Shown piece by piece: positions 1-64,000 of a stretch of 64,000 bases of DNA. The notes beneath the pieces are model-generated. The model searched no databases and had not been told where the DNA came from. It saw only the letters and a list, made by a program, of their open reading frames with translations. The stretch is taken from assembly GCA_021846505.1 (NCBI GenBank), contig JAJZWV010000011.1, positions 1 to 64,000 of the forward strand, written 5' to 3'. The stretch is from Bacillota bacterium. GTDB taxonomy: Bacteria; Bacillota; Sulfobacillia; Sulfobacillales; JAIMBI01. The position numbers were made by a program, and so were the translations under genes. Positions within the stretch are counted from its first letter, which is position 1. Each line of letters opens with the position of its first letter.

Positions 1-36
1 TGAACCGTATGCTCTGACCAACTGAGCTACGCCGCC
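1..36 (-). tRNA. Elongator tRNA-Met (partial)
   Basis: Only the 5' part of the tRNA is in the window: acceptor 5' strand GGCGGCG, TA linker, D-arm GCTC/GAGC, 5' side of the anticodon stem, then loop bases T, T, C, A. The anticodon therefore starts CA; the third base is lost at the edge. The 5' half resembles bacterial elongator tRNA-Met (CAT), but Leu or Val are formally possible. It lies 7 bases downstream of initiator tRNA-fMet on the same strand and is probably cotranscribed with it. Confidence 0.8.
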
Positions 37-39
37 GAA

Positions 40-120
<81 letters not shown>

Positions 121-140
121 ATGTGCGTCGCCGCCCACTT

Positions 141-169
141 ATGATAGCGGCCGCGGAGATGAAAGTCAA
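141..169 (-). promoter_or_regulatory. Sigma-A type promoter of the tRNA operon
   Basis: On the minus strand TTGACT (5/6 to consensus) is followed after exactly 17 bases by TATCAT (5/6). The -10 ends about 20 bases before the first base of tRNA-fMet, as expected for a stable RNA promoter. Confidence 0.7.
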
Positions 170-230
170 CGCCTTCTCGCCCGCGCGGGCAGCCGCATGC
201 TCATGACTTTCTTATCTTGCGCCGCGCCGG

Positions 231-258
231 TTGCCGCCAGGACCCAACGTGCTATTAT
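231..258 (+). promoter_or_regulatory. Extended -10 promoter of the 277-507 gene
   Basis: TTGCCG, a 16-base spacer and TATTAT with an upstream TGC (extended -10). The predicted start near 265 leaves a leader of about 12 bases, containing the Shine-Dalgarno GGAGGGAGG at 262-270. Confidence 0.45.
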
Positions 259-276
259 GCCGGAGGGAGGTGTTCC

Positions 277-507
277 ATGGTGAACGCACGGCGACGCATT
301 GGCGGCTTGGAATTCCAAGTGCGCCGCGATGACGGAGGATTTTCTTTTCATGTGAAGGGAGATCCTGACTACTTGGCGCAGCGGGCGGATGTGTTTCGCC
401 GCGTCGACGAGGTGGTGTCGGAGGCGCGCCGGGCCGGCGTCAGCGTGCCAGAAATTCTGGCGTACCTGGCGAGCGGCAAAAAGACCCCCCCGGCCGCTAT
501 GGAATAG
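277..507 (+). CDS. Small protein of unknown function
   Basis: 76 residues, rich in Arg, Val and Ala, without signal peptide or membrane segment. The start at ATG 277 is set by a strong GGAGGGAGG 6 bases upstream. The second half (about residues 36-62) looks helical. Position ahead of the flagellar late-gene cluster invites comparison with FlgM, but I see no FlgM motif. I do not recognise the family. Confidence 0.6.
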   Translation: MVNARRRIGGLEFQVRRDDGGFSFHVKGDPDYLAQRADVFRRVDEVVSEARRAGVSVPEILAYLASGKKTPPAAME

Positions 508-599
508 CTCGCGCTCCAGGATGCACGCGTGGGCTTGGCCCGTGAACAACACGCCGCGCCGCGACGCTTGTTGCTGCGTGGCGCCGCGAGGATGATGCA

Positions 600-842
600 G
601 TGGACAAGCCGGAGCGCATTACGACGGAGGCGGAATACGAAGCAACCCTGGCGCGCATCCGCGCGCTCCAGCAGGCTCTCTTTCAAGCCGGCTCGGGATC
701 GTCGGGATGGTCGCCGAAGGCGCTGGCGCTCAGCGAGGAAATTGACCGGTATGTCGTGTTGGTTCAGCGCTATTGGGATGCATTTGAGCCCAGCGGCCTG
801 GAGTCTGAGATCGAGATGCGGCCGGCAAAGGCCGCCTGGTAG
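600..842 (+). CDS. Spo0E-like aspartyl-phosphate phosphatase
   Basis: 80 residues from a GTG start. The family signature is a short helical hairpin ending in S-x-x-[LI]-D; here it reads LALSEEIDRYVVL at about residues 43-55, preceded by the helix LARIRALQQALFQAG. Spo0E-family proteins remove phosphate from Spo0A~P and delay sporulation; that role is family knowledge. The 3' end overlaps, on the opposite strand, the end of a second Spo0E-like gene. The SD is weak, so a slightly different start is possible. Confidence 0.65.
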   Translation: MDKPERITTEAEYEATLARIRALQQALFQAGSGSSGWSPKALALSEEIDRYVVLVQRYWDAFEPSGLESEIEMRPAKAAW

Positions 843-985
843 CGCTGCAGCAGGTCATCCAGGCGCCGGCTGACAGCCAGCAAATCACAGGATTCCTCCA
901 GGCTCTTGGCATAAGCCCGGGTCAGTTCGCGTCTCCAATACCGTATTTCATACTGCAGCAGCCGCTCGGCCTCTTGCGGGTCCAC
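770..985 (-). CDS. Spo0E-like aspartyl-phosphate phosphatase (second copy)
   Basis: 71 residues. GTG 985 is preferred because AAAGGGGG lies 8 bases upstream; an upstream start at 1033 is open but has no SD. The helix LLQYEIRYWRRELTRAY is followed by LLAVSRRLDDLLQRYQ, which carries the S-x-x-L-D core of Spo0E-type phosphatases. It converges on the other Spo0E-like gene and overlaps its last 73 bases. The two proteins are not close copies, so this looks like an old duplication or two separate acquisitions. Confidence 0.65.
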   Translation of the reverse strand: MDPQEAERLLQYEIRYWRRELTRAYAKSLEESCDLLAVSRRLDDLLQRYQAAFAGRISISDSRPLGSNASQ

Positions 986-1024
986 TGACGTTATCCCCCT
1001 TTGTTCGCTGCACGCCCCCACGTC

Positions 1025-1030
1025 ACTATA
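1025..1030 (-). promoter_or_regulatory. Possible -10 element for the minus-strand Spo0E-like gene
   Basis: TATAGT on the minus strand, preceded directly by TG, about 40 bases ahead of GTG 985. No convincing -35 was found, so support is modest. Confidence 0.3.
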
Positions 1031-1221
1031 CATGAAGTGCCCATGTGCGCTCGAATTTGTATACGCGATTTCTGTATAGACAATTGGGCCGCGCTAGGGC
1101 GGATGCCAATTGGCGCCGTACGCTTGGTGTCCTCCCGCGGCGCGCGGTAGCATGACAGCAAGTGGCCCCATTATTTTTCTCGGCGGTGCCGAGGAGCGCC
1201 GGGGCAGGAGGAGAGGTTGCT

Positions 1222-1617
1222 ATGCGGGTGAGGGCGCGCCGCTCCAGCTGGACGGCAGCGTCGGCGGCCCGGCTCCCCGGGCCGACGCTGCGGAGCGAGG
1301 CCACTGCCTCCCCGCCGCCCGCCTTATGGGCGCGCTACGCCGAGCACGAGCAGGCACTCGCCGACTTGCCCACTGCGGATCGGCTGGCAGCCTTAAAGGC
1401 GGTAGTGCGTGCGCTGGTGCAGGCGGCCATGAGCGGCCGGGCTCCCGAGAGCGAGCCGGTCCTGTCCCGAGGCAGCTTTCGCGTCATGGTGCGGGTGGCC
1501 GCCGTGGAGCGGGAAATGGGAGGCGTGACCCTGCAGGCGCTGGCCGGGAAAACCGGCGTGGAGGTGCTGCGGCGGCTGGATCACCTGCGTGGCCTGCTGC
1601 TGGACTTGTTTTGCTAG
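1222..1617 (+). CDS. YaaR-like protein (DUF327)
   Basis: 131 residues. ATG 1222 follows AGGAGGAGAGG. The C-terminal helix with RRLDHLRGLLLDLFC matches the typical end of YaaR/DUF327 proteins (GEI-RGLLLDLY), and the middle (LAALKAVVRALVQAAM) fits the same helical family. Function is not established; the genes often accompany flagellar or sporulation genes in Bacillota. It is the first gene of a plus-strand series continuing to flgN, flgK and flgL with short gaps, so probably one operon. Confidence 0.6.
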   Translation: MRVRARRSSWTAASAARLPGPTLRSEATASPPPALWARYAEHEQALADLPTADRLAALKAVVRALVQAAMSGRAPESEPVLSRGSFRVMVRVAAVEREMGGVTLQALAGKTGVEVLRRLDHLRGLLLDLFC

Positions 1618-1660
1618 CCAGCCGCCAATGCGTGTGGATGTGTGCGAAGGAGGCGGCCGG

Positions 1661-2002
1661 ATGGGCAGCGCCATAGGACCCGAAGGCTTGCCGGCCTTGG
1701 TGGCCACCCTGCGCAGCCTGACCGAAGACAAGATTGAGGCCACCTTGGCGCGCGACCCCATGCGGCTCGAGGAGTTGCTGCAGCAGGAGTCGGCCCCCCT
1801 GCTGGCGCTCCGCCGGCTGGTCTCGCTGGCCGACACCCTGCCCGCCGCTGCTCGCGAGGACTTACAGCGCGATGTGAGCCGCTGGCAGGAGCGCACCGAG
1901 TATCTGCGCCATCTCCTGGAGACCCAGCTGGGCTATGTCGATTTTGCCCGCTTTGTGCTGGGGGTGCGGGATGTCGCTCGCCGGGTTGACGAATCAGTGT
2001 AG
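1661..2002 (+). CDS. flgN: Flagellar export chaperone FlgN
   Basis: 113 residues, almost wholly helical and acidic, with ATG 1661 after AAGGAGG. FlgN proteins hold the hook-filament junction proteins FlgK and FlgL in the cytoplasm before export. Sequence similarity in this family is low, but length, helical pattern (LVATLRSLTEDKIEATLA; LLQQESAPLLALRRLV) and position immediately upstream of flgK make the call reasonable. Confidence 0.75.
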   Translation: MGSAIGPEGLPALVATLRSLTEDKIEATLARDPMRLEELLQQESAPLLALRRLVSLADTLPAAAREDLQRDVSRWQERTEYLRHLLETQLGYVDFARFVLGVRDVARRVDESV

Positions 2003-2037
2003 GAGCGCCAGGGGGAAGCGGAGGGAGCGGAACGGCG

Positions 2038-3456
2038 ATGGGATTTGTCATGTTGAATATTGCATCCCGCGCGCTGGCGGCCCAGCAGTTGGCCATGGAC
2101 GTCACCGGCCAAAACTTGGCCAACGCCACCACGCCCGGGTACCAGCGCCAGCAGGTGGTGCTGACCGACCCGCCGCCAGTGCTGCTGCCGGGCACCGGCA
2201 GCCAGCCCAATTACGTAGGGCAGGGGGTGACGGTGTCCCAAATTACCCGCGTGTCCAACGCGTTTCTCTCCCGGTCGGTGCGGGCGCAAACCAGCCAGGC
2301 GGGATCGTGGTCGGCGATTGACACGGCGCTGGCGCAGCTGCAGCCGCTTTTTGCCGAGCCCTCGTCGACGGGCTTGGCCGAGGCCATGAACAGCTTTTTT
2401 GCCGCGTGGCAAACCGTCTCGCAAAATCCGACCAGCCTGCCCGCCCGCACGGCCCTCTTGGGCCAGGCGCAGCAGCTGGTCAGCAATTTTCAGGGGCTCG
2501 CTCAGCAGCTGGTTAACGAGCAAAGCAACTTGGACCAGTCGGTCTCCACCCAAGTGGGCCAAATTAATCACTTGGCCGCCCAGCTGGCCACGGTCAACCA
2601 ATCCATCGCGGCCGCCACCGGCACGGGCAGCACGCCCAACGACCTGCTGAACCAGCGCGGCGAGCTGCTGAACCAGCTGGCCAAGCTGGCCAATATCAGC
2701 TACGCCGTCAACCCCAATGGCTCGGTGGACGTGTACTTGGGCAGCCAAGCCTTGGTGCTGAACCACACCACCTACACCCTCACCACCCGCTTCAACGCGG
2801 CCACCGGCGTGCATGATGTCGTGTTTCAAAACGGCGCGGTGCCGAAGCTGTCGTCTGGGTCGCTCTACGGCACCCTGCAGGTGCGCGGCATCAGCCAAGG
2901 CAGCACACTGGTGGGCGACATTCCCACCTATCTCCGGCGCCTCAACACGCTCGCGACCGGGTTGGCGACCGCAGTGAACCACCTGCAGGCTTCCGGGTAT
3001 GGGTTAGGCGGCACCTCACCGACGGGACTGCCGTTCTTCACCAATGCGGGGCTGGGTGCCGGCGGCCTGGCGGTCAACCCCACGCTGCTGGCCAACCCCA
3101 ACTTGGTCGCGGCGGCGTCGGCCCCGTCCGCGCCCGGCAATGGCAGCAACGCCTTGGCCATCGCGGACCTGGCCCAAACCCCGGTGGCGCTGGGCGGCAC
3201 CTCGTCCACACTGGCCAGCTACTGGACTAGCTTGGTCAATCAAGTGGGGCTGGACGGGCAAAGCGCCTCGCAGCGCAGCACCACGGCGACCAACACCCTC
3301 TCGGACTTGAACTCCGCTCTCCAAAGTCAGGTGGGGGTGAACCCGGACCAAGCGTCGGCGAACCTCATTCAGGAAGAGCAAAGCTACCGCGCGGCGGCTC
3401 AAGTCATCACGACGGAGCAGTCCACCATGGACGCGCTCCTGGCGGCGGTTGGGTAG
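2038..3456 (+). CDS. flgK: Flagellar hook-associated protein 1 FlgK
   Basis: 472 residues. The N-terminus has the axial-protein signature (ASRALAAQQLAMDVTGQNLANATTPGYQR) shared by rod, hook and junction proteins. The C-terminus ends in a coiled-coil (LNSALQSQVGVNPDQASANLIQEEQSYRAAAQVI) that packs against it. FlgK is the first junction zone between hook and filament. SD GGAGGGAGCGG precedes ATG 2038; ATG 2050 is an alternative. It is followed by flgL. Confidence 0.95.
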   Translation: MGFVMLNIASRALAAQQLAMDVTGQNLANATTPGYQRQQVVLTDPPPVLLPGTGSQPNYVGQGVTVSQITRVSNAFLSRSVRAQTSQAGSWSAIDTALAQLQPLFAEPSSTGLAEAMNSFFAAWQTVSQNPTSLPARTALLGQAQQLVSNFQGLAQQLVNEQSNLDQSVSTQVGQINHLAAQLATVNQSIAAATGTGSTPNDLLNQRGELLNQLAKLANISYAVNPNGSVDVYLGSQALVLNHTTYTLTTRFNAATGVHDVVFQNGAVPKLSSGSLYGTLQVRGISQGSTLVGDIPTYLRRLNTLATGLATAVNHLQASGYGLGGTSPTGLPFFTNAGLGAGGLAVNPTLLANPNLVAAASAPSAPGNGSNALAIADLAQTPVALGGTSSTLASYWTSLVNQVGLDGQSASQRSTTATNTLSDLNSALQSQVGVNPDQASANLIQEEQSYRAAAQVITTEQSTMDALLAAVG

Positions 3457-3503
3457 GATTGGCCAGGATTCGTCCGCCGCACGGAGTCGAAAGGAGTAAG
3501 GCG

Positions 3504-4373
3504 ATGCGCATCACCCCGGAAATCGTGTCACAAAATCTCCTCACGGCGCTCAACAATACGGAGCAGCGTCTGTCCATGCTGGAGGCAGAGGCGGCCACGG
3601 GCAAAGCCTTTCAGGTGCCAAGTGACCACCCCGGCCGCGTGGCCCAAAGTTTGTCGCTCACCAACAGCTTGGCGCTCGTGTCCCAGTACCAGTCGGCCGG
3701 CCAGGCTGCGACCTCACAGCTCAATGCCGCCGACGCGGCGCTGTCCCAAGTGCAGCACATCCTCATCCAAATGCAGTCCACGGCCGTGGAGGGCGCCAAC
3801 GCCACCCAAACCGCCGCCGATGAGGCGGCGCTGGCCAAGACGGTGGACGCGGCCATCACCGGATTGGAGGGCTTGGCCAACAGCCAGTTCAATGGCCAAT
3901 ACCTGTTTGCCGGCACCAACAATCAAACCCCGCCCTTGAACACGGCGACCGGCGCCTGGACCGGCAATCCCGCCGCCATCACGTTCCAGATTGGGTCCAA
4001 CACCACGGTTGCCGTCAACGTGGATGGGGCGACGCTGTTCCCCCGCCTGCTGGCCGACTTAAAGTCGCTGACGGCGGCGTTGGCGAGTGGACCCAATCAG
4101 GTGCAAGCCATGATTCCCGCGCTGCAAAGCGATCTCACGCTCGTGTCCAACGCCCGCGCCAGCGTGGGAGCCCGGCTGGACTTGGTCAACCAGCAGTCGT
4201 CGCAGCTGACCTCGCTGTCTGCCACCCTCCAGAAAAACTTAAGTACGGCCGAAGGTGCCAACATGGCCAGCGTCGCGACGCTCTTAGCCCAAGAGGAGCA
4301 AGCGTACCAAGCCGCCCTGCAGAGCGGCGCACAGATTCTGCCGCTGTCGCTGCTGAACTTCTTAAAGCCATGA
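3504..4373 (+). CDS. flgL: Flagellar hook-associated protein 3 FlgL
   Basis: 289 residues. The flagellin-like N-terminus begins MRITPEIVSQNLLTALNNTE and contains a TGKAFQVPSDHP motif (residues about 32-43); the C-terminal helix NMASVATLLAQEEQAYQAAL is typical. FlgL forms the second junction layer between FlgK and the flagellin filament. AAAGGAGTAAGG sets ATG 3504; a longer reading from 3459 has no homologous residues. Confidence 0.95.
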   Translation: MRITPEIVSQNLLTALNNTEQRLSMLEAEAATGKAFQVPSDHPGRVAQSLSLTNSLALVSQYQSAGQAATSQLNAADAALSQVQHILIQMQSTAVEGANATQTAADEAALAKTVDAAITGLEGLANSQFNGQYLFAGTNNQTPPLNTATGAWTGNPAAITFQIGSNTTVAVNVDGATLFPRLLADLKSLTAALASGPNQVQAMIPALQSDLTLVSNARASVGARLDLVNQQSSQLTSLSATLQKNLSTAEGANMASVATLLAQEEQAYQAALQSGAQILPLSLLNFLKP

Positions 4374-4383
4374 CCGCACGGAA

Positions 4384-4396
4384 GGAGGTGGCCTCC
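4384..4396 (+). promoter_or_regulatory. Hairpin that pairs the fliW Shine-Dalgarno sequence
   Basis: GGAGG-TGG-CCTCC forms a 5-bp stem with a 3-base loop. The left arm is the fliW ribosome-binding site and the last base of the right arm is the first base of the proposed CTG start. It could lower fliW initiation; no experimental basis is available here. Confidence 0.4.
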
Positions 4397-4851
4397 TGCG
4401 CCTGATGACACGCCACTGGGGCACGGTGGAGGTGCCGGACGACCGCGTCGTGACGCTGACCGAGCCCCTGCTGGGCTTTCCCGAGCAGCGGCGCTTTGTG
4501 CTGCTGCCAGCGGGGCCCACCTCGCCGTTCATCTATCTGCAGTCGGCCGACGACCCCACCCTGGCTTTTGTGGCCATCGATCCGCTGGTGCTGGTGCCGG
4601 ACTACGAGGTGCCGCCGGCCGAGGCGGCCGCCTACGGCTCCCCGGACGAATGGGCCGTGCTGGTTCTGTGCACCATCACCGCCAGCGAGCGCTCGGCCAA
4701 CCTGCGCAGTCCCTTAGTCATTAATCGGCGGACGCGTGAGGGCGGCCAGGTGGTGCTGTCGCTGCCGTACCCGTTCCAGCATGCTCTGTCCCGGTCCTCA
4801 TCCCAGTCCCTGGCGCCCGGGCAGGAGTCCGGCCGCGGCGAGAGGGGGTAG
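4396..4851 (+). CDS. fliW: Flagellar assembly factor FliW
   Basis: FliW binds flagellin and, when free, binds and inhibits CsrA, coupling flagellin translation to export. The motif run LLGFPEQRRFVLLP, the F-I-Y-LQS stretch and SPLVINRR are diagnostic. A CTG start at 4396 gives 151 residues and an N-terminus MRLMTRHWGTVEV that aligns without gap to FliW N-termini of the form M-x-I-x-T-x-x-x-G. It also places the strong AGGAGGTG at normal distance. The first ATG, 4405, would lose three aligned residues and sits 17 bases from the SD. csrA follows after 4 bases. Confidence 0.93.
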   Translation: MRLMTRHWGTVEVPDDRVVTLTEPLLGFPEQRRFVLLPAGPTSPFIYLQSADDPTLAFVAIDPLVLVPDYEVPPAEAAAYGSPDEWAVLVLCTITASERSANLRSPLVINRRTREGGQVVLSLPYPFQHALSRSSSQSLAPGQESGRGERG

Positions 4852-4855
4852 CGCG

Positions 4856-5134
4856 GTGCTGGTGCTGACGCGCAAGCGCGGGGAAGCCGTGGTCATTGGG
4901 GATGACGTGGTGGTGCGGGTGCTGGAGGTCACCGGCGACGCCGTGCGGCTCGGCATTGACGCCCCGCGGGCCATCGGCGTGCTGCGCGAGGAAATTTGGC
5001 TCGCCACGCAGGCGAACCGGGATGCGGCGGCGGCGCCGGCCCCGGACCAACTGCCGGACATGGGTCCCGCCCGGGGCTCCAGCAACGCCGCGGCCCTTAC
5101 TCCTCCGACAGCGCCTCCGAAAAAATCTCCGTGA
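4856..5134 (+). CDS. csrA: Translational regulator CsrA
   Basis: 92 residues from GTG 4856, four bases after the fliW stop and behind GAGAGGGGG. MLVLTRKRGEAVVIGDDVVV is the canonical CsrA start; GDAVRLGIDAPRAIGVLREE completes the domain by about residue 48. CsrA binds GGA motifs in hairpin loops of mRNA and in Bacillus represses flagellin (hag) translation. The tail after residue 60 is longer than usual and rich in Ala/Pro. Its 3' end overlaps fliN of the opposing operon by 38 bases. Confidence 0.97.
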   Translation: MLVLTRKRGEAVVIGDDVVVRVLEVTGDAVRLGIDAPRAIGVLREEIWLATQANRDAAAAPAPDQLPDMGPARGSSNAAALTPPTAPPKKSP

Positions 5135-5489
5135 TCTTGACGCCAAAATTTTCGCCGGCCACCACCACTTCGCCATGGGCCACCAAGCGGCCGTTCAGAT
5201 ACACGTCCACGGGGTCGGCGTACGCCTTGTCCAGCTCCACCACCGCACCGGGGCCCAGCTCCAGCACCTGCCGCACGGGAAGCCGGGTGCTGCCCAGCAC
5301 CACCTGGACCTCCAGCGGCACATCCAAAATGAATCCCAGCGCCGCCGTCCCGCTTTTGGCCGCCGGCCGCTGAGGGCCCTCCAGTTCGGCAAATTCCACC
5401 GGCCGCACGGACGCGGTCGGCTCCGCCGCTTCCTCGTCCACCAGTGCCGCCAAATCTTCCGCCGTGAGCTTAGTCGCCCGCTTGCTCAT
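5097..5489 (-). CDS. fliN: Flagellar motor switch protein FliN
   Basis: 130 residues starting MSKRATKLTAED. The C-terminal SpoA domain (about residues 45-125) contains FILDVPLEVQVVLG, LELGPGAVVELDKAYADPVDVYLNG and GENFGVKITEI, which are typical of FliN. FliN forms the base of the C-ring with FliM. The CheC-like phosphatase half found in FliY is absent. The gene starts 20 bases inside the 3' end of fliM, indicating coupling. Confidence 0.96.
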   Translation of the reverse strand: MSKRATKLTAEDLAALVDEEAAEPTASVRPVEFAELEGPQRPAAKSGTAALGFILDVPLEVQVVLGSTRLPVRQVLELGPGAVVELDKAYADPVDVYLNGRLVAHGEVVVAGENFGVKITEIFSEALSEE

Positions 5490-6450
5490 CTCCCACCTCT
5501 TCCTGCTGCTCCTTGTCCGCCTCCCCGCGCCGCGCCGCACCGGCTGTGGAGCCCTGCCGGCCCAGGACCCGCACGGCGCGCTGCCCGCGCCTCTGGCCCG
5601 CGACGGCCTGAAACTTGACCAGGCCGCCCAACTCCACGTCCAAAGGATCGTCGTGCCGGCGGTCCAGGACAATCACATGGCCTACGCCAATTTGACTAAA
5701 TTCCTCCAGCGACAGCCGGGCGTGGCCCAGCACCACCCGGAGCGCAACCGGGGTCTCTGCCACCTGCTCATGCATCGCCGACGACGGCTGGCTCGGCTTG
5801 TCCTCATCTTCGCGGTTCCACCCGTGCGTGGCGACGGCTTGAGCCAAGGGGCGAATCGTGGCGTACGGCCAAATCAGCTGAAACGTGCCCCGCTGCCCCT
5901 CCTCGAGGGCCATCTCAAACCGGCTGACCACCACCAGGTCGCCCTGCCCCACAATCTGGGTGAACACCGGGTTGAACTCAGTGCCCTCCAGGCGGATGGA
6001 GAACGCGCGCGCCGAAGCCCAGGACTGCGCGTATAGCCCCAGCAGGCGCTGGGCAAAGCGGCCAAATACCGCCTGCTCAATTTCCGTGAGAGGGCGTGAC
6101 GCGCCCTGAGCCAGCCCCGGTCCCCCCAGCGCCTTGTCCACCACCACCAGCGCCAAGTCTGCGTCAAAGCGCATCAGCGCGGTGCCAGACTCCGGAGGAT
6201 GGGAAAAGACGTTGAGAACCGAGGGCACCGGCGTCGTCTCCAAAAATTCTTCGTACGGCACCTGCTCCAGCCCCAAAAACGCCACTTCCGCCTGTACCGA
6301 GTGGAGATACGCCGTCAGCAGGTTGGACACAGCACGGCAGAAGCCATCCGACACCAATCCTATGGCTTCAACCTGCAATTTGTTGAGCTGGTAGGGCCGT
6401 CGGAAGTCATAGGGGCGCAGCACGTGAGACGATCCCTTGATTACCGGCAC
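5470..6450 (-). CDS. fliM: Flagellar motor switch protein FliM
   Basis: 326 residues from GTG 6450 with GCAGGAGG upstream. Contains LRPYDFRRPYQLNK near the N-terminus, the CheC-like middle domain (about 40-220) and a C-terminal SpoA domain (RVVLGHARLSLEEFSQIGVGHVIVL). FliM is the part of the C-ring that binds CheY~P. The usual extreme N-terminal CheY-binding peptide (LSQxEIDALL) is not present: the protein starts directly with PVIKGSSHVLRPYDF. The C-terminal tail is Arg/Gln/Glu rich. Confidence 0.95.
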   Translation of the reverse strand: MPVIKGSSHVLRPYDFRRPYQLNKLQVEAIGLVSDGFCRAVSNLLTAYLHSVQAEVAFLGLEQVPYEEFLETTPVPSVLNVFSHPPESGTALMRFDADLALVVVDKALGGPGLAQGASRPLTEIEQAVFGRFAQRLLGLYAQSWASARAFSIRLEGTEFNPVFTQIVGQGDLVVVSRFEMALEEGQRGTFQLIWPYATIRPLAQAVATHGWNREDEDKPSQPSSAMHEQVAETPVALRVVLGHARLSLEEFSQIGVGHVIVLDRRHDDPLDVELGGLVKFQAVAGQRRGQRAVRVLGRQGSTAGAARRGEADKEQQEEVGDEQAGD

Positions 6451-6500
6451 CCCATGTCCACTCCTCCTGCCACTCGCGGCATCCCGCTCTGCTTCTTCAC

Positions 6501-6797
6501 TTAGTCCCGCCGGTCCACCAGCACCGGCGCGGCGGCCGGCCGCTGCCCGCGGTGCATACCCGACAGCCGGACAATTTCCGCCTCCAGGGCAACGAGCCGC
6601 GCACCCAAAAGCTCCCGAAGCGCTTGGTGCGCCCCCCAATATTCATCCGCCCACTCGGCTGGGCATGGACCGGGCGCGGGCTCTCGCCGCGCCATGAGCG
6701 CCCGCACCCGCAGCCAGTCCCCCGATGCGGCGGCGGCCACCTGCTCGCGGGTGATGGCCAGCAACTGGGCCCAGCAGGCTTCAGGGCTAGCCTGCAA
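6501..6797 (-). CDS. Possible FliT-like flagellar chaperone
   Basis: 98 residues from TTG 6797, overlapping the end of fliS by 11 bases. Predicted helical throughout (CWAQLLAITREQVAAAA; LRELLGARLVALEAEIVRL). Position directly after fliS in a fliC-fliD-fliS series is that of fliT, the FliD chaperone, in many bacteria. The assignment rests on place, size and helicity, not on a motif. Confidence 0.45.
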   Translation of the reverse strand: MQASPEACWAQLLAITREQVAAAASGDWLRVRALMARREPAPGPCPAEWADEYWGAHQALRELLGARLVALEAEIVRLSGMHRGQRPAAAPVLVDRRD

Positions 6798-7203
6798 AGT
6801 CTACGGCCCGCGGCGGCGCGCCGCCGGCCGCCGCTCCCACCACATCCGCCTGCCCCATGCGCCGAAACCCATCGGCCAGTTCCCGAAGAATCGGAGACAC
6901 CTCAGCCAGCGGGGCCGGATCCTTGCGCCAATTGCTGTCCCGGAGCCGCCGCACCCCAAAGTCCAGCAGCCGCCGGACATTGGGAGTCGGAGGCCAGGCC
7001 GGGTTCAGCGCGCCCATCACGGCGTGGAGGGCATCCTGGCTCTCCGTGAGGGCGACGTGCGCCGCTTCCAGCTCTCCCGCCGCCAGGGCGGCCTCCGCCT
7101 GGCCCACTCGCCGCAGCACGCCCTCCAGCGCAAACACCACCAAGCCCTGCGGCGACAGGGTGCGGACCGACATTTCCCGCCATCGCGTCAGTTCGGCTTC
7201 CAT
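6787..7203 (-). CDS. fliS: Flagellar export chaperone FliS
   Basis: 138 residues. The core LSPQGLVVFALEGVLRRVGQAEAALAAG followed by THE-like helix ALTESQDALHAVMGALNP fits FliS, which caps the C-terminus of flagellin before export. ATG 7203 is chosen because AAAGGA lies 8 bases upstream; TTG 7209 is too close. It sits between fliD and the fliT-like gene. Confidence 0.85.
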   Translation of the reverse strand: MEAELTRWREMSVRTLSPQGLVVFALEGVLRRVGQAEAALAAGELEAAHVALTESQDALHAVMGALNPAWPPTPNVRRLLDFGVRRLRDSNWRKDPAPLAEVSPILRELADGFRRMGQADVVGAAAGGAPPRAVDFAG

Positions 7204-7262
7204 CGGCAAAATCCTTTCTAGGCTCCGTCGCTTCGGGGAATTCAGCTCCGATCCGCCCGCGG

Positions 7263-8642
7263 CTACGGCAGCCCGCTGGTGTTGGAGACGGTGGCCGCCC
7301 CGCTGCCGGCCGACCCCGCCGCGGACGCGCTGCTGAGGCTGGCCAAGAGCGTGCTGTTGCCATCCAGCTGGGCAATCATCTCCTGGGTCGCCAGAAACTC
7401 CTGCTGCAGCTGCTGCTGGTACAGCGTCAGCTGCTGCTGAAGCAGCCCCACCTGCTGATTGGCCACCTGCATCTGCCCGGCATAACCCGACACAATGGCC
7501 GCAATGATGCCGGTCGTGCTCTGCGCGTACTGCTGGCCCAGCGTGTGAAACTGCACCGCGATGCCAGATCCGGGCTGGTCAAACACGGCCGCCACGCCGC
7601 TGGGGCTCTGGGCCAGCGCCTGGTTGAGTGTGGTGGTGTTGAGGTTCATGGTGCCGTTGGAGTTCAGCGTGATGCCGATGTTGGGCAAATCCTGATACGC
7701 CGCGCCCGTGAGCCCGGACACCATCGACGTGGCCACCTGAGCCATTTGGTTTTCCAAGGTGGTGAGGGCGGCCTGGCCCTGCAGGGGTCCGCCTTTCGCG
7801 GTGTCCCGGTTAATGGTTTGTTGGAGGGCATTGAATGCGGTCACAAACTTTTGAATATCCGACGCAATGGCGGCGGTGCTGGTGGACACGCTAACCACCC
7901 CGCTGCCCACGCCGGTGAGCTGAAAGGTCATGCCCGGCACGGTGGTGGCATCGGTGTTGGTCGTGCTGGAGAGGCTCGCCCCATCAATCGAGTAGATGGC
8001 TAGATGGGCCGCCTGAATGACGTCGCTGGCCGTGGTCGCCGTGCGCGACGCCACGATGCCCAGCGCGGTCAGGATGCCGCTGGGGTCTGAATAGGAAATG
8101 CTCCGGCCATTGTCGCCCTGAATAGTCAGCTGGTTGTTGACCACCCCCGCCGTGACGCCAATTCCCGGCGTGCTGTCGATGCTGCTGGCAATTTGGCTCA
8201 GTGACTCGCCCGACGTCACCGACACGGTCCACTGATGGCTGCCCAGCGCCACGGAAAATTGCCCCGACAGGCCCAGGCTTCCGGTGGACGACGACTCTTT
8301 AACGGTGCCTAAGTCAATTTCCGTCTGCATGAGCTGGCTGACGTTCACCAAATACGTGCCGGGATGGGCCGAGCTGTCGGCGGCGGCTACCACCACGCCG
8401 CTGTTGGTGCTGGTGGCCCCAGCCTGCTGAAACGTGGACCCGCTGGACAGGGTGGCGGCCGCCGATTCCAGCGCCGTCATTTGGCCGGCCAGCGCCTGCC
8501 ACAGGCTTTGGTCATGGCTCCACCCCTGGATTTGCTGATTCAGCTGCGTGATGGGGGCGCTCTGGGCGGCGACCAGGGTTTGAATCAGGCCGTTGAAATT
8601 GACCCCGCCCGAGTACAAGTTGCCGATGGACACGGTAGACAC
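7263..8642 (-). CDS. fliD: Flagellar filament cap protein FliD
   Basis: 459 residues from GTG 8642 behind AGGGAGG. The start (STVSIGNLYSGGVNFNGLIQTLVAAQSAPI) is the conserved FliD_N helix; LALGIVA and the C-terminal coiled-coil (residues about 405-440, LGLLQQQLTLYQQQLQQEF) are characteristic. FliD caps the filament and folds incoming flagellin. A strong hairpin separates it from fliC. Confidence 0.95.
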   Translation of the reverse strand: MSTVSIGNLYSGGVNFNGLIQTLVAAQSAPITQLNQQIQGWSHDQSLWQALAGQMTALESAAATLSSGSTFQQAGATSTNSGVVVAAADSSAHPGTYLVNVSQLMQTEIDLGTVKESSSTGSLGLSGQFSVALGSHQWTVSVTSGESLSQIASSIDSTPGIGVTAGVVNNQLTIQGDNGRSISYSDPSGILTALGIVASRTATTASDVIQAAHLAIYSIDGASLSSTTNTDATTVPGMTFQLTGVGSGVVSVSTSTAAIASDIQKFVTAFNALQQTINRDTAKGGPLQGQAALTTLENQMAQVATSMVSGLTGAAYQDLPNIGITLNSNGTMNLNTTTLNQALAQSPSGVAAVFDQPGSGIAVQFHTLGQQYAQSTTGIIAAIVSGYAGQMQVANQQVGLLQQQLTLYQQQLQQEFLATQEMIAQLDGNSTLLASLSSASAAGSAGSGAATVSNTSGLP

Positions 8643-8674
8643 GAAACCAGCCTCCCTTCAGCCGCCAGCGGCTT

Positions 8675-8697
8675 CCGGAGGGGGCGACCCCCTCCGG
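8675..8697 (-). terminator. Terminator or attenuator hairpin between fliC and fliD
   Basis: CCGGAGGGGG-CGA-CCCCCTCCGG is a perfect 10-bp stem with a 3-base loop, extended by a GCT/AGC step across one mismatch. It lies 12 bases after the fliC stop. No U-run follows, so it may act as a partial terminator or 3' stabiliser, allowing more flagellin than cap protein. Confidence 0.6.
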
Positions 8698-8709
8698 CAG
8701 CCTCCACAC

Positions 8710-9894
8710 CTAGCCCAAGATCTTCAGGATTAAATTGGGCAGCGCCTGGGCCTGCGACAGCATCGCCGCCCCGCTCTGCGCCAGCACCTGATCTTTGGTG
8801 AACGACGTCATGGCCTGGGCCATGTTGACGTCCATGATGTCGCTCTGGGCCGAGTTCAGGTTGGTGGACTCGGTTTGCAGGTTGGACATGGTGTAGGACA
8901 GCTGGTTCTCGTAAGCCCCCACACTGGAGCGCGCCGTGCTTTGCATGTTGATGGCGTTGGTCACCACCGTGATGGCGTTTTGCGCGGCGGCCGCGGAGCT
9001 GGACACATCGATGTTGGTGCCGGCCGCGTCCTGCAGCCCCAGGTTCTGGGCGCTCATGTTGCCCAGCGTGACGTTGAGCTCGTTGGACCCGCCCTGGTTG
9101 GACCCCACCTGGAACGACAGCACATTGGAGATGCTCGCGGTCGATGCCACCGTGAACGTGGCGGTAGCCCCCGAGGTGGTTGCTTCGGCAGCCGAGGTGG
9201 ACACATTAAACGACAGCGAGCTGCCGCTCACGTTCGCTCCCACGAACTGGAACACGAGGCTCGAGGTCGAGTTGGTCAAGTTGGTCAGGGTGGCGGTGGA
9301 CACAGTGTTGCCGCCAAACTCCAACTTGGCCACGTCAGTGACTTGGCCGTTGGCCCCGGACGATGAGCTGAACGCCACCGTGTACGTGCCCACAGCCCCA
9401 CTGGCCACCTGGCTGGTGTCGCTGCCCACCGTCACCGCAATGCTGGACGTGCCCGCACTGGCCGTGAGCTGCGAGTAGTTGCCGTTCAGCAGCTGCTTGT
9501 TGTTGAACACCGTGTTTTTGGCGTTGTCGTTGATCTGCTGAACCAGCTGGTTGATTTCCGACTGGATGTTTTGCCGATCCGTCGAGGTCATGGTGCCGTT
9601 GGAGGCTTCCACCGCCAGCGACCGGATCTGCTGCAGGATTTGCTGGTCCTGCCCAATTCCGCCTTCGGCCGTCTGCAGCATCGAGTTGGCCGACTGAGCA
9701 TTCGAGTACGCCTGGTTCAGGCCACCCACCTGGGCATTCATGCCGGTGGCAATGGCCAGCCCCGCGGGGTCGGTCGCCGCCGAGGTGATGCGATACCCGG
9801 TGGACAGCTGCTGCAGCACGTTCTGGGTCGCAGTTTCGGTCCCATCCAGCGCGTTCATCGCTAAGAGCGCCGGAATATTGGTGTTGATGATCAC
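8710..9894 (-). CDS. fliC: Flagellin
   Basis: 394 residues from GTG 9894. Conserved D0/D1 ends are clear: IINTNIPALLAMNALDGTE, QLSTGYRITSAATDPAGLAIATGM and, at the C-terminus, VGAYENQLSYTMSNLQTESTNL plus AQSGAAMLSQAQALPNLILKILG. The centre (about 150-280) is Ser/Thr/Val rich and variable, as expected for the exposed domain. It is a separate transcription unit with its own promoter candidate and a structured leader. The SD AAGGAGG lies inside a hairpin loop (see the CsrA-site entries). Confidence 0.97.
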   Translation of the reverse strand: MIINTNIPALLAMNALDGTETATQNVLQQLSTGYRITSAATDPAGLAIATGMNAQVGGLNQAYSNAQSANSMLQTAEGGIGQDQQILQQIRSLAVEASNGTMTSTDRQNIQSEINQLVQQINDNAKNTVFNNKQLLNGNYSQLTASAGTSSIAVTVGSDTSQVASGAVGTYTVAFSSSSGANGQVTDVAKLEFGGNTVSTATLTNLTNSTSSLVFQFVGANVSGSSLSFNVSTSAAEATTSGATATFTVASTASISNVLSFQVGSNQGGSNELNVTLGNMSAQNLGLQDAAGTNIDVSSSAAAAQNAITVVTNAINMQSTARSSVGAYENQLSYTMSNLQTESTNLNSAQSDIMDVNMAQAMTSFTKDQVLAQSGAAMLSQAQALPNLILKILG

Positions 9895-9898
9895 GCGA

Positions 9899-9916
9899 AA
9901 TCTCCTCCTTGAGATT
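9899..9916 (-). promoter_or_regulatory. Putative CsrA site BS2 covering the fliC Shine-Dalgarno
   Basis: In the mRNA sense: AATCTC-AAGGAG-GAGATT, a perfect 6-bp stem with a hexaloop containing A-N-GGA, the CsrA recognition core. The loop is the fliC Shine-Dalgarno itself, so bound CsrA would block initiation. This is the arrangement of the SD-proximal site in the Bacillus hag leader. Confidence 0.7.
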
Positions 9917-9938
9917 GCGAGATTTGTTAGTGCGAGGG

Positions 9939-9956
9939 GCGCCCGTCCTTGGGCGC
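9939..9956 (-). promoter_or_regulatory. Putative CsrA site BS1 in the fliC leader
   Basis: In the mRNA sense: GCGCCC-AAGGAC-GGGCGC, a perfect 6-bp GC stem with hexaloop AAGGAC, again A-N-GGA. It lies about 40 bases upstream of the SD site (centre to centre), a spacing compatible with one CsrA dimer bridging both. Confidence 0.7.
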
Positions 9957-9973
9957 ATGCGGCTCGCGGCCTT

Positions 9974-10003
9974 ATTGTCCGACTCTTCTCGCCACGGCGC
10001 CAA
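9974..10003 (-). promoter_or_regulatory. Candidate fliC promoter
   Basis: Minus strand TTGGCG, 18-base spacer, GACAAT (4/6 and 4/6 to sigma-A). The start would give a leader of roughly 70 bases that includes both putative CsrA hairpins. A sigma-28 type promoter (TAAA...GCCGATAA) was looked for; TAAA then GGCGAGAA is present but the spacing is 13, not 15. Confidence 0.35.
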
Positions 10004-10036
10004 GTTTTTAGCGCGAATTTCCTGAAGCCGGTTTCG

Positions 10037-10522
10037 TCACTGGGTAATCAGCTTGCTGAAGTACACCGCTCCGATGGTGCCGGGGCCAAAAACCGACTGC
10101 AGCACCGTCGTGATGCTGGCTTTCAGCGCGCTCACCCCCCCGGAATTCTGAAGCTGGCCATACGTCGTGGAGCGCAGCACGTCGGTCACCAGGTTGTCAA
10201 TGCGCCCGTCCAAGAGCGCCGAGCCGGTACCGGCCGCGCCGCTCGCCGCCACCGTCCCCCCCGCCGCTGCGAGGGCACTGCTGGACACCTGAAATGACAG
10301 GGTGACCGACGCGTAGTGGCCGGCGTCGGCCAAGTTGGACTCAATCGGCCCTTCGGTCACCACCGCGGCCGTCGCCGCGCTGAACGGCTTGGGCTTGAGC
10401 TTCACTTCCGCCGCCGCCACCGCTCGCGCGTGGATAACGCTCGGGATGCCAAAGTACACCCCCGCCGCGCCCACGGCCACTCCCACCAGCAGCGTGAGAA
10501 CGGTGCGGATTAACCCGCGCAT
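10037..10522 (-). CDS. fliL: Flagellar basal body-associated protein FliL
   Basis: 161 residues. A single membrane segment (RTVLTLLVGVAVGAAGVYFGI, about 6-26) is followed by an extracytoplasmic domain ending VYFSKLITQ, the hallmark FliL ending (VYFTxFVxQ). FliL surrounds the stator. ATG 10522 is chosen so that the membrane segment starts at residue 5; AGGGAGG lies 12 bases upstream. The gene sits upstream of fliC rather than next to fliM, where it is usual in Bacillota. Confidence 0.75.
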   Translation of the reverse strand: MRGLIRTVLTLLVGVAVGAAGVYFGIPSVIHARAVAAAEVKLKPKPFSAATAAVVTEGPIESNLADAGHYASVTLSFQVSSSALAAAGGTVAASGAAGTGSALLDGRIDNLVTDVLRSTTYGQLQNSGGVSALKASITTVLQSVFGPGTIGAVYFSKLITQ

Positions 10523-10681
10523 ACGCTGTCGCTGCCTCCCTACGTGGATTTGCATCGGCGGGTGTCCCCGAAGACACCCACCTGACCATGGCATCTGGCG
10601 TGGGCGCGGTCAAACGCTTGTCTGGATATTTGGCGCATCCCCCGGCCTGGATTCCTCCGCGAGCCATAAGTCTTCACAAGT

Positions 10682-10710
10682 TTGGCGCGCATTCGGGCCG
10701 GTGCTAGGAT
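10682..10710 (+). promoter_or_regulatory. Extended -10 promoter of the lytic transglycosylase gene
   Basis: TTGGCG, exactly 17 bases, TAGGAT, with TG one base before the -10. The expected start near 10717 gives a leader of about 36 bases containing AAGGGAGAGG. Confidence 0.55.
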
Positions 10711-10752
10711 CGGGGCGAGGAAGCTTCGGCTCTTCAAGGGAGAGGATCAAGA

Positions 10753-11319
10753 ATGGACGTCGCCAGCGCGCTGGCCGATGAGTTGCTGTCGGTGTGGCTG
10801 TCGCAGCTGCTGCCCGGCCTGGCGGCCGCGAGCGGGTGGGGCAGCATTTGGTCCAGCGCGGCAAGCCCGCCTCCCTCCAGCGCCGCGGCCTCCTCGTCAG
10901 CCTTTTCGCCATTGGCGTCGGGCTCCTCCGGCCCCACCCCGGCGCTGGCGGCCGACTTTGCTAAAGCGGCCGCCGCCACCGGGCTGTCCGCTCAGCTGCT
11001 GGAGGCCGTGGCCCGCCAGGAATCCGGCTTCAATCCCGGGGCCCAAAGCGCGGCGGGTGCCGTCGGGGTGATGCAGCTGATGCCGGGCACCGCGCGGGAG
11101 CTTGGCGTCAACCCCGCCAATGCCGCGCAAAACATCAGCGGAGGCGCCCGCTATCTGGCGGAGCTCGTGGCGCAGTTCCACAGCGTGCCGCTCGCCTTAG
11201 CTGCATACAACGCAGGCCCGGGCGCGGTGGAGCGCTACGGGGGCATTCCGCCCTACGCCCAAACCCAGCAGTACGTCAAAGCCATTCTGGCGTCGCTGCC
11301 GGGCGGCCTCACGGCCTGA
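10753..11319 (+). CDS. Lytic transglycosylase (SLT domain)
   Basis: 188 residues. An N-terminal Ser/Ala/Pro-rich part is followed by a complete SLT domain from about residue 70: [33 protein letters not shown] with catalytic Glu in RQESGF, then [13 protein letters not shown] and [21 protein letters not shown]. Such enzymes cleave the MurNAc-GlcNAc bond and open the wall for the flagellar rod. No classic signal peptide is visible, so export through the flagellar gate is possible. It stands alone on the plus strand between two minus-strand flagellar units. Confidence 0.9.
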
Positions 11320-11326
11320 GGCGCTC

Positions 11327-12103
11327 TTAAGCGTTCATCTGCGTGGTCGCCGAATCCAGCACCTGGGCGGTGGTCATCAGCTTGGCCGACAAGCTGTAGG
11401 CCGAGGACGCTTGAATCAGCGCCACCATTTCCCGCGATACGGACACGCCGCTCGCATTCAGCGCCCCCGCCACCAGCGTTCCCGCGCCCCGCGTCCCCGG
11501 GGCGGCCACCACCGCGGCGCCGCTGTTGGCACTGGGCAGATAGACCCCGCCGGACTGCTCCACCAATCCCGCGTCATTGGGAAACAGCGCCAGCGTGATG
11601 TGCCCCACGGTCGTGCTGGCACCGCCCACCACCGCCGTCACCGCGCCGTCGCCGGCAATGGCCACCTGGGTGGCTCCCGCCGGCAGGATGATGGGTGGCA
11701 CCAGCCGGTAGCCCTGGGGATTGACCAGCTGCCCGCGAGCGTCCACGCGAAAGTCGCCCGCCCGAGTGTAGGCCAGCTGGCCCGAGGGCAGCTGCACCTG
11801 AAAAAATCCCGCCCCCGCGATGGCCAGCGCGGTGGGGCTCGACACCCCCGTGATGGCTGCGCTGAACGTGGGCGCCGCCACGCCTGACACCACCGGGCCC
11901 GGCACACTGGCGGAGGGCTTTAACCCCATGCCCATCAGTACCACGCCCGGCGGGCGCACCCGCGTGCCGCCCCCGCCGGTGGCGGCGGTGATGCGCCGGC
12001 CGTATCCCGCCGTGTTGAGATTCGCCAGGTTGTCCGCAGCCGCCCCCAGCAAAAAGTTTTGTGCGGCCAAGCCGTTCTGCGCGGCCACCAGCATTTGGTC
12101 CAT
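11327..12103 (-). CDS. Flagellar basal-body rod protein, FlgG/FlhP type
   Basis: 258 residues starting MDQMLVAAQNGLAAQN. Carries the axial N-terminal motif (AAADNLANLNTAGYGR), the FlgG-like central segment (LAIAGAGFFQVQLPSGQLAYTRAGDFRVDARGQLV) and the C-terminal motif ALNASGVSVSREMVALIQASSAYSLSAK. GGAGG lies 7 bases before ATG 12103. Probably distal rod. Last gene of the fliO-flhG unit. Confidence 0.85.
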   Translation of the reverse strand: MDQMLVAAQNGLAAQNFLLGAAADNLANLNTAGYGRRITAATGGGGTRVRPPGVVLMGMGLKPSASVPGPVVSGVAAPTFSAAITGVSSPTALAIAGAGFFQVQLPSGQLAYTRAGDFRVDARGQLVNPQGYRLVPPIILPAGATQVAIAGDGAVTAVVGGASTTVGHITLALFPNDAGLVEQSGGVYLPSANSGAAVVAAPGTRGAGTLVAGALNASGVSVSREMVALIQASSAYSLSAKLMTTAQVLDSATTQMNA

Positions 12104-12143
12104 CACTTTACCTCCTGTGTGCCAGGCGTTCGCCTCGGTCGGA

Positions 12144-12878
12144 TCATGCCATCACACCCAGCTTGGCCGCCTGCGACAGCCGCGTGGCCTCTTCCGTCAC
12201 CATCGTAGACAAGCCTTGATAAGCCGTTTCCGCCTGGATCATGGCCGACGCGCTCTGAGTGATGGACACCCCAGAGTGGTTCAGCGCCCCCTGCACCACC
12301 TGCGAGGTGGGGGACGGCGCCGCCGTGCCGACGTAGAGATTGCCGGGCTGGCTGGTGATCGTGCCCGATAGCGTGGCCAGGGCCAGCTGCGCCACCACCG
12401 CGCCGTTTTGCGTGATGGTGCCATTGGCCGCGACCGTGACCGGCCCGGCGGCCAGGTGAATGGGCGCGCCGCTGGTGGACAGCACCCTGTCACCCTGGCC
12501 CGTCACCAGCGTGCCCTGGCTGTCCAGAAACAGGCGCCCATCCTTTGTGTAGGCGGTGCCGGCCGGCGTGGCCACCGTCAGGAATCCGGGGCCCTGAATG
12601 GCCAGGTCCAGCGGGCGCCCCGTGGCGTAAATGCCCAAGCCCGCCCCCGGGTTCCGAATCCCCGGCTCGACGGCCACGCCCCAGCTGGTGGTGCCCAAGG
12701 CGCCGCCCGCCGCGCCCGAAAATCCCGTGCGGCTGGCGGCCACCGCCGGAAACGACGCAAACTGATCACTGACCGCCAAGTAGCCGGGAGAGTTAGCGGC
12801 GGCCAAGTTGGCCCCAATGGTGGAAAGCCACTGGCGCTGCGCATTGAGCCCGCTGGCGGCCGTGTAAATCGCGTTCAT
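12144..12878 (-). CDS. Flagellar basal-body rod protein, FlgF/FlhO type
   Basis: 244 residues. MNAIYTAASGLNAQRQWLSTIGANLAAANSPGYLA is the rod-protein signature; LDLAIQGPGFLTVATPAGTAYTKDGRLFLDSQGTLV and ALNHSGVSITQSASAMIQAETAYQGLS follow in the expected order. With its neighbour it matches the flhO-flhP pair of Bacillota. Its start overlaps the flhG stop by 4 bases (ATGA). Confidence 0.85.
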   Translation of the reverse strand: MNAIYTAASGLNAQRQWLSTIGANLAAANSPGYLAVSDQFASFPAVAASRTGFSGAAGGALGTTSWGVAVEPGIRNPGAGLGIYATGRPLDLAIQGPGFLTVATPAGTAYTKDGRLFLDSQGTLVTGQGDRVLSTSGAPIHLAAGPVTVAANGTITQNGAVVAQLALATLSGTITSQPGNLYVGTAAPSPTSQVVQGALNHSGVSITQSASAMIQAETAYQGLSTMVTEEATRLSQAAKLGVMA

Positions 12879-13939
12879 CGCCGTTCTCCTTCCCCTGGTG
12901 TCACTGAGCTCGGTGCCTCCGCTGCGCGCGGCCCCACCGAGGCGCCGGCGGGCACCGGGGCGGCGCCTGCCGCATCGTTCGCCACGCCGCGGTGATTTTC
13001 CTGGTTTTGCGCGGGCAATCCTGTATCCTCCCGCGAATCATCGGCGCGGGCGCGGGGCACGGCGGACATCACCCGGCGCACAAAGCCGGCAATACCGCCG
13101 CGGCGCGGCGCCGGGACACGGTCCAGCAAGTAGTCGGCCAGCCGATCCACGTCGGCCCGCGCCCCACTTTTGGGCGATCCCAGGTAGAAGGGCTCTTGGC
13201 GCACGACCGCGCGCGCCACCGCGGGATCCTCCAGCACCACACCCGCCACCGCCACCGACCGGTCCAGCGCCCGCGCCACCAAGTCGGCCAGGCGCTCGCC
13301 GGTGCGCTGGCCGCGGCCCGCGTCGCTGGCGCGGTTGACCACCAAGTGCAGCCGGACCGGGCTCATGGTGTCATCCACCGCCCGGATCAGGCCATAGGCG
13401 TCGGCCAGCGCGGTCGGCTCGGGCGTCGTCACCACCAGCGCCTCATCGGCGGCCGCAACAAACGCCAGCACGGCTGGCGCAATGCCGGCCCCGGTATCCA
13501 CCACCAGCCACTCCACCCGCGACTCGAGGGACTGAAACTCGGCCATCAAGGTTTGGACTTGGTCCAGATCGGCGGCGGCGGCGGCCGCCATGCCCGAGGC
13601 GCCGGGAATAATCAAGACCCCCAGGGGCCCCGGCACCATCACGTCGGCCAAATGCCGGTCTCCCTGCATAACGTCGAAGACGGTGTAGTCCGGCTCCTGG
13701 CCCAAGATGATGTTGATGTTGGCCAGCCCCAGGTCGGCGTCCAGCACCGCGGTGGGCACTCCGCGGCTCTGGAGGGCCAGCGCGAGATTCAGCGCCAGGT
13801 TGGACTTGCCCACCCCGCCTTTGCCGGACGAGATGGCCAGCACGTGAGGGCCTTTCAGCCGCCCGGCCAGCACCTCGCTGGTGACGTCGTCGGCCTTCTG
13901 GTGCACCCAGCGCCGCAGCGAATCCGCCTGCTCAGCCAT
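12875..13939 (-). CDS. flhG: MinD-like ATPase FlhG
   Basis: 354 residues. Deviant Walker A SGKGGVGKS at about 39-46, switch region DADLGLANI and second aspartate in WLVVDTGAGI. FlhG (YlxH) controls flagellar number and place with FlhF. ATG 13939 has AGGAGG 8 bases upstream and overlaps the flhF stop. After about residue 270 there is a Pro/Ala-rich tail, longer than usual, likely disordered. Confidence 0.93.
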   Translation of the reverse strand: MAEQADSLRRWVHQKADDVTSEVLAGRLKGPHVLAISSGKGGVGKSNLALNLALALQSRGVPTAVLDADLGLANINIILGQEPDYTVFDVMQGDRHLADVMVPGPLGVLIIPGASGMAAAAAADLDQVQTLMAEFQSLESRVEWLVVDTGAGIAPAVLAFVAAADEALVVTTPEPTALADAYGLIRAVDDTMSPVRLHLVVNRASDAGRGQRTGERLADLVARALDRSVAVAGVVLEDPAVARAVVRQEPFYLGSPKSGARADVDRLADYLLDRVPAPRRGGIAGFVRRVMSAVPRARADDSREDTGLPAQNQENHRGVANDAAGAAPVPAGASVGPRAAEAPSSVTPGEGERR

Positions 13940-15053
13940 GCGTCTCACCTCCTGCCACCGGGTCGGGGTTCAGCACCCAGTTCACCAGCCGGGCGGGGTC
14001 GCCCGCCTCGATATCCTCCGGCACACTTTGCCCATCGGTCATGTACCCCAGCGGCCACCCGAGCGCGAGCGCCGCCTCAATCATGGCGCCCGGCCGCTCC
14101 GCTTCATCCAGTTTGGTGAAGCAAATCTTGGCGCCCTCCGGAGCGAAGCGCCGCGCGGCCAGCAGCATTTCCTCCGCCCGCATCGTGGCCGGCAGCACGG
14201 CCAGCACCTCGCTCGGCCCTCGCACGGCGGCGGCCCGGATGACCGAGTGAATCTCCGCCAGGTGCAGCTCGTGAAAGGGGCTGCGGCCCGCCGTGTCGAT
14301 GAGGATCACGTCGTGGGTGCTGCGCGCCACCAGCCCCTCCACCTCCTGAGGGCGCAGCGCCACTTCCAGCGGCACCGAGAGAATGGCCGCAAAGGTGCGC
14401 AGCTGCTCGGCGGCGGCCACCCGGTAGGTGTCGGTGGTAACCAGCAGCACGCGCCGCTTCTGCACCAGGGCAAAATGCGCGGCCAGCTTGGCCAGCGTGG
14501 TGGTTTTGCCCGATCCGGTGGGCCCTACCGCCGTCAGCACGATGGGATCTTTCAGCGACACCGGCTGGGGGCGCCCCAGCCGCTCCAGCAAGCGCGCCTT
14601 TAGGGGATCGCGCCAATCGTCGCGGGGCAGCTTTTCTGCCAGCTGCACCGCCAGTCCCTCGGACACACCCGCAGTCATCAGGAGGGCTTCCGCCGCCCCG
14701 TGGCCTCGGGGCGGCACCTCGGCGTCCTCCACGTCCTCCAGCCGCTTCAAGCGCCGGTCCAAGCTTTGCAGGAGGCCCACCATCTCGCTCCAGGGCGCTT
14801 CGGGCTGGCGGGGCGCGGGCCGGACATCCGGCCGGACTAGGGGAATCGGAGCTAGCGGGCGCGGCCGCGGCTCCGCCGCCGCCCGCTCCTTCATGTCGGC
14901 CGCCACCAGCACCTGATAGCGCCGCTGCCAGAACCGCCACCACACATCGCGTGTGGGGCCCGATGACAGAATGATGGCGTCCTCACCCAGCTCGGTCTTG
15001 GCCTGGCGGAGCGCCCCCTCGGCGTTGTCTCCCACGAACCGCTTGACGATCAC
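13932..15053 (-). CDS. flhF: SRP-family GTPase FlhF
   Basis: 373 residues from GTG 15053, overlapping the flhA stop by 4 bases. N-terminal MIVKRFVGDNAEGALRQAKTELGEDAIILSS is conserved in FlhF; the NG domain has GPTGSGKTTTLAKLAA, LLVTTDTYRVAAAEQLRTFA, VILIDTAGRSPFH and ICFTKLDEAERPG. FlhF marks the site of flagellum assembly at the membrane and has its GTPase stimulated by FlhG. Confidence 0.96.
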   Translation of the reverse strand: MIVKRFVGDNAEGALRQAKTELGEDAIILSSGPTRDVWWRFWQRRYQVLVAADMKERAAAEPRPRPLAPIPLVRPDVRPAPRQPEAPWSEMVGLLQSLDRRLKRLEDVEDAEVPPRGHGAAEALLMTAGVSEGLAVQLAEKLPRDDWRDPLKARLLERLGRPQPVSLKDPIVLTAVGPTGSGKTTTLAKLAAHFALVQKRRVLLVTTDTYRVAAAEQLRTFAAILSVPLEVALRPQEVEGLVARSTHDVILIDTAGRSPFHELHLAEIHSVIRAAAVRGPSEVLAVLPATMRAEEMLLAARRFAPEGAKICFTKLDEAERPGAMIEAALALGWPLGYMTDGQSVPEDIEAGDPARLVNWVLNPDPVAGGETHG

Positions 15054-17101
15054 AGGTTCACCACCCCCACCGTCTTGACGGAAATTTCCGGGGCCAGCTC
15101 GGCATAGCTCAGCACCGACAAATCGCGCATCGCCCGCTCGGTCAGCCGCTTGAAGTACAGCCGCACCAGCGGCGACGCCAGCACCACCGGAGGCTGCCCC
15201 GGTGCGAGCCGCCGCATCTGCTCACTCAGCGAGGCCAAGAGCCGCTGAGCCACTGCGGGGTCGAGATTTAGATAGCTGCCGCCGTCGGTGTGCTCGACCG
15301 CGTCGCGAATGGCCGTCTCCGCCGCTGGGGCCAGCACCAGCCCCTGGAGGACGCCCTCCTGCACCAGCGGCCGGCAGATGGCGCGGCCCAGCGCCTGCCG
15401 AGCCGCCTCCGTGAGCTGGTCCAAATCTCGGGTGCTGCGGGCCCGGTCGGCCAGCGCCTCCAAAATCGTGGGCAGGTCGCGAATCGACACCCGCTCGCGG
15501 AGCAGGTTGCACAGCACCCGCTGCACCTCACCCAGCGACAAGAGGTCCGGCACCAACTCCTGCACCACCGACGGCTGGGTGGTGCGCACGTGATCCAGCA
15601 GCGTCTGCACATCCTGGCGGCTCAGCACTTCGGCGGCGTGGCGGCGGAGTGCTTCCGCCAAGTGCGTCACCACCACCGAGGGTGCGTCAATCACGGTGGC
15701 GCCGGCCAGCTCCGCCCGCTCGCGCTGGTCGGGGCGAATCCAGGTGGCCGGCACCCCAAACACGGGGTCCTCGGTTTCGATGCCGTCCACCGGCAGCGGT
15801 GCCGTGCCCATGGCGAGATAGTAGTGCGGTAGCACTTCGCCCCCCGCCACCTCCGCACCGCGCACCCGAATTCGATACCGATTCATCTCCAGCTCCAGGT
15901 TGTCGCGGATGCGCACCGGCGCCAAAATGAGCCCCAACTCCGCCGCCAGCTGGCGGCGAAGGGCGTGCACCCGCTCCTTGATGTCTACCCCTTCGCCGGA
16001 GCCCACCAGAGGCACCAGCCCCATTCCCACCTCCAACTCCACCGTGTCCACCCCGATATACGACAGCGCGCTCTCCGGCCGCCGCTGCGCTGCCGCGCGC
16101 TCCTCTTCATCGGCCCGCGCGGCTTCGAGCCGGGCCGATTTCTGGCGCTGCTCCAGCCGCCAGGCCCCGACCCACGAGGCCACCCCCAGGATGAGGGGCG
16201 GCACGGGCGGCAGCCCCAGCAGCGCCAGCGCCATCATGGCCACCGCGGTGATATACAGCACCCGCGGCAGGGCGGTCAGCTGCTGCCACATCTCGCCGCC
16301 CAGGCTGTCCTCCTGGCCCACCACCCGGGTCACCACCATGCCAGCGGCGGTGGACAGCAGCAGCGCGGGAATTTGCGTGGTCAGCGCTTCGCCCACGGTC
16401 AAAATCGTGTAGGTGGACAATGCGGTGGCGATGGGCAGCCCGCGCTGCACCAGGCCCACGATGAGGCCCCCAATGATGTTGACCACCACGATGAGGATGC
16501 CGGCGATGGCGTCCCCGCGCACAAACTTGGAGGCGCCATCCATAGCCCCGTAGAAGTCTGCCTCGCGCTCGATGTCCCGCCGGCGCTGCTTGGCCTCGTC
16601 CTCGCGGATGAGGCCGGCGTTCATCTCCGCGTCGATGGCCATCTGCTTGCCCGGCATGGCGTCCAGCGTAAAGCGGGCTGCCACCTCGGACACCCGCTCG
16701 GCGCCCCGGGTGATGACCACAAACTGAATCACCACCAGGATGATAAAGATGATGAGGCCCACCACCAGGTTGTTGCCCACCACAAACTGGCCAAACGTCT
16801 GAATGACTTGGCCCGCGGCCCCATCCAGCAGAATGAGCCGGGTGGCGGTCACCTCGAGGGCCAGCCGAAACAGGGTCGTCAGCAGCAGCAGGCTCGGAAA
16901 CACGGACAGCTCCAGCACCTGGCGCACAAACATGGTGGACACCAGCACCGTGATGGCGAGCCCAATATTTAGAATTAGAAACACGTCTAAGAGCGCGGCG
17001 GGAATCGGAATGACCAGCATCAAGACTGCCACCACCGCGCCCGCGGGCACGAAGGCATCCTGCAGAAACATGCGCCGAGATCGGGGCGATGCACTGGTCA
17101 T
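15050..17101 (-). CDS. flhA: Flagellar export gate protein FlhA
   Basis: 683 residues with AAGGAGGTGAATCG before ATG 17101. About eight membrane segments in the first 310 residues, with the conserved loop RGAERVSEVAARFTLDAMPGKQMAIDAEMNAGLI between them (FHIPEP domain). The cytoplasmic domain (about 340-683) binds chaperone-substrate complexes. It forms the export gate ring with FlhB and FliPQR. Confidence 0.98.
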   Translation of the reverse strand: MTSASPRSRRMFLQDAFVPAGAVVAVLMLVIPIPAALLDVFLILNIGLAITVLVSTMFVRQVLELSVFPSLLLLTTLFRLALEVTATRLILLDGAAGQVIQTFGQFVVGNNLVVGLIIFIILVVIQFVVITRGAERVSEVAARFTLDAMPGKQMAIDAEMNAGLIREDEAKQRRRDIEREADFYGAMDGASKFVRGDAIAGILIVVVNIIGGLIVGLVQRGLPIATALSTYTILTVGEALTTQIPALLLSTAAGMVVTRVVGQEDSLGGEMWQQLTALPRVLYITAVAMMALALLGLPPVPPLILGVASWVGAWRLEQRQKSARLEAARADEEERAAAQRRPESALSYIGVDTVELEVGMGLVPLVGSGEGVDIKERVHALRRQLAAELGLILAPVRIRDNLELEMNRYRIRVRGAEVAGGEVLPHYYLAMGTAPLPVDGIETEDPVFGVPATWIRPDQRERAELAGATVIDAPSVVVTHLAEALRRHAAEVLSRQDVQTLLDHVRTTQPSVVQELVPDLLSLGEVQRVLCNLLRERVSIRDLPTILEALADRARSTRDLDQLTEAARQALGRAICRPLVQEGVLQGLVLAPAAETAIRDAVEHTDGGSYLNLDPAVAQRLLASLSEQMRRLAPGQPPVVLASPLVRLYFKRLTERAMRDLSVLSYAELAPEISVKTVGVVNL

Positions 17102-17164
17102 CGATTCACCTCCTTGCCTTCTTCTTCTTCGCGCCGCGGTGAAGCCTCCCGGATCTCCAGGCCG

Positions 17165-18262
17165 CTATCCGCTCGGCGGCGGGCTGTGGCGCATCACATA
17201 GGCCAGCACCTCCGCCACCGCGCGGTAAAGCACCGCCGGGACCGCCTCCCCCAGCGGCACTGGGTACAGCTCGCGGGCCAGCGGCGCATTTTGCACCAGC
17301 GGCACGCCGTGGCCCAGCGCGACGCGGCGAATCTCCAGCGCCACTTCGTCTTCGCCCTTGGCCACTACCTCCGGGGCCGCCATGGCGCGCTCGTCCCATT
17401 TGAGGGCCACCGCCAAGTGCGTCGGGTTGGTGACCACGACGGTGGCGGACCGCACTTGGGCCAGGCCGGACCGGAGCAGGCGGCGGTACGCCTGGCGCCG
17501 CCGCTGCCGAATCTGCGGATCGCCCTCGGTCTGGCGGGTTTCATCGCGCACTTCCTGGTGGGTCATCTTCAGCGTCTGCTGGTGGCGGGAAATCTGAAAC
17601 CCAATGTCGATGACGCCGACCAGCAAGTAGCCGGCGGCGGCATGCCACAGCACCGCGAACAGCATGCCGCCGGCCGTGGACAGCGCCGCTGACAGCGGCA
17701 TGGCAATCAGCCCCGCGTACTGAGATAGCTGGCTGGCTACGGTAAGACCCGCCAACAGCCCCACCGCGGCCAGCTTCAAGAAGCCTTTGCCGGCTTCCCA
17801 CAGCGCATTGATGCTAAACACCCGCTGCAGCCCGCTCAGGGGGTTCAAGCGGTCCCACTGCGGGGCCAGTGACTGGGTGGTAAACAGAAAGCCTGTCGAG
17901 ACAAAGCCCACCAACAGCCCGCCCACCATCAAGGCCACCACCAGCGGCGCCGCCGCCAAGCCCGCCCGCTCCATCGCCACAGTGGCGACCGCGGAGAGGT
18001 TCACCAGGCGGCCCGGCGCGCTAAAGGCGCTGTACACTACCTGCATCACGCTGCCCAGCTGCTGGTACGCCCACGGCAGGTAGAAGCGCAGCAGCACGAC
18101 GGCCAGCATGACGGCCAGCGCGCCGTTGAAGTCGGGGCTCTTCCACACCTGGCCGCGCCGGCGCGCTTCCTGGCGGTGGCGGGCGGTGGCCGGCAGGCGC
18201 CGCTCGCCCGGGCTGGCCGCAAGCCAGCCGCCCCATGGGAGTGCTTCCTGCCCCAGCGTCAT
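17165..18262 (-). CDS. flhB: Flagellar export switch protein FlhB
   Basis: 365 residues, four membrane segments in the N-terminal half and a cytoplasmic domain with the self-cleavage motif NPTH at 279-282 followed by LAVALKWDE. Cleavage between N and P changes export from hook to filament substrates. The ATG overlaps the fliR stop (ATGA). Confidence 0.97.
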   Translation of the reverse strand: MTLGQEALPWGGWLAASPGERRLPATARHRQEARRRGQVWKSPDFNGALAVMLAVVLLRFYLPWAYQQLGSVMQVVYSAFSAPGRLVNLSAVATVAMERAGLAAAPLVVALMVGGLLVGFVSTGFLFTTQSLAPQWDRLNPLSGLQRVFSINALWEAGKGFLKLAAVGLLAGLTVASQLSQYAGLIAMPLSAALSTAGGMLFAVLWHAAAGYLLVGVIDIGFQISRHQQTLKMTHQEVRDETRQTEGDPQIRQRRRQAYRRLLRSGLAQVRSATVVVTNPTHLAVALKWDERAMAAPEVVAKGEDEVALEIRRVALGHGVPLVQNAPLARELYPVPLGEAVPAVLYRAVAEVLAYVMRHSPPPSG

Positions 18263-19038
18263 CCGCGCCCCTCCAGCAGTACCAGCAAACGGCTCAGGTC
18301 TGTATAGGCTCGAGTCAGCACATTGGGCACAATCGCGTAAAACAGCGGCACCGCTGCCAGCAGCACCAGCAGCACCAGCCCAAACTTGACCGGCAGCGAC
18401 ATGAAAAACGCGTTGATTTGCGGAAAGGCCCGAGACACAATCCCAATCGTGAGGTCCGACACCAGCCCCGCCACCATCATGGGGGCGGCAATCAAGAGCG
18501 CCACCTCTAAGGCACTGCGAAACAGCCCCACCACAAACAGCGGGGCTGCGGGCGCAATCGCTGTGGCGGACAGCGGCATGGCCTTAAAGCTGTCGGCCAG
18601 GGCCACCACCACCAGCTCGGGCCCGCGCAGGATGACGTACACCAAGAGCGCCAGCAGCGTGAACCACTCTGCCAGCACCGAGGACGCCCCCACCACGGCC
18701 GGATTGGCAAACGCGGCCAGCCCCACCCCCAGCTGATAGGTGATGGCTTGGCCCGCTACCGAAAACGCGCTCATGACCACCGTGACTACGCTGCCCAACA
18801 AGAGGCCAATCAGGAACTGCAGCAGCAAGCCGGCACCCAGCAGCAGGGGCAAGCCCCCGCCCACCAGCGGCTGCCCGGGCATGATGGCCACCGCCAGCAC
18901 GGCCACCAGCGCCACCCGCACCAGCGACGGAATCGTAGCGGCACTGAACATGGGGGCGGTCACCACTACGCCCGCCACGCGCGCTGCGGTCAGGACAAAC
19001 GTCTCGGACTCGGCCGACAGCGCCAGTGTGAGGGTCAT
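18259..19038 (-). CDS. fliR: Flagellar export protein FliR
   Basis: 259 residues with about six membrane segments (for example PLLLGAGLLLQFLIGLLLGSVV and FGLVLLVLLAAVPLFYAIV). GGGGGAGG 8 bases before ATG 19038 sets the start; an upstream start at 19056 adds residues without homologous support. FliR caps the FliPQR core channel. Confidence 0.95.
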   Translation of the reverse strand: MTLTLALSAESETFVLTAARVAGVVVTAPMFSAATIPSLVRVALVAVLAVAIMPGQPLVGGGLPLLLGAGLLLQFLIGLLLGSVVTVVMSAFSVAGQAITYQLGVGLAAFANPAVVGASSVLAEWFTLLALLVYVILRGPELVVVALADSFKAMPLSATAIAPAAPLFVVGLFRSALEVALLIAAPMMVAGLVSDLTIGIVSRAFPQINAFFMSLPVKFGLVLLVLLAAVPLFYAIVPNVLTRAYTDLSRLLVLLEGRG

Positions 19039-19134
19039 CCTCGATGCCTCCCCCACCCGCGATCATGATCTTTTTTATTATCCGGGCAAATCTACCGCCC
19101 ACCAACTCCATGAACCAAAATAGCCGCCGGCGGG

Positions 19135-19422
19135 CTAGTGAATCACGATGTATTGCCAGAAGCCGCCCAGGTCCTGCACCGCAAAGTCCGTGAGCACTCG
19201 AAGAAACCAGGGCCCGGCGAGAAACAGAATCACGGTCAGCACCAAGAGCTTCGGCGCAAATGACAAGGTTTGCTCCTGTATTTGCGTGGTGGCCTGAAAG
19301 ATGCCCACCAGGAGCCCCACGATGAGGGTAGCCCCCAGCATCGGCAGCAGCACGGTCCAGGCGGTCACCAGGGCCTGCTGGGACAGACTGACGGCATGGT
19401 CCAACACGTCCGATGTGGGCAC
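19135..19422 (-). CDS. fliQ: Flagellar export protein FliQ
   Basis: 95 residues, two membrane segments separated by GIFQATTQIQEQTLSFAPKLL, the diagnostic FliQ loop. GTG 19422 follows GAGGTGG. FliQ subunits surround the FliP-FliR channel. Confidence 0.95.
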   Translation of the reverse strand: MPTSDVLDHAVSLSQQALVTAWTVLLPMLGATLIVGLLVGIFQATTQIQEQTLSFAPKLLVLTVILFLAGPWFLRVLTDFAVQDLGGFWQYIVIH

Positions 19423-19469
19423 AGGCCACCTCTCTTTCCAAAAGAGCGCCGCCGCCGCGGCTCCGTCCG

Positions 19470-20255
19470 CTAGTGATGAAAGCTCAGCACCAGCGATTCC
19501 ACTACCAAGGTCCACCCGTTGGCCAGCACAAACAGCAGCAGCTTCAGCGGCAGCGACACCAGCGTGGGCGGCACCATGATCATGCCCATGGACATCAGCA
19601 CGGTGGCCACCACCAAGTCCACAATCACAAAGGGAATATAGATAAATACCCCAATCTCAAACGCCGTGCGCAGCTCCGAGATGATGAAGGCCGGAATCAG
19701 CACGGTGGTGGGCACGGCCGCGTGGGTTTTCGGCGGCGGCAGGTGCTGCAGGTGCATGAACAGCGCGATGTCGCTCGAGCGGGTCTGGAGAAACATGAAC
19801 GCCCGGAGCGGCGTCATGGCGCGGCTGCCGGCGGCCACCAGCGACAGATGCCCATTCAGATACGGCACGATGGCGGCCTTGTCGATGGCGTTCCAGGTGG
19901 GCAGCATCACGTATAGGGCCAAAAACAGCGCCAAGCCAATCAGCACCGGATTGGGAGGCGTCTGCTGCAGGCCCAGCGCACTCCGCAGGAACGACAGCAC
20001 GGTCACAATCCGCGTGAACGCGGTCATGGTAATCAGAATGGCCGGCAGAAACGACAGCAGCGTGATAAGCGCCAGCACCTCGAGACTTTGGCTGGGGCTG
20101 GCTGCCGTGCTGGGGTTGATCGTGATTTTCGGCAGCGCCGCGCCCGCGGCCCAGGTGGGCGCCGAGGTGGCCAGCACCGCACCCCCGGCCGCCACGGCTG
20201 CCAGCACGCCCGCCTTGAGCCGCCGCGTGCCCTGCGCCCCGTGCCGCGCTGTCAC
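19470..20255 (-). CDS. fliP: Flagellar export protein FliP
   Basis: 261 residues. An N-terminal signal peptide ends near TSAPTWAAGA (about 36). SLEVLALITLLSFLPAILI, MTAFTRIVTVLSFLRSALGLQQTPPNPVLIGLALFLA and MGMIMVPPTLVSLPLKLLLFVLANGW are family signatures. FliP is the main subunit of the export pore. The GTG start overlaps the fliO stop by 4 bases. Confidence 0.97.
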   Translation of the reverse strand: MTARHGAQGTRRLKAGVLAAVAAGGAVLATSAPTWAAGAALPKITINPSTAASPSQSLEVLALITLLSFLPAILITMTAFTRIVTVLSFLRSALGLQQTPPNPVLIGLALFLALYVMLPTWNAIDKAAIVPYLNGHLSLVAAGSRAMTPLRAFMFLQTRSSDIALFMHLQHLPPPKTHAAVPTTVLIPAFIISELRTAFEIGVFIYIPFVIVDLVVATVLMSMGMIMVPPTLVSLPLKLLLFVLANGWTLVVESLVLSFHH

Positions 20256-20590
20256 TCGCCGCGATCCCGCCGGAGCCGGCTTAGAAGCTCTTCCGCAAAC
20301 CCAGGCGGCGGCGCCGGCGGCGCCATGGATTTGAGCGCCTCCGCGTCTACCTCAGTCAGCACCTGAATTCCGGCTTCCGAGATGCCCACCGCCAGCGTCC
20401 GGTCCACCACCTGAATCAGGGCGATGCCGCGCTTAGGGCCGAGCGGCAGGTAGTCCACCTGCTCCAGAAAGCGCGCGGGACTTTTCCGGAGGATGCCCAC
20501 ACGGCCCATGACGCGGATAGCCACATACGCCAGCGCCAGCACCAGCAGCAGGGCCCAGATAAAGTTAAACAAGATTGCCGTGGCAGACAC
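20252..20590 (-). CDS. fliO: Flagellar protein FliO
   Basis: 112 residues: one membrane helix (LFNFIWALLLVLALAYVAIRVMG) then a short cytoplasmic domain with VDYLPLGPKRGIALIQVVDRTLAVGI, the FliO/FliZ core. FliO helps assemble the FliP ring. First gene of the minus-strand export operon, with TGGAGGGG before GTG 20590 and a consensus -10 just upstream. Confidence 0.88.
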   Translation of the reverse strand: MSATAILFNFIWALLLVLALAYVAIRVMGRVGILRKSPARFLEQVDYLPLGPKRGIALIQVVDRTLAVGISEAGIQVLTEVDAEALKSMAPPAPPPGFAEELLSRLRRDRGE

Positions 20591-20613
20591 GCACGCCCCT
20601 CCAGACCGCGGCC

Positions 20614-20619
20614 ATTATA
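20614..20619 (-). promoter_or_regulatory. -10 element of the fliOPQR-flhBAFG operon
   Basis: A perfect TATAAT on the minus strand about 24 bases before GTG 20590; a start near 20607 leaves a short leader with the SD. The -35 is weak (TTCGGA at 18-base spacing), suggesting an activator or another sigma factor contributes. Confidence 0.5.
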
Positions 20620-20680
20620 GGCACGGGGCGCCTGCAATCCGAAACCTATGCAGGCATTTCTCTGAAATGAGGCGGATCCC

Positions 20681-21613
20681 ATGATTGTAGTGTCGGAATG
20701 GTGCCCGCCCCATCTCCTGGCTCTGCACTTGGGTCCCTTGCCCTACGCATACAATCCAGACTGGGCCGAAGACCCAGATGGCCTCGTGGCCGCGCTGGCC
20801 GATGCCCAGGCGCTGGTGGTGCGCAACCGCACCCCGGTGACGGAGGCGCTCGTGGACCAGGCCCCCGCGCTTCAGGTGGTTGGGCGCCTGGGGTCCGGCC
20901 GGGACAATCTCGCCGCAGACGCCCTCCGCCGCCGCGGCATCGCCCTCATCGACGCGCCTGGCGGCAACGCCACGGCGGTCGCCGAGTATGTGCTGGCAGC
21001 CATCTTCGCCGCCAGCCGCTCGCTCCCCCGCCGATTTGCCGCGACCCGCACCACGTGGGTGCGCGATGCCGAGGACCGCGAGGTGGCCGGGCAGGTGCTG
21101 GTGCTCTTAGGGCTCGGCCATGTGGGCCGGGCCGTGGCGGTCCGGGCGGCCGCCCTGGGCCTCGTGGTTCTGGCGCATGACCCCCGCCTCGCGGAGCACC
21201 ACCCCGCGTGGGCGGCCACCGGCGCCGGGCGGGTGGCGCAGCTGGACGACGCCCTGGCCCAAGCGCAGTTTCTCTCCCTGCACCTCCCCGCCGAGCCCGG
21301 GCAAGCCCCCGTCTTAGATGCCCGCCGCTTAAGGCAGCTGCCGCGGGGCGCGCACCTGATCAACACGGCGCGGGGGGCGCTCATTGACGAAGCGGCGCTG
21401 CTGGCGGCGCTGGACGCGGGCCGGCTCTCGGGCGCCACGCTGGACGTGCGGGCGCTGGAGCCGCCGCCGCCCGGCGACCCGCTCCGCCAGCATCCGCGGG
21501 TGGACTCCACCCCCCACATCGCCGGCCTCACCCAGGAAAGTCAGGCGCGCATTGCGGCCCAGGTGCTGGGCGGCGTCCGCCGCCACCTATTGGGTTCTGG
21601 CCCGGGACCCTGA
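20681..21613 (+). CDS. D-isomer 2-hydroxyacid dehydrogenase family protein
   Basis: 310 residues, divergent from fliO. NAD-binding motif VLLGLGHVGRAVAV near residue 150, then VVLAHDPR. Family landmarks: GRLGSGRDNLAAD (catalytic Arg region), INTARGALIDEAALLAALDAGRLSGATLDV and the His in DSTPHIAGLT. Substrate could be 3-phosphoglycerate, sulfolactate or another 2-hydroxyacid; the regulatory ACT domain of SerA is absent. It has no functional link to the flagellar genes that I can see. Confidence 0.85.
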   Translation: MIVVSEWCPPHLLALHLGPLPYAYNPDWAEDPDGLVAALADAQALVVRNRTPVTEALVDQAPALQVVGRLGSGRDNLAADALRRRGIALIDAPGGNATAVAEYVLAAIFAASRSLPRRFAATRTTWVRDAEDREVAGQVLVLLGLGHVGRAVAVRAAALGLVVLAHDPRLAEHHPAWAATGAGRVAQLDDALAQAQFLSLHLPAEPGQAPVLDARRLRQLPRGAHLINTARGALIDEAALLAALDAGRLSGATLDVRALEPPPPGDPLRQHPRVDSTPHIAGLTQESQARIAAQVLGGVRRHLLGSGPGP

Positions 21614-21621
21614 GGGTCGCC

Positions 21622-22248
21622 TCAGGATCCGGCCGCCCCCGGCAGCGCCAGGCCCTGCACCGGTCCCAGGGTGCCCAGGGGGCTTGGCAGGTGCGGCAGG
21701 AGGCCCATGCCCTCGGCCGCTCCGGTCTTCGGGTTCAACGCCTCCACCACGTATTGGCCCGTGAGGCTCGCTCCCGGCGGTATGCTGGCCCAGAGGGGAT
21801 TGGAAAACTGCCCTCGGACCACCAGCACGATCACCGGGCGGCTGGCCGACCCGGCTGGCCGGCCCTCATGAGCCCAGCGCGTGTACTGCCCCACTGTGGT
21901 GCGCACATACCGGGCCCACCGCGGATGCGCATCGTGGGCGCTGGCCGCCAGCCGGGCGGCGCGCTGCGCCAGCGTGCCGCCCGGCCAAGCGGGTGCCGCC
22001 GCGGCGGGGGCCTGGCCCCCCGGCTGCGGAGCGCGCGCGGTCGTGGCCGCCCAAATCCCCACCAGCACCGCCAGGGCCGCCACGGCCGCGATGGGCCATC
22101 GGCGCCCCGCGTGCGGCGGGCGCGCTCGCTGGGGCCGCTCACTCCAGCGCACCCAGTCAAACTGCCCCGCTGGATCCAAGGCGGGCGGCCCGTATCGGTC
22201 GAGCCACTCGCGGAGATCGCGCTCGTCCTGGCTCAGCTGGCTACTCAT
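21622..22248 (-). CDS. Probable membrane anti-sigma factor
   Basis: 208 residues with one membrane segment (PIAAVAALAVLVGIWAATT, about 52-70). The cytoplasmic N-terminus is short and charged (SSQLSQDERDLREWLDRYG) and the outer part about 130 residues. It overlaps the end of the ECF sigma gene by 8 bases, so the two are translated together; this pairing is the main reason for the call. No HxxxCxxC zinc motif is present. ATG 22248 is chosen over 22251 and GTG 22254 by SD spacing. Confidence 0.55.
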   Translation of the reverse strand: MSSQLSQDERDLREWLDRYGPPALDPAGQFDWVRWSERPQRARPPHAGRRWPIAAVAALAVLVGIWAATTARAPQPGGQAPAAAAPAWPGGTLAQRAARLAASAHDAHPRWARYVRTTVGQYTRWAHEGRPAGSASRPVIVLVVRGQFSNPLWASIPPGASLTGQYVVEALNPKTGAAEGMGLLPHLPSPLGTLGPVQGLALPGAAGS

Positions 22249-22777
22249 CATCACCCTCCCATAGGGCGCGAAACCGCTGGCGCGCTCGGTACAGCCGGGT
22301 TTTCACCTGACGGGCCGGAATCCCAACCACACCGGCCACCTCCGCCATCGACAAGCCCCCATAATAAAAGAGCCACAGCACCTCTCGGTCGCGCGGCGGC
22401 AGGCGGTCCAGCAGGTCGCGCACCAGCAGGCGGCGGAGCGCCGGCTCCTCGCCCGCATCGGCCTCACCGCCGCTGAGCGGTTCCGGCTCCGCGCGCCGCT
22501 TGGCATCGATACACAGGTGGCGCGCCACGGCAAAGAGCCAGCCGGGATGGACCGGGCGCCCCGCCTGCTCTTGCCGGTAAAGCCGCAAGAACGTCTCCTG
22601 GGCCACATCCTGAGCCGACGCCCAGTTCGCGGTATAGGTGTAGGCAAACTGCGTGAGGCGGTCTCCCCACGCCGCCACCCAGGTGTCGAAGTCGCCGGGC
22701 GCGGGGCCGAGGGCGCGGGGCGCCCCGCCGACCGCTTCCTGCGCCGCGGTGCCCGCCTCGCGCCGGCGCTGCCTCAT
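22241..22777 (-). CDS. ECF-type RNA polymerase sigma factor
   Basis: 178 residues. Sigma-2 region with TYTANWASAQDVAQETFLRLYRQ and HPGWLFAVARHLCIDAKRR; sigma-4 region with LLDRLPPRDREVLWLFYYGGLSMAEVAGVVGIPARQVKTRLYRARQRF. GGAGGTGGGTGG lies directly before ATG 22777. It probably responds to an envelope signal through its membrane partner. Confidence 0.93.
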   Translation of the reverse strand: MRQRRREAGTAAQEAVGGAPRALGPAPGDFDTWVAAWGDRLTQFAYTYTANWASAQDVAQETFLRLYRQEQAGRPVHPGWLFAVARHLCIDAKRRAEPEPLSGGEADAGEEPALRRLLVRDLLDRLPPRDREVLWLFYYGGLSMAEVAGVVGIPARQVKTRLYRARQRFRALWEGDDE

Positions 22778-22858
22778 CCACCCACCTCCACCGCTGTACG
22801 TGCCTCACCCATTCAACGGATGAGGCGGCCAAATGTTGCGGGGTGCCCAGGCGGACAC

Positions 22859-23060
22859 TCAGTCTCCCAGCAGCGCGTCCCCCATCTCCGCGGCGGGTAG
22901 GTGCTCGCGCGCCCGCACGGCGATTCCCCCTGTCTGCCACAGCACTTCCGCCCGCGCCACGGCCTCGGCGTCCTCCCGCTTGATAGAGGGCCCGCGTCAC
23001 GGCGCTGGCCTCAGGCACTCGCAGCCACTTCCCGATCAGCACCAGCGATTGGGATTCCCT
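22859..23060 (-). pseudogene. Possible frameshifted gene remnant
   Basis: Two stretches with protein-like composition sit in different minus-strand frames: SLVLIGKWLRVPEASAVTRALYQ (about 23055-22990), then KREDAEAVARAEVLWQTGG...MGDALLGD ending at TGA 22861-22859. Joining them needs one indel near 22985. The second frame has a stop just upstream, so it cannot stand alone as a normal gene. I do not recognise the product. Confidence 0.35.
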
Positions 23061-23067
23061 TGCCCCC

Positions 23068-23084
23068 GCAGACGTTTCGTCTGC
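23068..23084 (-). terminator. Hairpin after the kinase-like pseudogene
   Basis: GCAGACG-AAA-CGTCTGC on the minus strand: perfect 7-bp stem, 3-base loop, starting 5 bases after the pseudogene stop. No U-run follows. Confidence 0.4.
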
Positions 23085-23089
23085 CCAGG

Positions 23090-23369
23090 TTAAGAAGACA
23101 CCGTGGCTTTGCTTGTGCGAAGGATCTCATCCACGACGCGCGCGAGCGGTGCGGTCGCATCAATGACAACGCCGTCTCTCGGCGTATCTTGCTTCGTGCG
23201 ATGCAATCGAATAATGAATTCCCGCTCCTCCGGCCGTCCCCCCCCACTCGTCTTCCGGCGGCCCATCGAGGCGTCGCTTCAGCGTTTCAAGGTGGATTTC
23301 CAAAACGAGCACGCCATCAAACAGATCAATAAAAGCTTCAAAATTCGAAGAAGGCGACCGGATATTCAC
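23090..23369 (-). pseudogene. Remnant of an AAA/nucleoside-kinase-like protein
   Basis: One frame reads RSPSSNFEAFIDLFDGVLVLEIHLETLKRRL...PEDEW (23365 to about 23245). The next frame continues GGRPEEREFIIRLHRTKQDT...GVVIDATAPLARVVDEILRTSKATVSS to TAA at 23092-23090. Together these match the C-terminal half of small P-loop kinase/AAA proteins. The shift falls in a run of eight G (23238-23245, minus sense); seven would restore the frame. The P-loop N-terminal half is missing, with stops upstream, so the gene is truncated as well. Confidence 0.75.
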
Positions 23370-23407
23370 GCCTGGCTATCATGGATTATACTTTGTCCAC
23401 ATCCCAT

Positions 23408-23429
23408 ATATGATGATCATGCATCATAT
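23408..23429. repeat. Dyad in an AT-rich island
   Basis: ATATGATG-ATCATG-CATCATAT, 8-bp arms around a 6-base centre, inside a stretch (about 23380-23530) clearly richer in A+T than its surroundings. A 33-codon frame (MMIMHHILHRHAGLGIALIS..., 23410-23511) starts within it but has no SD. Could be an operator or the edge of transferred DNA. Confidence 0.35.
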
Positions 23430-23707
23430 CCTCCATCGGCATGCCGGTTTGGGGATCGCCCTGATAAGCCAATTCGCGGTCGGGCAATTTTTAATGGCCA
23501 TGGTCAAATGATATCAGGATGCGTCGCGACGTTCTCGCCCTGGTGTCCCTTTCTCCCGCCGATTTTCGCAGACTGACGCCAAGCCCACGATCGCTCAGGC
23601 GGCGTGGACACACCGCCCCCGCCACTCAGGTGTCGCTGACCGCCGCGAGAACGGTCCCTGCTGCCCGGTGCCCGGAATACCCTCGCCACCAGCGCGCACC
23701 GGGAAGT

Positions 23708-23737
23708 TTGCACACAGTGCGCCCCTGATGCTATCTT
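23708..23737 (+). promoter_or_regulatory. csoR-copA promoter
   Basis: TTGCAC, 18-base spacer, TATCTT with extended -10 TGC. The expected start (about 23744) falls at the left edge of the CsoR operator candidate. Confidence 0.5.
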
Positions 23738-23745
23738 GAGATATA

Positions 23746-23762
23746 CCCCACCCCAGGTGGGG
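23746..23762 (+). promoter_or_regulatory. Putative CsoR operator
   Basis: CCCCACC-CCA-GGTGGGG is a perfect 7-bp dyad in the context ATATACCCC...GGGGG, resembling the ATACCCC...GGGG dyads bound by copper-sensing CsoR. It lies between the -10 and the TTG start, so repressor would block transcription and copper would release it. Confidence 0.65.
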
Positions 23763-23775
23763 GGGAGGTGCAGCA

Positions 23776-24108
23776 TTGATTGCGGAATATCAGCAGGACG
23801 CCGCGCGGCGCTTGAAAGTGGCGGCAGGCCACCTGAAGTCGGTTCAGCGCATGGTGGATGAGGAACGCTACTGCGTGGACGTCATGAAGCAGCTGGCGGC
23901 CGTGCAGGCCAGCTTGACACAGGTGCAGCAGGTCATGCTGAAAAACCATCTTTCCACGTGCGTGAGCGACACGATTCGCGAGGGCCATGGCGGGCCGCTC
24001 ATTGAGGAGCTGTTGGCGGCCCTCAAATATTCGCAGGGGGTGTGGCCGCCAGAGGGCGCAAGCCCACCCACATGCCGAGACCATCCGTCAGGAGGTGTGG
24101 CCCAATGA
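23776..24108 (+). CDS. csoR: Copper-sensing transcriptional repressor CsoR
   Basis: 110 residues from TTG 23776 behind GGGGGGAGG. The all-helical CsoR fold is evident (RRLKVAAGHLKSVQRMVDEERYCVDVMKQLAAVQASL) and the Cu(I) ligands C33, H58 and C62 are present in the right spacing (YC...NHLSTC). Overlaps copA by 4 bases (ATGA). Tail after residue 90 is extra. An operator-like dyad lies just upstream, implying autoregulation. Confidence 0.93.
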   Translation: MIAEYQQDAARRLKVAAGHLKSVQRMVDEERYCVDVMKQLAAVQASLTQVQQVMLKNHLSTCVSDTIREGHGGPLIEELLAALKYSQGVWPPEGASPPTCRDHPSGGVAQ

Positions 24109-26531
24109 TGCCGTCCCCGCAAGACGCGGGCCAAACTACGGTGGAGCTGGCCGTCGGCGGCATGACCTGTGCCTCCTGCGTCAGCCGCGTGGAGCGCTAT
24201 TTAAAGAAGGTGCCCGGGGTGGACGCGGCGGTCGTGAACCTCGCGCTGGAGCGCGCCACGGTCTCGTTTCCGGCATCGGCTGGGGTTGAGCCCGAGGCGC
24301 TCGCGGCGGCCGTGGAGCGCGCCGGCTATCAGGCGCGCGTCTTGCCTCCGGCGCCGGCCGCCGAGCCAGATTCCCTGGACCTCACCGTGGGCGGCATGAC
24401 CTGTGCCTCCTGCGTCAGCCGCGTGGAGCGCTACTTGAAAAAGGTGCCCGGCGTAGAATCCGCCGTGGTCAACCTCGCGCTGGAGCGCGCGACGGTCTCG
24501 TTCGACCCGGCCGAGGCCAAACCCGCTGCCCTCTTGGAGGCCGTGGAGCGTGCGGGCTACCAAGCCGAGGTATACACGGCGCCCGACCCGGCGGCCGAGT
24601 CCGAGGGCGATCCGCATCGGCAGGAGATGGCGGAGCGCGTCCGCTCCCTGGTGGTGGGCGCCGCCGGCAGTGCAGTGGTGCTGGCGCTCATGTGGATTCC
24701 CGCGCTGTCGGCCTGGCCCACGGTCCGTCTCCACGATCTGTGGATGGCGCTGGCCGCGCTGCCCGTGTTTTTGTACACCGGCCGCGCCTTTCACCGCGGT
24801 GCGTGGAACAGCTTGAAGCACGGCACCGCCAACATGGACACCTTGGTGTCGCTGGGCGCCACGGTGGCGTATGGCTACAGCGTGCTGGCGCTGGTCCTGT
24901 TTCCCGGCCAGCCGGTGTACTTTGACACGGCCGCCCTGATTTTGACGTTTATCTCCATCGGCAAATACCTGGAAACTCGCACCCGCGGCCAGGCGGCCGA
25001 CGCCGTGCGGGCGCTGTCGCGGCTGGCCGTGCCCACGGCGCACGTCCTGCGGGCCGGCACCTGGCGCGACCTGCCCACCAGCCAAGTGGTAGTGGGCGAC
25101 CGGCTGTCGGTGCGCCCCGGCGAGCGCGTGCCCACCGACGGCGTGGTGGTGAGCGGCACGACCGAACTGGACGAATCCCTGATGACCGGCGAGGCGCGGC
25201 CGGTGCCCAAAGCCGCTGGCGACGGGCTGGTGGGCGCCACCATCAACGGCAGCGGCCACATCGAAATGGAAGCCACCCGAGTGGGGCCCGACACCACGCT
25301 CGCGGGCATCGTGCGGCTGGTGGAGCGTGCCCAGACCGAGAAAGCCCCGATTCAGGCACTGGCGGACCGCGTGGCGGGGGTGTTCGTGCCCGCCATCATC
25401 GGGGTGGCGGCCCTCACATTTTTGCTGTGGGGCGTGACGGGGCACTCCTGGCTGGCGGCCATGCTGGCCGCCGTGGCGGTGCTGGTGGTGGCCTGCCCCT
25501 GCGCCTTGGGGCTGGCCACGCCGACCGCCATCATGGTGGGGACCGGGCGCGGCGCGCGCCGCGGCATCCTCCTGAAGGGCGCTGGCACCTTGGAGCGGGT
25601 TTCGGCCATCGCCCAAGTCGTGTTTGACAAAACCGGCACGCTGACGGAAGGCCGGGCCACCTTGGACCAAGTGGTCGGGCGCCCCGCCGACCTGAGCCTT
25701 GAGGAGTGGCTCGGATGCGTGGCGGCGCTGGAGCAAGGAAGCGAGCATCCGTTTGGCCGCGCCCTGGTGGAGGCGGCGGCCGCGGCGCACGTGCCGCTCG
25801 AGCCCACCCCCCAAGATTTTCGGGCTGGGGTGGGACTGGGCGTATCGGGAACGGTGGACGGACACTTGGTGCTGGTGGGCACGGCCGCCTGGCTGGCGCA
25901 GCACGGCGTCGAGGTGCCGGCGGACCTGCCGGTCGGCGAGGGCGCGGCGGTGTATGCCGCCCGCGGGGGCCAGTTTATCGGTGCCGCGCTCTTAACCGAC
26001 CCGGTCAAGCCGAATGCCGCCGCGGCGCTCACGCGCTTGGCGCAGCACGGCTTGACCTTGCACCTCATGACTGGCGACCGCGCCCCGACGGCCCACGCCG
26101 TGGCGGCGGGCCTCCCCATCGCCCACATCCACGCGGCACTGACCCCCGCGGGCAAAGCGGAACTGGTAGCGGAGCTCGCCCAACAAAGCCCCGTGGCCAT
26201 GGTCGGTGACGGCATCAATGATGGGCCGGCGCTAGCCCGCGCCGACGTGGGCATCGCGATGGGTACCGGCACGGAAGTGGCTCGCGCCGCGGCCGACATT
26301 ACGCTGGTGGGCAGCGACTTGTCACTGGTCCCGGAGGCGCTGGCGCTGTCGCGCGCGACCATGCGCATCATCCGGCAGAATCTTGCCTGGGCGGCGGTCT
26401 ACAACGTGGTGCTGGTGCCGCTCGCCGCGCTGGGCGTGCTGAATCCCATCTGGGCCGCCCTGGCGATGGCGCTCTCGTCGGTGTCGGTGGTGTCCAACTC
26501 CCTGCGGCTCGCGCGCACCCCCCTCACCTAG
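24105..26531 (+). CDS. copA: Copper-exporting P1B-type ATPase CopA
   Basis: 808 residues. Two N-terminal heavy-metal domains with GMTCASC (about 19-25 and 97-103), eight membrane segments, A-domain TGEARPVPK, ion-binding CPC in VVACPCALGLATP (about 463), phosphorylation motif DKTGT (about 508), HP in SEHPFGRAL and GDGINDGPAL (about 701). Exports Cu(I). ATG 24105 overlaps the csoR stop and follows GGAGGTG. The two metal domains are nearly identical over more than 50 bases of DNA, a recent internal duplication or gene conversion. No separate copZ is seen; the doubled domain may serve. Confidence 0.97.
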   Translation: MMPSPQDAGQTTVELAVGGMTCASCVSRVERYLKKVPGVDAAVVNLALERATVSFPASAGVEPEALAAAVERAGYQARVLPPAPAAEPDSLDLTVGGMTCASCVSRVERYLKKVPGVESAVVNLALERATVSFDPAEAKPAALLEAVERAGYQAEVYTAPDPAAESEGDPHRQEMAERVRSLVVGAAGSAVVLALMWIPALSAWPTVRLHDLWMALAALPVFLYTGRAFHRGAWNSLKHGTANMDTLVSLGATVAYGYSVLALVLFPGQPVYFDTAALILTFISIGKYLETRTRGQAADAVRALSRLAVPTAHVLRAGTWRDLPTSQVVVGDRLSVRPGERVPTDGVVVSGTTELDESLMTGEARPVPKAAGDGLVGATINGSGHIEMEATRVGPDTTLAGIVRLVERAQTEKAPIQALADRVAGVFVPAIIGVAALTFLLWGVTGHSWLAAMLAAVAVLVVACPCALGLATPTAIMVGTGRGARRGILLKGAGTLERVSAIAQVVFDKTGTLTEGRATLDQVVGRPADLSLEEWLGCVAALEQGSEHPFGRALVEAAAAAHVPLEPTPQDFRAGVGLGVSGTVDGHLVLVGTAAWLAQHGVEVPADLPVGEGAAVYAARGGQFIGAALLTDPVKPNAAAALTRLAQHGLTLHLMTGDRAPTAHAVAAGLPIAHIHAALTPAGKAELVAELAQQSPVAMVGDGINDGPALARADVGIAMGTGTEVARAAADITLVGSDLSLVPEALALSRATMRIIRQNLAWAAVYNVVLVPLAALGVLNPIWAALAMALSSVSVVSNSLRLARTPLT

Positions 26532-27187
26532 CCGCGCCCCGGTGGCTGCAGCCTTCACCCGTCCCTGGGCGTGCAGGGTCAGACGCTGGATCTCCGGCGC
26601 ATAATGGTCGTCATCGCACCAGGAGGCGGACGGCTTGGCGGCGGTCTGGATCGGCCACCTTCGCCTCCGCACCCGAGTTATTTTGGTCGGACCTGCGCGG
26701 ACAGCCGTTGCCGACTACCCTTGGCTAGCCCCACACCGTGGCGGCACCTACGTTTGGCACCGCGTGCTCACGCGGCCCGACACGGCCCGGTCTGCCCGAC
26801 ACGCGGCAGGCGCGGGCCGTCGCGCCGCGCGTCGGACTCACGCGATCCACAAGTCCAAACCGGGAGCGTGGCATGAGCCTGCAGCACCCGGACGGGTGCG
26901 GCGGCCGCCTCCATGAATCGCGGAGGAGTTTCTGTGAGCGGCCGTCTTACCTTTCGGAGCGGTTTCTGTGCCTGGCACACTATGGTTGTTGGGGGTCACG
27001 CGACCGGGCAGCCACTGACGTGGCGGTCGCCCCGAGGCGGCGGGCTCAGGCGGCAACGTCTGCGTGTGCCGCCAGTTCCTCATCTGGCCATCGCCGTAGC
27101 TTAGGCTAGGAGAGGCTAGATCAGATTGGCGCCCTAGGGGGCTATGTAGGACGAAACGGGCGGCGTTCGGCGGAAAGGATGTCCGAC
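26532..27187. other. Non-coding stretch downstream of copA
   Basis: About 650 bases without a convincing gene. Open frames exist in most frames because of high GC but show no family motif and no SD. A weak hairpin CCCTG-GGCGTG-CAGGG (about 26562-26578) may end copA transcription. The stretch may hold decayed mobile DNA; nothing specific is recognised. Confidence 0.4.
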
Positions 27188-27298
27188 ATGAGCGAATTGG
27201 ATGACCTGGAGCGATTCCTACGGGACACGCCACGCACCGCTGACGAGCAGCAGCAGGACTGGGATCAGCGGCGCCAAGACTCCTGTCTCCCGATATAG
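27188..27298 (+). CDS. Possible small acidic protein
   Basis: 36 residues, MSELDDLERFLRDTPRTADEQQQDW..., strongly hydrophilic and helical, with AAAGGA 10 bases before ATG 27188. It contrasts with the Arg/Pro-rich shadow frames around it, which favours a real gene or the surviving start of a larger one. No family recognised. Confidence 0.35.
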   Translation: MSELDDLERFLRDTPRTADEQQQDWDQRRQDSCLPI

Positions 27299-27504
27299 CT
27301 CGTCTGAGGCGGGCGGCGTGACGCCATCGCACGTGCGCAGGAATGCCCAGCCGAAACCCGGCGTCTTGCACAAGCGGATCGGCGGACGGCACGGCATCGC
27401 AAGTTCTGTGGACTGCCACGTCAGCCAGGATGGGCCACCCCACTGACCAGCCTTCCCTCGCGACTCGAAGGCACGGCTCCCGGTTCACGCCCACGCGCCA
27501 GCGC
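27299..27504. other. Non-coding stretch between the small ORF and flgE
   Basis: I see no gene or motif here before the terminator hairpin at 27505. Confidence 0.4.
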
Positions 27505-27537
27505 CAGAGGCGCCCGGCCAATGGCCGAGCGCCTCTG
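27505..27537 (-). terminator. Terminator hairpin of the motA-flgE operon
   Basis: CAGAGGCGC and GCGCCTCTG form a 9-bp stem, continued across one mismatch by CGGCC-AAT-GGCCG. It starts 46 bases after the flgE stop. The stem is symmetrical and could stop transcription from both sides, though U-runs are missing. Confidence 0.65.
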
Positions 27538-27582
27538 AACCGATAGACCCCCGCCGCAGGGACGGCGCGGGGATCGTGGCCG

Positions 27583-28809
27583 CTACGGCTGCACCATGCC
27601 GGTCGCGGTCTGCATGAGCACCTGCGCCACCGAGATGACCTTGGCGTTGGCGGTGTATCCCTGCTGGGCCTCAATCATATCCACCAGCTGCTGGGACAGG
27701 TTGACGTTGGACTGCTCCAAGGAGCCCGCCTGGATGGTGCCGCGCCCACCGGTCCCGGACGGCCCGATCTGCGCGGCGCCGGAGTTGTTGGTCGCCCCCC
27801 ACAGGTTTTGGCCCTGGTTCAGAAGGCCCGAGGGGTTGGTAAAGGCGGCTACGGCCACTTGCCCGAGCACCTTGGTGTCGCCATTCGAGAACGCGCCGGT
27901 GATGCTGCCGTCCGGGTTGATGGTGAACCCGGTCAGCGTGCCGGCGGAGAAGCCGTTCTGCGACAGCGCCTGAACGCTGTCCTGGGAGGCGTACTGGGTG
28001 AGCGACGACAGCGTCAGCGTGATGGCCGGCGACGTCCCGCCGCCCGCCGGCGGCGGCGTGTAGGTGGTGACCGTGTCGGCTGTCATCTGCCCCGAGCTGT
28101 TGAAGGTCAGCGTGCCCAGCACCGTGGCCGAGGTGGAGCCCGACGGCTCAGCCGACACCGACCACTGATTGCCTCCCTGGTCCGTCAGCAGGAAGTCCAC
28201 CGACACGGGGGTGCCGTTGGAGTTGTAGGTGGTCACCGGCACCGTCAGCACGGTGCCGCTCGCGTCCGCCACGTTGAGATTGCCGGCAAAGTCGATGGAG
28301 GAGGTGGCACGGGGCGCCATCGCCTCCCCCGGCAGGATTTGCAGGTTGGTCAAGGTGGTGGGGCTGGTGGTGATTTGACCGGAGCTGTTGGGCACCCAGC
28401 CTTGGACAAAGTCACCCTGCGCATTCACCAGGTTGCCGTTCGCATCCAGGTAGAAGTTTCCTGCACGCGTGTACGACACCCCCGTCGGCCCCTGCACGAT
28501 GAAAAACCCGCTGCCCTGCAGCGCCAGGTCCGTGTTGATGCCCGTGCTGTGGAGGCTGCCCTGCCCCATATTCACATCCACGGTGCCTAAGTTGACCGCC
28601 CCGCCGGAGCCCACCTGCTCCGGGTTGATGCCGCCCAGCGTGGGCGTCGGCGTGGACGCGCCGCGGAGCGTATCCAGCAGCGCCTGGGAAAACGTCACCC
28701 GGCTCGACTTATAGGCCACCGTGTTGATGTTGGCGATGTTTTGGGAAATAACGTTCAGCCACTGCTGATCCGCCGACAGCCCTGAGATGGCTGCGGATAA
28801 TCCGGCCAC
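27583..28809 (-). CDS. flgE: Flagellar hook protein FlgE
   Basis: 408 residues from GTG 28809. N-terminal AAISGLSADQQWLNVISQNIANINTVAYKSSRVTFSQ is the hook signature; FFIVQGPTGVSYTRAGNFYLDANGNLVNAQGDFVQGW and the C-terminal EQSNVNLSQQLVDMIEAQQGYTANAKVI complete it. Polymerises into the hook under the FlgD cap. Last gene of the operon; flbD, often next, is absent. Confidence 0.97.
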   Translation of the reverse strand: MAGLSAAISGLSADQQWLNVISQNIANINTVAYKSSRVTFSQALLDTLRGASTPTPTLGGINPEQVGSGGAVNLGTVDVNMGQGSLHSTGINTDLALQGSGFFIVQGPTGVSYTRAGNFYLDANGNLVNAQGDFVQGWVPNSSGQITTSPTTLTNLQILPGEAMAPRATSSIDFAGNLNVADASGTVLTVPVTTYNSNGTPVSVDFLLTDQGGNQWSVSAEPSGSTSATVLGTLTFNSSGQMTADTVTTYTPPPAGGGTSPAITLTLSSLTQYASQDSVQALSQNGFSAGTLTGFTINPDGSITGAFSNGDTKVLGQVAVAAFTNPSGLLNQGQNLWGATNNSGAAQIGPSGTGGRGTIQAGSLEQSNVNLSQQLVDMIEAQQGYTANAKVISVAQVLMQTATGMVQP

Positions 28810-28923
28810 GTGTGGTTCCCCCTTTTCCAGTTTCCGTGCTCGCCTCTTGCTGCCTTGCGTTCGGTCTCGCCACTGGCTGGTGCGCTGCCCTTTCCTCCGT
28901 CGATCCGAAAGGGAGGGGTTCCG

Positions 28924-29280
28924 CTAGGACCGCCCCAACAGCACCACCGCATCCACATTGGTAAACAGCCGCCGCTCCGCCTCGCCGCGGGGCATGGCGG
29001 TCACCACCGTATTGGTGGCCGGGGCCACCAGCATCACCGAGTCCGGGAGCACGACCACCAGCGACCGCACGCCCCGCTGGCGCGCATCGCTGACCGCGCC
29101 GGCAACCCGAGTGGCCTCCTCTGGCTTGAGGGCCACCCCGCGCTCCGCGACCCGGCGATCGGCATGCTTGGACCAGGTGAGCGCATCGGAGAGCGCCGCG
29201 CGAAACGCCCCGGAAGGCACCGCGGGCTTCGCCGGCCCCAGTGGCCCCGGGCTCACGGACCCGACGCCGTCAGGCCTCAC
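28924..29280 (-). CDS. Flagellar operon protein (TIGR02530 type)
   Basis: 118 residues. WSKHADRRVAERGVALKPEEATRVAGAV followed by VVVLPDSVMLVAPATNTVVTAMPRGEAERRLFTNVDAVVLL matches the small protein encoded between flgD and flgE in Bacillota (F-SKHA-R-ESRGI ... VITA ... VFTNIDS). Function unknown. GTG 29280 overlaps the end of flgD. Confidence 0.85.
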   Translation of the reverse strand: MRPDGVGSVSPGPLGPAKPAVPSGAFRAALSDALTWSKHADRRVAERGVALKPEEATRVAGAVSDARQRGVRSLVVVLPDSVMLVAPATNTVVTAMPRGEAERRLFTNVDAVVLLGRS

Positions 29281-29734
29281 TGACGCTCACCAGCTGGGAC
29301 AGCGGCACCTCGCCCAGCCCCGCTACGGCCAGTGTCAGCTTTCCCTGCACCAAGCTGAGCCCTGTCACGGCCCCCGACACCACCGCGGACCCACTGGCCA
29401 CGCCGACCGTCTTGCCCAGCAGCGGCGCGGCAGCTAAGAGCGGATTGCCCCCGCCCAAGCTGCTGGCCACCGTGCTGAGGCTTTGCTGCATGCTGGTGAT
29501 GCCGCCCAAGGTCGCAAACTGCGCCAGCTGGGCGACAAACTGCGTGCCCTGCACAGGCTGCGTCGGATCCTGATACTTCAGCTCGGCCGCCAACAGCGTC
29601 AGGAAGTCCTGCTCCGTCACCGCCTGGCCGGGCAGCGTCGCGCTGCCGCTGGCCGTGCTTGCGGCCTGAGCCGCCCCATTGGCGCTGAACGGAACCGACC
29701 CCGGGCCCCCAATCGCCCCGGATGCTCCGGTCAT
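29270..29734 (-). CDS. flgD: Hook-capping protein FlgD
   Basis: 154 residues. The N-terminal motif VTEQDFLTLLAAELKYQDPTQPVQGTQFVAQLAQFATLGGI (about 40-79) is diagnostic. FlgD scaffolds hook assembly. The C-terminal FLgD Ig/tudor part is shortened relative to proteobacterial homologues, as usual in Bacillota. Confidence 0.94.
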   Translation of the reverse strand: MTGASGAIGGPGSVPFSANGAAQAASTASGSATLPGQAVTEQDFLTLLAAELKYQDPTQPVQGTQFVAQLAQFATLGGITSMQQSLSTVASSLGGGNPLLAAAPLLGKTVGVASGSAVVSGAVTGLSLVQGKLTLAVAGLGEVPLSQLVSVSEA

Positions 29735-29770
29735 GATGCACCTCCTCTCGTGCCTCTGCTCTCTCGCTGC

Positions 29771-30973
29771 TCACGCTCTCAGGTCAAGCCCAGGGGCGTT
29801 CCCGTCCAACGCGGGTGTGCTGCCGGCCCCCGGCGGCACACCGCTGTACGGCGCCGCGGGCGGCTCGCGAAACGGGTCGGTTGAAGCCCCGAATCCAAAT
29901 CCCGCGCCACTGGTCACTTCAACCCCGGTGGCACCGAGGGGCGCCTCGAGCTGGGACGCCAGCCCCGCTTTGCCGGCGGCCAGGCTTTTCAGCCAAGCCA
30001 CGCTCCGCACTGACAGCACCACTCGGGCCCCTGCGTCCGTTGCCGCCATCCGCACCAGCACTGCGGACAGCCGCGTGCCGGGAGGGCTGATGCGAAACTG
30101 CACCGCCTGGCCCCGACCGGCCGGCGCTCGCCACACCAGCCCCGACACTCGCCAGCCCGCCGGTGGCAGACTTTCAGGCGGCGGCGCGGCCCGGGGCCCG
30201 GGTGTCGGGCCATTGGACGGCATCAGTCGGCCGGCAGCGGCGCGGCCCCCCACCGCGGGCGGTGGCGCCCCTTCCACCGGCGGCAGCACTGCCTGGCTGT
30301 GCGGCGCCGCACGGCTTGGCGCGGCGGTGCCGTTGACCAGCACCAGGTTAGCGCGTGAAGTTGGCCGGGGGCCGCCGGAATGGGCCGCCACCGGCTCGCT
30401 GGCGGCGGCCTCCGCCGCGAGAGCCTTCGGGCCCCGCCCCATCGTCGGGATTCGGGGCGCGCGGGCAGCCGCCTGGCTCAGTGCCGCCGAAAGCCTGGCG
30501 GGCTGGGGCGAGGCCGCCGCAGGCTCTGGGGACTGCCGTGCCACCACCACCGGCCCGGTATGAATCCGGGCGGGGGCGGCCCCTCCGGCCGGTGGCAACT
30601 CCACCAAGCGCGGAGGCGCTTCACCCGCCGAGCCAGATACCCGTGGGCGGGCTGCCGATGCTGCTCGGGGCACCGCCGCCGATGAAGCCATGGCGGCTGC
30701 CGGGCTCCGCTTCAGCCGCCGTCCCCGCACTTGGCGGGCTAGCTGCTGAAACGTCTCTCGGCTCGCAGCTGGCGGCGGGCCGGATGGCTGCCCGCGCCCC
30801 AGGGACCCCCGCAGGATCGAGGTGCTGCCGCTGGGATGTGCGGCACGGCCCACAGAGCTGTGACTCGCATCTGCCGGAGCGCGGGGCGCCGCGGCCTTCG
30901 CGTGGGCTGCCGGACCGGCCGGCGCGGCGTGCGCTGCCGTGGCCAGACTCGTCATCTTCGTCATCTCTGTCAT
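29771..30973 (-). CDS. fliK: Hook-length control protein FliK
   Basis: 400 residues, mostly Ala/Pro/Arg-rich and low complexity, with a conserved-looking C-terminal segment (VQFRISPPGTRLSAVLVRMAATDAGARVVLSVRSVAWLKSLAAG, about 300-345) resembling the FliK C-terminal domain. GGGAGGTG lies before ATG 30973. Position ahead of flgD supports the call. FliK measures hook length and signals FlhB. Confidence 0.75.
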   Translation of the reverse strand: MTEMTKMTSLATAAHAAPAGPAAHAKAAAPRAPADASHSSVGRAAHPSGSTSILRGSLGRGQPSGPPPAASRETFQQLARQVRGRRLKRSPAAAMASSAAVPRAASAARPRVSGSAGEAPPRLVELPPAGGAAPARIHTGPVVVARQSPEPAAASPQPARLSAALSQAAARAPRIPTMGRGPKALAAEAAASEPVAAHSGGPRPTSRANLVLVNGTAAPSRAAPHSQAVLPPVEGAPPPAVGGRAAAGRLMPSNGPTPGPRAAPPPESLPPAGWRVSGLVWRAPAGRGQAVQFRISPPGTRLSAVLVRMAATDAGARVVLSVRSVAWLKSLAAGKAGLASQLEAPLGATGVEVTSGAGFGFGASTDPFREPPAAPYSGVPPGAGSTPALDGNAPGLDLRA

Positions 30974-31063
30974 GCTTTATCACCTCCCTTCAGCCCTTCG
31001 TGTCGTTCGGCTGCTCTAGCTCACCCTGGCTTTCCGGCTTTCTGTCCTGGATGGGTCCGGGCC

Positions 31064-31702
31064 TCACCCCCTTTGCCGAGCGGCTTCATTTTGGAGCGCT
31101 CGGCGGACCGCTTCCCCAATGTGGCGCCGAGCTTGGGGCGTGGGAATTTGAAACTGCACTGAGGTTTCCCAAGCCAGATGCCCGCGGATCTGTGCCGGCG
31201 CCCGTGCCACCCGCACCACCCGGCCGATCAGCGGCACCGGCATCCGGCTGAGGGTCAGACGCATGCGCAGATCCAGCCCGGTCCACGGCCGAAATACGCA
31301 CGGAAACCGCAGGCCAATCGTCGACAAGTCTAGGGTGGTGGTGGCATACACCTCGGCGTCGCTGCGCATGAGGGCATACTCCAGCGGCACCAGCAAATTG
31401 GCGCGTAGCGCGTGCCGCTGCTCCAAGCGGCGCGCTTCGCCCAGCAGGGTCACCACCATGATGGGGATCGGGTCCAAAACGTCCCGCACGCGCGCCGGCT
31501 GCGTCCAAAACCTCACTTCGTCGCCGTACCGAAGCTCAAAGGTCTGGCCCGCCTCCGGCGCAAACGACGCGCTGCCCTCGCGCAGAGCGTCCAGGTAAAG
31601 ATCTTTGCCCAGGCGGCGGATGACGCGCGTCCGAAACGTGCGCGCCCCAATGCAAATCAGCACCGGCGCATTGGCTTCCAGCCGGTCCAGCGCCATCCCC
31701 AT
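31064..31702 (-). CDS. PilZ-domain c-di-GMP binding protein (YcgR-like)
   Basis: 212 residues. The N-terminal YcgR-like domain (about 8-95) is followed by a PilZ domain with both c-di-GMP motifs intact: RxxxR as RHALR and D-x-S-x-x-G as DLSTIG. Such proteins act as flagellar brakes or regulators. It is inserted between fliJ and fliK, overlapping the fliJ stop (TGATG), so it is made with the basal body. In many Bacillota this place holds MotE (ylxF), which is missing here. Confidence 0.88.
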   Translation of the reverse strand: MGMALDRLEANAPVLICIGARTFRTRVIRRLGKDLYLDALREGSASFAPEAGQTFELRYGDEVRFWTQPARVRDVLDPIPIMVVTLLGEARRLEQRHALRANLLVPLEYALMRSDAEVYATTTLDLSTIGLRFPCVFRPWTGLDLRMRLTLSRMPVPLIGRVVRVARAPAQIRGHLAWETSVQFQIPTPQARRHIGEAVRRALQNEAARQRG

Positions 31703-32115
31703 CACCCGCCTTCACACCGGCCCGCGCCAAAGTGGCGCAGGCGCCAGTCATCCTCAAGGCGCTGCGCTGCCCGCCGATCGGCCAGGCGGCTTTTTTGGCG
31801 CTGAGCCCGCGCTTCCAGCCGCGCCGCCATCTCGAGGCGGCGGCGGGCGCCTTGCAGGGCACGGGCAGCCTCCGCCAGACCGAGAGCTAACTCGTGCACC
31901 TGCTCCGCCAGCGCGGTGCGCTTTTGGGCATTGGCCGCCTCAAAGCGAGCGGCCTCCCACAAGTTTTCGCGGGGCTGCACCACGCCGACGACCGGCGCGG
32001 CGGGGTCCGGCACGGCCAGAAGATCCGCGCGAGCGGCGGCCCATGCCGCGTCGCACTGCTGCCAGTCCGCCTCGGCTGCATCCACCTCGGCCTGATACAG
32101 CCGCTGGACCCTCAT
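31702..32115 (-). CDS. fliJ: Flagellar export protein FliJ
   Basis: 137 residues, one long coiled-coil (MRVQRLYQAEVDAAEADW; RRRLEMAARLEARAQRQKSRLADRR). FliJ is the stalk in the centre of the FliI ATPase ring. ATG 32115 overlaps the fliI stop as ATGA and has GAGGTGGGAGC in front. Confidence 0.82.
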   Translation of the reverse strand: MRVQRLYQAEVDAAEADWQQCDAAWAAARADLLAVPDPAAPVVGVVQPRENLWEAARFEAANAQKRTALAEQVHELALGLAEAARALQGARRRLEMAARLEARAQRQKSRLADRRAAQRLEDDWRLRHFGAGRCEGG

Positions 32116-33437
32116 GCTCCCACCTCCGCGCACAAATGGGCCAAGTCGGCCACCGACTGCTGCGGCGCCGCCACCTCCTCGGGCGCCTGCACCGCCCAAG
32201 CCAAAAGCCGCGGCGCCATCGCCAGCGCTTCGTCAATCGCGGGATCGCTGCCGGGCTGGTAGGCTCCCAACTCCACCAAATCCTGGGCTCGTGCCGCGCG
32301 CGCCGTCCATTCCCGCGCTTTTGCCGCATGTGCCCGGTGCGCGGCTGACACCACCTGATCCATGGTGCGGGACAAACTTTTAGGCAGATCCACCGCCGGA
32401 TAGTATCCGGCCTCGGCACGCTCCCGACTCAGCACGATGTGCCCGTCCAAGACGCTCCGCACGGCATCGGCCACTGGGTCGGCTTCCAAGTCATCACCGT
32501 CCACCAACACGGTGTAGCATCCCGTGATGGCACCGCGGTCGAAGCGGCCGGCTCGCTCCAGAAGCCGCGGCAGCAGCGCAAACACCGATGGGGTGTAGCC
32601 GCGCGCGGTGGGGGGCTCTCCGGCCGCAATGCCGACTTCCCGCGCGGCCATGGCGACCCGCGTGAGCGAGTCCACCACGAGCAGCACCCCCTGCCCATCG
32701 GCCGCCAGCACCTCGGCAAGGGCGGTGGCGGTCTCCGCCGCCCGCATGCGCAGCAGCGCGGGCTCGTCTGACGTCGCTGCCACCAAGGCTGTCCGCCGCC
32801 GATCGGCGGCAGACAGCGACTCCCACCACTCGGCCACCTCGCGGCCGCGCTCCCCGACCAGCGCGACCACCACCGCGTCCGCGGCGACGCCAGACACCAG
32901 CATCCTCAGCAGCGTGCTTTTGCCCACACCCGACCCCGAGAAGATGCCCATGCGCTGGCCATGCCCCATGGTCAGGCAGGCATCCAGCAGCCGCACCCCC
33001 GTCCACAGCGGCTCCGCAATCGTCCGGCGCTGGAGTGGCGAGCGAGGCGCGCCAGCAAGCAGCCGGCCCGTGCGAGGCAGCGCGGGCCGGCCGTCGCGCG
33101 GCCGCCCAATGCCGTCCAGCAGCCGCCCTAAAGCCGCCGCGGCCAGCGGCACCGTCTGGCCGCGGCCCATCACGCGCACGCGGGCGCCGGGCTCTAAGCC
33201 CGCCAGCGGCCCCAGCGCCATGAGCCACGTTTGACGCTCATGGAAGCCCACCACCTCGGCCCACACGGGGCCCGCGGCGGCTTCTATCTCGCACAGCGCC
33301 CCGATGGGCGCGTGAGGGCCGTCGGCGCGGACCGTGAGTCCGGCCACCTGAATCACCCGGCCGGTGGCCGCGTACGGGCGGCTTTTGGCAATCGCACCCG
33401 CCCACGGGCTCTGGGCGGCAGGGTGCTCAGTGCTCAT
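32112..33437 (-). CDS. fliI: Flagellar export ATPase FliI
   Basis: 441 residues. F1-beta-like: Walker A FSGSGVGKSTLLRM (about 167-180), VVALVGERGREVAEWW, Walker B VLLVVDSLTRVAMAAREVG, and GCYTVLVDGDDLEADPVADAVRSVLDGHIVLSRE. Powers export with FliH and FliJ. ATG 33437 follows AGGAGGGCC; the longer frame from 33491 adds residues without homologues. Confidence 0.97.
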   Translation of the reverse strand: MSTEHPAAQSPWAGAIAKSRPYAATGRVIQVAGLTVRADGPHAPIGALCEIEAAAGPVWAEVVGFHERQTWLMALGPLAGLEPGARVRVMGRGQTVPLAAAALGRLLDGIGRPRDGRPALPRTGRLLAGAPRSPLQRRTIAEPLWTGVRLLDACLTMGHGQRMGIFSGSGVGKSTLLRMLVSGVAADAVVVALVGERGREVAEWWESLSAADRRRTALVAATSDEPALLRMRAAETATALAEVLAADGQGVLLVVDSLTRVAMAAREVGIAAGEPPTARGYTPSVFALLPRLLERAGRFDRGAITGCYTVLVDGDDLEADPVADAVRSVLDGHIVLSRERAEAGYYPAVDLPKSLSRTMDQVVSAAHRAHAAKAREWTARAARAQDLVELGAYQPGSDPAIDEALAMAPRLLAWAVQAPEEVAAPQQSVADLAHLCAEVGA

Positions 33438-34128
33438 GGCCCTCCTGCACCTCCTCCAAGATGTGCCGCAGGCTGGCCAGCACGCTGCCATCGGCTCCTC
33501 CGCCCTCGCCCTCCGCCATCAGGTCAGCCGGGCCCAGTGCCGTGTCGCGCACCACCGACAGCGCCGCGCCCGCGCTGTCCAGGCGCGACACCTCGAGAGC
33601 CAGCTGCCCGTACACTTCGGGGGCGCAGTACAAGGTGACCCGCTCGCCCGCCACGGCCCCGGCCAGCGCCCGGGCGCGCGCCCACAGCCGCTCCGCGTCG
33701 CTCAGCGCCTCCCCCACCACCTGCTCGGCCAAGGCGGCGGCCGTCGCCAGCACCACCTGGTCCTCCAGTAGGCGCGCCGTGTCCAACAGCGCTGCCAGCC
33801 GCGCCCGCGGTGCCGCCATCTCCTCCATCAGGCGCCCCAGCGCCCGCTGCCAATCGGCCCGTGCGGCGAGAACCCCTTCGTCATAGCCCTGCTGGCGGGC
33901 GGCCCGGGCCAGCTCGGCCGCTTCGCCATCCGCCTGCTCCAAGATGGCGCGGGCCTCCTCCCGGGCCCGCGCCAGGATTTGATCCACCTCCGCCGCCAGC
34001 CACGAGGGCCGGGCCGCCGAGTCCCCCGCGGCGCGCCCCTCGCGGTCCTGCGGAGCTCCGCCCACGCGGACGGGGCGCCCTTCCACCGCCAGCGGCGGCT
34101 TCAGCACTCTAGACGACAAACTCGTCAC
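33427..34128 (-). CDS. fliH: Flagellar assembly protein FliH
   Basis: 233 residues from GTG 34128, 20 bases inside the end of fliG, with GGGGGGAG in front. A long helix (VDQILARAREEARAILEQADGEAAELARAARQQGYDEGV, about 60-98) leads to a C-terminal domain (TLYCAPEVYGQLALEVSRLD ... LGPADLMAEGEGGGADGSV) of the FliH/V-ATPase E type. It regulates FliI and docks it at the C-ring. Confidence 0.88.
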   Translation of the reverse strand: MTSLSSRVLKPPLAVEGRPVRVGGAPQDREGRAAGDSAARPSWLAAEVDQILARAREEARAILEQADGEAAELARAARQQGYDEGVLAARADWQRALGRLMEEMAAPRARLAALLDTARLLEDQVVLATAAALAEQVVGEALSDAERLWARARALAGAVAGERVTLYCAPEVYGQLALEVSRLDSAGAALSVVRDTALGPADLMAEGEGGGADGSVLASLRHILEEVQEGHEH

Positions 34129-35110
34129 GCTCCCCCCGCGATACGACGATGTCACCTTGGTCCTCGAGCTGCCGAATGACATTCACAATTTCGCGCTGCG
34201 CCTGCTCCACGTCGCGAATGCGCACCGGCCCCAGCACCGCGATGTCGTCTTTCAACAGCTCGGCGGCCTTTTGAGACAAGTTCGCAAACACTTTCTGGCT
34301 CACGTCCCCGGAGGTACCTTTCAGGGCCAGCGCCAGCGTGCGGCTGTCAACATGGCGCAGCACTTTCTGCACCGCCCGATCGTCCAGCTGCGCCAGGTTC
34401 TCAAACACAAACATGCGGTTGCGGATTTCGTCAGCCAGCTCGGGGTCGAGCGCCTCTAGCTCGTCAAGAATCTTGCGCTCGGTCGTGCGGTCGGAGTTGT
34501 TCAAAATCGGCACGATGGCATTGATGCCGCCCAGCGTGCTGACTTCGTCCGCGGCGAGCGTGGAAAAGCGCCGCTCCAGTATTTGCTCCACCTCGCGCAC
34601 CACGTCCGGGGCAATCTTGCCCAGCGTCGCAATCCGGCGCGCCACTTGGCCCTGGACGGCCGGGTCCAGCCCCGCCATGACCGCCGACGCCTGGGCCGGA
34701 TCCATGTGGGCCAACGCTACGGCAATGGTTTGCGGATGCTCGTTGATGAGAAAGCTCAGCACCTGGCTGGCATCGGCGCGCCGGAGAATCTCAAAGGGGC
34801 GCCGGTGCAGAAAATTGGTCAGACGATGGATGATTTCCGAGGCGCGGCCCGGGTCAAAGGCGGTCTCCAGCATCGTGCGGGCGTAGTCGATTCCGCCCTC
34901 CTGCAGAAACGTCTCGGTTTCCACCATCTTGACAAACTCACCCACCACCTCATCGCGGAGGTCGCGCTCCACCCGGCGCAGGTTGGCCACTTCCAGCGTG
35001 AGGGCATCCACTTCGTCGCGGCGCAGGTGCCGCAGCACCTCCGCCGCTTCGTCGGCCCCCATCGACAGCAGCAGGATGGCTGCCTTCTTGGTGCCCGTCA
35101 CCTCCGCCAT
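34109..35110 (-). CDS. fliG: Flagellar motor switch protein FliG
   Basis: 333 residues. KAAILLLSMGADEAAEVLRHL at the N-terminus (binds FliF), the middle EHPQTIAVALAHMDPAQASAVMAGL with armadillo-type helices, and a C-terminal domain with FENLAQLDDRAVQKVLRHVDSRTLALALKG that meets the stator. The start codon directly follows the fliF stop. Confidence 0.98.
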   Translation of the reverse strand: MAEVTGTKKAAILLLSMGADEAAEVLRHLRRDEVDALTLEVANLRRVERDLRDEVVGEFVKMVETETFLQEGGIDYARTMLETAFDPGRASEIIHRLTNFLHRRPFEILRRADASQVLSFLINEHPQTIAVALAHMDPAQASAVMAGLDPAVQGQVARRIATLGKIAPDVVREVEQILERRFSTLAADEVSTLGGINAIVPILNNSDRTTERKILDELEALDPELADEIRNRMFVFENLAQLDDRAVQKVLRHVDSRTLALALKGTSGDVSQKVFANLSQKAAELLKDDIAVLGPVRIRDVEQAQREIVNVIRQLEDQGDIVVSRGERDEFVV

Positions 35111-36682
35111 TTACCCGTCCTCCTCCGCCATCCAGGTGCGGATCAGGCGGGCCACCCCGTCGGGGTCGTCCTTAATCATGCCGGTGAGCTGCCGCAGGGC
35201 GGCGTCCCCCGGCGTGCTGGCCGGCTTGGCGCTCATCTGCCGCAGCAGTCCTGCCACCGACTGGGTGACATCTTCGCCAAGGGCCGGCGTGGCATCCGCA
35301 CCCGCGAGCTGCGGCCGCGGGGCTGCCTGCCAGCGCTTCACGGCCTGCCAGAGGGCCCGCAGAATCAAGAGGCCCACCACCACCAGCAGCAGCTCTTCCG
35401 CCCAGTGCTCGTACCGTGCGGTGCGCTCCGCCGCCGCGATGGCTTTGGCGCTGGCGGCCGCAGCACTGGTGTTGAAGGGAATTCCCACCAGCGAGAGGGT
35501 GTCGCCGCGCGCCAAGTTCATGCCCGCGGCCTGCTCCACCAGCTTGGAGAGGCTGGCCTGGAGTGCCGGCGTGAGGTGCTTTGACACCGCCACCGCCACC
35601 GTCAGCCGCTGAATGCTGCCCGGCGGCACGGTCGTTTGGGTGGTCGTTTCCGGCACAGTGTACCGGTTGATCACCGTGGAGCTTTTGCCGGAGCCCGGCG
35701 TGGTGGTGGTGGCCACATAGCCGGGCGTGTTGGCGGTCGCTCCGGCGCCTGGAGTGGTGGTGCCCCCCGTCGACGACGACGTCTGGGTTTCTGTCTGCGA
35801 CAGCACCGGCTTGCCCGTGGTGAGCTGCTTCACCTGCTGCTGGGAAAAGTCCAGGGTGCTGGACACCCGGACAACCGCCTGGCCCGGGCCCAGCACCTGG
35901 GCCAGCATGGTTTGCACGGCTTGCTGGACGGTGGAGTCCACGGCCTGCTCGGCTTGCAGCTGGGTGGTGGCCTGGCCCGCCACCGGATTGGCGGCGGTCA
36001 ACACGCCCGCGGACAGCAGCGTGCCATTTTGGTCCACCACGCTCACGTGCTTCATGGAGAGGCCCGACACCGCGTGGGCCACCAGCTGCATGATGCCGCG
36101 CACTTGGCCCGTGGACAGGCTGTGATACGGCTTCAGCGTCACATAGACCGAGGCCGTCGTCGGGTTTTGGCTTTCGCCAAACAAGCTGGGCGACGGCTCG
36201 TTTAAAAAGACTTTCGCTCCCGACAGCGCGCCGATGCTGCCAATGGTGCTGCCCAGTTCGTCCTGCAGCGCCACCTGCTCCGTCAGCAGCAGTTCCTGGT
36301 CCGTCTCGCCCAGCGAAAACTGTGTCAGGTTGCCAAAGCCGACGGTACCCGAGCTGGGGATGTTTTGGTCCGCCAGCGCCACGCGTGTCTGGTCCACCTG
36401 GCTGCTGGGCACCAGCACCGTCCGGCCCCCCTGCGTCAGCTGGTACGGCACCTTCATCTGGGCGAGCTGGTTGGTGATTTGGCCCGCCTGGGCGGCCGAC
36501 AGGTTAGTGTACAGCGGCTGCCAGTTGGGCGAAAAGGCCAAGTGGGCCAGCACGACCACCAGCACCACGGCCACGGCAGCGCCTGCGCCCATGCGCAGGC
36601 GCTGCGTCGGATTCGTGCTGCTCCACCATGCGCGGAGCTTGTCCCACCATGCTTGCAGTGGCAGGCCGGCCTGATTCCCCAT
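35111..36682 (-). CDS. fliF: Flagellar MS-ring protein FliF
   Basis: 523 residues with two membrane segments (AVAVVLVVVLAHLAFSP near 40 and ELLLVVVGLLILRALWQAV near 440). Ring-building motifs include NWQPLYTNLSAAQAGQITNQLAQMKVPYQL, VALQDELGSTIGSI and AKVFLNEPSPSLFGESQNPTTASVYVTLKP. FliF forms the membrane ring that carries FliG. SD is weak, so GTG 36688 is possible. Confidence 0.97.
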   Translation of the reverse strand: MGNQAGLPLQAWWDKLRAWWSSTNPTQRLRMGAGAAVAVVLVVVLAHLAFSPNWQPLYTNLSAAQAGQITNQLAQMKVPYQLTQGGRTVLVPSSQVDQTRVALADQNIPSSGTVGFGNLTQFSLGETDQELLLTEQVALQDELGSTIGSIGALSGAKVFLNEPSPSLFGESQNPTTASVYVTLKPYHSLSTGQVRGIMQLVAHAVSGLSMKHVSVVDQNGTLLSAGVLTAANPVAGQATTQLQAEQAVDSTVQQAVQTMLAQVLGPGQAVVRVSSTLDFSQQQVKQLTTGKPVLSQTETQTSSSTGGTTTPGAGATANTPGYVATTTTPGSGKSSTVINRYTVPETTTQTTVPPGSIQRLTVAVAVSKHLTPALQASLSKLVEQAAGMNLARGDTLSLVGIPFNTSAAAASAKAIAAAERTARYEHWAEELLLVVVGLLILRALWQAVKRWQAAPRPQLAGADATPALGEDVTQSVAGLLRQMSAKPASTPGDAALRQLTGMIKDDPDGVARLIRTWMAEEDG

Positions 36683-36749
36683 GATCACCCATCCCCATCA
36701 CTAAGATCCCGTGGATGCTCCGGATCCCCGTCTGCGCCGCTGGCTCTCG

Positions 36750-37049
36750 CTAGCTGAGCGGCATGTTCATGATGGTCTGGTACGCCTGGACCACCCCATT
36801 GCGAATCCCCACGCCCACATTCAGGGTCATCTCGGCTTCGGACAGCGCCACCATCATCTGGGTCACGGATCCCTGCCCGGTCATCGCTTGGGCAATGGCC
36901 TGGGTGGCGCTGCTTTGGCTGCTGCTGAGCTGGGCCACCGCATTTTGCAGCAGCGTGCCAAACCCGCCGCCAGCCGCCGACGGCTTGGCGGAGCCCCCCA
37001 GCTGCACGGGGTTGACGCTGACCGGGGCCACCCCGGTGATCGCGCTCAC
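36750..37049 (-). CDS. fliE: Hook-basal body protein FliE
   Basis: 99 residues. The C-terminal helix SVTQMMVALSEAEMTLNVGVGIRNGVVQAYQTIMNMPL is diagnostic. FliE joins the MS ring and export gate to the rod. It starts right behind flgC without a clear SD, so coupling is likely. Confidence 0.93.
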   Translation of the reverse strand: MSAITGVAPVSVNPVQLGGSAKPSAAGGGFGTLLQNAVAQLSSSQSSATQAIAQAMTGQGSVTQMMVALSEAEMTLNVGVGIRNGVVQAYQTIMNMPLS

Positions 37050-37051
37050 GG

Positions 37052-37465
37052 CTACGCCGACAGCGTCAGAGCCTTGACATCCAGGCTCTGCGCGGCTTGA
37101 AAGGCGGTGGCGTCCGCCTGGTACGACCGACTGGCGGCAATCATGTCCACCATTTCGGTGGCTAGGTGCACGTTGGGATAGGCGACGTATCCCTTGGCAT
37201 TGGCCGCCGGGTTCTGCGGGTCGTACACCAGCGGAAAGGGCGATGGATCCCCCACGATGGCAGCGACGGCCACTCCCTGCCCCACCCCGCGGTCCAAGCC
37301 CGACGAGTACGGCGCCAAGCTTTGCAGCACGACCATCTCGCGCCGGTAGGGCCCGCCCCCCGGGGTGATGGTGGTGTCCATGTTGGCTAGATTGCTGGCC
37401 ACGACCCCCAGCTGCACCGACGAGGCGGTGAGCCCTGTGGCGGCGATGTTGAGCGCGTTGAACAT
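37052..37465 (-). CDS. flgC: Flagellar rod protein FlgC
   Basis: 137 residues. MFNALNIAATGLTASSVQLGVVASNLANMDTT, then VVLQSLAP, NPAANAKGYVAYPNVHLATEMVDMIAASRSYQADATAF; all conserved in FlgC. The start overlaps the flgB stop (TAATG). Confidence 0.96.
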   Translation of the reverse strand: MFNALNIAATGLTASSVQLGVVASNLANMDTTITPGGGPYRREMVVLQSLAPYSSGLDRGVGQGVAVAAIVGDPSPFPLVYDPQNPAANAKGYVAYPNVHLATEMVDMIAASRSYQADATAFQAAQSLDVKALTLSA

Positions 37466-37815
37466 TACGGCACCTGCCCTCCTGCGGCGGTATTGATTTC
37501 TGTCATCTCGACCGTGAATGCCTGAGCGGCCGTGCTGTACAGCAGCTGGCTCTGCATCAACTGGGACATTTGCCCAGTCATCGACACGCCGTTGCCGCTG
37601 GCGGTCACCGCCCCCGGCACCACCGACACGGTGCCGCTCACGGCGGAGAGCGGCGTGCCAGCCTGCCACGCGTGCGCCAGGGCCCCCCGAAACGACAGCC
37701 GCTCGGCTTGGTACCCTGGTGTCTGCAGATTGGCCAGGTTGTTGGTGACCAGCGCTTCCGCGCGCTGCGACAGCGTGAGCGACGTCGCCAGCAAGCTGAA
37801 CACGGAGTCGGACAT
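37465..37815 (-). CDS. flgB: Flagellar rod protein FlgB
   Basis: 116 residues: SLLATSLTLSQRAEALVTNNLANLQTPGYQAERLSFRGAL at the start, MTGQMSQLMQSQLLYSTAAQAF at the end. Proximal rod protein. AAGGAGGGG lies before ATG 37815. Confidence 0.95.
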   Translation of the reverse strand: MSDSVFSLLATSLTLSQRAEALVTNNLANLQTPGYQAERLSFRGALAHAWQAGTPLSAVSGTVSVVPGAVTASGNGVSMTGQMSQLMQSQLLYSTAAQAFTVEMTEINTAAGGQVP

Positions 37816-37831
37816 GCTACCCCTCCTTATT

Positions 37832-37857
37832 GCGCCGGCCGCACCTGAGTGGCCGGC
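37832..37857 (-). terminator. Weak hairpin between motB and flgB
   Basis: GCCGGCC and GGCCGGC arms around a 10-base loop, located between the motB stop and the flgB SD. It could reduce read-through from motAB into the rod genes, but no U-run is present. Confidence 0.3.
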
Positions 37858-37860
37858 CGC

Positions 37861-38661
37861 TCATGGCGCCCCCGTGGCCGGCAGCACCACCTTCGCCACC
37901 ACCGAGCGCAACACCACGATGGTGACGCGCCGGTTTTGGGCCCGGCCGGCCGCGGTGGTGTTGGTGGCGACGGCGTGGTAGCGGCCCAAGCCCGCCAGCG
38001 CGAAGTGGCTCGGATGAGCCCCCGGCACCGTGGCCAGCACCTGCACCACATTGGCCGCCCGCATGGCCGACAGCTGCCAGTTGGACGGATACTGCGCCGT
38101 GCGTATCGGCTTGCTGTCGGTGTATCCCGATACCAGCACTTCGTTGGGCACCCGCTCGAGTGCGAGTCCTACGCGGTGCAGCAGCGCTAGGGCCTTCGGC
38201 GAGAGGGCGGCCGATGCGTTGGGAAACAGGAGCGCGTCGGAGAAGCTCATGACCACCCCTACCGAGTTTTCCGTGACGCTCACCTGCGACGCCAGCCCTG
38301 CTTGGCTGACTGCGTGCTGCACCGCCTGCTCCACCTGGTTCAGCTGGAGTGCTTCGGCGGCGCTGACGCCCAGGCTGCCCGTCCCCGACGCTGGGGTGCT
38401 GGCGCCACTTTGGCCCGCGATGAAGCTCGGGCCAGGCGAAGAGCCCACAATCGAGCCCTGGCTGCTGAACTCCTGCGCCAGCGCCTTGGCGATGAGGCTG
38501 AACCGGTACTGCTGCGAGCGCGAGATGGCATACAGCACGATGAAAAACGCCAGCAGCAGCGTGATGAGGTCCGCGTACGTGATGAGCCACCGCATCATGC
38601 CGCCCTCGACGCCGGCTTCCTCCTCACCGCGCCTCGCCGCTGGCAGCCGCCCAAAGCTCAC
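37861..38661 (-). CDS. motB: Flagellar stator protein MotB
   Basis: 266 residues. One membrane helix (MRWLITYADLITLLLAFFIVLYAIS, about 23-47) with the proton-carrying Asp at residue 31, a linker, and a C-terminal OmpA-like peptidoglycan-binding domain (VLVSGYTDSKPIRTAQYPSNWQLSAMRAANVVQ, about 190-225; NRRVTIVVLR). The Asp context suggests proton use, which is inference. GTGA overlap with motA. Confidence 0.96.
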   Translation of the reverse strand: MSFGRLPAARRGEEEAGVEGGMMRWLITYADLITLLLAFFIVLYAISRSQQYRFSLIAKALAQEFSSQGSIVGSSPGPSFIAGQSGASTPASGTGSLGVSAAEALQLNQVEQAVQHAVSQAGLASQVSVTENSVGVVMSFSDALLFPNASAALSPKALALLHRVGLALERVPNEVLVSGYTDSKPIRTAQYPSNWQLSAMRAANVVQVLATVPGAHPSHFALAGLGRYHAVATNTTAAGRAQNRRVTIVVLRSVVAKVVLPATGAP

Positions 38662-39488
38662 GACACCGCCTCCTTCATCCCCGGCACCTCGGCCGGAGGC
38701 GTAGGCGTGGGCGTGGGGGGCGGCTCCGGACTGCCCGCCGGCCGGATGAAGCTCATGAGCTTATCGGTCAGCATGGAGGGCGCCATGCCCTGCTGGATGG
38801 ACAGAAACCCTTCCAGAGCAATTTCTCGCTCCAACAGGTCCGCCTTGGCTTTGTTTTTCAGGTTGCTGGCCATCGGCAGCCACAGCAAATTGGCGGAAAA
38901 CACCCCGTACAGGGTGGCGATGAACGCCAGCCCAATAGCTTGTGCCAGCGCGGTGGCATTGCCCGAGAGATTGCCCAGCACGTGCACGAGGCCCATGACC
39001 GTCCCGATGATGCCCATGGTGGGAGCGTAGCCGCCCGCCTGCTCAAAAATGCTGGCCCCGGTTTTCTGCTGCGTCAGCAGCGCGTACATGTCGGCCTCCA
39101 GAATTTGCCGCATGAGCGCCGGCTCCGTATTATCGACAATCATCTGCAGGCCCTTTTTGAGAAACGGGTCATCGGTCCGGTCGATTTCCGGCTCCAGCGC
39201 CAGCGGCTGCTGCCGCCGAGCAATATCGGCATAGCGCGCCAAATCTCGAATCAGCATCACGGGATCAAAAGAGCGGCGGGTGAGCGCCATGCGAAGGAGG
39301 CGCGGCACCTGGCGAATTTCCTCCATCGAGTACGAAATCACCGTGGCCCCGATGGTGCCGCCAAATACAATCAGCGCCGCAGTCCCCTGGAGCAGCGCAC
39401 CGGCTTTGCCCCCTTCTAGGACAAAGCCCCCCACCAGTGCGATGATGCCAAAGAGAATGCCGCCCAAGGCGGGCATGTCGATGCGCAA
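38658..39488 (-). CDS. motA: Flagellar stator protein MotA
   Basis: 276 residues, four membrane segments (LGGILFGIIALVGGFVLEGG; LIVFGGTIGATVISYS; YAPTMGIIGTVMGLVHVLGNL; GLAFIATLYGVFSANLLWLP). The cytoplasmic loop contacts FliG. Starts with TTG 39488 behind GGAGGGGG, or ATG 39476. Pro-rich C-terminus. First gene of the large basal-body operon. Confidence 0.96.
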   Translation of the reverse strand: MRIDMPALGGILFGIIALVGGFVLEGGKAGALLQGTAALIVFGGTIGATVISYSMEEIRQVPRLLRMALTRRSFDPVMLIRDLARYADIARRQQPLALEPEIDRTDDPFLKKGLQMIVDNTEPALMRQILEADMYALLTQQKTGASIFEQAGGYAPTMGIIGTVMGLVHVLGNLSGNATALAQAIGLAFIATLYGVFSANLLWLPMASNLKNKAKADLLEREIALEGFLSIQQGMAPSMLTDKLMSFIRPAGSPEPPPTPTPTPPAEVPGMKEAVS

Positions 39489-39530
39489 GAACGCTCACCC
39501 CCTCCGTCGGAATCCAGATGTTCGCGCAGG

Positions 39531-40106
39531 CTACATCCAAATTCCTCGGCGGGCCAGCGCCACCGCCTGCTCCCGCTTCGCCCGGCCCGAGCCGTAGAAG
39601 CGGTCCAGGTCCTCTGGGCTCACGAAGCCGCGGCGCAGCATTTCACGGGACAGGGCGCCGGGGGACAGCTCGACGCCATTTAGATTCCCCACCCCCACAT
39701 AATTGCCGGGCGACAGCACAATCTGTGGAATCCAAGTGCATTCCTGCGGAAGATAGACGGCTCGCACGTCAAACATGCGCCGGTTGCCGACGATTTCCCA
39801 TACGCCCGACAGCGCGGGCGGCCCCAGCACCACGTGGTACATGCTTTGCTTGTTGCGCTCTCGGCCGCCGTGCTCGATGACGTGCTTGCAAAACAGGGGC
39901 CCGTCGGAGCCCGGGTCAATCTGGTACAGGACGTGGTCGACGATGAACTGGATCAGCTCGTCCCGGCCAGGCCGCCGCACTCCGTTGGGAAAATACAGCT
40001 CCCGGTCGGGTCTCCGCCCCCGCCTCCCTACCTTGGGGCCGACAAAAATCGGGTTCGGCAACTCCACGGTACAATCATTGAAAAATGCCAGTGACTTGGT
40101 GGCCAT
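39531..40106 (-). CDS. Unknown protein upstream of motA
   Basis: 191 residues, soluble, aromatic-rich, with no signal peptide. ELYFPNGVRRPGRDELIQFIVDHVLYQID and VVLGPPALSGVWEIVGNRRMFDVRAVYLPQECTWIPQIVLSPGNYVGVGNLNG look like a compact folded domain. It lies 42 bases before motA and 81 after the glycosyltransferase. Family not recognised; amino-acid use is that of a real gene. Confidence 0.7.
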   Translation of the reverse strand: MATKSLAFFNDCTVELPNPIFVGPKVGRRGRRPDRELYFPNGVRRPGRDELIQFIVDHVLYQIDPGSDGPLFCKHVIEHGGRERNKQSMYHVVLGPPALSGVWEIVGNRRMFDVRAVYLPQECTWIPQIVLSPGNYVGVGNLNGVELSPGALSREMLRRGFVSPEDLDRFYGSGRAKREQAVALARRGIWM

Positions 40107-40187
40107 GCGCGAGCACCCCCCAACTTGATATCGGGGGAATTCTTGGACTCGGAGTTAATTCCTGCTTCGCTCCGACACGAATTTACA

Positions 40188-41420
40188 TCAGACCCGAGAA
40201 AATTCGAGGGCGGCTCGGCAAATCTGGGGCAGATCGGCAACATCCGCCAGCACTTGGTGTCGAATCGGCGGGGGAAGCACCAAGCTTAAGTGCTGAGCCA
40301 GCACAGCTGGGGCGGTGCCTCGCGTGAGCGCTTCCAGCTGCATCCAGGTGGCCGATCGCCCCGGCTGGTCTTTTAGGGCCGAGAGAATCCAAGCCAGCGC
40401 CTCCGCCGGCTGGCCCTCGCGCTGCGCAACGTCGGCCAGGGCGGTTTTAGGCAAATAGCTGCCGACACCCACTTCTGTCTGCAGAAATCCCTGGGGGGGC
40501 CCGAGCGCCAGGCACTGCTGGAAGCAGGCCCGCGCCCCCGCGAGGGAGCCGCGGCTCAGCAGCACCAAGCCCAACAGCCAGTGCAAATCCGTGAACGCTG
40601 GGGATTGGGCAATCGCGCCCCGCGCCAGATCCTCCGCCGCCCGAAAGTCCGCCGCAGCGGCGGCCGCACGAATCGCGGCCGCCGCCACCACCGGCGCCAG
40701 CGGAGCGCCCGGAGCCAAGCGCGCCGCACTGGCCGCATACGCCGCGCGGGCCTCCGCGACCTGGCCCAGCGCCAGCCGGGTCTGGCCCAGCTGGAAAAGC
40801 CAGTACGGGCTGTCCGGCTCGTCCGCGGCCGCGCGCTCCAGCAGCGCTAGATTGCGCCGCTGCTTTTGCTTGGCCTCCATGACGGCGGGCAGGTATCCCG
40901 TGTGCAGCAGCCGGACGTCCAGCGAGGCCACCCGCCCCCCTCCAGCCACAATGCTGTCGGCCACCTGCTCGTGCACCCGCCCCCGATACTGAATGTGGGG
41001 GCCGGTGCGAAACAGCCGAGTGACGCGGGCATCCGTGAACGCGCCCCCGGTGCCCACCAGCGACACCACGCGAAGGTTGTAGCCCTCGGCCACTGGTGCT
41101 TCGAGCGCCTGCCGCAGCGCCGGCAGGTCCTCCGCCACCAGCTCCTCGTCGGCGTCCAGCATCAGGACCCATGGCTGCCGCACCTGCTTCAGCGCGTGGT
41201 TGCGCGCCGCGGCAAAGTCATCCGTCCAGGGGGTGCAGTACAGTTCGGCTCCGAGCGACGCGGCCACCCGTGGCGTGGCGTCGGTGGAGCCGGTGTCCAC
41301 CACCACCAGCTGCGCCGCCACCGCCGCCACCGACTGGATGGCGCGCGCCACGGTCGCGGCTTCATCCCGCACAATCATCGCGGCCGCCAGCGGCAGCGGC
41401 GCCGGCCTGAGAGCCCCCAT
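40188..41420 (-). CDS. GT2 glycosyltransferase with TPR-like region
   Basis: 410 residues. GT-A fold (about 10-200): AAMIVRDEAATVARAIQSV, VVVDTGSTDATPRVAASLGA, and LDADEE as metal-binding DxD. The second half (about 205-400) is made of helical TPR-like repeats (YWLFQLGQTRLALGQVAEARAAY; LHWLLGLVLLSRGSLAGARACFQQCLALGP). This architecture is common in enzymes acting on proteins or cell-surface glycans. Location upstream of motA suggests flagellin glycosylation, but that is only inference. Confidence 0.85.
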   Translation of the reverse strand: MGALRPAPLPLAAAMIVRDEAATVARAIQSVAAVAAQLVVVDTGSTDATPRVAASLGAELYCTPWTDDFAAARNHALKQVRQPWVLMLDADEELVAEDLPALRQALEAPVAEGYNLRVVSLVGTGGAFTDARVTRLFRTGPHIQYRGRVHEQVADSIVAGGGRVASLDVRLLHTGYLPAVMEAKQKQRRNLALLERAAADEPDSPYWLFQLGQTRLALGQVAEARAAYAASAARLAPGAPLAPVVAAAAIRAAAAAADFRAAEDLARGAIAQSPAFTDLHWLLGLVLLSRGSLAGARACFQQCLALGPPQGFLQTEVGVGSYLPKTALADVAQREGQPAEALAWILSALKDQPGRSATWMQLEALTRGTAPAVLAQHLSLVLPPPIRHQVLADVADLPQICRAALEFSRV

Positions 41421-41495
41421 GGCGTGCCCCCTCTCCCCTGAGGCAGAGCCTACGCGTGGGCTGGCCCCCTGCCAAGCAGAGAGCTGCTAATCGCC

Positions 41496-41501
41496 TATAC
41501 T
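41496..41501 (+). promoter_or_regulatory. -10 of a probably leaderless kynU transcript
   Basis: TATACT (5/6) ends six bases before ATG 41508, so the predicted transcription start coincides with the start codon. No SD is present, which fits a leaderless mRNA. The -35 is poor. Confidence 0.5.
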
Positions 41502-41507
41502 GGCACC

Positions 41508-42800
41508 ATGAGCACACCACACACACACCATGCCCTGGCCGCCGAGGCGGCCGCGCTGGATTTGGCCTGGCCCCGGCTGGTGGACCCCCACGCCCTGCAG
41601 GTGCCCGAAGGCACGCTGTACTTGGACGGCAACTCGCTGGGCCCCTCTTCGGCCGCCGCTGCCGGGGCCGTGCGCGCCGCGCTGGACCGATGGGCCGCCG
41701 TGGGCGTGCTGGGCTGGTCGGATGGCGATGCCCCCTGGTTCCACGCGGCGGAGCGCACTGCGGCCCGCTTGGCGCCGCTCGTGGGGGCGGAGGCGGGGGA
41801 GCTGGTGGTGGCCGGCACCACCACCCAGCTGCTCCACCAGCTGCTGGCGACGTTTTACCGCCCCACCGCCGAACGCTTCCGCATCGTGATTGAGCAAGGC
41901 GCGTTTCCCACCGATCGCCACGCGGTGAACAGCCTGCTGGCCGCGCGCGGGCAAAGCCCCGCCCGCGCTGTGGCCGAGGTGGCGCCCAGCGCGCAGGGCT
42001 TTTTGGATATAGATGAGGTGGCCGCCGCCTTTCGCCCCGACGTGCAGCTGGCCGTGCTGCCGGGGGTGGTGTACACCACCGGCCAGCGGCTGCCCATAGC
42101 GCGTCTGGACGCGGCGGCGCGGCGGGCAGGCGTCCGCATCGTGTGGGACTTGTCCCACAGTGTGGGCCTGGTGCCGCATCGGCTGCATGACGAAGTGGAG
42201 CTGGCTGTGTTTTGCACGTACAAGTACCTAAACGGCGGGCCCGGCTCTCCCGCGGCCGCCTTCGTGCACCGCGCACTGCTGCCCATCGCTCCCGCCCATC
42301 AGGGATGGTGGGGCCAAGACAAAGCGGCGCAGTTTGGCATGCGGGAGCTGTGGGCCGGCGCCAGTGATGCAGGAGCCTTGCAGCTGGGCACGCCCAGCGT
42401 GCTGGCCCTGGCCGCGCTGGAAGGCGCGCTCACGCTGTATCAGGGCGTCGCGATGGAGGACGTGGAAGCCCGGGCCGGCATGCTGACTGACTTTCTGTGC
42501 CGTGCCTCAGACGCCCTCCTCGCTCCCTGGGGCGTTCGGGTGGCCACGCCGCGCGAGCCCCGGGGCCGCGGTGGCCACGTGGCGCTGGCGCATCCCGATG
42601 CGCCCGCCCTGTCACTGGCGCTGCGCCAGCGGCGGGTGATTGTCGACTACCGCCCGCCCAATTTGCTGCGCCTGGCGCCGGCGCCGCTTTACACCGACGC
42701 CGCCGACGTGCTGGCAGCGGTGGCATGCCTCGCGCGCATTTTGTCGTCCGGCGGCCACGCCGCCTTTGCTGACCCGGCGGCCCGCGCGGCGGTCACCTAG
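41508..42800 (+). CDS. kynU: Kynureninase
   Basis: 430 residues, aminotransferase class V fold. TLYLDGNSLGPSSAAAAGAV, GVLGWSDGDAPWFHAAER, VVYTTGQRLPIARLDAAARRAG, WDLSHSVGLVPHRLHD and the PLP-lysine segment CTYKYLNGGPGSPAAAFVH (Lys about 240) match KynU. It hydrolyses kynurenine to anthranilate and alanine. No other kyn gene is near, so either the pathway is scattered or kynurenine is imported. Its stop overlaps that of the convergent MFS gene. Confidence 0.93.
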   Translation: MSTPHTHHALAAEAAALDLAWPRLVDPHALQVPEGTLYLDGNSLGPSSAAAAGAVRAALDRWAAVGVLGWSDGDAPWFHAAERTAARLAPLVGAEAGELVVAGTTTQLLHQLLATFYRPTAERFRIVIEQGAFPTDRHAVNSLLAARGQSPARAVAEVAPSAQGFLDIDEVAAAFRPDVQLAVLPGVVYTTGQRLPIARLDAAARRAGVRIVWDLSHSVGLVPHRLHDEVELAVFCTYKYLNGGPGSPAAAFVHRALLPIAPAHQGWWGQDKAAQFGMRELWAGASDAGALQLGTPSVLALAALEGALTLYQGVAMEDVEARAGMLTDFLCRASDALLAPWGVRVATPREPRGRGGHVALAHPDAPALSLALRQRRVIVDYRPPNLLRLAPAPLYTDAADVLAAVACLARILSSGGHAAFADPAARAAVT

Positions 42801-43981
42801 CCGGGCGCCGGCGCCGGGAGGCGCCGCCCCGCGACCCAAAGTACCGCGGGCGCCGCCAGCAGTACCAGCGCACTCAGCAGCAGCGCGGGCTCCAGAGTGT
42901 GCGTGGCGTCCGTGAGCCAGCCGGCCGCAATGGGCCCCACCATTTGCCCCGTGCCAAACGCGACGGTGAGCTGCGCCACCGTCCGGGCGCCGTCATGCGG
43001 GGACGCGTCCCGTCCCAGCAGCATGACCAGCCCCATGACTCCCAGAAACGTGCCGCCAAACAGCACCGAAGCCACGGCCGCCGCCGCCAGCCCGCTTACC
43101 CATACCGGGAGCAGGACACCGGCGGCCTCAGTCAGATACACCGCATAGACGGCGCGCCGGGCACCCCACCGCCGGGCCGCCAGCGTCCACAGCCCCACGG
43201 ACGGCGCGGCCGCCAGGCCCACCAGCACCCAACTGGCATCGGCCGCGCCGGGCGACGTCGTCCGGGTGAAAAACGCCGTGATAAAGGTCGCCATGACCAC
43301 GTACCCCAGCCCCTCCAGCGCATACGCCACGACAATGCCCCACAGCGCAAACGGCGGCCGCCGTGCCGTGGCCGGACGGGCGGCCGCCGGCACGCGGTCC
43401 AGGGCGGGCAAGCGCGGTGCCAGCCACCAAACCAGGGCCGCCCCCACCACCGCCATGCCGAGCCACCCTGCGCGCCAGCCGCCCAGCGCCAGCAGCGCCG
43501 GGGTGAGCGCCCCCGTGAGCGCAATGCCCACGCCCACTCCGGCAAACAGCCATGCGCTGCCCCCCGGCCGCCCGGTTTTGTTCATCCAGTCCAAGATAAG
43601 CGCGGTGGCCCACACGAACGCCCACCCGCTGGCTGCGCCGGCAACGCCGCGGAGCGCCATCCACGCGGGCACGGCATCAAAAAGCCCCATCGCCCCCGTC
43701 GCCGCCACCCCCAGCCACAAGGCGAAAGCCAGCCAGCGAATCCGGTCTCGCCCCCGGTGCGCGGGCACCATCCCGGCCGTGAGAGCGCCGATGAGGTACC
43801 CGAGGTAGTTGGCGGACGCGATGGCGCCCGCCACGGTGCTGGAGAGATGGGCCGAACCTATAGACGGCATGGCCGGCAGCATAGGAGTGTAGAGAAAGCG
43901 GCCGATGCCCATGGCCACGACCAACGCGGCCAAGCCAGCCCCCAGCGGCCCCGTGAGTGCCCCGCCAGCCCGGGCGCTCAC
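42797..43981 (-). CDS. MFS transporter, YbfB/YjiJ type
   Basis: 394 residues, 12 predicted membrane helices. The N-terminus (AALVVAMGIGRFLYTPMLPAM) and ASANYLGYLIGALTAG are typical of YbfB/YjiJ transporters. Substrate unknown; the convergent kynureninase may or may not be connected. Starts immediately after the fxsA stop. Confidence 0.85.
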   Translation of the reverse strand: MSARAGGALTGPLGAGLAALVVAMGIGRFLYTPMLPAMPSIGSAHLSSTVAGAIASANYLGYLIGALTAGMVPAHRGRDRIRWLAFALWLGVAATGAMGLFDAVPAWMALRGVAGAASGWAFVWATALILDWMNKTGRPGGSAWLFAGVGVGIALTGALTPALLALGGWRAGWLGMAVVGAALVWWLAPRLPALDRVPAAARPATARRPPFALWGIVVAYALEGLGYVVMATFITAFFTRTTSPGAADASWVLVGLAAAPSVGLWTLAARRWGARRAVYAVYLTEAAGVLLPVWVSGLAAAAVASVLFGGTFLGVMGLVMLLGRDASPHDGARTVAQLTVAFGTGQMVGPIAAGWLTDATHTLEPALLLSALVLLAAPAVLWVAGRRLPAPAPG

Positions 43982-44359
43982 TCAGCGGTAGCGGCGGCCC
44001 ATCATGCGGCGCGCCGCATGACGAGCCGTCAGCCGCCACAGCGCCGCGCGCACGGGGGAGATCATTAAGAGGGCGCCGGCCAATCCGGTGGCAGGTCCTG
44101 GCATAATCAGCAGCAGGGCCGCCACCATCACCCCCAGCAGATCGGGAGCATCCACCAGGTCCACCGTGCCCTGGCGCCAGCGCGCGCTCCGCCCCAGCCA
44201 CCAGCGGCGAATCCCCACCACCGCAATCCCGATGCCCACCAGCCACGACACCCAGCTGATGGTGAAGGCCGACCCGAAGCCCCACCAGTGCGCCAGCAGG
44301 AAAAACAGCGCCAGCTCCATCGCAGGTATCAGGGACAAAATGCCCAACACTTTGCTCAC
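43982..44359 (-). CDS. fxsA: FxsA family membrane protein
   Basis: 125 residues, three to four membrane helices. The family core LLLIMPGPATGLAGALLMISPVRAALWRL corresponds to the L-IPGF-TD-LGLLLLIPPVR motif of FxsA. Role is poorly known (interferes with phage T7 exclusion when overproduced in E. coli). Starts with GTG 44359. Confidence 0.8.
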   Translation of the reverse strand: MSKVLGILSLIPAMELALFFLLAHWWGFGSAFTISWVSWLVGIGIAVVGIRRWWLGRSARWRQGTVDLVDAPDLLGVMVAALLLIMPGPATGLAGALLMISPVRAALWRLTARHAARRMMGRRYR

Positions 44360-44575
44360 GCCGAAAAGGTGCCCCCCGCCTCCGTCAGCCTCATTTAGCC
44401 CGTCAGCCTCGTCATTCGTGATGTAGAGTTCCGGTCGCGCATTGGCTTATCTCTGTTCGCCGTCCGCCCCAGCCGCAAGCTAGCGCGATCAGTGTGTGAG
44501 CCATGGCGGGCTGGCGCGACGGCTGTCACTCCAGGCCGCGCCCTGTTGCCTGGCGTCCATCCAGATAGCTAAGTT

Positions 44576-44622
44576 TAGCAGATTTTGTGCCTTGACTCGC
44601 GTCAATCCGCCCAAATCTGCTA
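44576..44622 (-). terminator. Stem-loop overlapping the stop codon of the MFS gene
   Basis: TAGCAGATTT and AAATCTGCTA form a perfect 10-bp outer stem; inside it TTGAC-TCGC-GTCAA forms a 5-bp inner hairpin. The right arm includes the stop codon of the transporter gene at 44620. It likely ends that transcript. Confidence 0.55.
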
Positions 44623-45798
44623 CGGCGGAACCCCATGGGGGCGGGCGGTCAGGACCCACACCGCCGCCAGTGCTAAGATGGCGGCCTGAAAAACCAGCGG
44701 CGCCTCGGGGCGGAACCGATACAGCAGCGCACCGGGAAACGGTGCCACCGCGCCCGCCATTTCGGCCGCTAGGTTTAGCACGCCGTAAGCCGTGCCCGCC
44801 TCCGGCCCCCGCACAACACGCCCCACGGCGACGCCGGTCAGAAGGTGGCTCCCGCCGCCAGCGCCGCGCACGCCCGCAGCTCCCACCTGCACCCACAGGA
44901 TGCGTGGCCAGCCAAACAGCCCGACGATCCCGAGGGTGCCCACGCTGATGCCCAGCCCCAGCGCAAACGGCAGCCCCACCCGCTCCGCCAGCCGCCCCCA
45001 CAGAGGCCCGCTGGCGGCGCCCACCAGCATGGCCAGGCCGGACAGGAGGCCAATGGTTTGGACCGAGAGTCCGCCGGCCGCGCGCCAAAATGGCACCACG
45101 TACGGCCCGGCCAGCCCGCCCGCCAGCGCCAGCACGGCCGTCAGCGCCACCCAGCGATACAGGCGGGGGCGCCTTCGCCACACAAAGGCCCGCGGGGGGC
45201 CGGCAGCAGGGCCGGGGTCAATGGGCCACACCATCACGGTCGACAGCAAAAAAATAGCCGCCGCCAGGTAAAACAGGACGTGAAATCCCGCGCGCGCGAC
45301 GACAAAGCCCCCGGCGGCGGGCCCCAGCACCGCGCCGGCGGCAAAGGCGCCCATCACGGCGTTGTACGCCAGCGCCAGCCGGTCTTGGGCTTCCCTCTGA
45401 ATGTACGCCTGGGCCGCGGGCGTGGAAAAGGACGTGCCAAAGTACAGCAGCACGCCCACCGCCAGCCACTGCCAGTGTGGGGCCCAGGCAAACAGCAGCG
45501 GCGCCGGCACCGCAAGGGCCCAGCCCCAGCGAATCAGCCAGCGCCGGTCAAATCGATCGGCACAGTACCCTCCCGGCAAGGCGCTGGCCGCCGTCACCAC
45601 GCCGGCCAAGGCGGCCAGCCACCCAATGGCCAGGGCCGATCCCCCCAACTGCTCCACGTACAGCGGCCACAGCGTGCCGTACAGCCCAAATCCCAAGCCC
45701 CAGAGGCCCATCGCGGCCGCCAGCCGGATGACGTTGGGACTTAACCCCCACCACCTCACCGCCACGGGGATGCTCCACGCGTCGCCATGGGCATCCAT
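44620..45798 (-). CDS. MFS transporter
   Basis: 392 residues, 12 predicted membrane helices. Contains the loop 2-3 motif as GGYCADRFDRRWLI and, after the middle, GRLAERVGLPFAL. YIQREAQDRLALAYNAVMGAFAAGAVLGP resembles drug-efflux type MFS proteins. Substrate not predictable. Confidence 0.85.
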   Translation of the reverse strand: MDAHGDAWSIPVAVRWWGLSPNVIRLAAAMGLWGLGFGLYGTLWPLYVEQLGGSALAIGWLAALAGVVTAASALPGGYCADRFDRRWLIRWGWALAVPAPLLFAWAPHWQWLAVGVLLYFGTSFSTPAAQAYIQREAQDRLALAYNAVMGAFAAGAVLGPAAGGFVVARAGFHVLFYLAAAIFLLSTVMVWPIDPGPAAGPPRAFVWRRRPRLYRWVALTAVLALAGGLAGPYVVPFWRAAGGLSVQTIGLLSGLAMLVGAASGPLWGRLAERVGLPFALGLGISVGTLGIVGLFGWPRILWVQVGAAGVRGAGGGSHLLTGVAVGRVVRGPEAGTAYGVLNLAAEMAGAVAPFPGALLYRFRPEAPLVFQAAILALAAVWVLTARPHGVPP

Positions 45799-45848
45799 AC
45801 GCGAGCGGTGGCCGGCGCCATGCCGGGGAATCGGGCCCCACCGCTAAG

Positions 45849-46250
45849 CTAGGACGGGCTGGACCCTCCGCCGGCGGCAGGCGGCTCGCCCGCGGCCGCC
45901 TGCAGCAGTTTGAGAGGCAGGCGCGCCAGGCCTTCCACGGCCCACAGCAGCTCGTCCGCACCCATCCGCAGCGGCGATGCCTCACCCTTTGGGGTCTTGG
46001 ACCGCACGTATCGCCGCGCCAGGCGAAACGGTGCGGCCACGATGGAGTCCAGATACCAAAGCTCCCGGCGCACCGCGTCGTTGAGGGATCTGACGTGCAC
46101 GGCGTCCAGCGGCGGCCGGGGGTGCGGCCGCGGGGCTGGCCGCCCGCTGGACGCCTTCTCCCCGCCCGGCACGGCTTGCCCCGGCCCTCGCTCGCGCTGT
46201 GGCGCCGGCGGCTGGCCGTCTTGGCTCGCTGGGTCGTTGTGGTTGGCCAT
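45849..46250 (-). CDS. Unknown Pro-rich protein
   Basis: 133 residues. The first 45 are Pro/Gly/Arg-rich and probably disordered; residues 50-115 form a helical part (SLNDAVRRELWYLDSIVAAPFRLARRYVRSK; ADELLWAVEGLARLPLKLLQAA). GGAGGAATC precedes ATG 46250. Family not recognised. Confidence 0.6.
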   Translation of the reverse strand: MANHNDPASQDGQPPAPQRERGPGQAVPGGEKASSGRPAPRPHPRPPLDAVHVRSLNDAVRRELWYLDSIVAAPFRLARRYVRSKTPKGEASPLRMGADELLWAVEGLARLPLKLLQAAAGEPPAAGGGSSPS

Positions 46251-46405
46251 GATTCCTCCTGCTTTCGATGTTTGATGCGCGTAGTGTCGGCTGCGGTCAG
46301 CCCTTTATGCGCGGATCGGCGAGGGCACTGTTGGCCAGCAGCCGCATAAGCTTAAAGAGCCGGCGGGCGGCAGCGCGCAGCGCCCCGGCAGAAGGAGGCC
46401 AACTC

Positions 46406-46762
46406 GTGCGGCGTCGGCTGTTGAAGTCTAAAATCCACCGGGCCACCGTGATCGTGGGGGACCTGAACTACGAGGGCAGCCTCACGCTGGGCCGCGCGTT
46501 GATGGCCGCGGCCCATTTGGTGCCCTACGAGTACGTGCACATCACCAACATCAACAACGGGACCCACTGGGTCACGTACGCACTGGAAGACCCTGACCAC
46601 CCCGAGATGGTGTGCATGAACGGGACCGCCGCGCGCCATTTTCTGCCCGGCGACCCCGTTATCGTGCTGGCCTACGCCGAGGTGGACGATCAGGAGGCGG
46701 CCCGCCATCATCCCCACACGGTTCACGTAGATGCCCAAAACCGCGTGGTGCGAATCGAGTGA
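46406..46762 (+). CDS. panD: Aspartate 1-decarboxylase PanD
   Basis: 118 residues from GTG 46406 with GAAGGAGG 7 bases upstream. LLKSKIHRATV is the family start; the self-processing pair G24-S25 (YEGSLTL) creates the pyruvoyl cofactor. ITNINNGTHWVTYALE and CMNGTAARHFLPGDPVIVLAYA follow. It makes beta-alanine for pantothenate. panB and panC are not in the window. Confidence 0.96.
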   Translation: MRRRLLKSKIHRATVIVGDLNYEGSLTLGRALMAAAHLVPYEYVHITNINNGTHWVTYALEDPDHPEMVCMNGTAARHFLPGDPVIVLAYAEVDDQEAARHHPHTVHVDAQNRVVRIE

Positions 46763-46772
46763 GGCGTGTGCC

Positions 46773-47384
46773 TCAGCCTGGCGCGCGGCCGGGCCAGCGC
46801 GCGATCACCGACCAGTCCCGGTCCTCGGCGAGTTTGGAAAACTCCGGCCCCACCGGCGCCTGATACTTGGCCGCCGGCTGGGAGTAGGGCGCGGCCGCGC
46901 TTTCCAATTCGTGGAACACCAGCTGCGCCACCCGCACACCCGGGTACAGATACACCGGGGTGTCGGCCAAGTTCGCCAGCTCCAGCGTCAGCGATCCCCG
47001 GTATCCGGGCTGCACCATAATCGCCGTGGCCACCATGAGGCCCAGTCGGCCCCACGACGAGCGGCCAATCACGTAGGCCATCAAGTCGCGCGGCACCGAC
47101 AGGTACTCCAGCGTCGCCCCCAGCACCAGCTGGTTGGGATGCAAAATCATGCGGCCGCCCACATCGACCCGCACCCGCTCCTGGAAGTCGCTCACGGTGG
47201 AGCCGGCCAGCGGATCAATGGGCCCTCGCGCCGAACGCTTCAGCAAGATAAAGTCGGTTCCCAGCCGCACGTCCAGGCTGCCGCTCTGCACCTGGCCCAG
47301 AGACAGCAGCGGTGTCACCACCAGCCGCCGCTCGGGGTCCGCCGCGCGCATGCGAGCCCACAAATCGTCCTCACCCAGCACCAA
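46773..47384 (-). CDS. dcd: dCTP deaminase family protein
   Basis: 203 residues from TTG 47384 behind AAAGGAGG. SGSLDVRLGTDFIL, YVIGRSSWGRLGLMVATAIMVQPGYRGSLTLELANLADTPVYLYPGVRVAQLVFHEL match Dcd, including the catalytic Glu in LTLELAN. dCTP deaminase supplies dUMP/dUTP for dTMP; some members also cleave dUTP. The strand is opposite to panD, 10 bases apart. Confidence 0.9.
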   Translation of the reverse strand: MVLGEDDLWARMRAADPERRLVVTPLLSLGQVQSGSLDVRLGTDFILLKRSARGPIDPLAGSTVSDFQERVRVDVGGRMILHPNQLVLGATLEYLSVPRDLMAYVIGRSSWGRLGLMVATAIMVQPGYRGSLTLELANLADTPVYLYPGVRVAQLVFHELESAAAPYSQPAAKYQAPVGPEFSKLAEDRDWSVIARWPGRAPG

Positions 47385-48009
47385 GTTGGCCGCCTCCTTT
47401 GGGGGTGCCGGCCGTGCCCGCCGGCACCTCCTCCCGCGCGCCGGGCTCGAGCGCTCGCCAGCGCAGGGTCAGCGTGGTGGCCTCGATGGCCTTCACCGCC
47501 AAGGCATCAAACTCGCGGCGGCCCTCAGCCTGGAGCCCCCGCAGGGCTTTGAGAATGGCGCCGCGCCCCATGGGGGGCCCGTCCGGCGGCCAGTGCGGCG
47601 GGAGGCCGGCCATGAGGCAGCGCCGCGACTCCTCCTGCTCGGCCGGCGTGCCTTCCGCCAGCCGGGCTGCCACCAGCGCTTCCCCCCCGGTGCCGCGGGC
47701 CGCCTCCAGCGCCATGTCCGCCAGGCACACCGGGTTTTCCCCATCTGGGGCCGCATAGCCAATCAGGGCCCCATGAGCCACCGGCACCACCTCGGGGCGG
47801 CCCGTGGGCACGAAAGCCCAGTCAGTGTCGGGCGGGCAGAGCCAGTGGACCACCGCGGCCGCGGCGGTGCTGCCGGCCTGGCCCGCACCTATCATCCAAT
47901 GGGCGGTATCCGGGCCCGGCTCCACCCGCGCTAACAGCGCCCCCGCAGGCGCCTCCACCAGCGCCCGCTGCCGCTCCCACCAGCGGCGCCATTCCTCCCG
48001 TGTCGCCAA
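47371..48009 (-). CDS. Unknown protein upstream of dcd
   Basis: 212 residues from TTG 48009 with GGGAGGG in front. EEWRRWWERQRALVEAPAGALLARVEPGPDTAHWMIGAGQAG and LADMALEAARGTGGEALVAARLAEGTPAEQEE look like a soluble alpha/beta protein. It overlaps the start of dcd by 14 bases, so the two are translationally linked. No family recognised. Confidence 0.65.
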   Translation of the reverse strand: MATREEWRRWWERQRALVEAPAGALLARVEPGPDTAHWMIGAGQAGSTAAAAVVHWLCPPDTDWAFVPTGRPEVVPVAHGALIGYAAPDGENPVCLADMALEAARGTGGEALVAARLAEGTPAEQEESRRCLMAGLPPHWPPDGPPMGRGAILKALRGLQAEGRREFDALAVKAIEATTLTLRWRALEPGAREEVPAGTAGTPKGGGQLGAG

Positions 48010-48146
48010 AAGGACCCTCCCGTTGTGCTACGTTGTAGGCGACCTCCGCCGCTTCTGACGCCTATTGTACGGTTTGTGCGCCGGAGCCGCGCGAGTCGCC
48101 GGCGGGGGCCGGGAGGTGGCGGAACCGCCCGGGAAGCGAAAGGGGA

Positions 48147-48815
48147 ATGGGCATCATGTGCGCCAACCGATTGTCCGCGCCAGCTTCAGCGGCCCCGGCA
48201 GCCGTCTTTGCAGGGTTCCCGGCCGCGGTGTTTGAGGTGTTTCGCCAGGAGGATTTCGACGCCTGCATGGCCGCCCTGCGCCGCGAGGCGACGCCGCGGC
48301 TCTCCGCGCTGGGCCAGCAACTGGTGCCAGCGCTGTCGGCCCGCCTGCAGGCGGCGGCCTACGCCCACGTAGCCCGCCACCTGCGCCGCCGGGTCCATCC
48401 GCCCGAGGATACCTGGGTGGCGTGGAGCACGACGCCGCGCGGCTACAAGGCCCAGGTGCACTTCGAGGTGGGGGTGTCCCGCCGCGGAGGCTTTGTGCGG
48501 CTGGCCGCCCTCGCGGAGGCGGGGCCAGCCAAGGCTGCCTTTATTGGCCAGCTCAGCCCCGCGCGACTGCAGGCACTGCCTCCAGGGCCGTCACCGGTGC
48601 TGTTCACGCCCGACCACCATGGTGCGGTGAAGGTACCCGCAGCCCAGTTGGACGCGGACTGGGTGTCGCTCGAGCGGCAGGCTCGCCGTGTCCAGAGCGG
48701 AGTCGCCCTCGTCATCGAAACCCCGGCCGAGGCCGTGGTGCGCCGCGGAGCCCAGTGGGCGGACGACGTGCTCGCCGCCATCGACCGGCTGCTGCCACTA
48801 GCCTCCCTGGGATAA
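48147..48815 (+). CDS. DUF1054 protein (YktB, UPF0637)
   Basis: 222 residues. AVFEVFRQEDFDACMAALRREATPRLSALGQQL and YAHVARHLRRRVHPPEDTWVAWSTTPRGYKAQVHFEVGV are the DUF1054 core (HVAKH-RR-V-PP-DTWVAF). Function unknown; common in Bacilli. ATG 48156 has better SD spacing than 48147. Confidence 0.85.
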   Translation: MGIMCANRLSAPASAAPAAVFAGFPAAVFEVFRQEDFDACMAALRREATPRLSALGQQLVPALSARLQAAAYAHVARHLRRRVHPPEDTWVAWSTTPRGYKAQVHFEVGVSRRGGFVRLAALAEAGPAKAAFIGQLSPARLQALPPGPSPVLFTPDHHGAVKVPAAQLDADWVSLERQARRVQSGVALVIETPAEAVVRRGAQWADDVLAAIDRLLPLASLG

Positions 48816-48831
48816 GCTTGCCGGCGGCGCC

Positions 48832-49755
48832 TCACCTGCGCACCCAGGCTGGCAGGGCCTCTGCCGCCAGGGGAAACACCGTCGCGAAGCTATCCAGCAG
48901 CGCCGTCAGCGCCGGATGCCCATGCCCGTCCACCGGCAGGATCAGAGAGGTGACCCGGGTCATCGGCGCGAGCTGTTCGACGGGGATCACGGCGAGCGTT
49001 CCCGCCCGGAGGTCCTCCTCGACCACCGAGTGGGGCATGAACGCCGCCCCCAGCCCCAGCCGCACCATGGAGCGCACGCCCTCGTGGCTGTTGAACTCCA
49101 TTTTGACTCTGAGCAGCACCCCCTGGCGCTCCAGCATTCCATCCACGAACGACCGAAACCGAGACGGCGTCTGATAAGAGATAAACCCCAAGTCGGCGAG
49201 GCGCGCCAGCGGCAGGGGCTTCGGCCAGTGGGCCGCGATCGCGGGCGCCGCCACCAGCACCACGCGGTCCTCGGCGAGCGGCAACGACACGAGTCGCGGA
49301 TGCACGATCGGTACGGTGACCACCGCCAAGTCCACTTCGTGAGCCAGCACCCGGTCCACACTGTCCTGCACTTCGCCGCTTTCCACGTGGACCTGCACCG
49401 CCGGGTAGTGCCGGCCAAAGTAGGCCAGCACACGCGGCAGCACGGTGGTGCTCACCATGCTCACCGCCCCCAGCCGCACGGTGCCGTGGCCAGGCCGCTC
49501 CAGGGTGGCCACGGCGTCCGCCGCCTGGTCCACCAGCGCCGTGATGCGGCGGGCATAGCCGTAAAGAAGCTCGCCGGCGGGCGTGAGGTGCAGCCGGCGG
49601 CCGCGGCGCCACAGCAGCTTGCACTCCAGCTCCTGCTCCAGCACCGCCAGCTGCTTGGTCACCGCCGGCTGGGTCAGCGCCAGCTGCATGGCGGCCCGCG
49701 TCAAGCTGCCGGACTCCACCACCCGCACGAACGTTTTCAGCTGATGCAGCTGCAT
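48832..49755 (-). CDS. LysR-type transcriptional regulator
   Basis: 307 residues. N-terminal winged helix MQLHQLKTFVRVVESGSLTRAAMQLALTQPAVTKQLAVLEQELECKLLWRRGRRLHLTPAGELL, then a periplasmic-binding-type effector domain (about 90-295). It is divergent from korAB with about 227 bases between, the normal layout for an LTTR and its target, so korAB is a candidate target. Confidence 0.93.
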   Translation of the reverse strand: MQLHQLKTFVRVVESGSLTRAAMQLALTQPAVTKQLAVLEQELECKLLWRRGRRLHLTPAGELLYGYARRITALVDQAADAVATLERPGHGTVRLGAVSMVSTTVLPRVLAYFGRHYPAVQVHVESGEVQDSVDRVLAHEVDLAVVTVPIVHPRLVSLPLAEDRVVLVAAPAIAAHWPKPLPLARLADLGFISYQTPSRFRSFVDGMLERQGVLLRVKMEFNSHEGVRSMVRLGLGAAFMPHSVVEEDLRAGTLAVIPVEQLAPMTRVTSLILPVDGHGHPALTALLDSFATVFPLAAEALPAWVRR

Positions 49756-49870
49756 GCCAGCCCCCCCTTTTCTGGTTCCCTAATCTGGCTCTCGGCGCCG
49801 CGCCCTACAGGGTGCCGCCGCTTCCGCTAGAATAACTTCGCGGAATACCCGTGATAACGGACCGTCATTT

Positions 49871-49900
49871 TTGATCGCTCCCAGATGCGGCTACTATGAT
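49871..49900 (+). promoter_or_regulatory. korAB promoter
   Basis: TTGATC, 18-base spacer, TATGAT (5/6). It lies about 80 bases before the korA start in the region shared with the LysR gene. Confidence 0.5.
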
Positions 49901-49982
49901 GGAGTGAGTACCAAGGGCGCGGCGCCCGGCTCTGCCTGAGCGGCACGCCGAAGCCCTAAGCTTGTGGGGGGGGCGCTCGGGG

Positions 49983-51746
49983 ATGGCGACAGCGCGAGGC
50001 GTGGCATGGAAAATTGGCGGCGACCAGGGCGAAGGCATCGACTCCACCGGGGACGCCCTGGCGACGGTGGCCAACCGCATGGGCTACTACGTGTACGGGT
50101 ACAAAAGTTTTTCGTCCCGCATCAAGGGCGGGCACACCAACTACAAGGTGCGCGTGGCCACCGAACCGGTGGAAGCCACCACGGACACCACCGATGTGCT
50201 GGTGGCCTTAAACCAGGAAACCATCGACAAAAACGTGCAGGAACTGCCGCCGGGCGGGCTGGTGCTGGCCGATGCCGCGTTCCAGCCGAAGCTGCCGCCC
50301 GGCCGGGCGGACGTGCACCTGATTGGCCTGCCGCTGACCCAAATTGCCAAGGAGCTGGGGTCAGTCCTGATGCGGAACATGGTGGCGGTGGGCGCCTCGG
50401 CCGCGCTGATGAACCTGCCGCTGGCGCCGTTTCAGGACTATGTCGCGCGCCGGTTTGGCTCCAAGGGCGACGCCGTCGTCGGGCCGAACCAAGCGGCGGT
50501 CCAGCGGGGCTACGACCAAATCCGCGCCGAGGCCGGGCACTTAACCCAAATTCGGCTAGGTGAGCCGCACCCGGGCGACCGGGTGGTCATCACGGGCAAC
50601 GACGCGCTGGCGCTGGGAGCACTGGCGGGAGGCTGTCGCATCATGGCGGCCTACCCCATTACGCCGGCCTCCGACGTGATGGAGGCGCTCATCAAGTGGA
50701 TGCCGCTGGTGGGCGGTGTGGTAGTGCAGTCCGAGGACGAAATCGCCGCCATCAACCTGGCCATCGGGGCGGGCTTCACCGGTGCCCGCGCGATGACCGC
50801 CACCTCCGGCCCCGGCTTTTCCCTGATGCAGGAGGCGCTGGGGCTCGCGTCCATGACGGAGACGCCCGTGGTGGTCGCCGACATTCAGCGCAGCGGGCCC
50901 TCCACCGGCATGCCCACTAAACACGAGCAGTCGGACCTCATGCAGATGCTGAATGGCAGTCACGGAGAGTCGCCGCGCATCGTGCTGACCCCCAGCTCTA
51001 TTCCCGAGGCGTTTGCCGACGGCATGGACGCCTTCAACTTGGCGGAGCAGTACCAGTGCCCGGTGCTGATTGCGTCCGACTTGTCTCTCGGCCTGTGGAC
51101 CCAAAGTGTCGACCGATCGGTGCTGGACCGCACCCGCGTGCCCATCCAGCGCGGGCCGATGGTAAGCGAGCGCGACTTGGCCGACGTGCCGGCGGGCCAG
51201 TTCAAGCGCTACGCGCTGACCGAGTCGGGCGTCTCCCCACGGTCGGTGCCCGGCATGAAGCATGGCCAGTTTCTGGCGACGGGCGTGGAGCACTCCGAGT
51301 TGGGCAAAGTGAGCGAAGATCCGGTCAACCGTGCGCACATGATGCAGAAGCGATTTCGCAAGCTGGAGGGGTTCGCGAGGGAGTCGGTCAAGCGAGAAGG
51401 GCCCGTGGATTCCGACCTGGCACTGGTCGCGGTGGGCTCGACGGTTGGCATCCTGCGGGAGGCGCAGGGTCTCTTGACCGCCCGCGGCCATCGCGTGGCG
51501 CTGGTGTGGCTGCGCGTGCTGGCGCCGTTCCCCACCCGGCCGCTCATCGAAGCGCTGGCGGGCTCGCGCCGCGTGATGGTAGTGGAGCAAAATGCCACCG
51601 GCCAGGTGCTCAACTTGATGCGCACGCACGGCATCGGCCATGAGGCCCGCTTTCACAGCTTTCTCAAATACGACGGCGTCCCGTTCACCCCTGGCGAAGT
51701 AGTGCAGCAGGCGCTGTCCTTCTTAGACTTGGCGGAGGTGGTGTAG
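49983..51746 (+). CDS. korA: 2-oxoacid:ferredoxin oxidoreductase subunit alpha
   Basis: 587 residues from ATG 49983 (GTG 49962 is an alternative). Fused gamma-alpha architecture: gamma domain at about 5-185 (WKIGGDQGEGIDSTGDALATVANRMGYYVYGYKSFSSRIKGGHTNYKVR), then the pyrimidine-binding alpha part (GNDALALGALAGGCRIMAAYPITPASDVMEAL; SGPGFSLMQEALGLASMTETPVVVADIQRSGPSTGMPTKHEQSDL). With KorB it converts 2-oxoglutarate or another 2-oxoacid to the acyl-CoA with reduction of ferredoxin. Confidence 0.93.
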   Translation: MATARGVAWKIGGDQGEGIDSTGDALATVANRMGYYVYGYKSFSSRIKGGHTNYKVRVATEPVEATTDTTDVLVALNQETIDKNVQELPPGGLVLADAAFQPKLPPGRADVHLIGLPLTQIAKELGSVLMRNMVAVGASAALMNLPLAPFQDYVARRFGSKGDAVVGPNQAAVQRGYDQIRAEAGHLTQIRLGEPHPGDRVVITGNDALALGALAGGCRIMAAYPITPASDVMEALIKWMPLVGGVVVQSEDEIAAINLAIGAGFTGARAMTATSGPGFSLMQEALGLASMTETPVVVADIQRSGPSTGMPTKHEQSDLMQMLNGSHGESPRIVLTPSSIPEAFADGMDAFNLAEQYQCPVLIASDLSLGLWTQSVDRSVLDRTRVPIQRGPMVSERDLADVPAGQFKRYALTESGVSPRSVPGMKHGQFLATGVEHSELGKVSEDPVNRAHMMQKRFRKLEGFARESVKREGPVDSDLALVAVGSTVGILREAQGLLTARGHRVALVWLRVLAPFPTRPLIEALAGSRRVMVVEQNATGQVLNLMRTHGIGHEARFHSFLKYDGVPFTPGEVVQQALSFLDLAEVV

Positions 51747-52631
51747 ATGGCGACGGGGGCGACGGGGGCGACGCTGGCGGATTTCAAAACCAGTGAAAAG
51801 TCCTGGTGGTGTCCCGGTTGCGGCGACTTCGGCGTGCTGGCTGCGCTGCAGAAGTCGCTTGTGGCCTTAGATTTGGAGCCCGAGAAGCTGGCCATTGTGG
51901 CCGGCATCGGGTGCTCCGGCAAGATTGGCAACTACGTCAACGGGTACAACTTGCACGTGGTGCACGGGCGGGTGCTGCCATCCGCGATGGGCGTGAAGCT
52001 CGCGAACCGCGACTTGACCGTCATCTGCACCGGCGGCGACGGAGATGCGTATGCCATTGGCATGGGCCACTTCATGCACGCGCTCCGGCGGAACGTCAAC
52101 CTGACCTACCTGGTGATGGACAATCACATTTACGGCCTGACGAAGGGCCAGTACTCGCCCACATCCCAGAGCGGCTTCAAAACCAAGACGACCCCGGCCG
52201 GCAACATCGAGGCGCCGGTGCATCCCCTCACCACCGCCATCGCGGGCGGCGCCACGTTTGTGGCGCAGGGCTTTTCCAGCTGGCAGCCGCAGCTGGCCGA
52301 GCTGATTCAGGCGGGGGTGCGCCACCCGGGCTTTGCGCTCATCAACGTGATCTCCCCATGCGTGACATACAACAAGGTCAACACCTATGACTGGTACAAG
52401 CAGAACCTCACCAACTTGGCCAGCGACGAGGCGTACGACCCCACGGATCGGGTGGCCGCGCTCACCAAGCTGCATGAGACCGACGAGATGGTAACCGGCC
52501 TCATCTACCGGGACCCCACCTCGGTGCCGTACGAGGACCGGGTGGCGCACCTGTCGAAGACGCCGCTGGCGCGGCAGGATGCCCCCGTGGACCAAGCAGT
52601 GTGGGACAAGATTCTGGCACAGCTGGGCTAG
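51747..52631 (+). CDS. korB: 2-oxoacid:ferredoxin oxidoreductase subunit beta
   Basis: 294 residues, directly after the korA stop. WWCPGCGDFGVLAALQKSL at the start, ThDP-binding GGDGDAYAIGMGHFMHALRRNVNLTYLVMDNHIYGLTKGQYSPTS near 90-135, and ISPCVTYNK. The ferredoxin-type 4Fe-4S domain is not encoded here, as usual for the two-subunit type. A strong terminator follows. Confidence 0.95.
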   Translation: MATGATGATLADFKTSEKSWWCPGCGDFGVLAALQKSLVALDLEPEKLAIVAGIGCSGKIGNYVNGYNLHVVHGRVLPSAMGVKLANRDLTVICTGGDGDAYAIGMGHFMHALRRNVNLTYLVMDNHIYGLTKGQYSPTSQSGFKTKTTPAGNIEAPVHPLTTAIAGGATFVAQGFSSWQPQLAELIQAGVRHPGFALINVISPCVTYNKVNTYDWYKQNLTNLASDEAYDPTDRVAALTKLHETDEMVTGLIYRDPTSVPYEDRVAHLSKTPLARQDAPVDQAVWDKILAQLG

Positions 52632-52642
52632 CCGCCGGCACC

Positions 52643-52676
52643 AAGCGGCCGCTTCCCTCTGGGGAGGCGGCCGCTT
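52643..52676 (+). terminator. Intrinsic terminator of korAB
   Basis: AAGCGGCCGC and GCGGCCGCTT form a perfect 10-bp stem, extended inside by TTCCC/GGGAG pairs with a TCTG loop. It lies 12 bases after the korB stop and may also serve the convergent antitoxin gene. Confidence 0.8.
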
Positions 52677-52682
52677 TGCCCG

Positions 52683-53738
52683 TTAGGACTCCGGGGGCGC
52701 TCGCCCGTCCGTGTCCTCCCGAAGCCGCGTGAGAACCTCGGCGGGGAGCCCCTCCAGCATGGCGAGAGCGTGGGCTTCGTGGTAAGGCACCCGGCCACTT
52801 TCCGAAAAGGCCACCCACAGCGGCTCGCGATGGGTCATGTCGCTCAATGCCTGGGCCGTGAGGCCCCCGAAGCGCTCCACCACTACGGCGATGACAGATC
52901 GCTCGGTGGGCGACAGCAATTCGCCGGACTCGGGATCGCCGACGCGGTACTCGTAACCTTCATAACGTCCATACGACACCTCCCCTTCGTCGATTTCGCC
53001 CGCCTCATCCAAGCGCCGCAGGTGCCCCTTGAAGTCTTGAGGAACGGGTCCCCGCGGCAGCGCCACGTACTCGACCCCCGTGATTGCGCGCCCAAACATT
53101 CGAAAGTGAAGAAAGTCGGCCAGCCACCACAGCTTCAAGAGCTTCGTGCGGCCTACCACAAAGTCGCGGTGAGCCGCTTCGCTCAAGAGGCAGCGGATCG
53201 CATGCGCCAGGGACTCCACCTCACCAGCCCCGCCACTGCCTGTCGGCGCGTGGCCTCCCGCGGACTGGGTCATCTCGCCACTCTGGATGGCTTCTTCGAA
53301 CAGCGCCCACTGGCGCGGCGACACCTGATTTCGGTTGCGGGCGGCCATTTCCCGCGCGTTCTTGGGATCCGCAAAGCAGCGAAGCAACATATCATGGGCA
53401 TCGTCCTGCAGGGCGCCGGACTCGTAGCGCTGGATGGTAGCGAGGCCCAGCCCCAAGAGCTTCGCCATCGATCGCTGCGACAGGTGATACCGTTCGCGCA
53501 GCTCGCGGATTTCAACGGGCCGCAGAAGCCCGTGGCGCTGGCGATATGCATTGTAGGCACTTCCTAGCGTCCTGCCGTCGCGTTCTTGGTCGGCCAGATC
53601 CTGCCCACACACCGGGCACACGAGCACTTCAGCCGTCACGCACTGGGCTTCGCCGCGCACCGAGAGCGTCTCGCGCCGGGTTTCTAACCGCGGCAGACGC
53701 TCCTCATCGCACTCGGGACAAAACACGCGGTCACTCAC
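52683..53738 (-). CDS. MqsA-type antitoxin with Panacea/DUF4065 domain
   Basis: 351 residues. YgiT-like zinc finger with C7, C10, C41 and C44 (CPEC...CPVC); Xre-type HTH at about 80-110 (LRERYHLSQRSMAKLLGLGLATIQRYESGA); C-terminal DUF4065/SocA-like (Panacea) domain at about 170-320 (VGRTKLLKLWWLADFLHFRMFGRAITGVEYVALPRGPVPQDF). Such fusions act as antitoxins and autorepressors. Its GTG start overlaps, as GTGA, the end of the shifted toxin frame upstream. The toxin gene is broken, so this may be an orphan antitoxin. Confidence 0.88.
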   Translation of the reverse strand: MSDRVFCPECDEERLPRLETRRETLSVRGEAQCVTAEVLVCPVCGQDLADQERDGRTLGSAYNAYRQRHGLLRPVEIRELRERYHLSQRSMAKLLGLGLATIQRYESGALQDDAHDMLLRCFADPKNAREMAARNRNQVSPRQWALFEEAIQSGEMTQSAGGHAPTGSGGAGEVESLAHAIRCLLSEAAHRDFVVGRTKLLKLWWLADFLHFRMFGRAITGVEYVALPRGPVPQDFKGHLRRLDEAGEIDEGEVSYGRYEGYEYRVGDPESGELLSPTERSVIAVVVERFGGLTAQALSDMTHREPLWVAFSESGRVPYHEAHALAMLEGLPAEVLTRLREDTDGRAPPES

Positions 53739-54114
53739 TTACTTGTGTCACCTCTGTCACCTCCTTGAGCTGGGCTAAAAGGACGGGGCATCTCGTACTC
53801 GGCCACATGAAGGGACAGGCATTTAACACGCCCGGCCTTGACGGCCAGCTTTACAGGGTAGCTCCGTCGTCCCGAGGGCCGAACACCCACCACTCCCAGT
53901 CGGAGCCTCGGTCGTCGAGGAGCGGCCCTTCCGAGTGGTCTGCCGCTGACAGGTTTTTCAGAAGCCGCGGCAGCTCGGAAGGCAGCCTCCCCCGTTCGGC
54001 GAGAAATGCGTTGTTCTTGTCTCGGCCGACAATCGCGAGCGCCGAGTCACGCGCCAACGCCATGCGAAGGTCCAGCAAAAAATTCTTCACGCTCCTGATA
54101 TCACATGATGTCAC
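53735..54114 (-). pseudogene. MqsR-like toxin, frameshifted
   Basis: Frame one, from GTG 54114 or 54090, reads VKNFLLDLRMALARDSALAIVGRDKNNAFL...LPRLLKNLSAADHSEGPLLDDRGSDWEWWVFGPRDDG, then stops at TAA 53853-53851. The next frame continues YPVKLAVKAGRVKCLSLHVAEYEMPRPF and ends at TGA 53737-53735, overlapping the antitoxin start. The two parts match the N- and C-terminal regions of MqsR-family toxins in the right order, so about one base has been lost near 53860. As read, the RNase C-terminus is missing. Confidence 0.75.
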
Positions 54115-54304
54115 TTTTGACCGCACCGACTCAGGAGGATGATATTTTTGCGGTCCCACCAGCCGCCGGACCCGCCAAGTAACTTGGCCAGCCCGCCTCG
54201 CTTTCCAGGGAACCGATCGCTCCGGCTCTGCGTCTCCCGGGGGAAGGGGCCTGGCATCGGCGGCATCCGATACCTCCGATACCTGCGATGAGTGGAGGGA
54301 GCAC

Positions 54305-55200
54305 ATGGACGTCTCGGCAGAAGGGATTCGGCAGCGCTATGGGCGCCGGGTGGTACTCGACGGAGTGGCGGCCCACTTTGGGCCGGGTGTCACTGGGATT
54401 CTGGGGCCCAACGGCGCCGGGAAGTCAACCCTGATCAAGATCCTGGCGACGGTCATGCCGCCCAGCGAAGGCACGGTGCGCTGCGGCCCGTGGCAGATGC
54501 CGGGCCAGGAAACCCCGGTGCGGCGCCGGCTCGGGTATGTGCCCCAGCTGTACACGCTCTACGAGCGCATGGCCGGCCGAGAATTTTTGGATTACGCCGC
54601 CGCGATGAAGGGCCTCGCGCGCCCCGCCGCCGCCGGGGAGGTGGCGGCCGCGCTGGAGGCCGTGGGCTTGGCCGCGGTCGCCCACGACCGCATCCGCTCC
54701 TACTCCGGCGGCATGCGGCAGCGCCTGGTGGTGGGCCAGGCCCTGCTGGGCCAGCCCGATCTCCTCATCCTGGACGAACCCACCGCGGGACTGGATCCCG
54801 AGGAGCGCGGCCGGCTCAAAACGTCGCTGGCCACCCTGGGCGCGCGCGCCACCGTCCTGCTGTCCACCCACATCGTGTCCGACCTGGAGGACTTGGCGGA
54901 CCAGGTGCTGGTGCTGGCCGGCGGCCGCGCCTTGAGTCAAGGGAGCCGCCGCGATTTGGAAGAGCGCGCCCGCGGCCGCGTGCACGAAGAGGTACTCGCC
55001 CTGCCCGAGTGGCGAGACCGCGAAGCCGAGTGGGCCCGGCGGCCCGCCGCGGAGCGGCCCTTGGTTGCCTCGGTGCGCCAGCAGCACGGCGAGGTGCGGG
55101 TGCGCACGGTGCTCGCCGCGCCCCACGCCCAGGCGGAGGCCACGCCATCACTGGAAGATGGCTACCTCGCGCCCTCGCCGACGGGCGGGCACGCGCGTGA
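54305..55200 (+). CDS. ABC transporter ATPase (reading frame disturbed at the 3' end)
   Basis: About 298 residues of clear ABC ATPase: Walker A LGPNGAGKSTLIKIL (about 33-47), Q-loop YVPQLYTLYERMAG, signature YSGGMRQRLVVGQALLGQPD, Walker B LLILDEPTAGLDPEE, H-loop LLSTHIVSDLEDLADQ. After SLEDGYLA (about residue 290) the frame stays open to 55894 but turns into low-complexity Gly/Arg/Pro sequence that is the shadow of the next gene. One extra base near 55170-55185 would give a stop at 55198-55200 overlapping the permease GTG. SD GTGGAGGGAG precedes ATG 54305. Confidence 0.85.
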
Positions 55201-55916
55201 GGCCGGGGTGGGGCGTGGCCCGCGCCGAGTGGCGCCGGGCGGCTGGCTGGTGGATGGCCGCCCTGGCGCTGGCGGCCGCCGTGGCCACCATCCTGCTGTC
55301 ACACCTCTCGGCACCGGCAGCGGCGGTGCCGCTCACCGCCCTGTTGAATCCGCCCCACGGCGCCCCCACGGTGGGCCAGGTCGACTTTGCTCAGGCGCTG
55401 GGGCTATTGCTGCCCCAGCTGGTGCTGCCGTGGATGGCGCTCTGCTTAGAGGACCTGCGCCCGCGCGGCCGGGCCATCTGGGCAGCGTACCCCGTGCCCG
55501 CCTGGGCGCGCGTGGTGAGCTGGCTGGCCCCGGCGATCCTATCGGTCGTGCTCTTGAGCGCCGTGCTGCCGCTGGCCTGGCCCGCCAGCCCCCCGGTCTC
55601 TCCGTGGGCAGCGGCCACCTTGGAGATGCCGGTCGCCCTGGTTCTGTCGGGAAGCGTCTTTTTCACGGCGGAGCTCACGCATTCGCTGGAGCTGGGCACA
55701 GCCGGCGCCGTGCTGCTGAGCGTGGCCAGCTTCATGGCGATGGAGTTCGTGAGGGCGCCCCACCCCGCGTGGTGGATGCTGTTTGCCGCCACCCACTACT
55801 CGGCCGGCGCCGCGCTCACCGAGAGCCGCTGGGCGCTTGGGGGCATTGGCGCCCTCGCGTGGGCGCTCGGCACGGGGCTTTATCGGTGGCGTGAAAGGCG
55901 AGGGCAAGACACATGA
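55197..55916 (+). CDS. ABC-2 type membrane protein
   Basis: 239 residues from GTG 55197 with six predicted membrane helices (AGWWMAALALAAAVATILLSHL; ARVVSWLAPAILSVVLLSAVLPLAW; AVLLSVASFMAMEFV). Probably the permease partner of the preceding ATPase. The stop overlaps the next start (ATGA). No specific substrate motif. Confidence 0.7.
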   Translation: MRPGWGVARAEWRRAAGWWMAALALAAAVATILLSHLSAPAAAVPLTALLNPPHGAPTVGQVDFAQALGLLLPQLVLPWMALCLEDLRPRGRAIWAAYPVPAWARVVSWLAPAILSVVLLSAVLPLAWPASPPVSPWAAATLEMPVALVLSGSVFFTAELTHSLELGTAGAVLLSVASFMAMEFVRAPHPAWWMLFAATHYSAGAALTESRWALGGIGALAWALGTGLYRWRERRGQDT

Positions 55917-57973
55917 GCGTGCTGCAGGCCGAGTGGTCCCGCTGGTGGCGATGGCTGTGGCGCGGCTGGGAAGGGCCCGCCCTAGCGGCCGCCGGCGTGG
56001 CGGTCCCGGTGGCCGCCTACTGGCTGGTCACGGCGGCCAGCGGGGTGATCCCGCTCCCCAGTTTTGCGGTGCTGGCGTCGGTGGTCCCGCTCAGCCCCGT
56101 CGTGTGGGCGCTGGCAGGCGTGCGCTGGGCCTCCCTTGACCGGCGGGACAGCCCCGGAAGCTTCCGAGCCAGCTGGCCCGCCAGCCGGCTGGCGCTGACG
56201 GGGGCCGGCACCGCCGCGCTCCTGGCCACGGGCCTTGGCGCGGGCCTCTTGGCGGCGCTGGGCCTAGCGGCGGTGCTGGGCATCCGCTACCCCGCCGGAT
56301 GGGCCCTCTCTCTCGGCGCCGTGCCGCTGGCCGCCCTCATCCTAGGCTTGCCCGACGCCTTCATGCTGGCCTGGGGCGCCGTGGTGGGCACCGTGGCCGC
56401 CGGCCGCTGGGCGACCCTGCTGGCCATCGTGCTCCCGGTGGCGGGACTCGCCGCGGGCACCGCCCTGCCGGCTGGCAGCTCCTCCCCCTTTGCCGGACTC
56501 GCCCCGCTGATGGCCACGACCCCCTGGGGATGGTTTGTCAACAAGTTCAACGCAGCCTTTGGCTTTGGGCCCTATGTGGCCGCCTTCGGATGGACGGCCA
56601 CCGGCACGGCCCTGCCGGTCGCTGCCGGCGCCGCCGCCGCGGTGGGCCGCGCCCGGCGCTGGACCCTCCGGGAGCGGCCGGCTGCCTGGGCTGTCAGCCT
56701 GCTGTGGGCCGGATTCGTCGCGGCCGCCGCGCTCGCGGCTCTCGCCAAGGCTCCACAAGCCGTGCCGCTGCCGGGGCCAGCCGCGCTGGCCCAAGCTCGT
56801 GGGGGCGCCCTGGCGTCGGAGCAGCTCACGCTAACGTTTGAGCCGGGGGGACGAATCTCCGCCGCGGCCCGCATCACGGCGGCGGGCTCGGGCACGGTGT
56901 GGCTGTGGCTCAACCCTCAGCTGACCGTGCGGTCGGTTGCGCGCGGCGCCCAGGTTCTGGCCGTCCGCCGCCGCACCGACGGCTTGCTGGCGCTACACGG
57001 CCGAGGCCCCTTCACCATTCGGTACGCCGGGACCGTGACCTTCGGGCCCAACCTCATCCCGGAGATGCACCGAGCCCTGGCGGCCATGCTGGGCACTCCC
57101 CTGACGATTCCGAACGTGCTGACCGCATTCAGCGCACCCGGATCCGACTTGCTGCCGGCCGGCACCTGGTACCCCATCCCCGCGGCGGACTTCGCTCATC
57201 CGCGCGAGCCCGCCGTCATGCGGCTCGCGGTGCACGTGGCGCGTACCGGCTCCCCGCCCCCGGTGCTGCTGTCGAACTTAGGGCAGCTCTACCCCGGCCA
57301 CACTCGCGAGCGCACCTCCACGGGCGTGGTGCTGGTGGGCGGGCAGTTCGTCGCCACCGCCCTCCCCGGTGCTCAAGTGTGGTCAGGCCCGACTGCGGCC
57401 CTGTCCTGGCGCCAGCTGCCGCCCAACACGCTGGGCTGGTCCACGGGGTTCCAGGTGTGGAGGCGTGTGATGCGCACGCCCGCTCGGCCCGTGCTGGTGG
57501 CGGAGGCCTGGGGCCCGGGCGCGTCTCTCATGAGAGGGTTGGGCAATCCTAACCCGGTTGAATGGGACCGCCTGGTCGGTCCCCACCAGCGCGATGCGCT
57601 GGTGGGCGTCTTCACCGCGCTCGAAGCGCCCTACTCTGAAACGGCCAGCATGGCCCCACCCGCCGTCGCCCGGAACCTGTGGGCTCAGCTGTCGCCGCGC
57701 TGGGCCGCCATCCAAGGCGGCATGCAGCTTGCCATCCCCCCCTGGCAGCGGCCTGCACTATCGGCCATGAGCAGCTTGAACAACATCGCCCCGTCGGTCG
57801 GCATCGTCTGGCACGTCAGCGCAAGCTCCACGCTGTTTCGGCACTGGCCCACGTCCGCGGAACAGGCATACTTCCAAGGACTGCGGCGGCTCCTGCACCA
57901 TGGGTGGCCCACCGCCCCCAATTTGACAGCGCTGGCCCAAGCAGCGCTCCATGAAGGCCGGGCGCCGTCGTGA
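55913..57973 (+). CDS. Membrane protein with large extracytoplasmic domain, M1-like but without HExxH
   Basis: 686 residues. The first about 285 form seven or so membrane helices; the rest (about 295-686) is a soluble outer domain. SEQLTLTFEPGGRISAAARITAAGSGTVWLWLNPQLTVRSV resembles the beta-rich N-terminal domain of M1 aminopeptidases, which are fused to ABC permeases in some Bacillota. LPAGTWYPIP fits too. The zinc motif HExxH is absent, so if the relation is real the peptidase is inactive. The M1 link is inference. Confidence 0.6.
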   Translation: MSVLQAEWSRWWRWLWRGWEGPALAAAGVAVPVAAYWLVTAASGVIPLPSFAVLASVVPLSPVVWALAGVRWASLDRRDSPGSFRASWPASRLALTGAGTAALLATGLGAGLLAALGLAAVLGIRYPAGWALSLGAVPLAALILGLPDAFMLAWGAVVGTVAAGRWATLLAIVLPVAGLAAGTALPAGSSSPFAGLAPLMATTPWGWFVNKFNAAFGFGPYVAAFGWTATGTALPVAAGAAAAVGRARRWTLRERPAAWAVSLLWAGFVAAAALAALAKAPQAVPLPGPAALAQARGGALASEQLTLTFEPGGRISAAARITAAGSGTVWLWLNPQLTVRSVARGAQVLAVRRRTDGLLALHGRGPFTIRYAGTVTFGPNLIPEMHRALAAMLGTPLTIPNVLTAFSAPGSDLLPAGTWYPIPAADFAHPREPAVMRLAVHVARTGSPPPVLLSNLGQLYPGHTRERTSTGVVLVGGQFVATALPGAQVWSGPTAALSWRQLPPNTLGWSTGFQVWRRVMRTPARPVLVAEAWGPGASLMRGLGNPNPVEWDRLVGPHQRDALVGVFTALEAPYSETASMAPPAVARNLWAQLSPRWAAIQGGMQLAIPPWQRPALSAMSSLNNIAPSVGIVWHVSASSTLFRHWPTSAEQAYFQGLRRLLHHGWPTAPNLTALAQAALHEGRAPS

Positions 57974-58602
57974 CCGCGTGGGCGGCGGCGCGCTCCGCCG
58001 AGCGCGGGCGGAAGACAGGGGGCGAGGCTACGGCGGGGCCAGAAACCGGCGGCGCCTGCGATGAGCAGCTGCTGCAGGACGCGCTCGCGGGCGACGGCAG
58101 CGCGGTCGAGCAGCTGGTGAGCCGCTACGAGCGCCCGCTGTACCGAATGCTGCTGGGCATGACCGGGCGCTCGGCGGTGGCGGAAGACTTGGTGCAGGAC
58201 ACATTCCTGCGCCTGATTCGGCAGCGCGCGCCGCTGGACCATGTGGGGGGCTGGCTGTACCGGTGCGCCGCCAACCTCGCCATCGACCATGCGCGGCGGC
58301 GCCGCCGCGAGCAGCTGGTCGCCGAGCCGCCCGAGGCGCCGTCGGCCGGTCCCGATTGGACCGACCGGATCCTGGATCGCGAGCGCCTGGCGGCCGCGCT
58401 CAATCAGCTCCCCGCGGATCAGCGCCAAGTCGTGGCGCTGCACTACTTCGCGGACCAATCCCTGGCCGACGTCGCGCGCGCGCTGGCGCTGCCGCTCGGC
58501 ACCGTCAAAACTCGCCTGCATCGCGCCTATCGCCGCCTGGCGGCCGTGCTGGCCCCTGAAGCGGCACCTAGGAGGGAGGATGACCCCCATGCACCCCTCT
58601 GA
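57970..58602 (+). CDS. ECF-type RNA polymerase sigma factor
   Basis: 210 residues, overlapping the previous stop by 4 bases. Sigma-2: LVSRYERPLYRMLLGMTGRSAVAEDLVQDTFLRLIRQ and VGGWLYRCAANLAIDHARRRRR; sigma-4: LNQLPADQRQVVALHYFADQSLADVARALALPLGTVKTRLHRAYRRLA. An N-terminal extension of about 28 residues is unusual and the true start could be further in. Embedded in the ABC operon, it probably drives it. Confidence 0.92.
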   Translation: MTAWAAARSAERGRKTGGEATAGPETGGACDEQLLQDALAGDGSAVEQLVSRYERPLYRMLLGMTGRSAVAEDLVQDTFLRLIRQRAPLDHVGGWLYRCAANLAIDHARRRRREQLVAEPPEAPSAGPDWTDRILDRERLAAALNQLPADQRQVVALHYFADQSLADVARALALPLGTVKTRLHRAYRRLAAVLAPEAAPRREDDPHAPL

Positions 58603-59371
58603 CCGAGGCGAACGGACGGACGCCGACCGCCGCCGCGACTGGGCGTTGCTGGATTTGACCCCCGACGAGCAAGACTGGCTGGCCAAGTACCGACGCCGCG
58701 CCGATCCGGATCCGATGCCGAGCCACGCCGCCTTCGTCGCGCGCCTCGGCCGCACCGCGCGGCGGCAGGCCCGCTGGCGGCAGGCCCGCCATGCGCTGGC
58801 GGCCGCCTGGATTTTCTTCAAGTTGGCCCCCGCCCGCATGGTCGCCGCGTCGCTGGCCCTGATGCTGGTGAGCGCCGTGGCAGCCCGGGGTGCGCCGGCG
58901 GACGCGGCCGCCCTATGGGCCACCTTCGCCCCGCTGGGCGTGGCGGCGCTGGCGTGGGCGGGGCGCATGCCACGCACCGGGGCACTCGGCGAGCTGGCGG
59001 GCCAGGCCCCCATGCGGTGGGACCAGCCTCGCGTAGGGATTTGGATTATGGTGGCCGCCGCCGACGGCTTGGCCACGCTGTTGGTGCGGTCGGCCTGGCC
59101 GAGCCTGCCCCTGGGTGCCTGGTGGGGCATGTTTCTGGCCGCCGCGGCTGTCATGCTGTGGCTGGACCACCTGCTGCCAAGCGCCTGGCGGCGATGGGCA
59201 CTGGCCCTCGTCGTCCTGGCCAATGGCGCCGCCCAGGTCGTGCACCACCTGTCGGTGCCGCCAGGGGCCGGCGCGCTCACACCGCCCGCGGGCGCTCTGC
59301 CGTTCGCCGGGTTGGCCCTCGCAGCGCTGCTGGCCGCAACCTATTGGAGCCGGGAGGCGGCCCGTGGGTAG
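58589..59371 (+). CDS. Membrane protein, probable anti-sigma factor
   Basis: 260 residues. A charged cytoplasmic start (RTDADRRRDWALLDLTPDEQDWLAKYRRRADPDP), then about six membrane helices from residue 70 on. Overlap with the sigma gene suggests it controls it. No zinc motif. ATG 58589 is favoured over 58580 by SD spacing (GGAGGGAGG). Confidence 0.5.
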   Translation: MHPSDRGERTDADRRRDWALLDLTPDEQDWLAKYRRRADPDPMPSHAAFVARLGRTARRQARWRQARHALAAAWIFFKLAPARMVAASLALMLVSAVAARGAPADAAALWATFAPLGVAALAWAGRMPRTGALGELAGQAPMRWDQPRVGIWIMVAAADGLATLLVRSAWPSLPLGAWWGMFLAAAAVMLWLDHLLPSAWRRWALALVVLANGAAQVVHHLSVPPGAGALTPPAGALPFAGLALAALLAATYWSREAARG

Positions 59372-60011
59372 CGCGCTGGCGCCAGTACCCCTTTTGGTGC
59401 TGGCCCCTGAGGGTGGCGGCCCGGGGGCTCTAATAGAAATTTACCCGGGCGTCACCGCCCCCGCCGGCCCTTCGGCGGAGGCGGGGCGCCTGCTGCTCCG
59501 GCTCGCGGCCAGCGATGCGCGCGCATTCCAAGCGCTGGCGTGGATGCCCGCAGGAAGGCCCCGCCGAGATGCGGTGAGCTTTCGGCGCTGGCGAACCTAT
59601 GTAGGTCCGCCGCGCCCGCTGACGGACAGCGACGCGTCGCTGACGGTTCGCGAGTGGCTCCATCTGGCTAGCGTGCTGTGGGGGGTGCCCACGGCCGCGT
59701 GGGCGGCCGCCGAGCTGCAGCGGTGGGGGCTTGACGCCGTAGCGCGGCGCCGATTGGGGTCGCTGTCGCCCGGCCTGCAGCAGCAGGTGCGGCTGGCGGC
59801 CAGCTTGGTGCCGCACCCCCACTGCTGGATCCTGGATGACCCCGCCGGTCACCTCGACCATGACGCGCGCCTGCAGCTGGAGAGCATCGTGGCGGGCCGC
59901 GCGGCTGGCTGGTGCCCCTCCGCCGTGGTAGTGGCTCCCGGAGCGCCGCTCATCCTGCCCGACGGCCACGCCACGCTCAAGTGGGCCGACGGTGCCTGGC
60001 AGCGCGAGTAG
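59364..60011 (+). CDS. ABC ATPase-like protein with degenerate nucleotide site
   Basis: 215 residues from GTG 59364. The second half keeps ABC features: LGSLSPGLQQQVRLAASLVPHPHCWILDDPAGHLDHDARLQLESI aligns with signature, Walker B and D-loop. The expected Walker A reads YPGVTAPAGPSAEAGRLLLRLAAS, lacking the GK[ST] triad, and Walker B has Asp-Asp instead of Asp-Glu. It may be a regulatory or structural subunit that does not hydrolyse ATP. Last gene of the locus. Confidence 0.65.
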   Translation: MGSALAPVPLLVLAPEGGGPGALIEIYPGVTAPAGPSAEAGRLLLRLAASDARAFQALAWMPAGRPRRDAVSFRRWRTYVGPPRPLTDSDASLTVREWLHLASVLWGVPTAAWAAAELQRWGLDAVARRRLGSLSPGLQQQVRLAASLVPHPHCWILDDPAGHLDHDARLQLESIVAGRAAGWCPSAVVVAPGAPLILPDGHATLKWADGAWQRE

Positions 60012-60014
60012 CGG

Positions 60015-60896
60015 CTAGCGGACGCTGAACACCATGGCGCCGAACAGCGCCACCACGTAAATCAAGGAGAAGCCAAAGGTGCGCTTGGCCCACGCCACTG
60101 CGGCGTCGGGCTCACGCAGGAGCCGCACGTTCACCAGCACAAACAGAATGCCCAGCACCAGGGCGGCGGCCAAGTACACATCTCCTACTGCCCGCGTGAA
60201 GTACAGCAGCACCGTGGCGCCCAGCAGCAACAGGGTGTACGCCAGCATGTGGCGCTTGGTGGGCGCGCCGCCGTGCACAACCGGCATCATGGGGATGCCC
60301 GCCCGGCGGTAGTCCTCCTGGCGGTAAAGTGCCAGAGCCCAAAAGTGCGGCGGCGTCCACAGCACGATAACCAAAAACATCAGCACAGGCGCCCAGCTCA
60401 AGTGCCCGGTGGCGGCGGCCCAGCCCACTACCGGGGGAAAGGCGCCGGCCGCGCCGCCGATGACGATGTTCTGGGGCGTCCGGCGCTTGAGCCAAAAGGT
60501 ATAGACAAACAGGTAAAACAGGTAGCCCGCCAGGGAGGCCGCCGCCGCGAGCCAGTTGTCGCCGAATCCTAAAATCGCGACCGCCGCCGCGCCCATGGCA
60601 ATCCCCAGCACCAGCGCGTGGCGCGCGGGGATGCGCCCCGCCGCCACCGGCCGGTTCTTGGTGCGGCTCATCAGGGGGTCGATGTCGCGGTCGTACCACA
60701 TGTTCACAGCGTGGGCGCCGCCCGCCGACAGAGAAAGCCCCAGCACCATCCACACCGTCAGCCCGATCGGCGGCACGCCGCGGTAGCCCACCACCATGGC
60801 GCAGTAGCCCGTGATGACGAGCCACAGCACGATGCCGGGCTTGGCGAGTGACATGTAATCGGCTAAGAGGCGGAGCCCGCCTGCCGTCCGGCCCAT
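60015..60896 (-). CDS. ctaB: Heme O synthase (protoheme IX farnesyltransferase)
   Basis: 293 residues, eight to nine membrane helices. First Asp motif NMWYDRDIDPLMSRTKNRPV, second region LWTPPHFWALALYRQEDYRRAGIPMMPVVHG. Adds farnesyl to heme b, giving heme O for terminal oxidases. ATG 60896 follows GGAGGTGACGTG. Convergent with the ABC operon; no cox genes nearby in the window. Confidence 0.97.
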   Translation of the reverse strand: MGRTAGGLRLLADYMSLAKPGIVLWLVITGYCAMVVGYRGVPPIGLTVWMVLGLSLSAGGAHAVNMWYDRDIDPLMSRTKNRPVAAGRIPARHALVLGIAMGAAAVAILGFGDNWLAAAASLAGYLFYLFVYTFWLKRRTPQNIVIGGAAGAFPPVVGWAAATGHLSWAPVLMFLVIVLWTPPHFWALALYRQEDYRRAGIPMMPVVHGGAPTKRHMLAYTLLLLGATVLLYFTRAVGDVYLAAALVLGILFVLVNVRLLREPDAAVAWAKRTFGFSLIYVVALFGAMVFSVR

Positions 60897-60956
60897 CACG
60901 TCACCTCCGTCGCCGCTCGACATCCATCAAGTCGTGCCAGCTTGTGTTTCGCGCTG

Positions 60957-60962
60957 ATTATA
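60957..60962 (-). promoter_or_regulatory. Extended -10 of ctaB
   Basis: TATAAT with TGC upstream on the minus strand, about 60 bases before ATG 60896. No good -35, which is common for extended -10 promoters. Confidence 0.55.
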
Positions 60963-61222
60963 GCAAGTTGGCGGCGGCACGGGTGGCCCGGCAAGCCACC
61001 GCCTCCCTCGCCGCCGCCAATGGCTCCATTGGAGCGCCCACTTTGGGTCTAACGGCCGTGCGCCTCACGCCTAAAGGCCGTATCGCCATTCGACGCACTT
61101 TGAGAGGAACCGCGCGGCCGCCTTGTTAAGCCAAGACCCCGTCATAGTCGAGGCGTTTGAGAGGCGGTAAGGGCCTAGCGCGTGGGCTGGACAACGGCCG
61201 CCCGGTGGAGTGCCCTGGCACC
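60963..61222. other. Intergenic region before the IS remnant
   Basis: No gene seen. TTTGAGAGG occurs twice (61099-61107 and 61156-61164) and may mark the damaged left end of the insertion element. Confidence 0.3.
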
Positions 61223-61745
61223 ATGCACACCGAACGCGCCGCGCTGGACGCCGTCGCGGTCCCTGATTGGGCCGACCGCTTGACGATCCGCTTGATCCGT
61301 CCCGCGGAGCGCGCGCCGTGGCGGGCGCTCCTGGCCCGCCACCACTACCTCGGCTTTCGCGGGCTGGTGGGTGAAGCGCTGGACGCCGTCGCCGGTCTCG
61401 ATGGCCACTGGGTCGCGCGGCTGGGGTGAGCGGCGGCCGCCTGGAGGTGTCGCGCCCGCGGCCGCGGGATCGGGTGGACGCGGCCACAGCAGGGGGCGCG
61501 GCTGCGCTATGCCGCGAGCCATGCGCGGTTCCTGATTCTCCCCGGGGTGCAGATCCCCCACCGGGCCTCGAAAACGCTGGCGCTGACGACGCGGCGGCTG
61601 GCAGGCGGTGGGCGCGACGCGTGGCTTTGCCCGCGCGCAGCACCACTGCGTCCGCCATGGGCACCCCAAGACCGTGTGGGTCCGCCCGCTCACCCCAGCG
61701 GCCCCGCGGTGCTGGCCTCCCCGTTCCTGCCCCCGACGCTCCCAG
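61223..61745 (+). pseudogene. DUF4338 (DruA-like) remnant
   Basis: Frame one, ATG 61223 to 61429: LIRPAERAPWRALLARHHYLGFRGLVGEALDAVAGLDGHWVARLG, the usual DUF4338 opening. Other frames then give YAASHARFLILPGVQIPHRASKTLALTTRRLAG, HHCVRHGHPKTVWVRPLTP and AVLASPFLPPTLPGG, in the expected order. Pieces between are missing. At least three frame changes are needed, so it is dead. Confidence 0.7.
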
Positions 61746-61759
61746 GCGGGGCCCTGACG

Positions 61760-63067
61760 ATGGCCGATGGGGATGCGCCGAAGGGGACGGGCCCCGACGG
61801 CTTGCGCCGTCGGGTGCAGGCGCTGACGGATCCCCGCCACCGGCGGGGGGTGCGCCATGAGCTGACCCCGGTCGTGTTGCGGGCGCTCGCCGCCGTCGTG
61901 GCGGGCCAGCGCTCGTGGGTGGCGATCGGGGATGGGATTCAGGGCGGGGACCCGCCCGACTGCCCCCGCACAGAGGCCGCCGATCGGGTACCGAGCGAGC
62001 CCACGCTGCGCCGCGTGCTCCAGCCGCGGGACGGCGACGCCCTGGACGCGGTGCTGACCCAGTGGCTGACGGCGGAAGAACACCGGGTGGGCGACGCGCG
62101 GGCCCTTGACAGCAAAAGCCTCCGCGGCTCGGCCCCCGGCGCCACCGGCCGCCCGGTCCCCTGGCGGGCCGCCTTGATTCACCGCACCGGGCCGGTCGCG
62201 GGGCAGGTCCTGGTGGAGACCCAGACCCACGAGATCCCGAAACGCCAGGACCTGCTCGACCCGCTCGACGTGGCGGGCCGGGTGGTCACCGTCGATGCCT
62301 GGCCCACGCAGACGGAACCCGCCCGCGACCTCGTGGAAGACAAGCACGCGCACGACGTGATGACCGCGAAAGGGAACCCACCCGCCGTCCGCGATGCCTA
62401 CAGGGCCTGGAGCCGGCGGATTGTTCCCCCTCCGGTGCGCACGGGGGATCGCGGCCCCGGCCGCATGGAAACGCGCGTCATCCGCACCGCGACCGCGCTG
62501 CATCCCCACCTCAACTGGCCGGGGCCCGCCCAGATGTTTCGCGTCGACCGCCCCGTCACGGCGCTCGACGGCACCCACTCCCGCGACGAAACCGCCTACG
62601 GGTTGACCGATCTGACCCCCGCCGCGGCCGATGCGGCGCCCCTGGGCGCTTGCGTCCGTCCCCACTGGGGCATCGAGACCCGGCTCCACTACATCCGGGA
62701 CATGACCGACGCCGAAGACCGCTCCCCGGTGCGCACCTACCATGGCCCGCGCATCATGGCCACCCTGCGCAACACCGCCATCGACCTCCTGCGGACGTGC
62801 GGGGTAACGAACATTCCGCGGGCGGCGAACCACTTGGGGCCCATCCCGACCCGGTCGCCCACCTCCTGCTGGGCGAAACGACCGCCCCGCGGCCGCCCAT
62901 ACTCGGGGCGGCGGCGTCGCCCTGCGCGCCGCCGCCGCGCTGCGGACCATGTGGCCGCCATGAACCCTTCCTCGGTGGCACGCCACCCCGAAGCGACCCC
63001 CGAGGCGGATGATGTGGGCCCAAAAATGGCCGGGTCTCGCTCCGACTTTGCCGTTGCCGTGGGTTGA
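61760..63067 (+). pseudogene. ISAs1 family transposase, probably inactive
   Basis: LRRRVQALTDPRHRRGVRHELTPVVLRALAAVVAGQRSWVAI and PSEPTLRRVLQ are typical of the N-terminal part. Catalytic residues can be seen in ALDSKSLRG, VVTVDAWPTQ and RPHWGIETRLHYIRDMT. Near 62835 the conserved frame shifts (RAANHLG, then AHPDPVAHLLLGE in another frame), and the rest to 63067 is unrelated. The frame continues upstream to 61547 through the DUF4338 remnant. Confidence 0.75.
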
Positions 63068-63173
63068 GCCCCAAGGTCGGTGACGTTGATGAATTTGGTG
63101 GTAACCCCCCTGGGGATACCCGCCCGCTCAGTTGGGCTACCTCCAACTGCACTCCGCACGGTTCGGAGGTGTC

Positions 63174-63455
63174 ATGATGACTAGGCGCAAGGTGGTGTCG
63201 ATCCTTTCGAGCTTACTGACGGCCGCGATTGTCAGAGCTTCAACAGGAGGGTTGGCACTGGCGAGCCAAACTTTCTGCCATTCCGTGTTCTTTGGTAACG
63301 GGGCCTTTTCAGGTGCCGAGGGTCAAGGGCACGACGAGAAGCTTGTCATGCCAGCGGCCGCCGTTGACAACCAGGGAGGCAACTTGACAAATGAGAAAGT
63401 ACCCCGGGAGCCGCACCCCGGCGTGACGCGGGTTGGCCGGGCACACTTTGCATAA
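63174..63455 (+). CDS. Small putative secreted protein
   Basis: 93 residues with GGAGGTGTC before ATG 63174. A signal-peptide-like start (MMTRRKVVSILSSLLTAAIVRASTGGLALAS) and a hydrophilic remainder. Base composition is lower in G+C than the neighbours and it lies between two IS remnants, so it may be transferred DNA. Family not recognised. Confidence 0.5.
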   Translation: MMTRRKVVSILSSLLTAAIVRASTGGLALASQTFCHSVFFGNGAFSGAEGQGHDEKLVMPAAAVDNQGGNLTNEKVPREPHPGVTRVGRAHFA

Positions 63456-63472
63456 CGCGCGGCTTGTCATAA

Positions 63473-63504
63473 CCTATCTTATGCGCACCTGCGCATAAGA
63501 TAGG
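63473..63504. repeat. Perfect inverted repeat, 15 + 2 + 15 bases
   Basis: CCTATCTTATGCGCA, CC, TGCGCATAAGATAGG. AT-richer than surroundings. It could be a right end and a left end of one IS lying head to tail (as in a circle junction or tandem copy), or a terminator for the gene ending at 63455. Confidence 0.8.
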
Positions 63505-64000
63505 CAAGCAGGAGTGCTTCTGGGGCTCGCTGCAAGCGTCGTTTCTCCCCGAGCTCCCCGTCCAGCGCGCGGACTCCCTGGGGCAGCTCAATACCTGGTT
63601 CGCCGCCTGGCTCGAAGAACACTACCGCCGGCGCGTGCACGGCACCACCGGGGAGACGCCGGTCGCCCGCGGGGGGACCGGCGGCGTGCACCGCCCCCAG
63701 ACCCTGGAGCAGATCCGGGCCGCACGTCGGGTGGTGGTCGACCGCCGGGTGGACAAGACCGGCCAAATCCGCTGGGAGGGGGCGCGATGGATCGTCCCCG
63801 AGGGGCTGCTCCAGACCCCCGTCCAACTCCACGACGACCCGCACCATCCCGACGTCCTCACGGCCTGGCAGCAAGACACCTGCTGGGGACCGGCCATGCG
63901 GAGCGACCAGGCGGGCCGCCGCCGCCGCGCTTCTGGCCCTTCTGCCGCGGCGAACCCTTCTTCAAGGGGCACTTCAGCGATTACGGCCCTTCAGGCGGCT
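63473..64000 (+). pseudogene. C-terminal part of an integrase-type (rve) transposase, running off the window
   Basis: An open frame without start codon, from TAA at 63470 to the window end. ECFWGSLQASFLPELPVQRADSLGQLNTWFAAWLEEHYRRRVHGTTGETPV is the last part of an rve/DDE catalytic domain; LEQIRAARRVVVDRRVDKTGQIRWEGARWIVPEGL fits the following beta-barrel region. The catalytic D-D part is missing and the inverted repeat abuts it. Frame after about 63900 is low complexity. Confidence 0.65.

Follow-up and report, generated by a model that had tools for sequence, protein, structure and literature searches.

Paired GGA-loop hairpins in the flagellin mRNA leader of a Sulfobacillales bacterium: a probable CsrA-FliW switch

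Results

Organization of the fliC locus and the fliW-csrA pair

The window, that is, the whole 64,000-nucleotide stretch of DNA that was analyzed, carries on its minus strand a flagellin gene, fliC (8710..9894), which matches Pfam Flagellin_N/C and encodes 394 aa from a GTG start codon at 9894-9892. A flagellin query against the window's genome returned no second flagellin: fliC was the best match and the sole other match was a FlgL-like gene. Besides FliD, FliS and FliL, the neighbours of fliC include FliW and CsrA, whose genes lie on the plus strand next to flgK-flgL. fliW (4405..4851), encoding the proposed CsrA antagonist, scored 87.7 bits with Pfam FliW and matched the solved FliW of 5dmb; csrA (4856..5134), with a GTG start, scored 72.7 bits with Pfam CsrA and matched the solved CsrA proteins 5dmb chain D and 1t3o. 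The first-pass annotation had placed fliW-csrA 5 kb from the fliC leader; the distance was right and the Pfam matches confirmed both identities. Structure entry 5dmb contains both CsrA and FliW chains, and FliW is proposed to bind CsrA and flagellin. The window CsrA also aligned with solved CsrA/RsmE proteins and retained L4 and R44, residues that we take to be important for RNA contact. At position 43 the window protein has Leu, the solved homologues have His, and other members of the class have Leu, Met, Phe or Tyr. The window protein has an extended C-terminus and 92 aa in all; in the order the CsrA tail often ends in PKSR or PKSP.

The fliC leader contains two hairpins with A-N-GGA loops

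Analysis of the minus strand upstream of fliC showed two hairpins, each made of a perfect 6-bp stem and a hexaloop (in brackets): hairpin 1, GCGCCC[AAGGAC]GGGCGC, at 9956-9939 and hairpin 2, AATCTC[AAGGAG]GAGATT, at 9916-9899. The Shine-Dalgarno (SD) sequence for the GTG start, AAGGAG (9905..9910, minus strand), is the loop of hairpin 2. Two A-N-GGA hairpins, the second presenting the SD, had been described in the first pass, and their positions and strand proved exact. The minimum-energy fold of the leader included both. Folded alone, hairpin 1 was strong (-11.9 kcal/mol) and hairpin 2 moderate (-4.4 kcal/mol), and the latter may extend in the direction of the start codon. The bulk stability of the whole 121-nt leader was unremarkable (z -0.78), so that the case rests on the motif and its conservation. 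No such Rfam family matched at the leader hairpins. On the basis of sequence and fold, joined with covariation in relatives for hairpin 1 and comparison with relatives for hairpin 2, we consider hairpin 1 a candidate high-affinity CsrA site and hairpin 2 a candidate second site.

We then determined how often such hairpins arise in 1,188,821 bases (1.19 Mb) of the window's own genome, scanning both strands for loops of the form A-GGA-N or A-N-GGA-N on stems scoring at least 5. Results showed 51 matches, or 0.021 per strand-kb, and the fliC leader was the only place where two occurred in tandem within 60 nt. No other SD-placed hairpin in the 1.19 Mb was convincing, as the candidates belonged to short or doubtful frames, overlapped the start or were intragenic.

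Compensatory changes maintain the upstream hairpin

A search of 60 related genomes together with the window's own yielded flagellin matches in 53 of the 61, from which three sets of leaders were compared: 32 of order-level flagellins of the fliC type, 6 of another flagellin type (here the second type) and 19 of class flagellins. By one fixed rule (stem score of at least 5 around an A(N)GGA loop), the upstream hairpin was present in 26 of the 32 order leaders, compared with a mean of 0.10 and a maximum of 3 in 300 shuffles, a test that allows for picking the best site. In the class it was detected in 7/14 leaders from genomes with csrA and 0/5 from genomes without it, and in the second-type leaders in 0/6. 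Six order leaders fell below the cut, and five of them still enclose this loop in a stem that is shortened or interrupted; stems of this kind belong to G003, G007, G028, G035 and the pair G012/G024 (internal loop), and the congener G003 has an A.G mismatch within hairpin 1.

The spacing between hairpin 1 and the SD differs between order leaders, because of which MAFFT misplaced hairpin 1; its alignment of whole leaders was dropped and GGA-anchored windows were used instead. Two congeners differ by a compensated pair (GGCGTCC[AGGGAC]GGACGCC versus GGCGCCC[AAGGAA]GGGCGCC), and quite different stems enclose the same kind of loop elsewhere (GGTTTCG[AAGGAA]CGAAACC, CCCCGAC[AGGAG]GTCGGGG, GGTCAC[ATGGAC]GTGACC). 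In the hexaloop windows 93.2% of cells were paired, double changes occurred at 7/7 pairs, the loop A.GGA was invariant and covariation reached 1.03, compared with 0.24 for shuffled and no more than 0.25 for slid windows; in the pentaloop windows 97.8% of cells were paired and covariation was 0.63 against 0.21 shuffled. Both sets of windows were placed around the GGA and its loop, a choice that in itself biases towards unvarying loops and paired stems. The information in hairpin 1 alone is too little for a covariance-model search of whole genomes. This comparison of sequences indicates that hairpin 1 is a real RNA structure. The first-pass annotation had pointed to retained GGA loops in relatives as a check on its reading, and the congeners, like almost every same-type order leader, did keep the loop. 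Its further claim that the stems themselves are conserved held in full for hairpin 1, through compensatory changes, and only in part for hairpin 2, whose stem is down to 2-3 bp in the majority of order leaders.

Two additional features were observed in these leaders. Four leaders of one genus (L012, L008, L013 and L010) carry an extra AT-rich hairpin, GAAATC...GATTTC, upstream of hairpin 1 and near the presumed 5′ end. The upstream hairpin of two genomes (L030 and L031) is interrupted by an internal loop, GAYCTC AA CTCAGGATGAG A GAGGTC.

The SD hairpin is patchily conserved

An A-N-GGA at the SD was found in 44 of the 46 leaders compared. At a stem score of at least 4.5, an SD hairpin was present in 7/32 order leaders (∼0.15 expected) and 6/14 class leaders from csrA-positive genomes (∼0.02 expected), and in several families it reappears on stems of different sequence. 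In the SD windows 65.4% of cells were paired and covariation was 0.30, compared with 0.13 for shuffled and no more than 0.15 for slid windows; the closing pairs are kept and the outer pairs often fail. In four congeners the SD hairpin lies within an invariant block, upstream of which the spacer is variable, and no covariation can be read from a stem that is invariant within the genus. By sequence comparison, the SD hairpin is a weaker case than hairpin 1 and is patchy across both order and class.

The hairpins co-occur with csrA and fliW

Both csrA and fliW were detected in 44 genomes and neither in 16; one further genome gave a sub-threshold csrA match only. The hairpins were present in 35 of 39 genomes with both genes and in 0 of 7 without them (p 6e-6), and with families counted once in 13/14 versus 0/7 (p 7e-5), counts that are not fully independent of phylogeny. 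Four genomes with hairpins in which csrA-fliW was not detected (G028, G034, G036 and G041) were treated as assembly gaps because flgL was likewise not detected in them and completeness is at most 90% in three; if these were true absences, the co-occurrence would be weaker. In the order genomes G005 and G018 a flgL-like gene adjoins a second-type flagellin, and neither fliW-csrA nor hairpins are present.

Flagellins of this second type (L055, L060, L061, L095, L096 and L097) are mostly longer and their leaders are without CsrA hairpins. G026, G028 and G032 contain both flagellin types.

Sigma-28 and FlgM in the order

FliA (sigma-28) was found above the cut-off in 0/42 order genomes, the window's included, and FlgM likewise in 0/42. 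In contrast, each was present in 17/19 class relatives (p 3e-13 for one such comparison, uncorrected for relatedness). The sub-threshold FliA matches in the window genome were rejected: NCBIfam identified SigG, SigE and SigH among them, another was a SigF-like factor, and inspection showed SigA and ECF factors. Sigma-28 boxes were found in 1/32 order leaders (p ≤ 0.05) versus 7/19 class leaders.

Upstream of hairpin 1, on the minus strand, the window leader shows a possible vegetative-type -35 box, TTGGCG (9998..10003; p ∼0.05 in the window leader and 0.00-0.01 in three congeners), and a possible -10 box, GACAAT (9974..9979), within a GGACAAT kept in 4 congeners. Congener leaders carry TTGGCR-like and GACAAT boxes. 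A stricter sigma-70 scan of the leader reported no promoter, so this is a promoter that we infer. Transcription from it would start near 9967, upstream of hairpin 1.

Discussion

Comparison established the anatomy of the fliC leader, the compensatory conservation of hairpin 1 and the co-occurrence of the hairpins with csrA-fliW. The leader is very probably the known CsrA-FliW flagellin switch of the hag/flaA type, and we regard it with high confidence as a two-site CsrA target under FliW-relieved flagellin feedback. CsrA binding, bridging, repression and relief by FliW are proposed here by analogy with Bacillus subtilis and Campylobacter jejuni. Hairpin 1 would show its A-N-GGA in a stable stem and recruit the CsrA dimer by one of its RNA-binding faces, and the second face would then reach the A-N-GGA of hairpin 2, which is the SD, and block ribosome binding. 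Binding of FliW to CsrA would lift the block. Because unexported flagellin would hold back FliW, flagellin would be translated only during export. Three observations weigh against this reading: a long SD stem is not kept across the order, hairpin 1 of the congener G003 contains an A.G mismatch, and CsrA residue 43 is Leu where the solved homologues have His.

Other explanations of the two hairpins were weighed. That they are chance occurrences without function has a negligible probability: short stems do turn up at 0.02 per strand-kb at the threshold used, but the shuffle, covariation and co-occurrence tests alike reject this explanation, and for hairpin 1 the compensatory changes rule it out. 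It is also very improbable that CsrA plays no part, with hairpin 1 stabilising the mRNA at its 5′ end and hairpin 2 acting as a protein-independent translation or temperature switch. Hairpin 1 would indeed lie ∼10 nt from the inferred 5′ end, and hairpin 2 is able to extend and pair near the start codon; however, a stabiliser has no need of a fixed loop, yet GGA persists while 7/7 pairs vary, the SD sits in the open loop of hairpin 2 and not in its stem, and hairpins are absent where csrA-fliW is missing.

A further alternative, which we consider unlikely, accepts CsrA binding and holds that hairpin 1 alone matters structurally, the SD hairpin being incidental to the SD sequence TCAAGGAGGA and any binding at the SD taking place on single-stranded RNA. 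The 2-3 bp around the SD in most order leaders fit this explanation. Against it, SD hairpins occur in 7 order leaders and 6 csrA-positive class leaders, far above expectation and with differing stems, SD-window covariation exceeds the shuffled value, and the four congeners share an invariant block around the SD. We retain the two-site CsrA target as the preferred reading, with the SD hairpin as its less secure half.

This architecture is already known from C. jejuni flaA and B. subtilis hag; what is new is its context, an order without FliA or FlgM. The flaA leader has two A-N-GGA stem-loops, the second over the ribosome-binding site, which were footprinted with CsrA and show compensatory changes in relatives; FliW is the antagonist and there is no CsrB-type RNA (PMC4894983). 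The fliC leader resembles it in both stem-loops, in the position of the second and in the compensation, with CsrA binding here predicted. C. jejuni differs in belonging to another phylum, in having fliW apart from csrA (adjacent here) and in transcribing flaA with sigma-28, which was not found here. In B. subtilis, CsrA represses hag via two sites, one over the SD, and FliW relieves the repression (PMC7652899, PMC6529632). This system, from the same phylum, shares with fliC its two sites (candidates here), one of them over the SD, and the presence of fliW and csrA; unlike the window's order, where neither was found, B. subtilis also uses sigma-D and FlgM, and CsrA has been described there as the dominant inhibitor beside FlgM. 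The SELEX consensus for CsrA is RUACARGGAUGU (PMC7652899). As in SELEX sites, GGA lies in hairpin loops, and ACAGGAUGU occurs at the loop in many relatives from the order. The differences are that the pentaloop of the order falls short of the SELEX loop by one base and that the fliC hairpins are mRNA leader elements and not sequestering RNAs. Going by the title of a cited reference, CsrA reportedly controls flagellin in Borrelia. Borrelia, of an unrelated phylum, is like this order a flagellated lineage without sigma-28, and its flagellar control operates in the absence of that factor (PMC11607428). Our literature search found no paper mentioning CsrA, FliW and Sulfobacillus together.

Judging from gene content, the order may have lost sigma-28 and FlgM, which would leave CsrA-FliW as its main surviving hook-completion checkpoint. 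We give an even chance to the fuller proposal that, with the sigma-28/FlgM checkpoint lost, vegetative-type promoters drive flagellin transcription and flagellin synthesis is coupled to export solely by the CsrA-FliW RNA checkpoint, the lineages lacking csrA-fliW being those of the second flagellin type, without either control. All in all, the sequence comparisons, with their evidence from compensatory base pairs, would extend the CsrA-FliW flagellin switch to a GC-rich Bacillota order and several other families of the class. An order without sigma-28 and FlgM offers a natural setting for asking if filament assembly can be timed by translational control alone.
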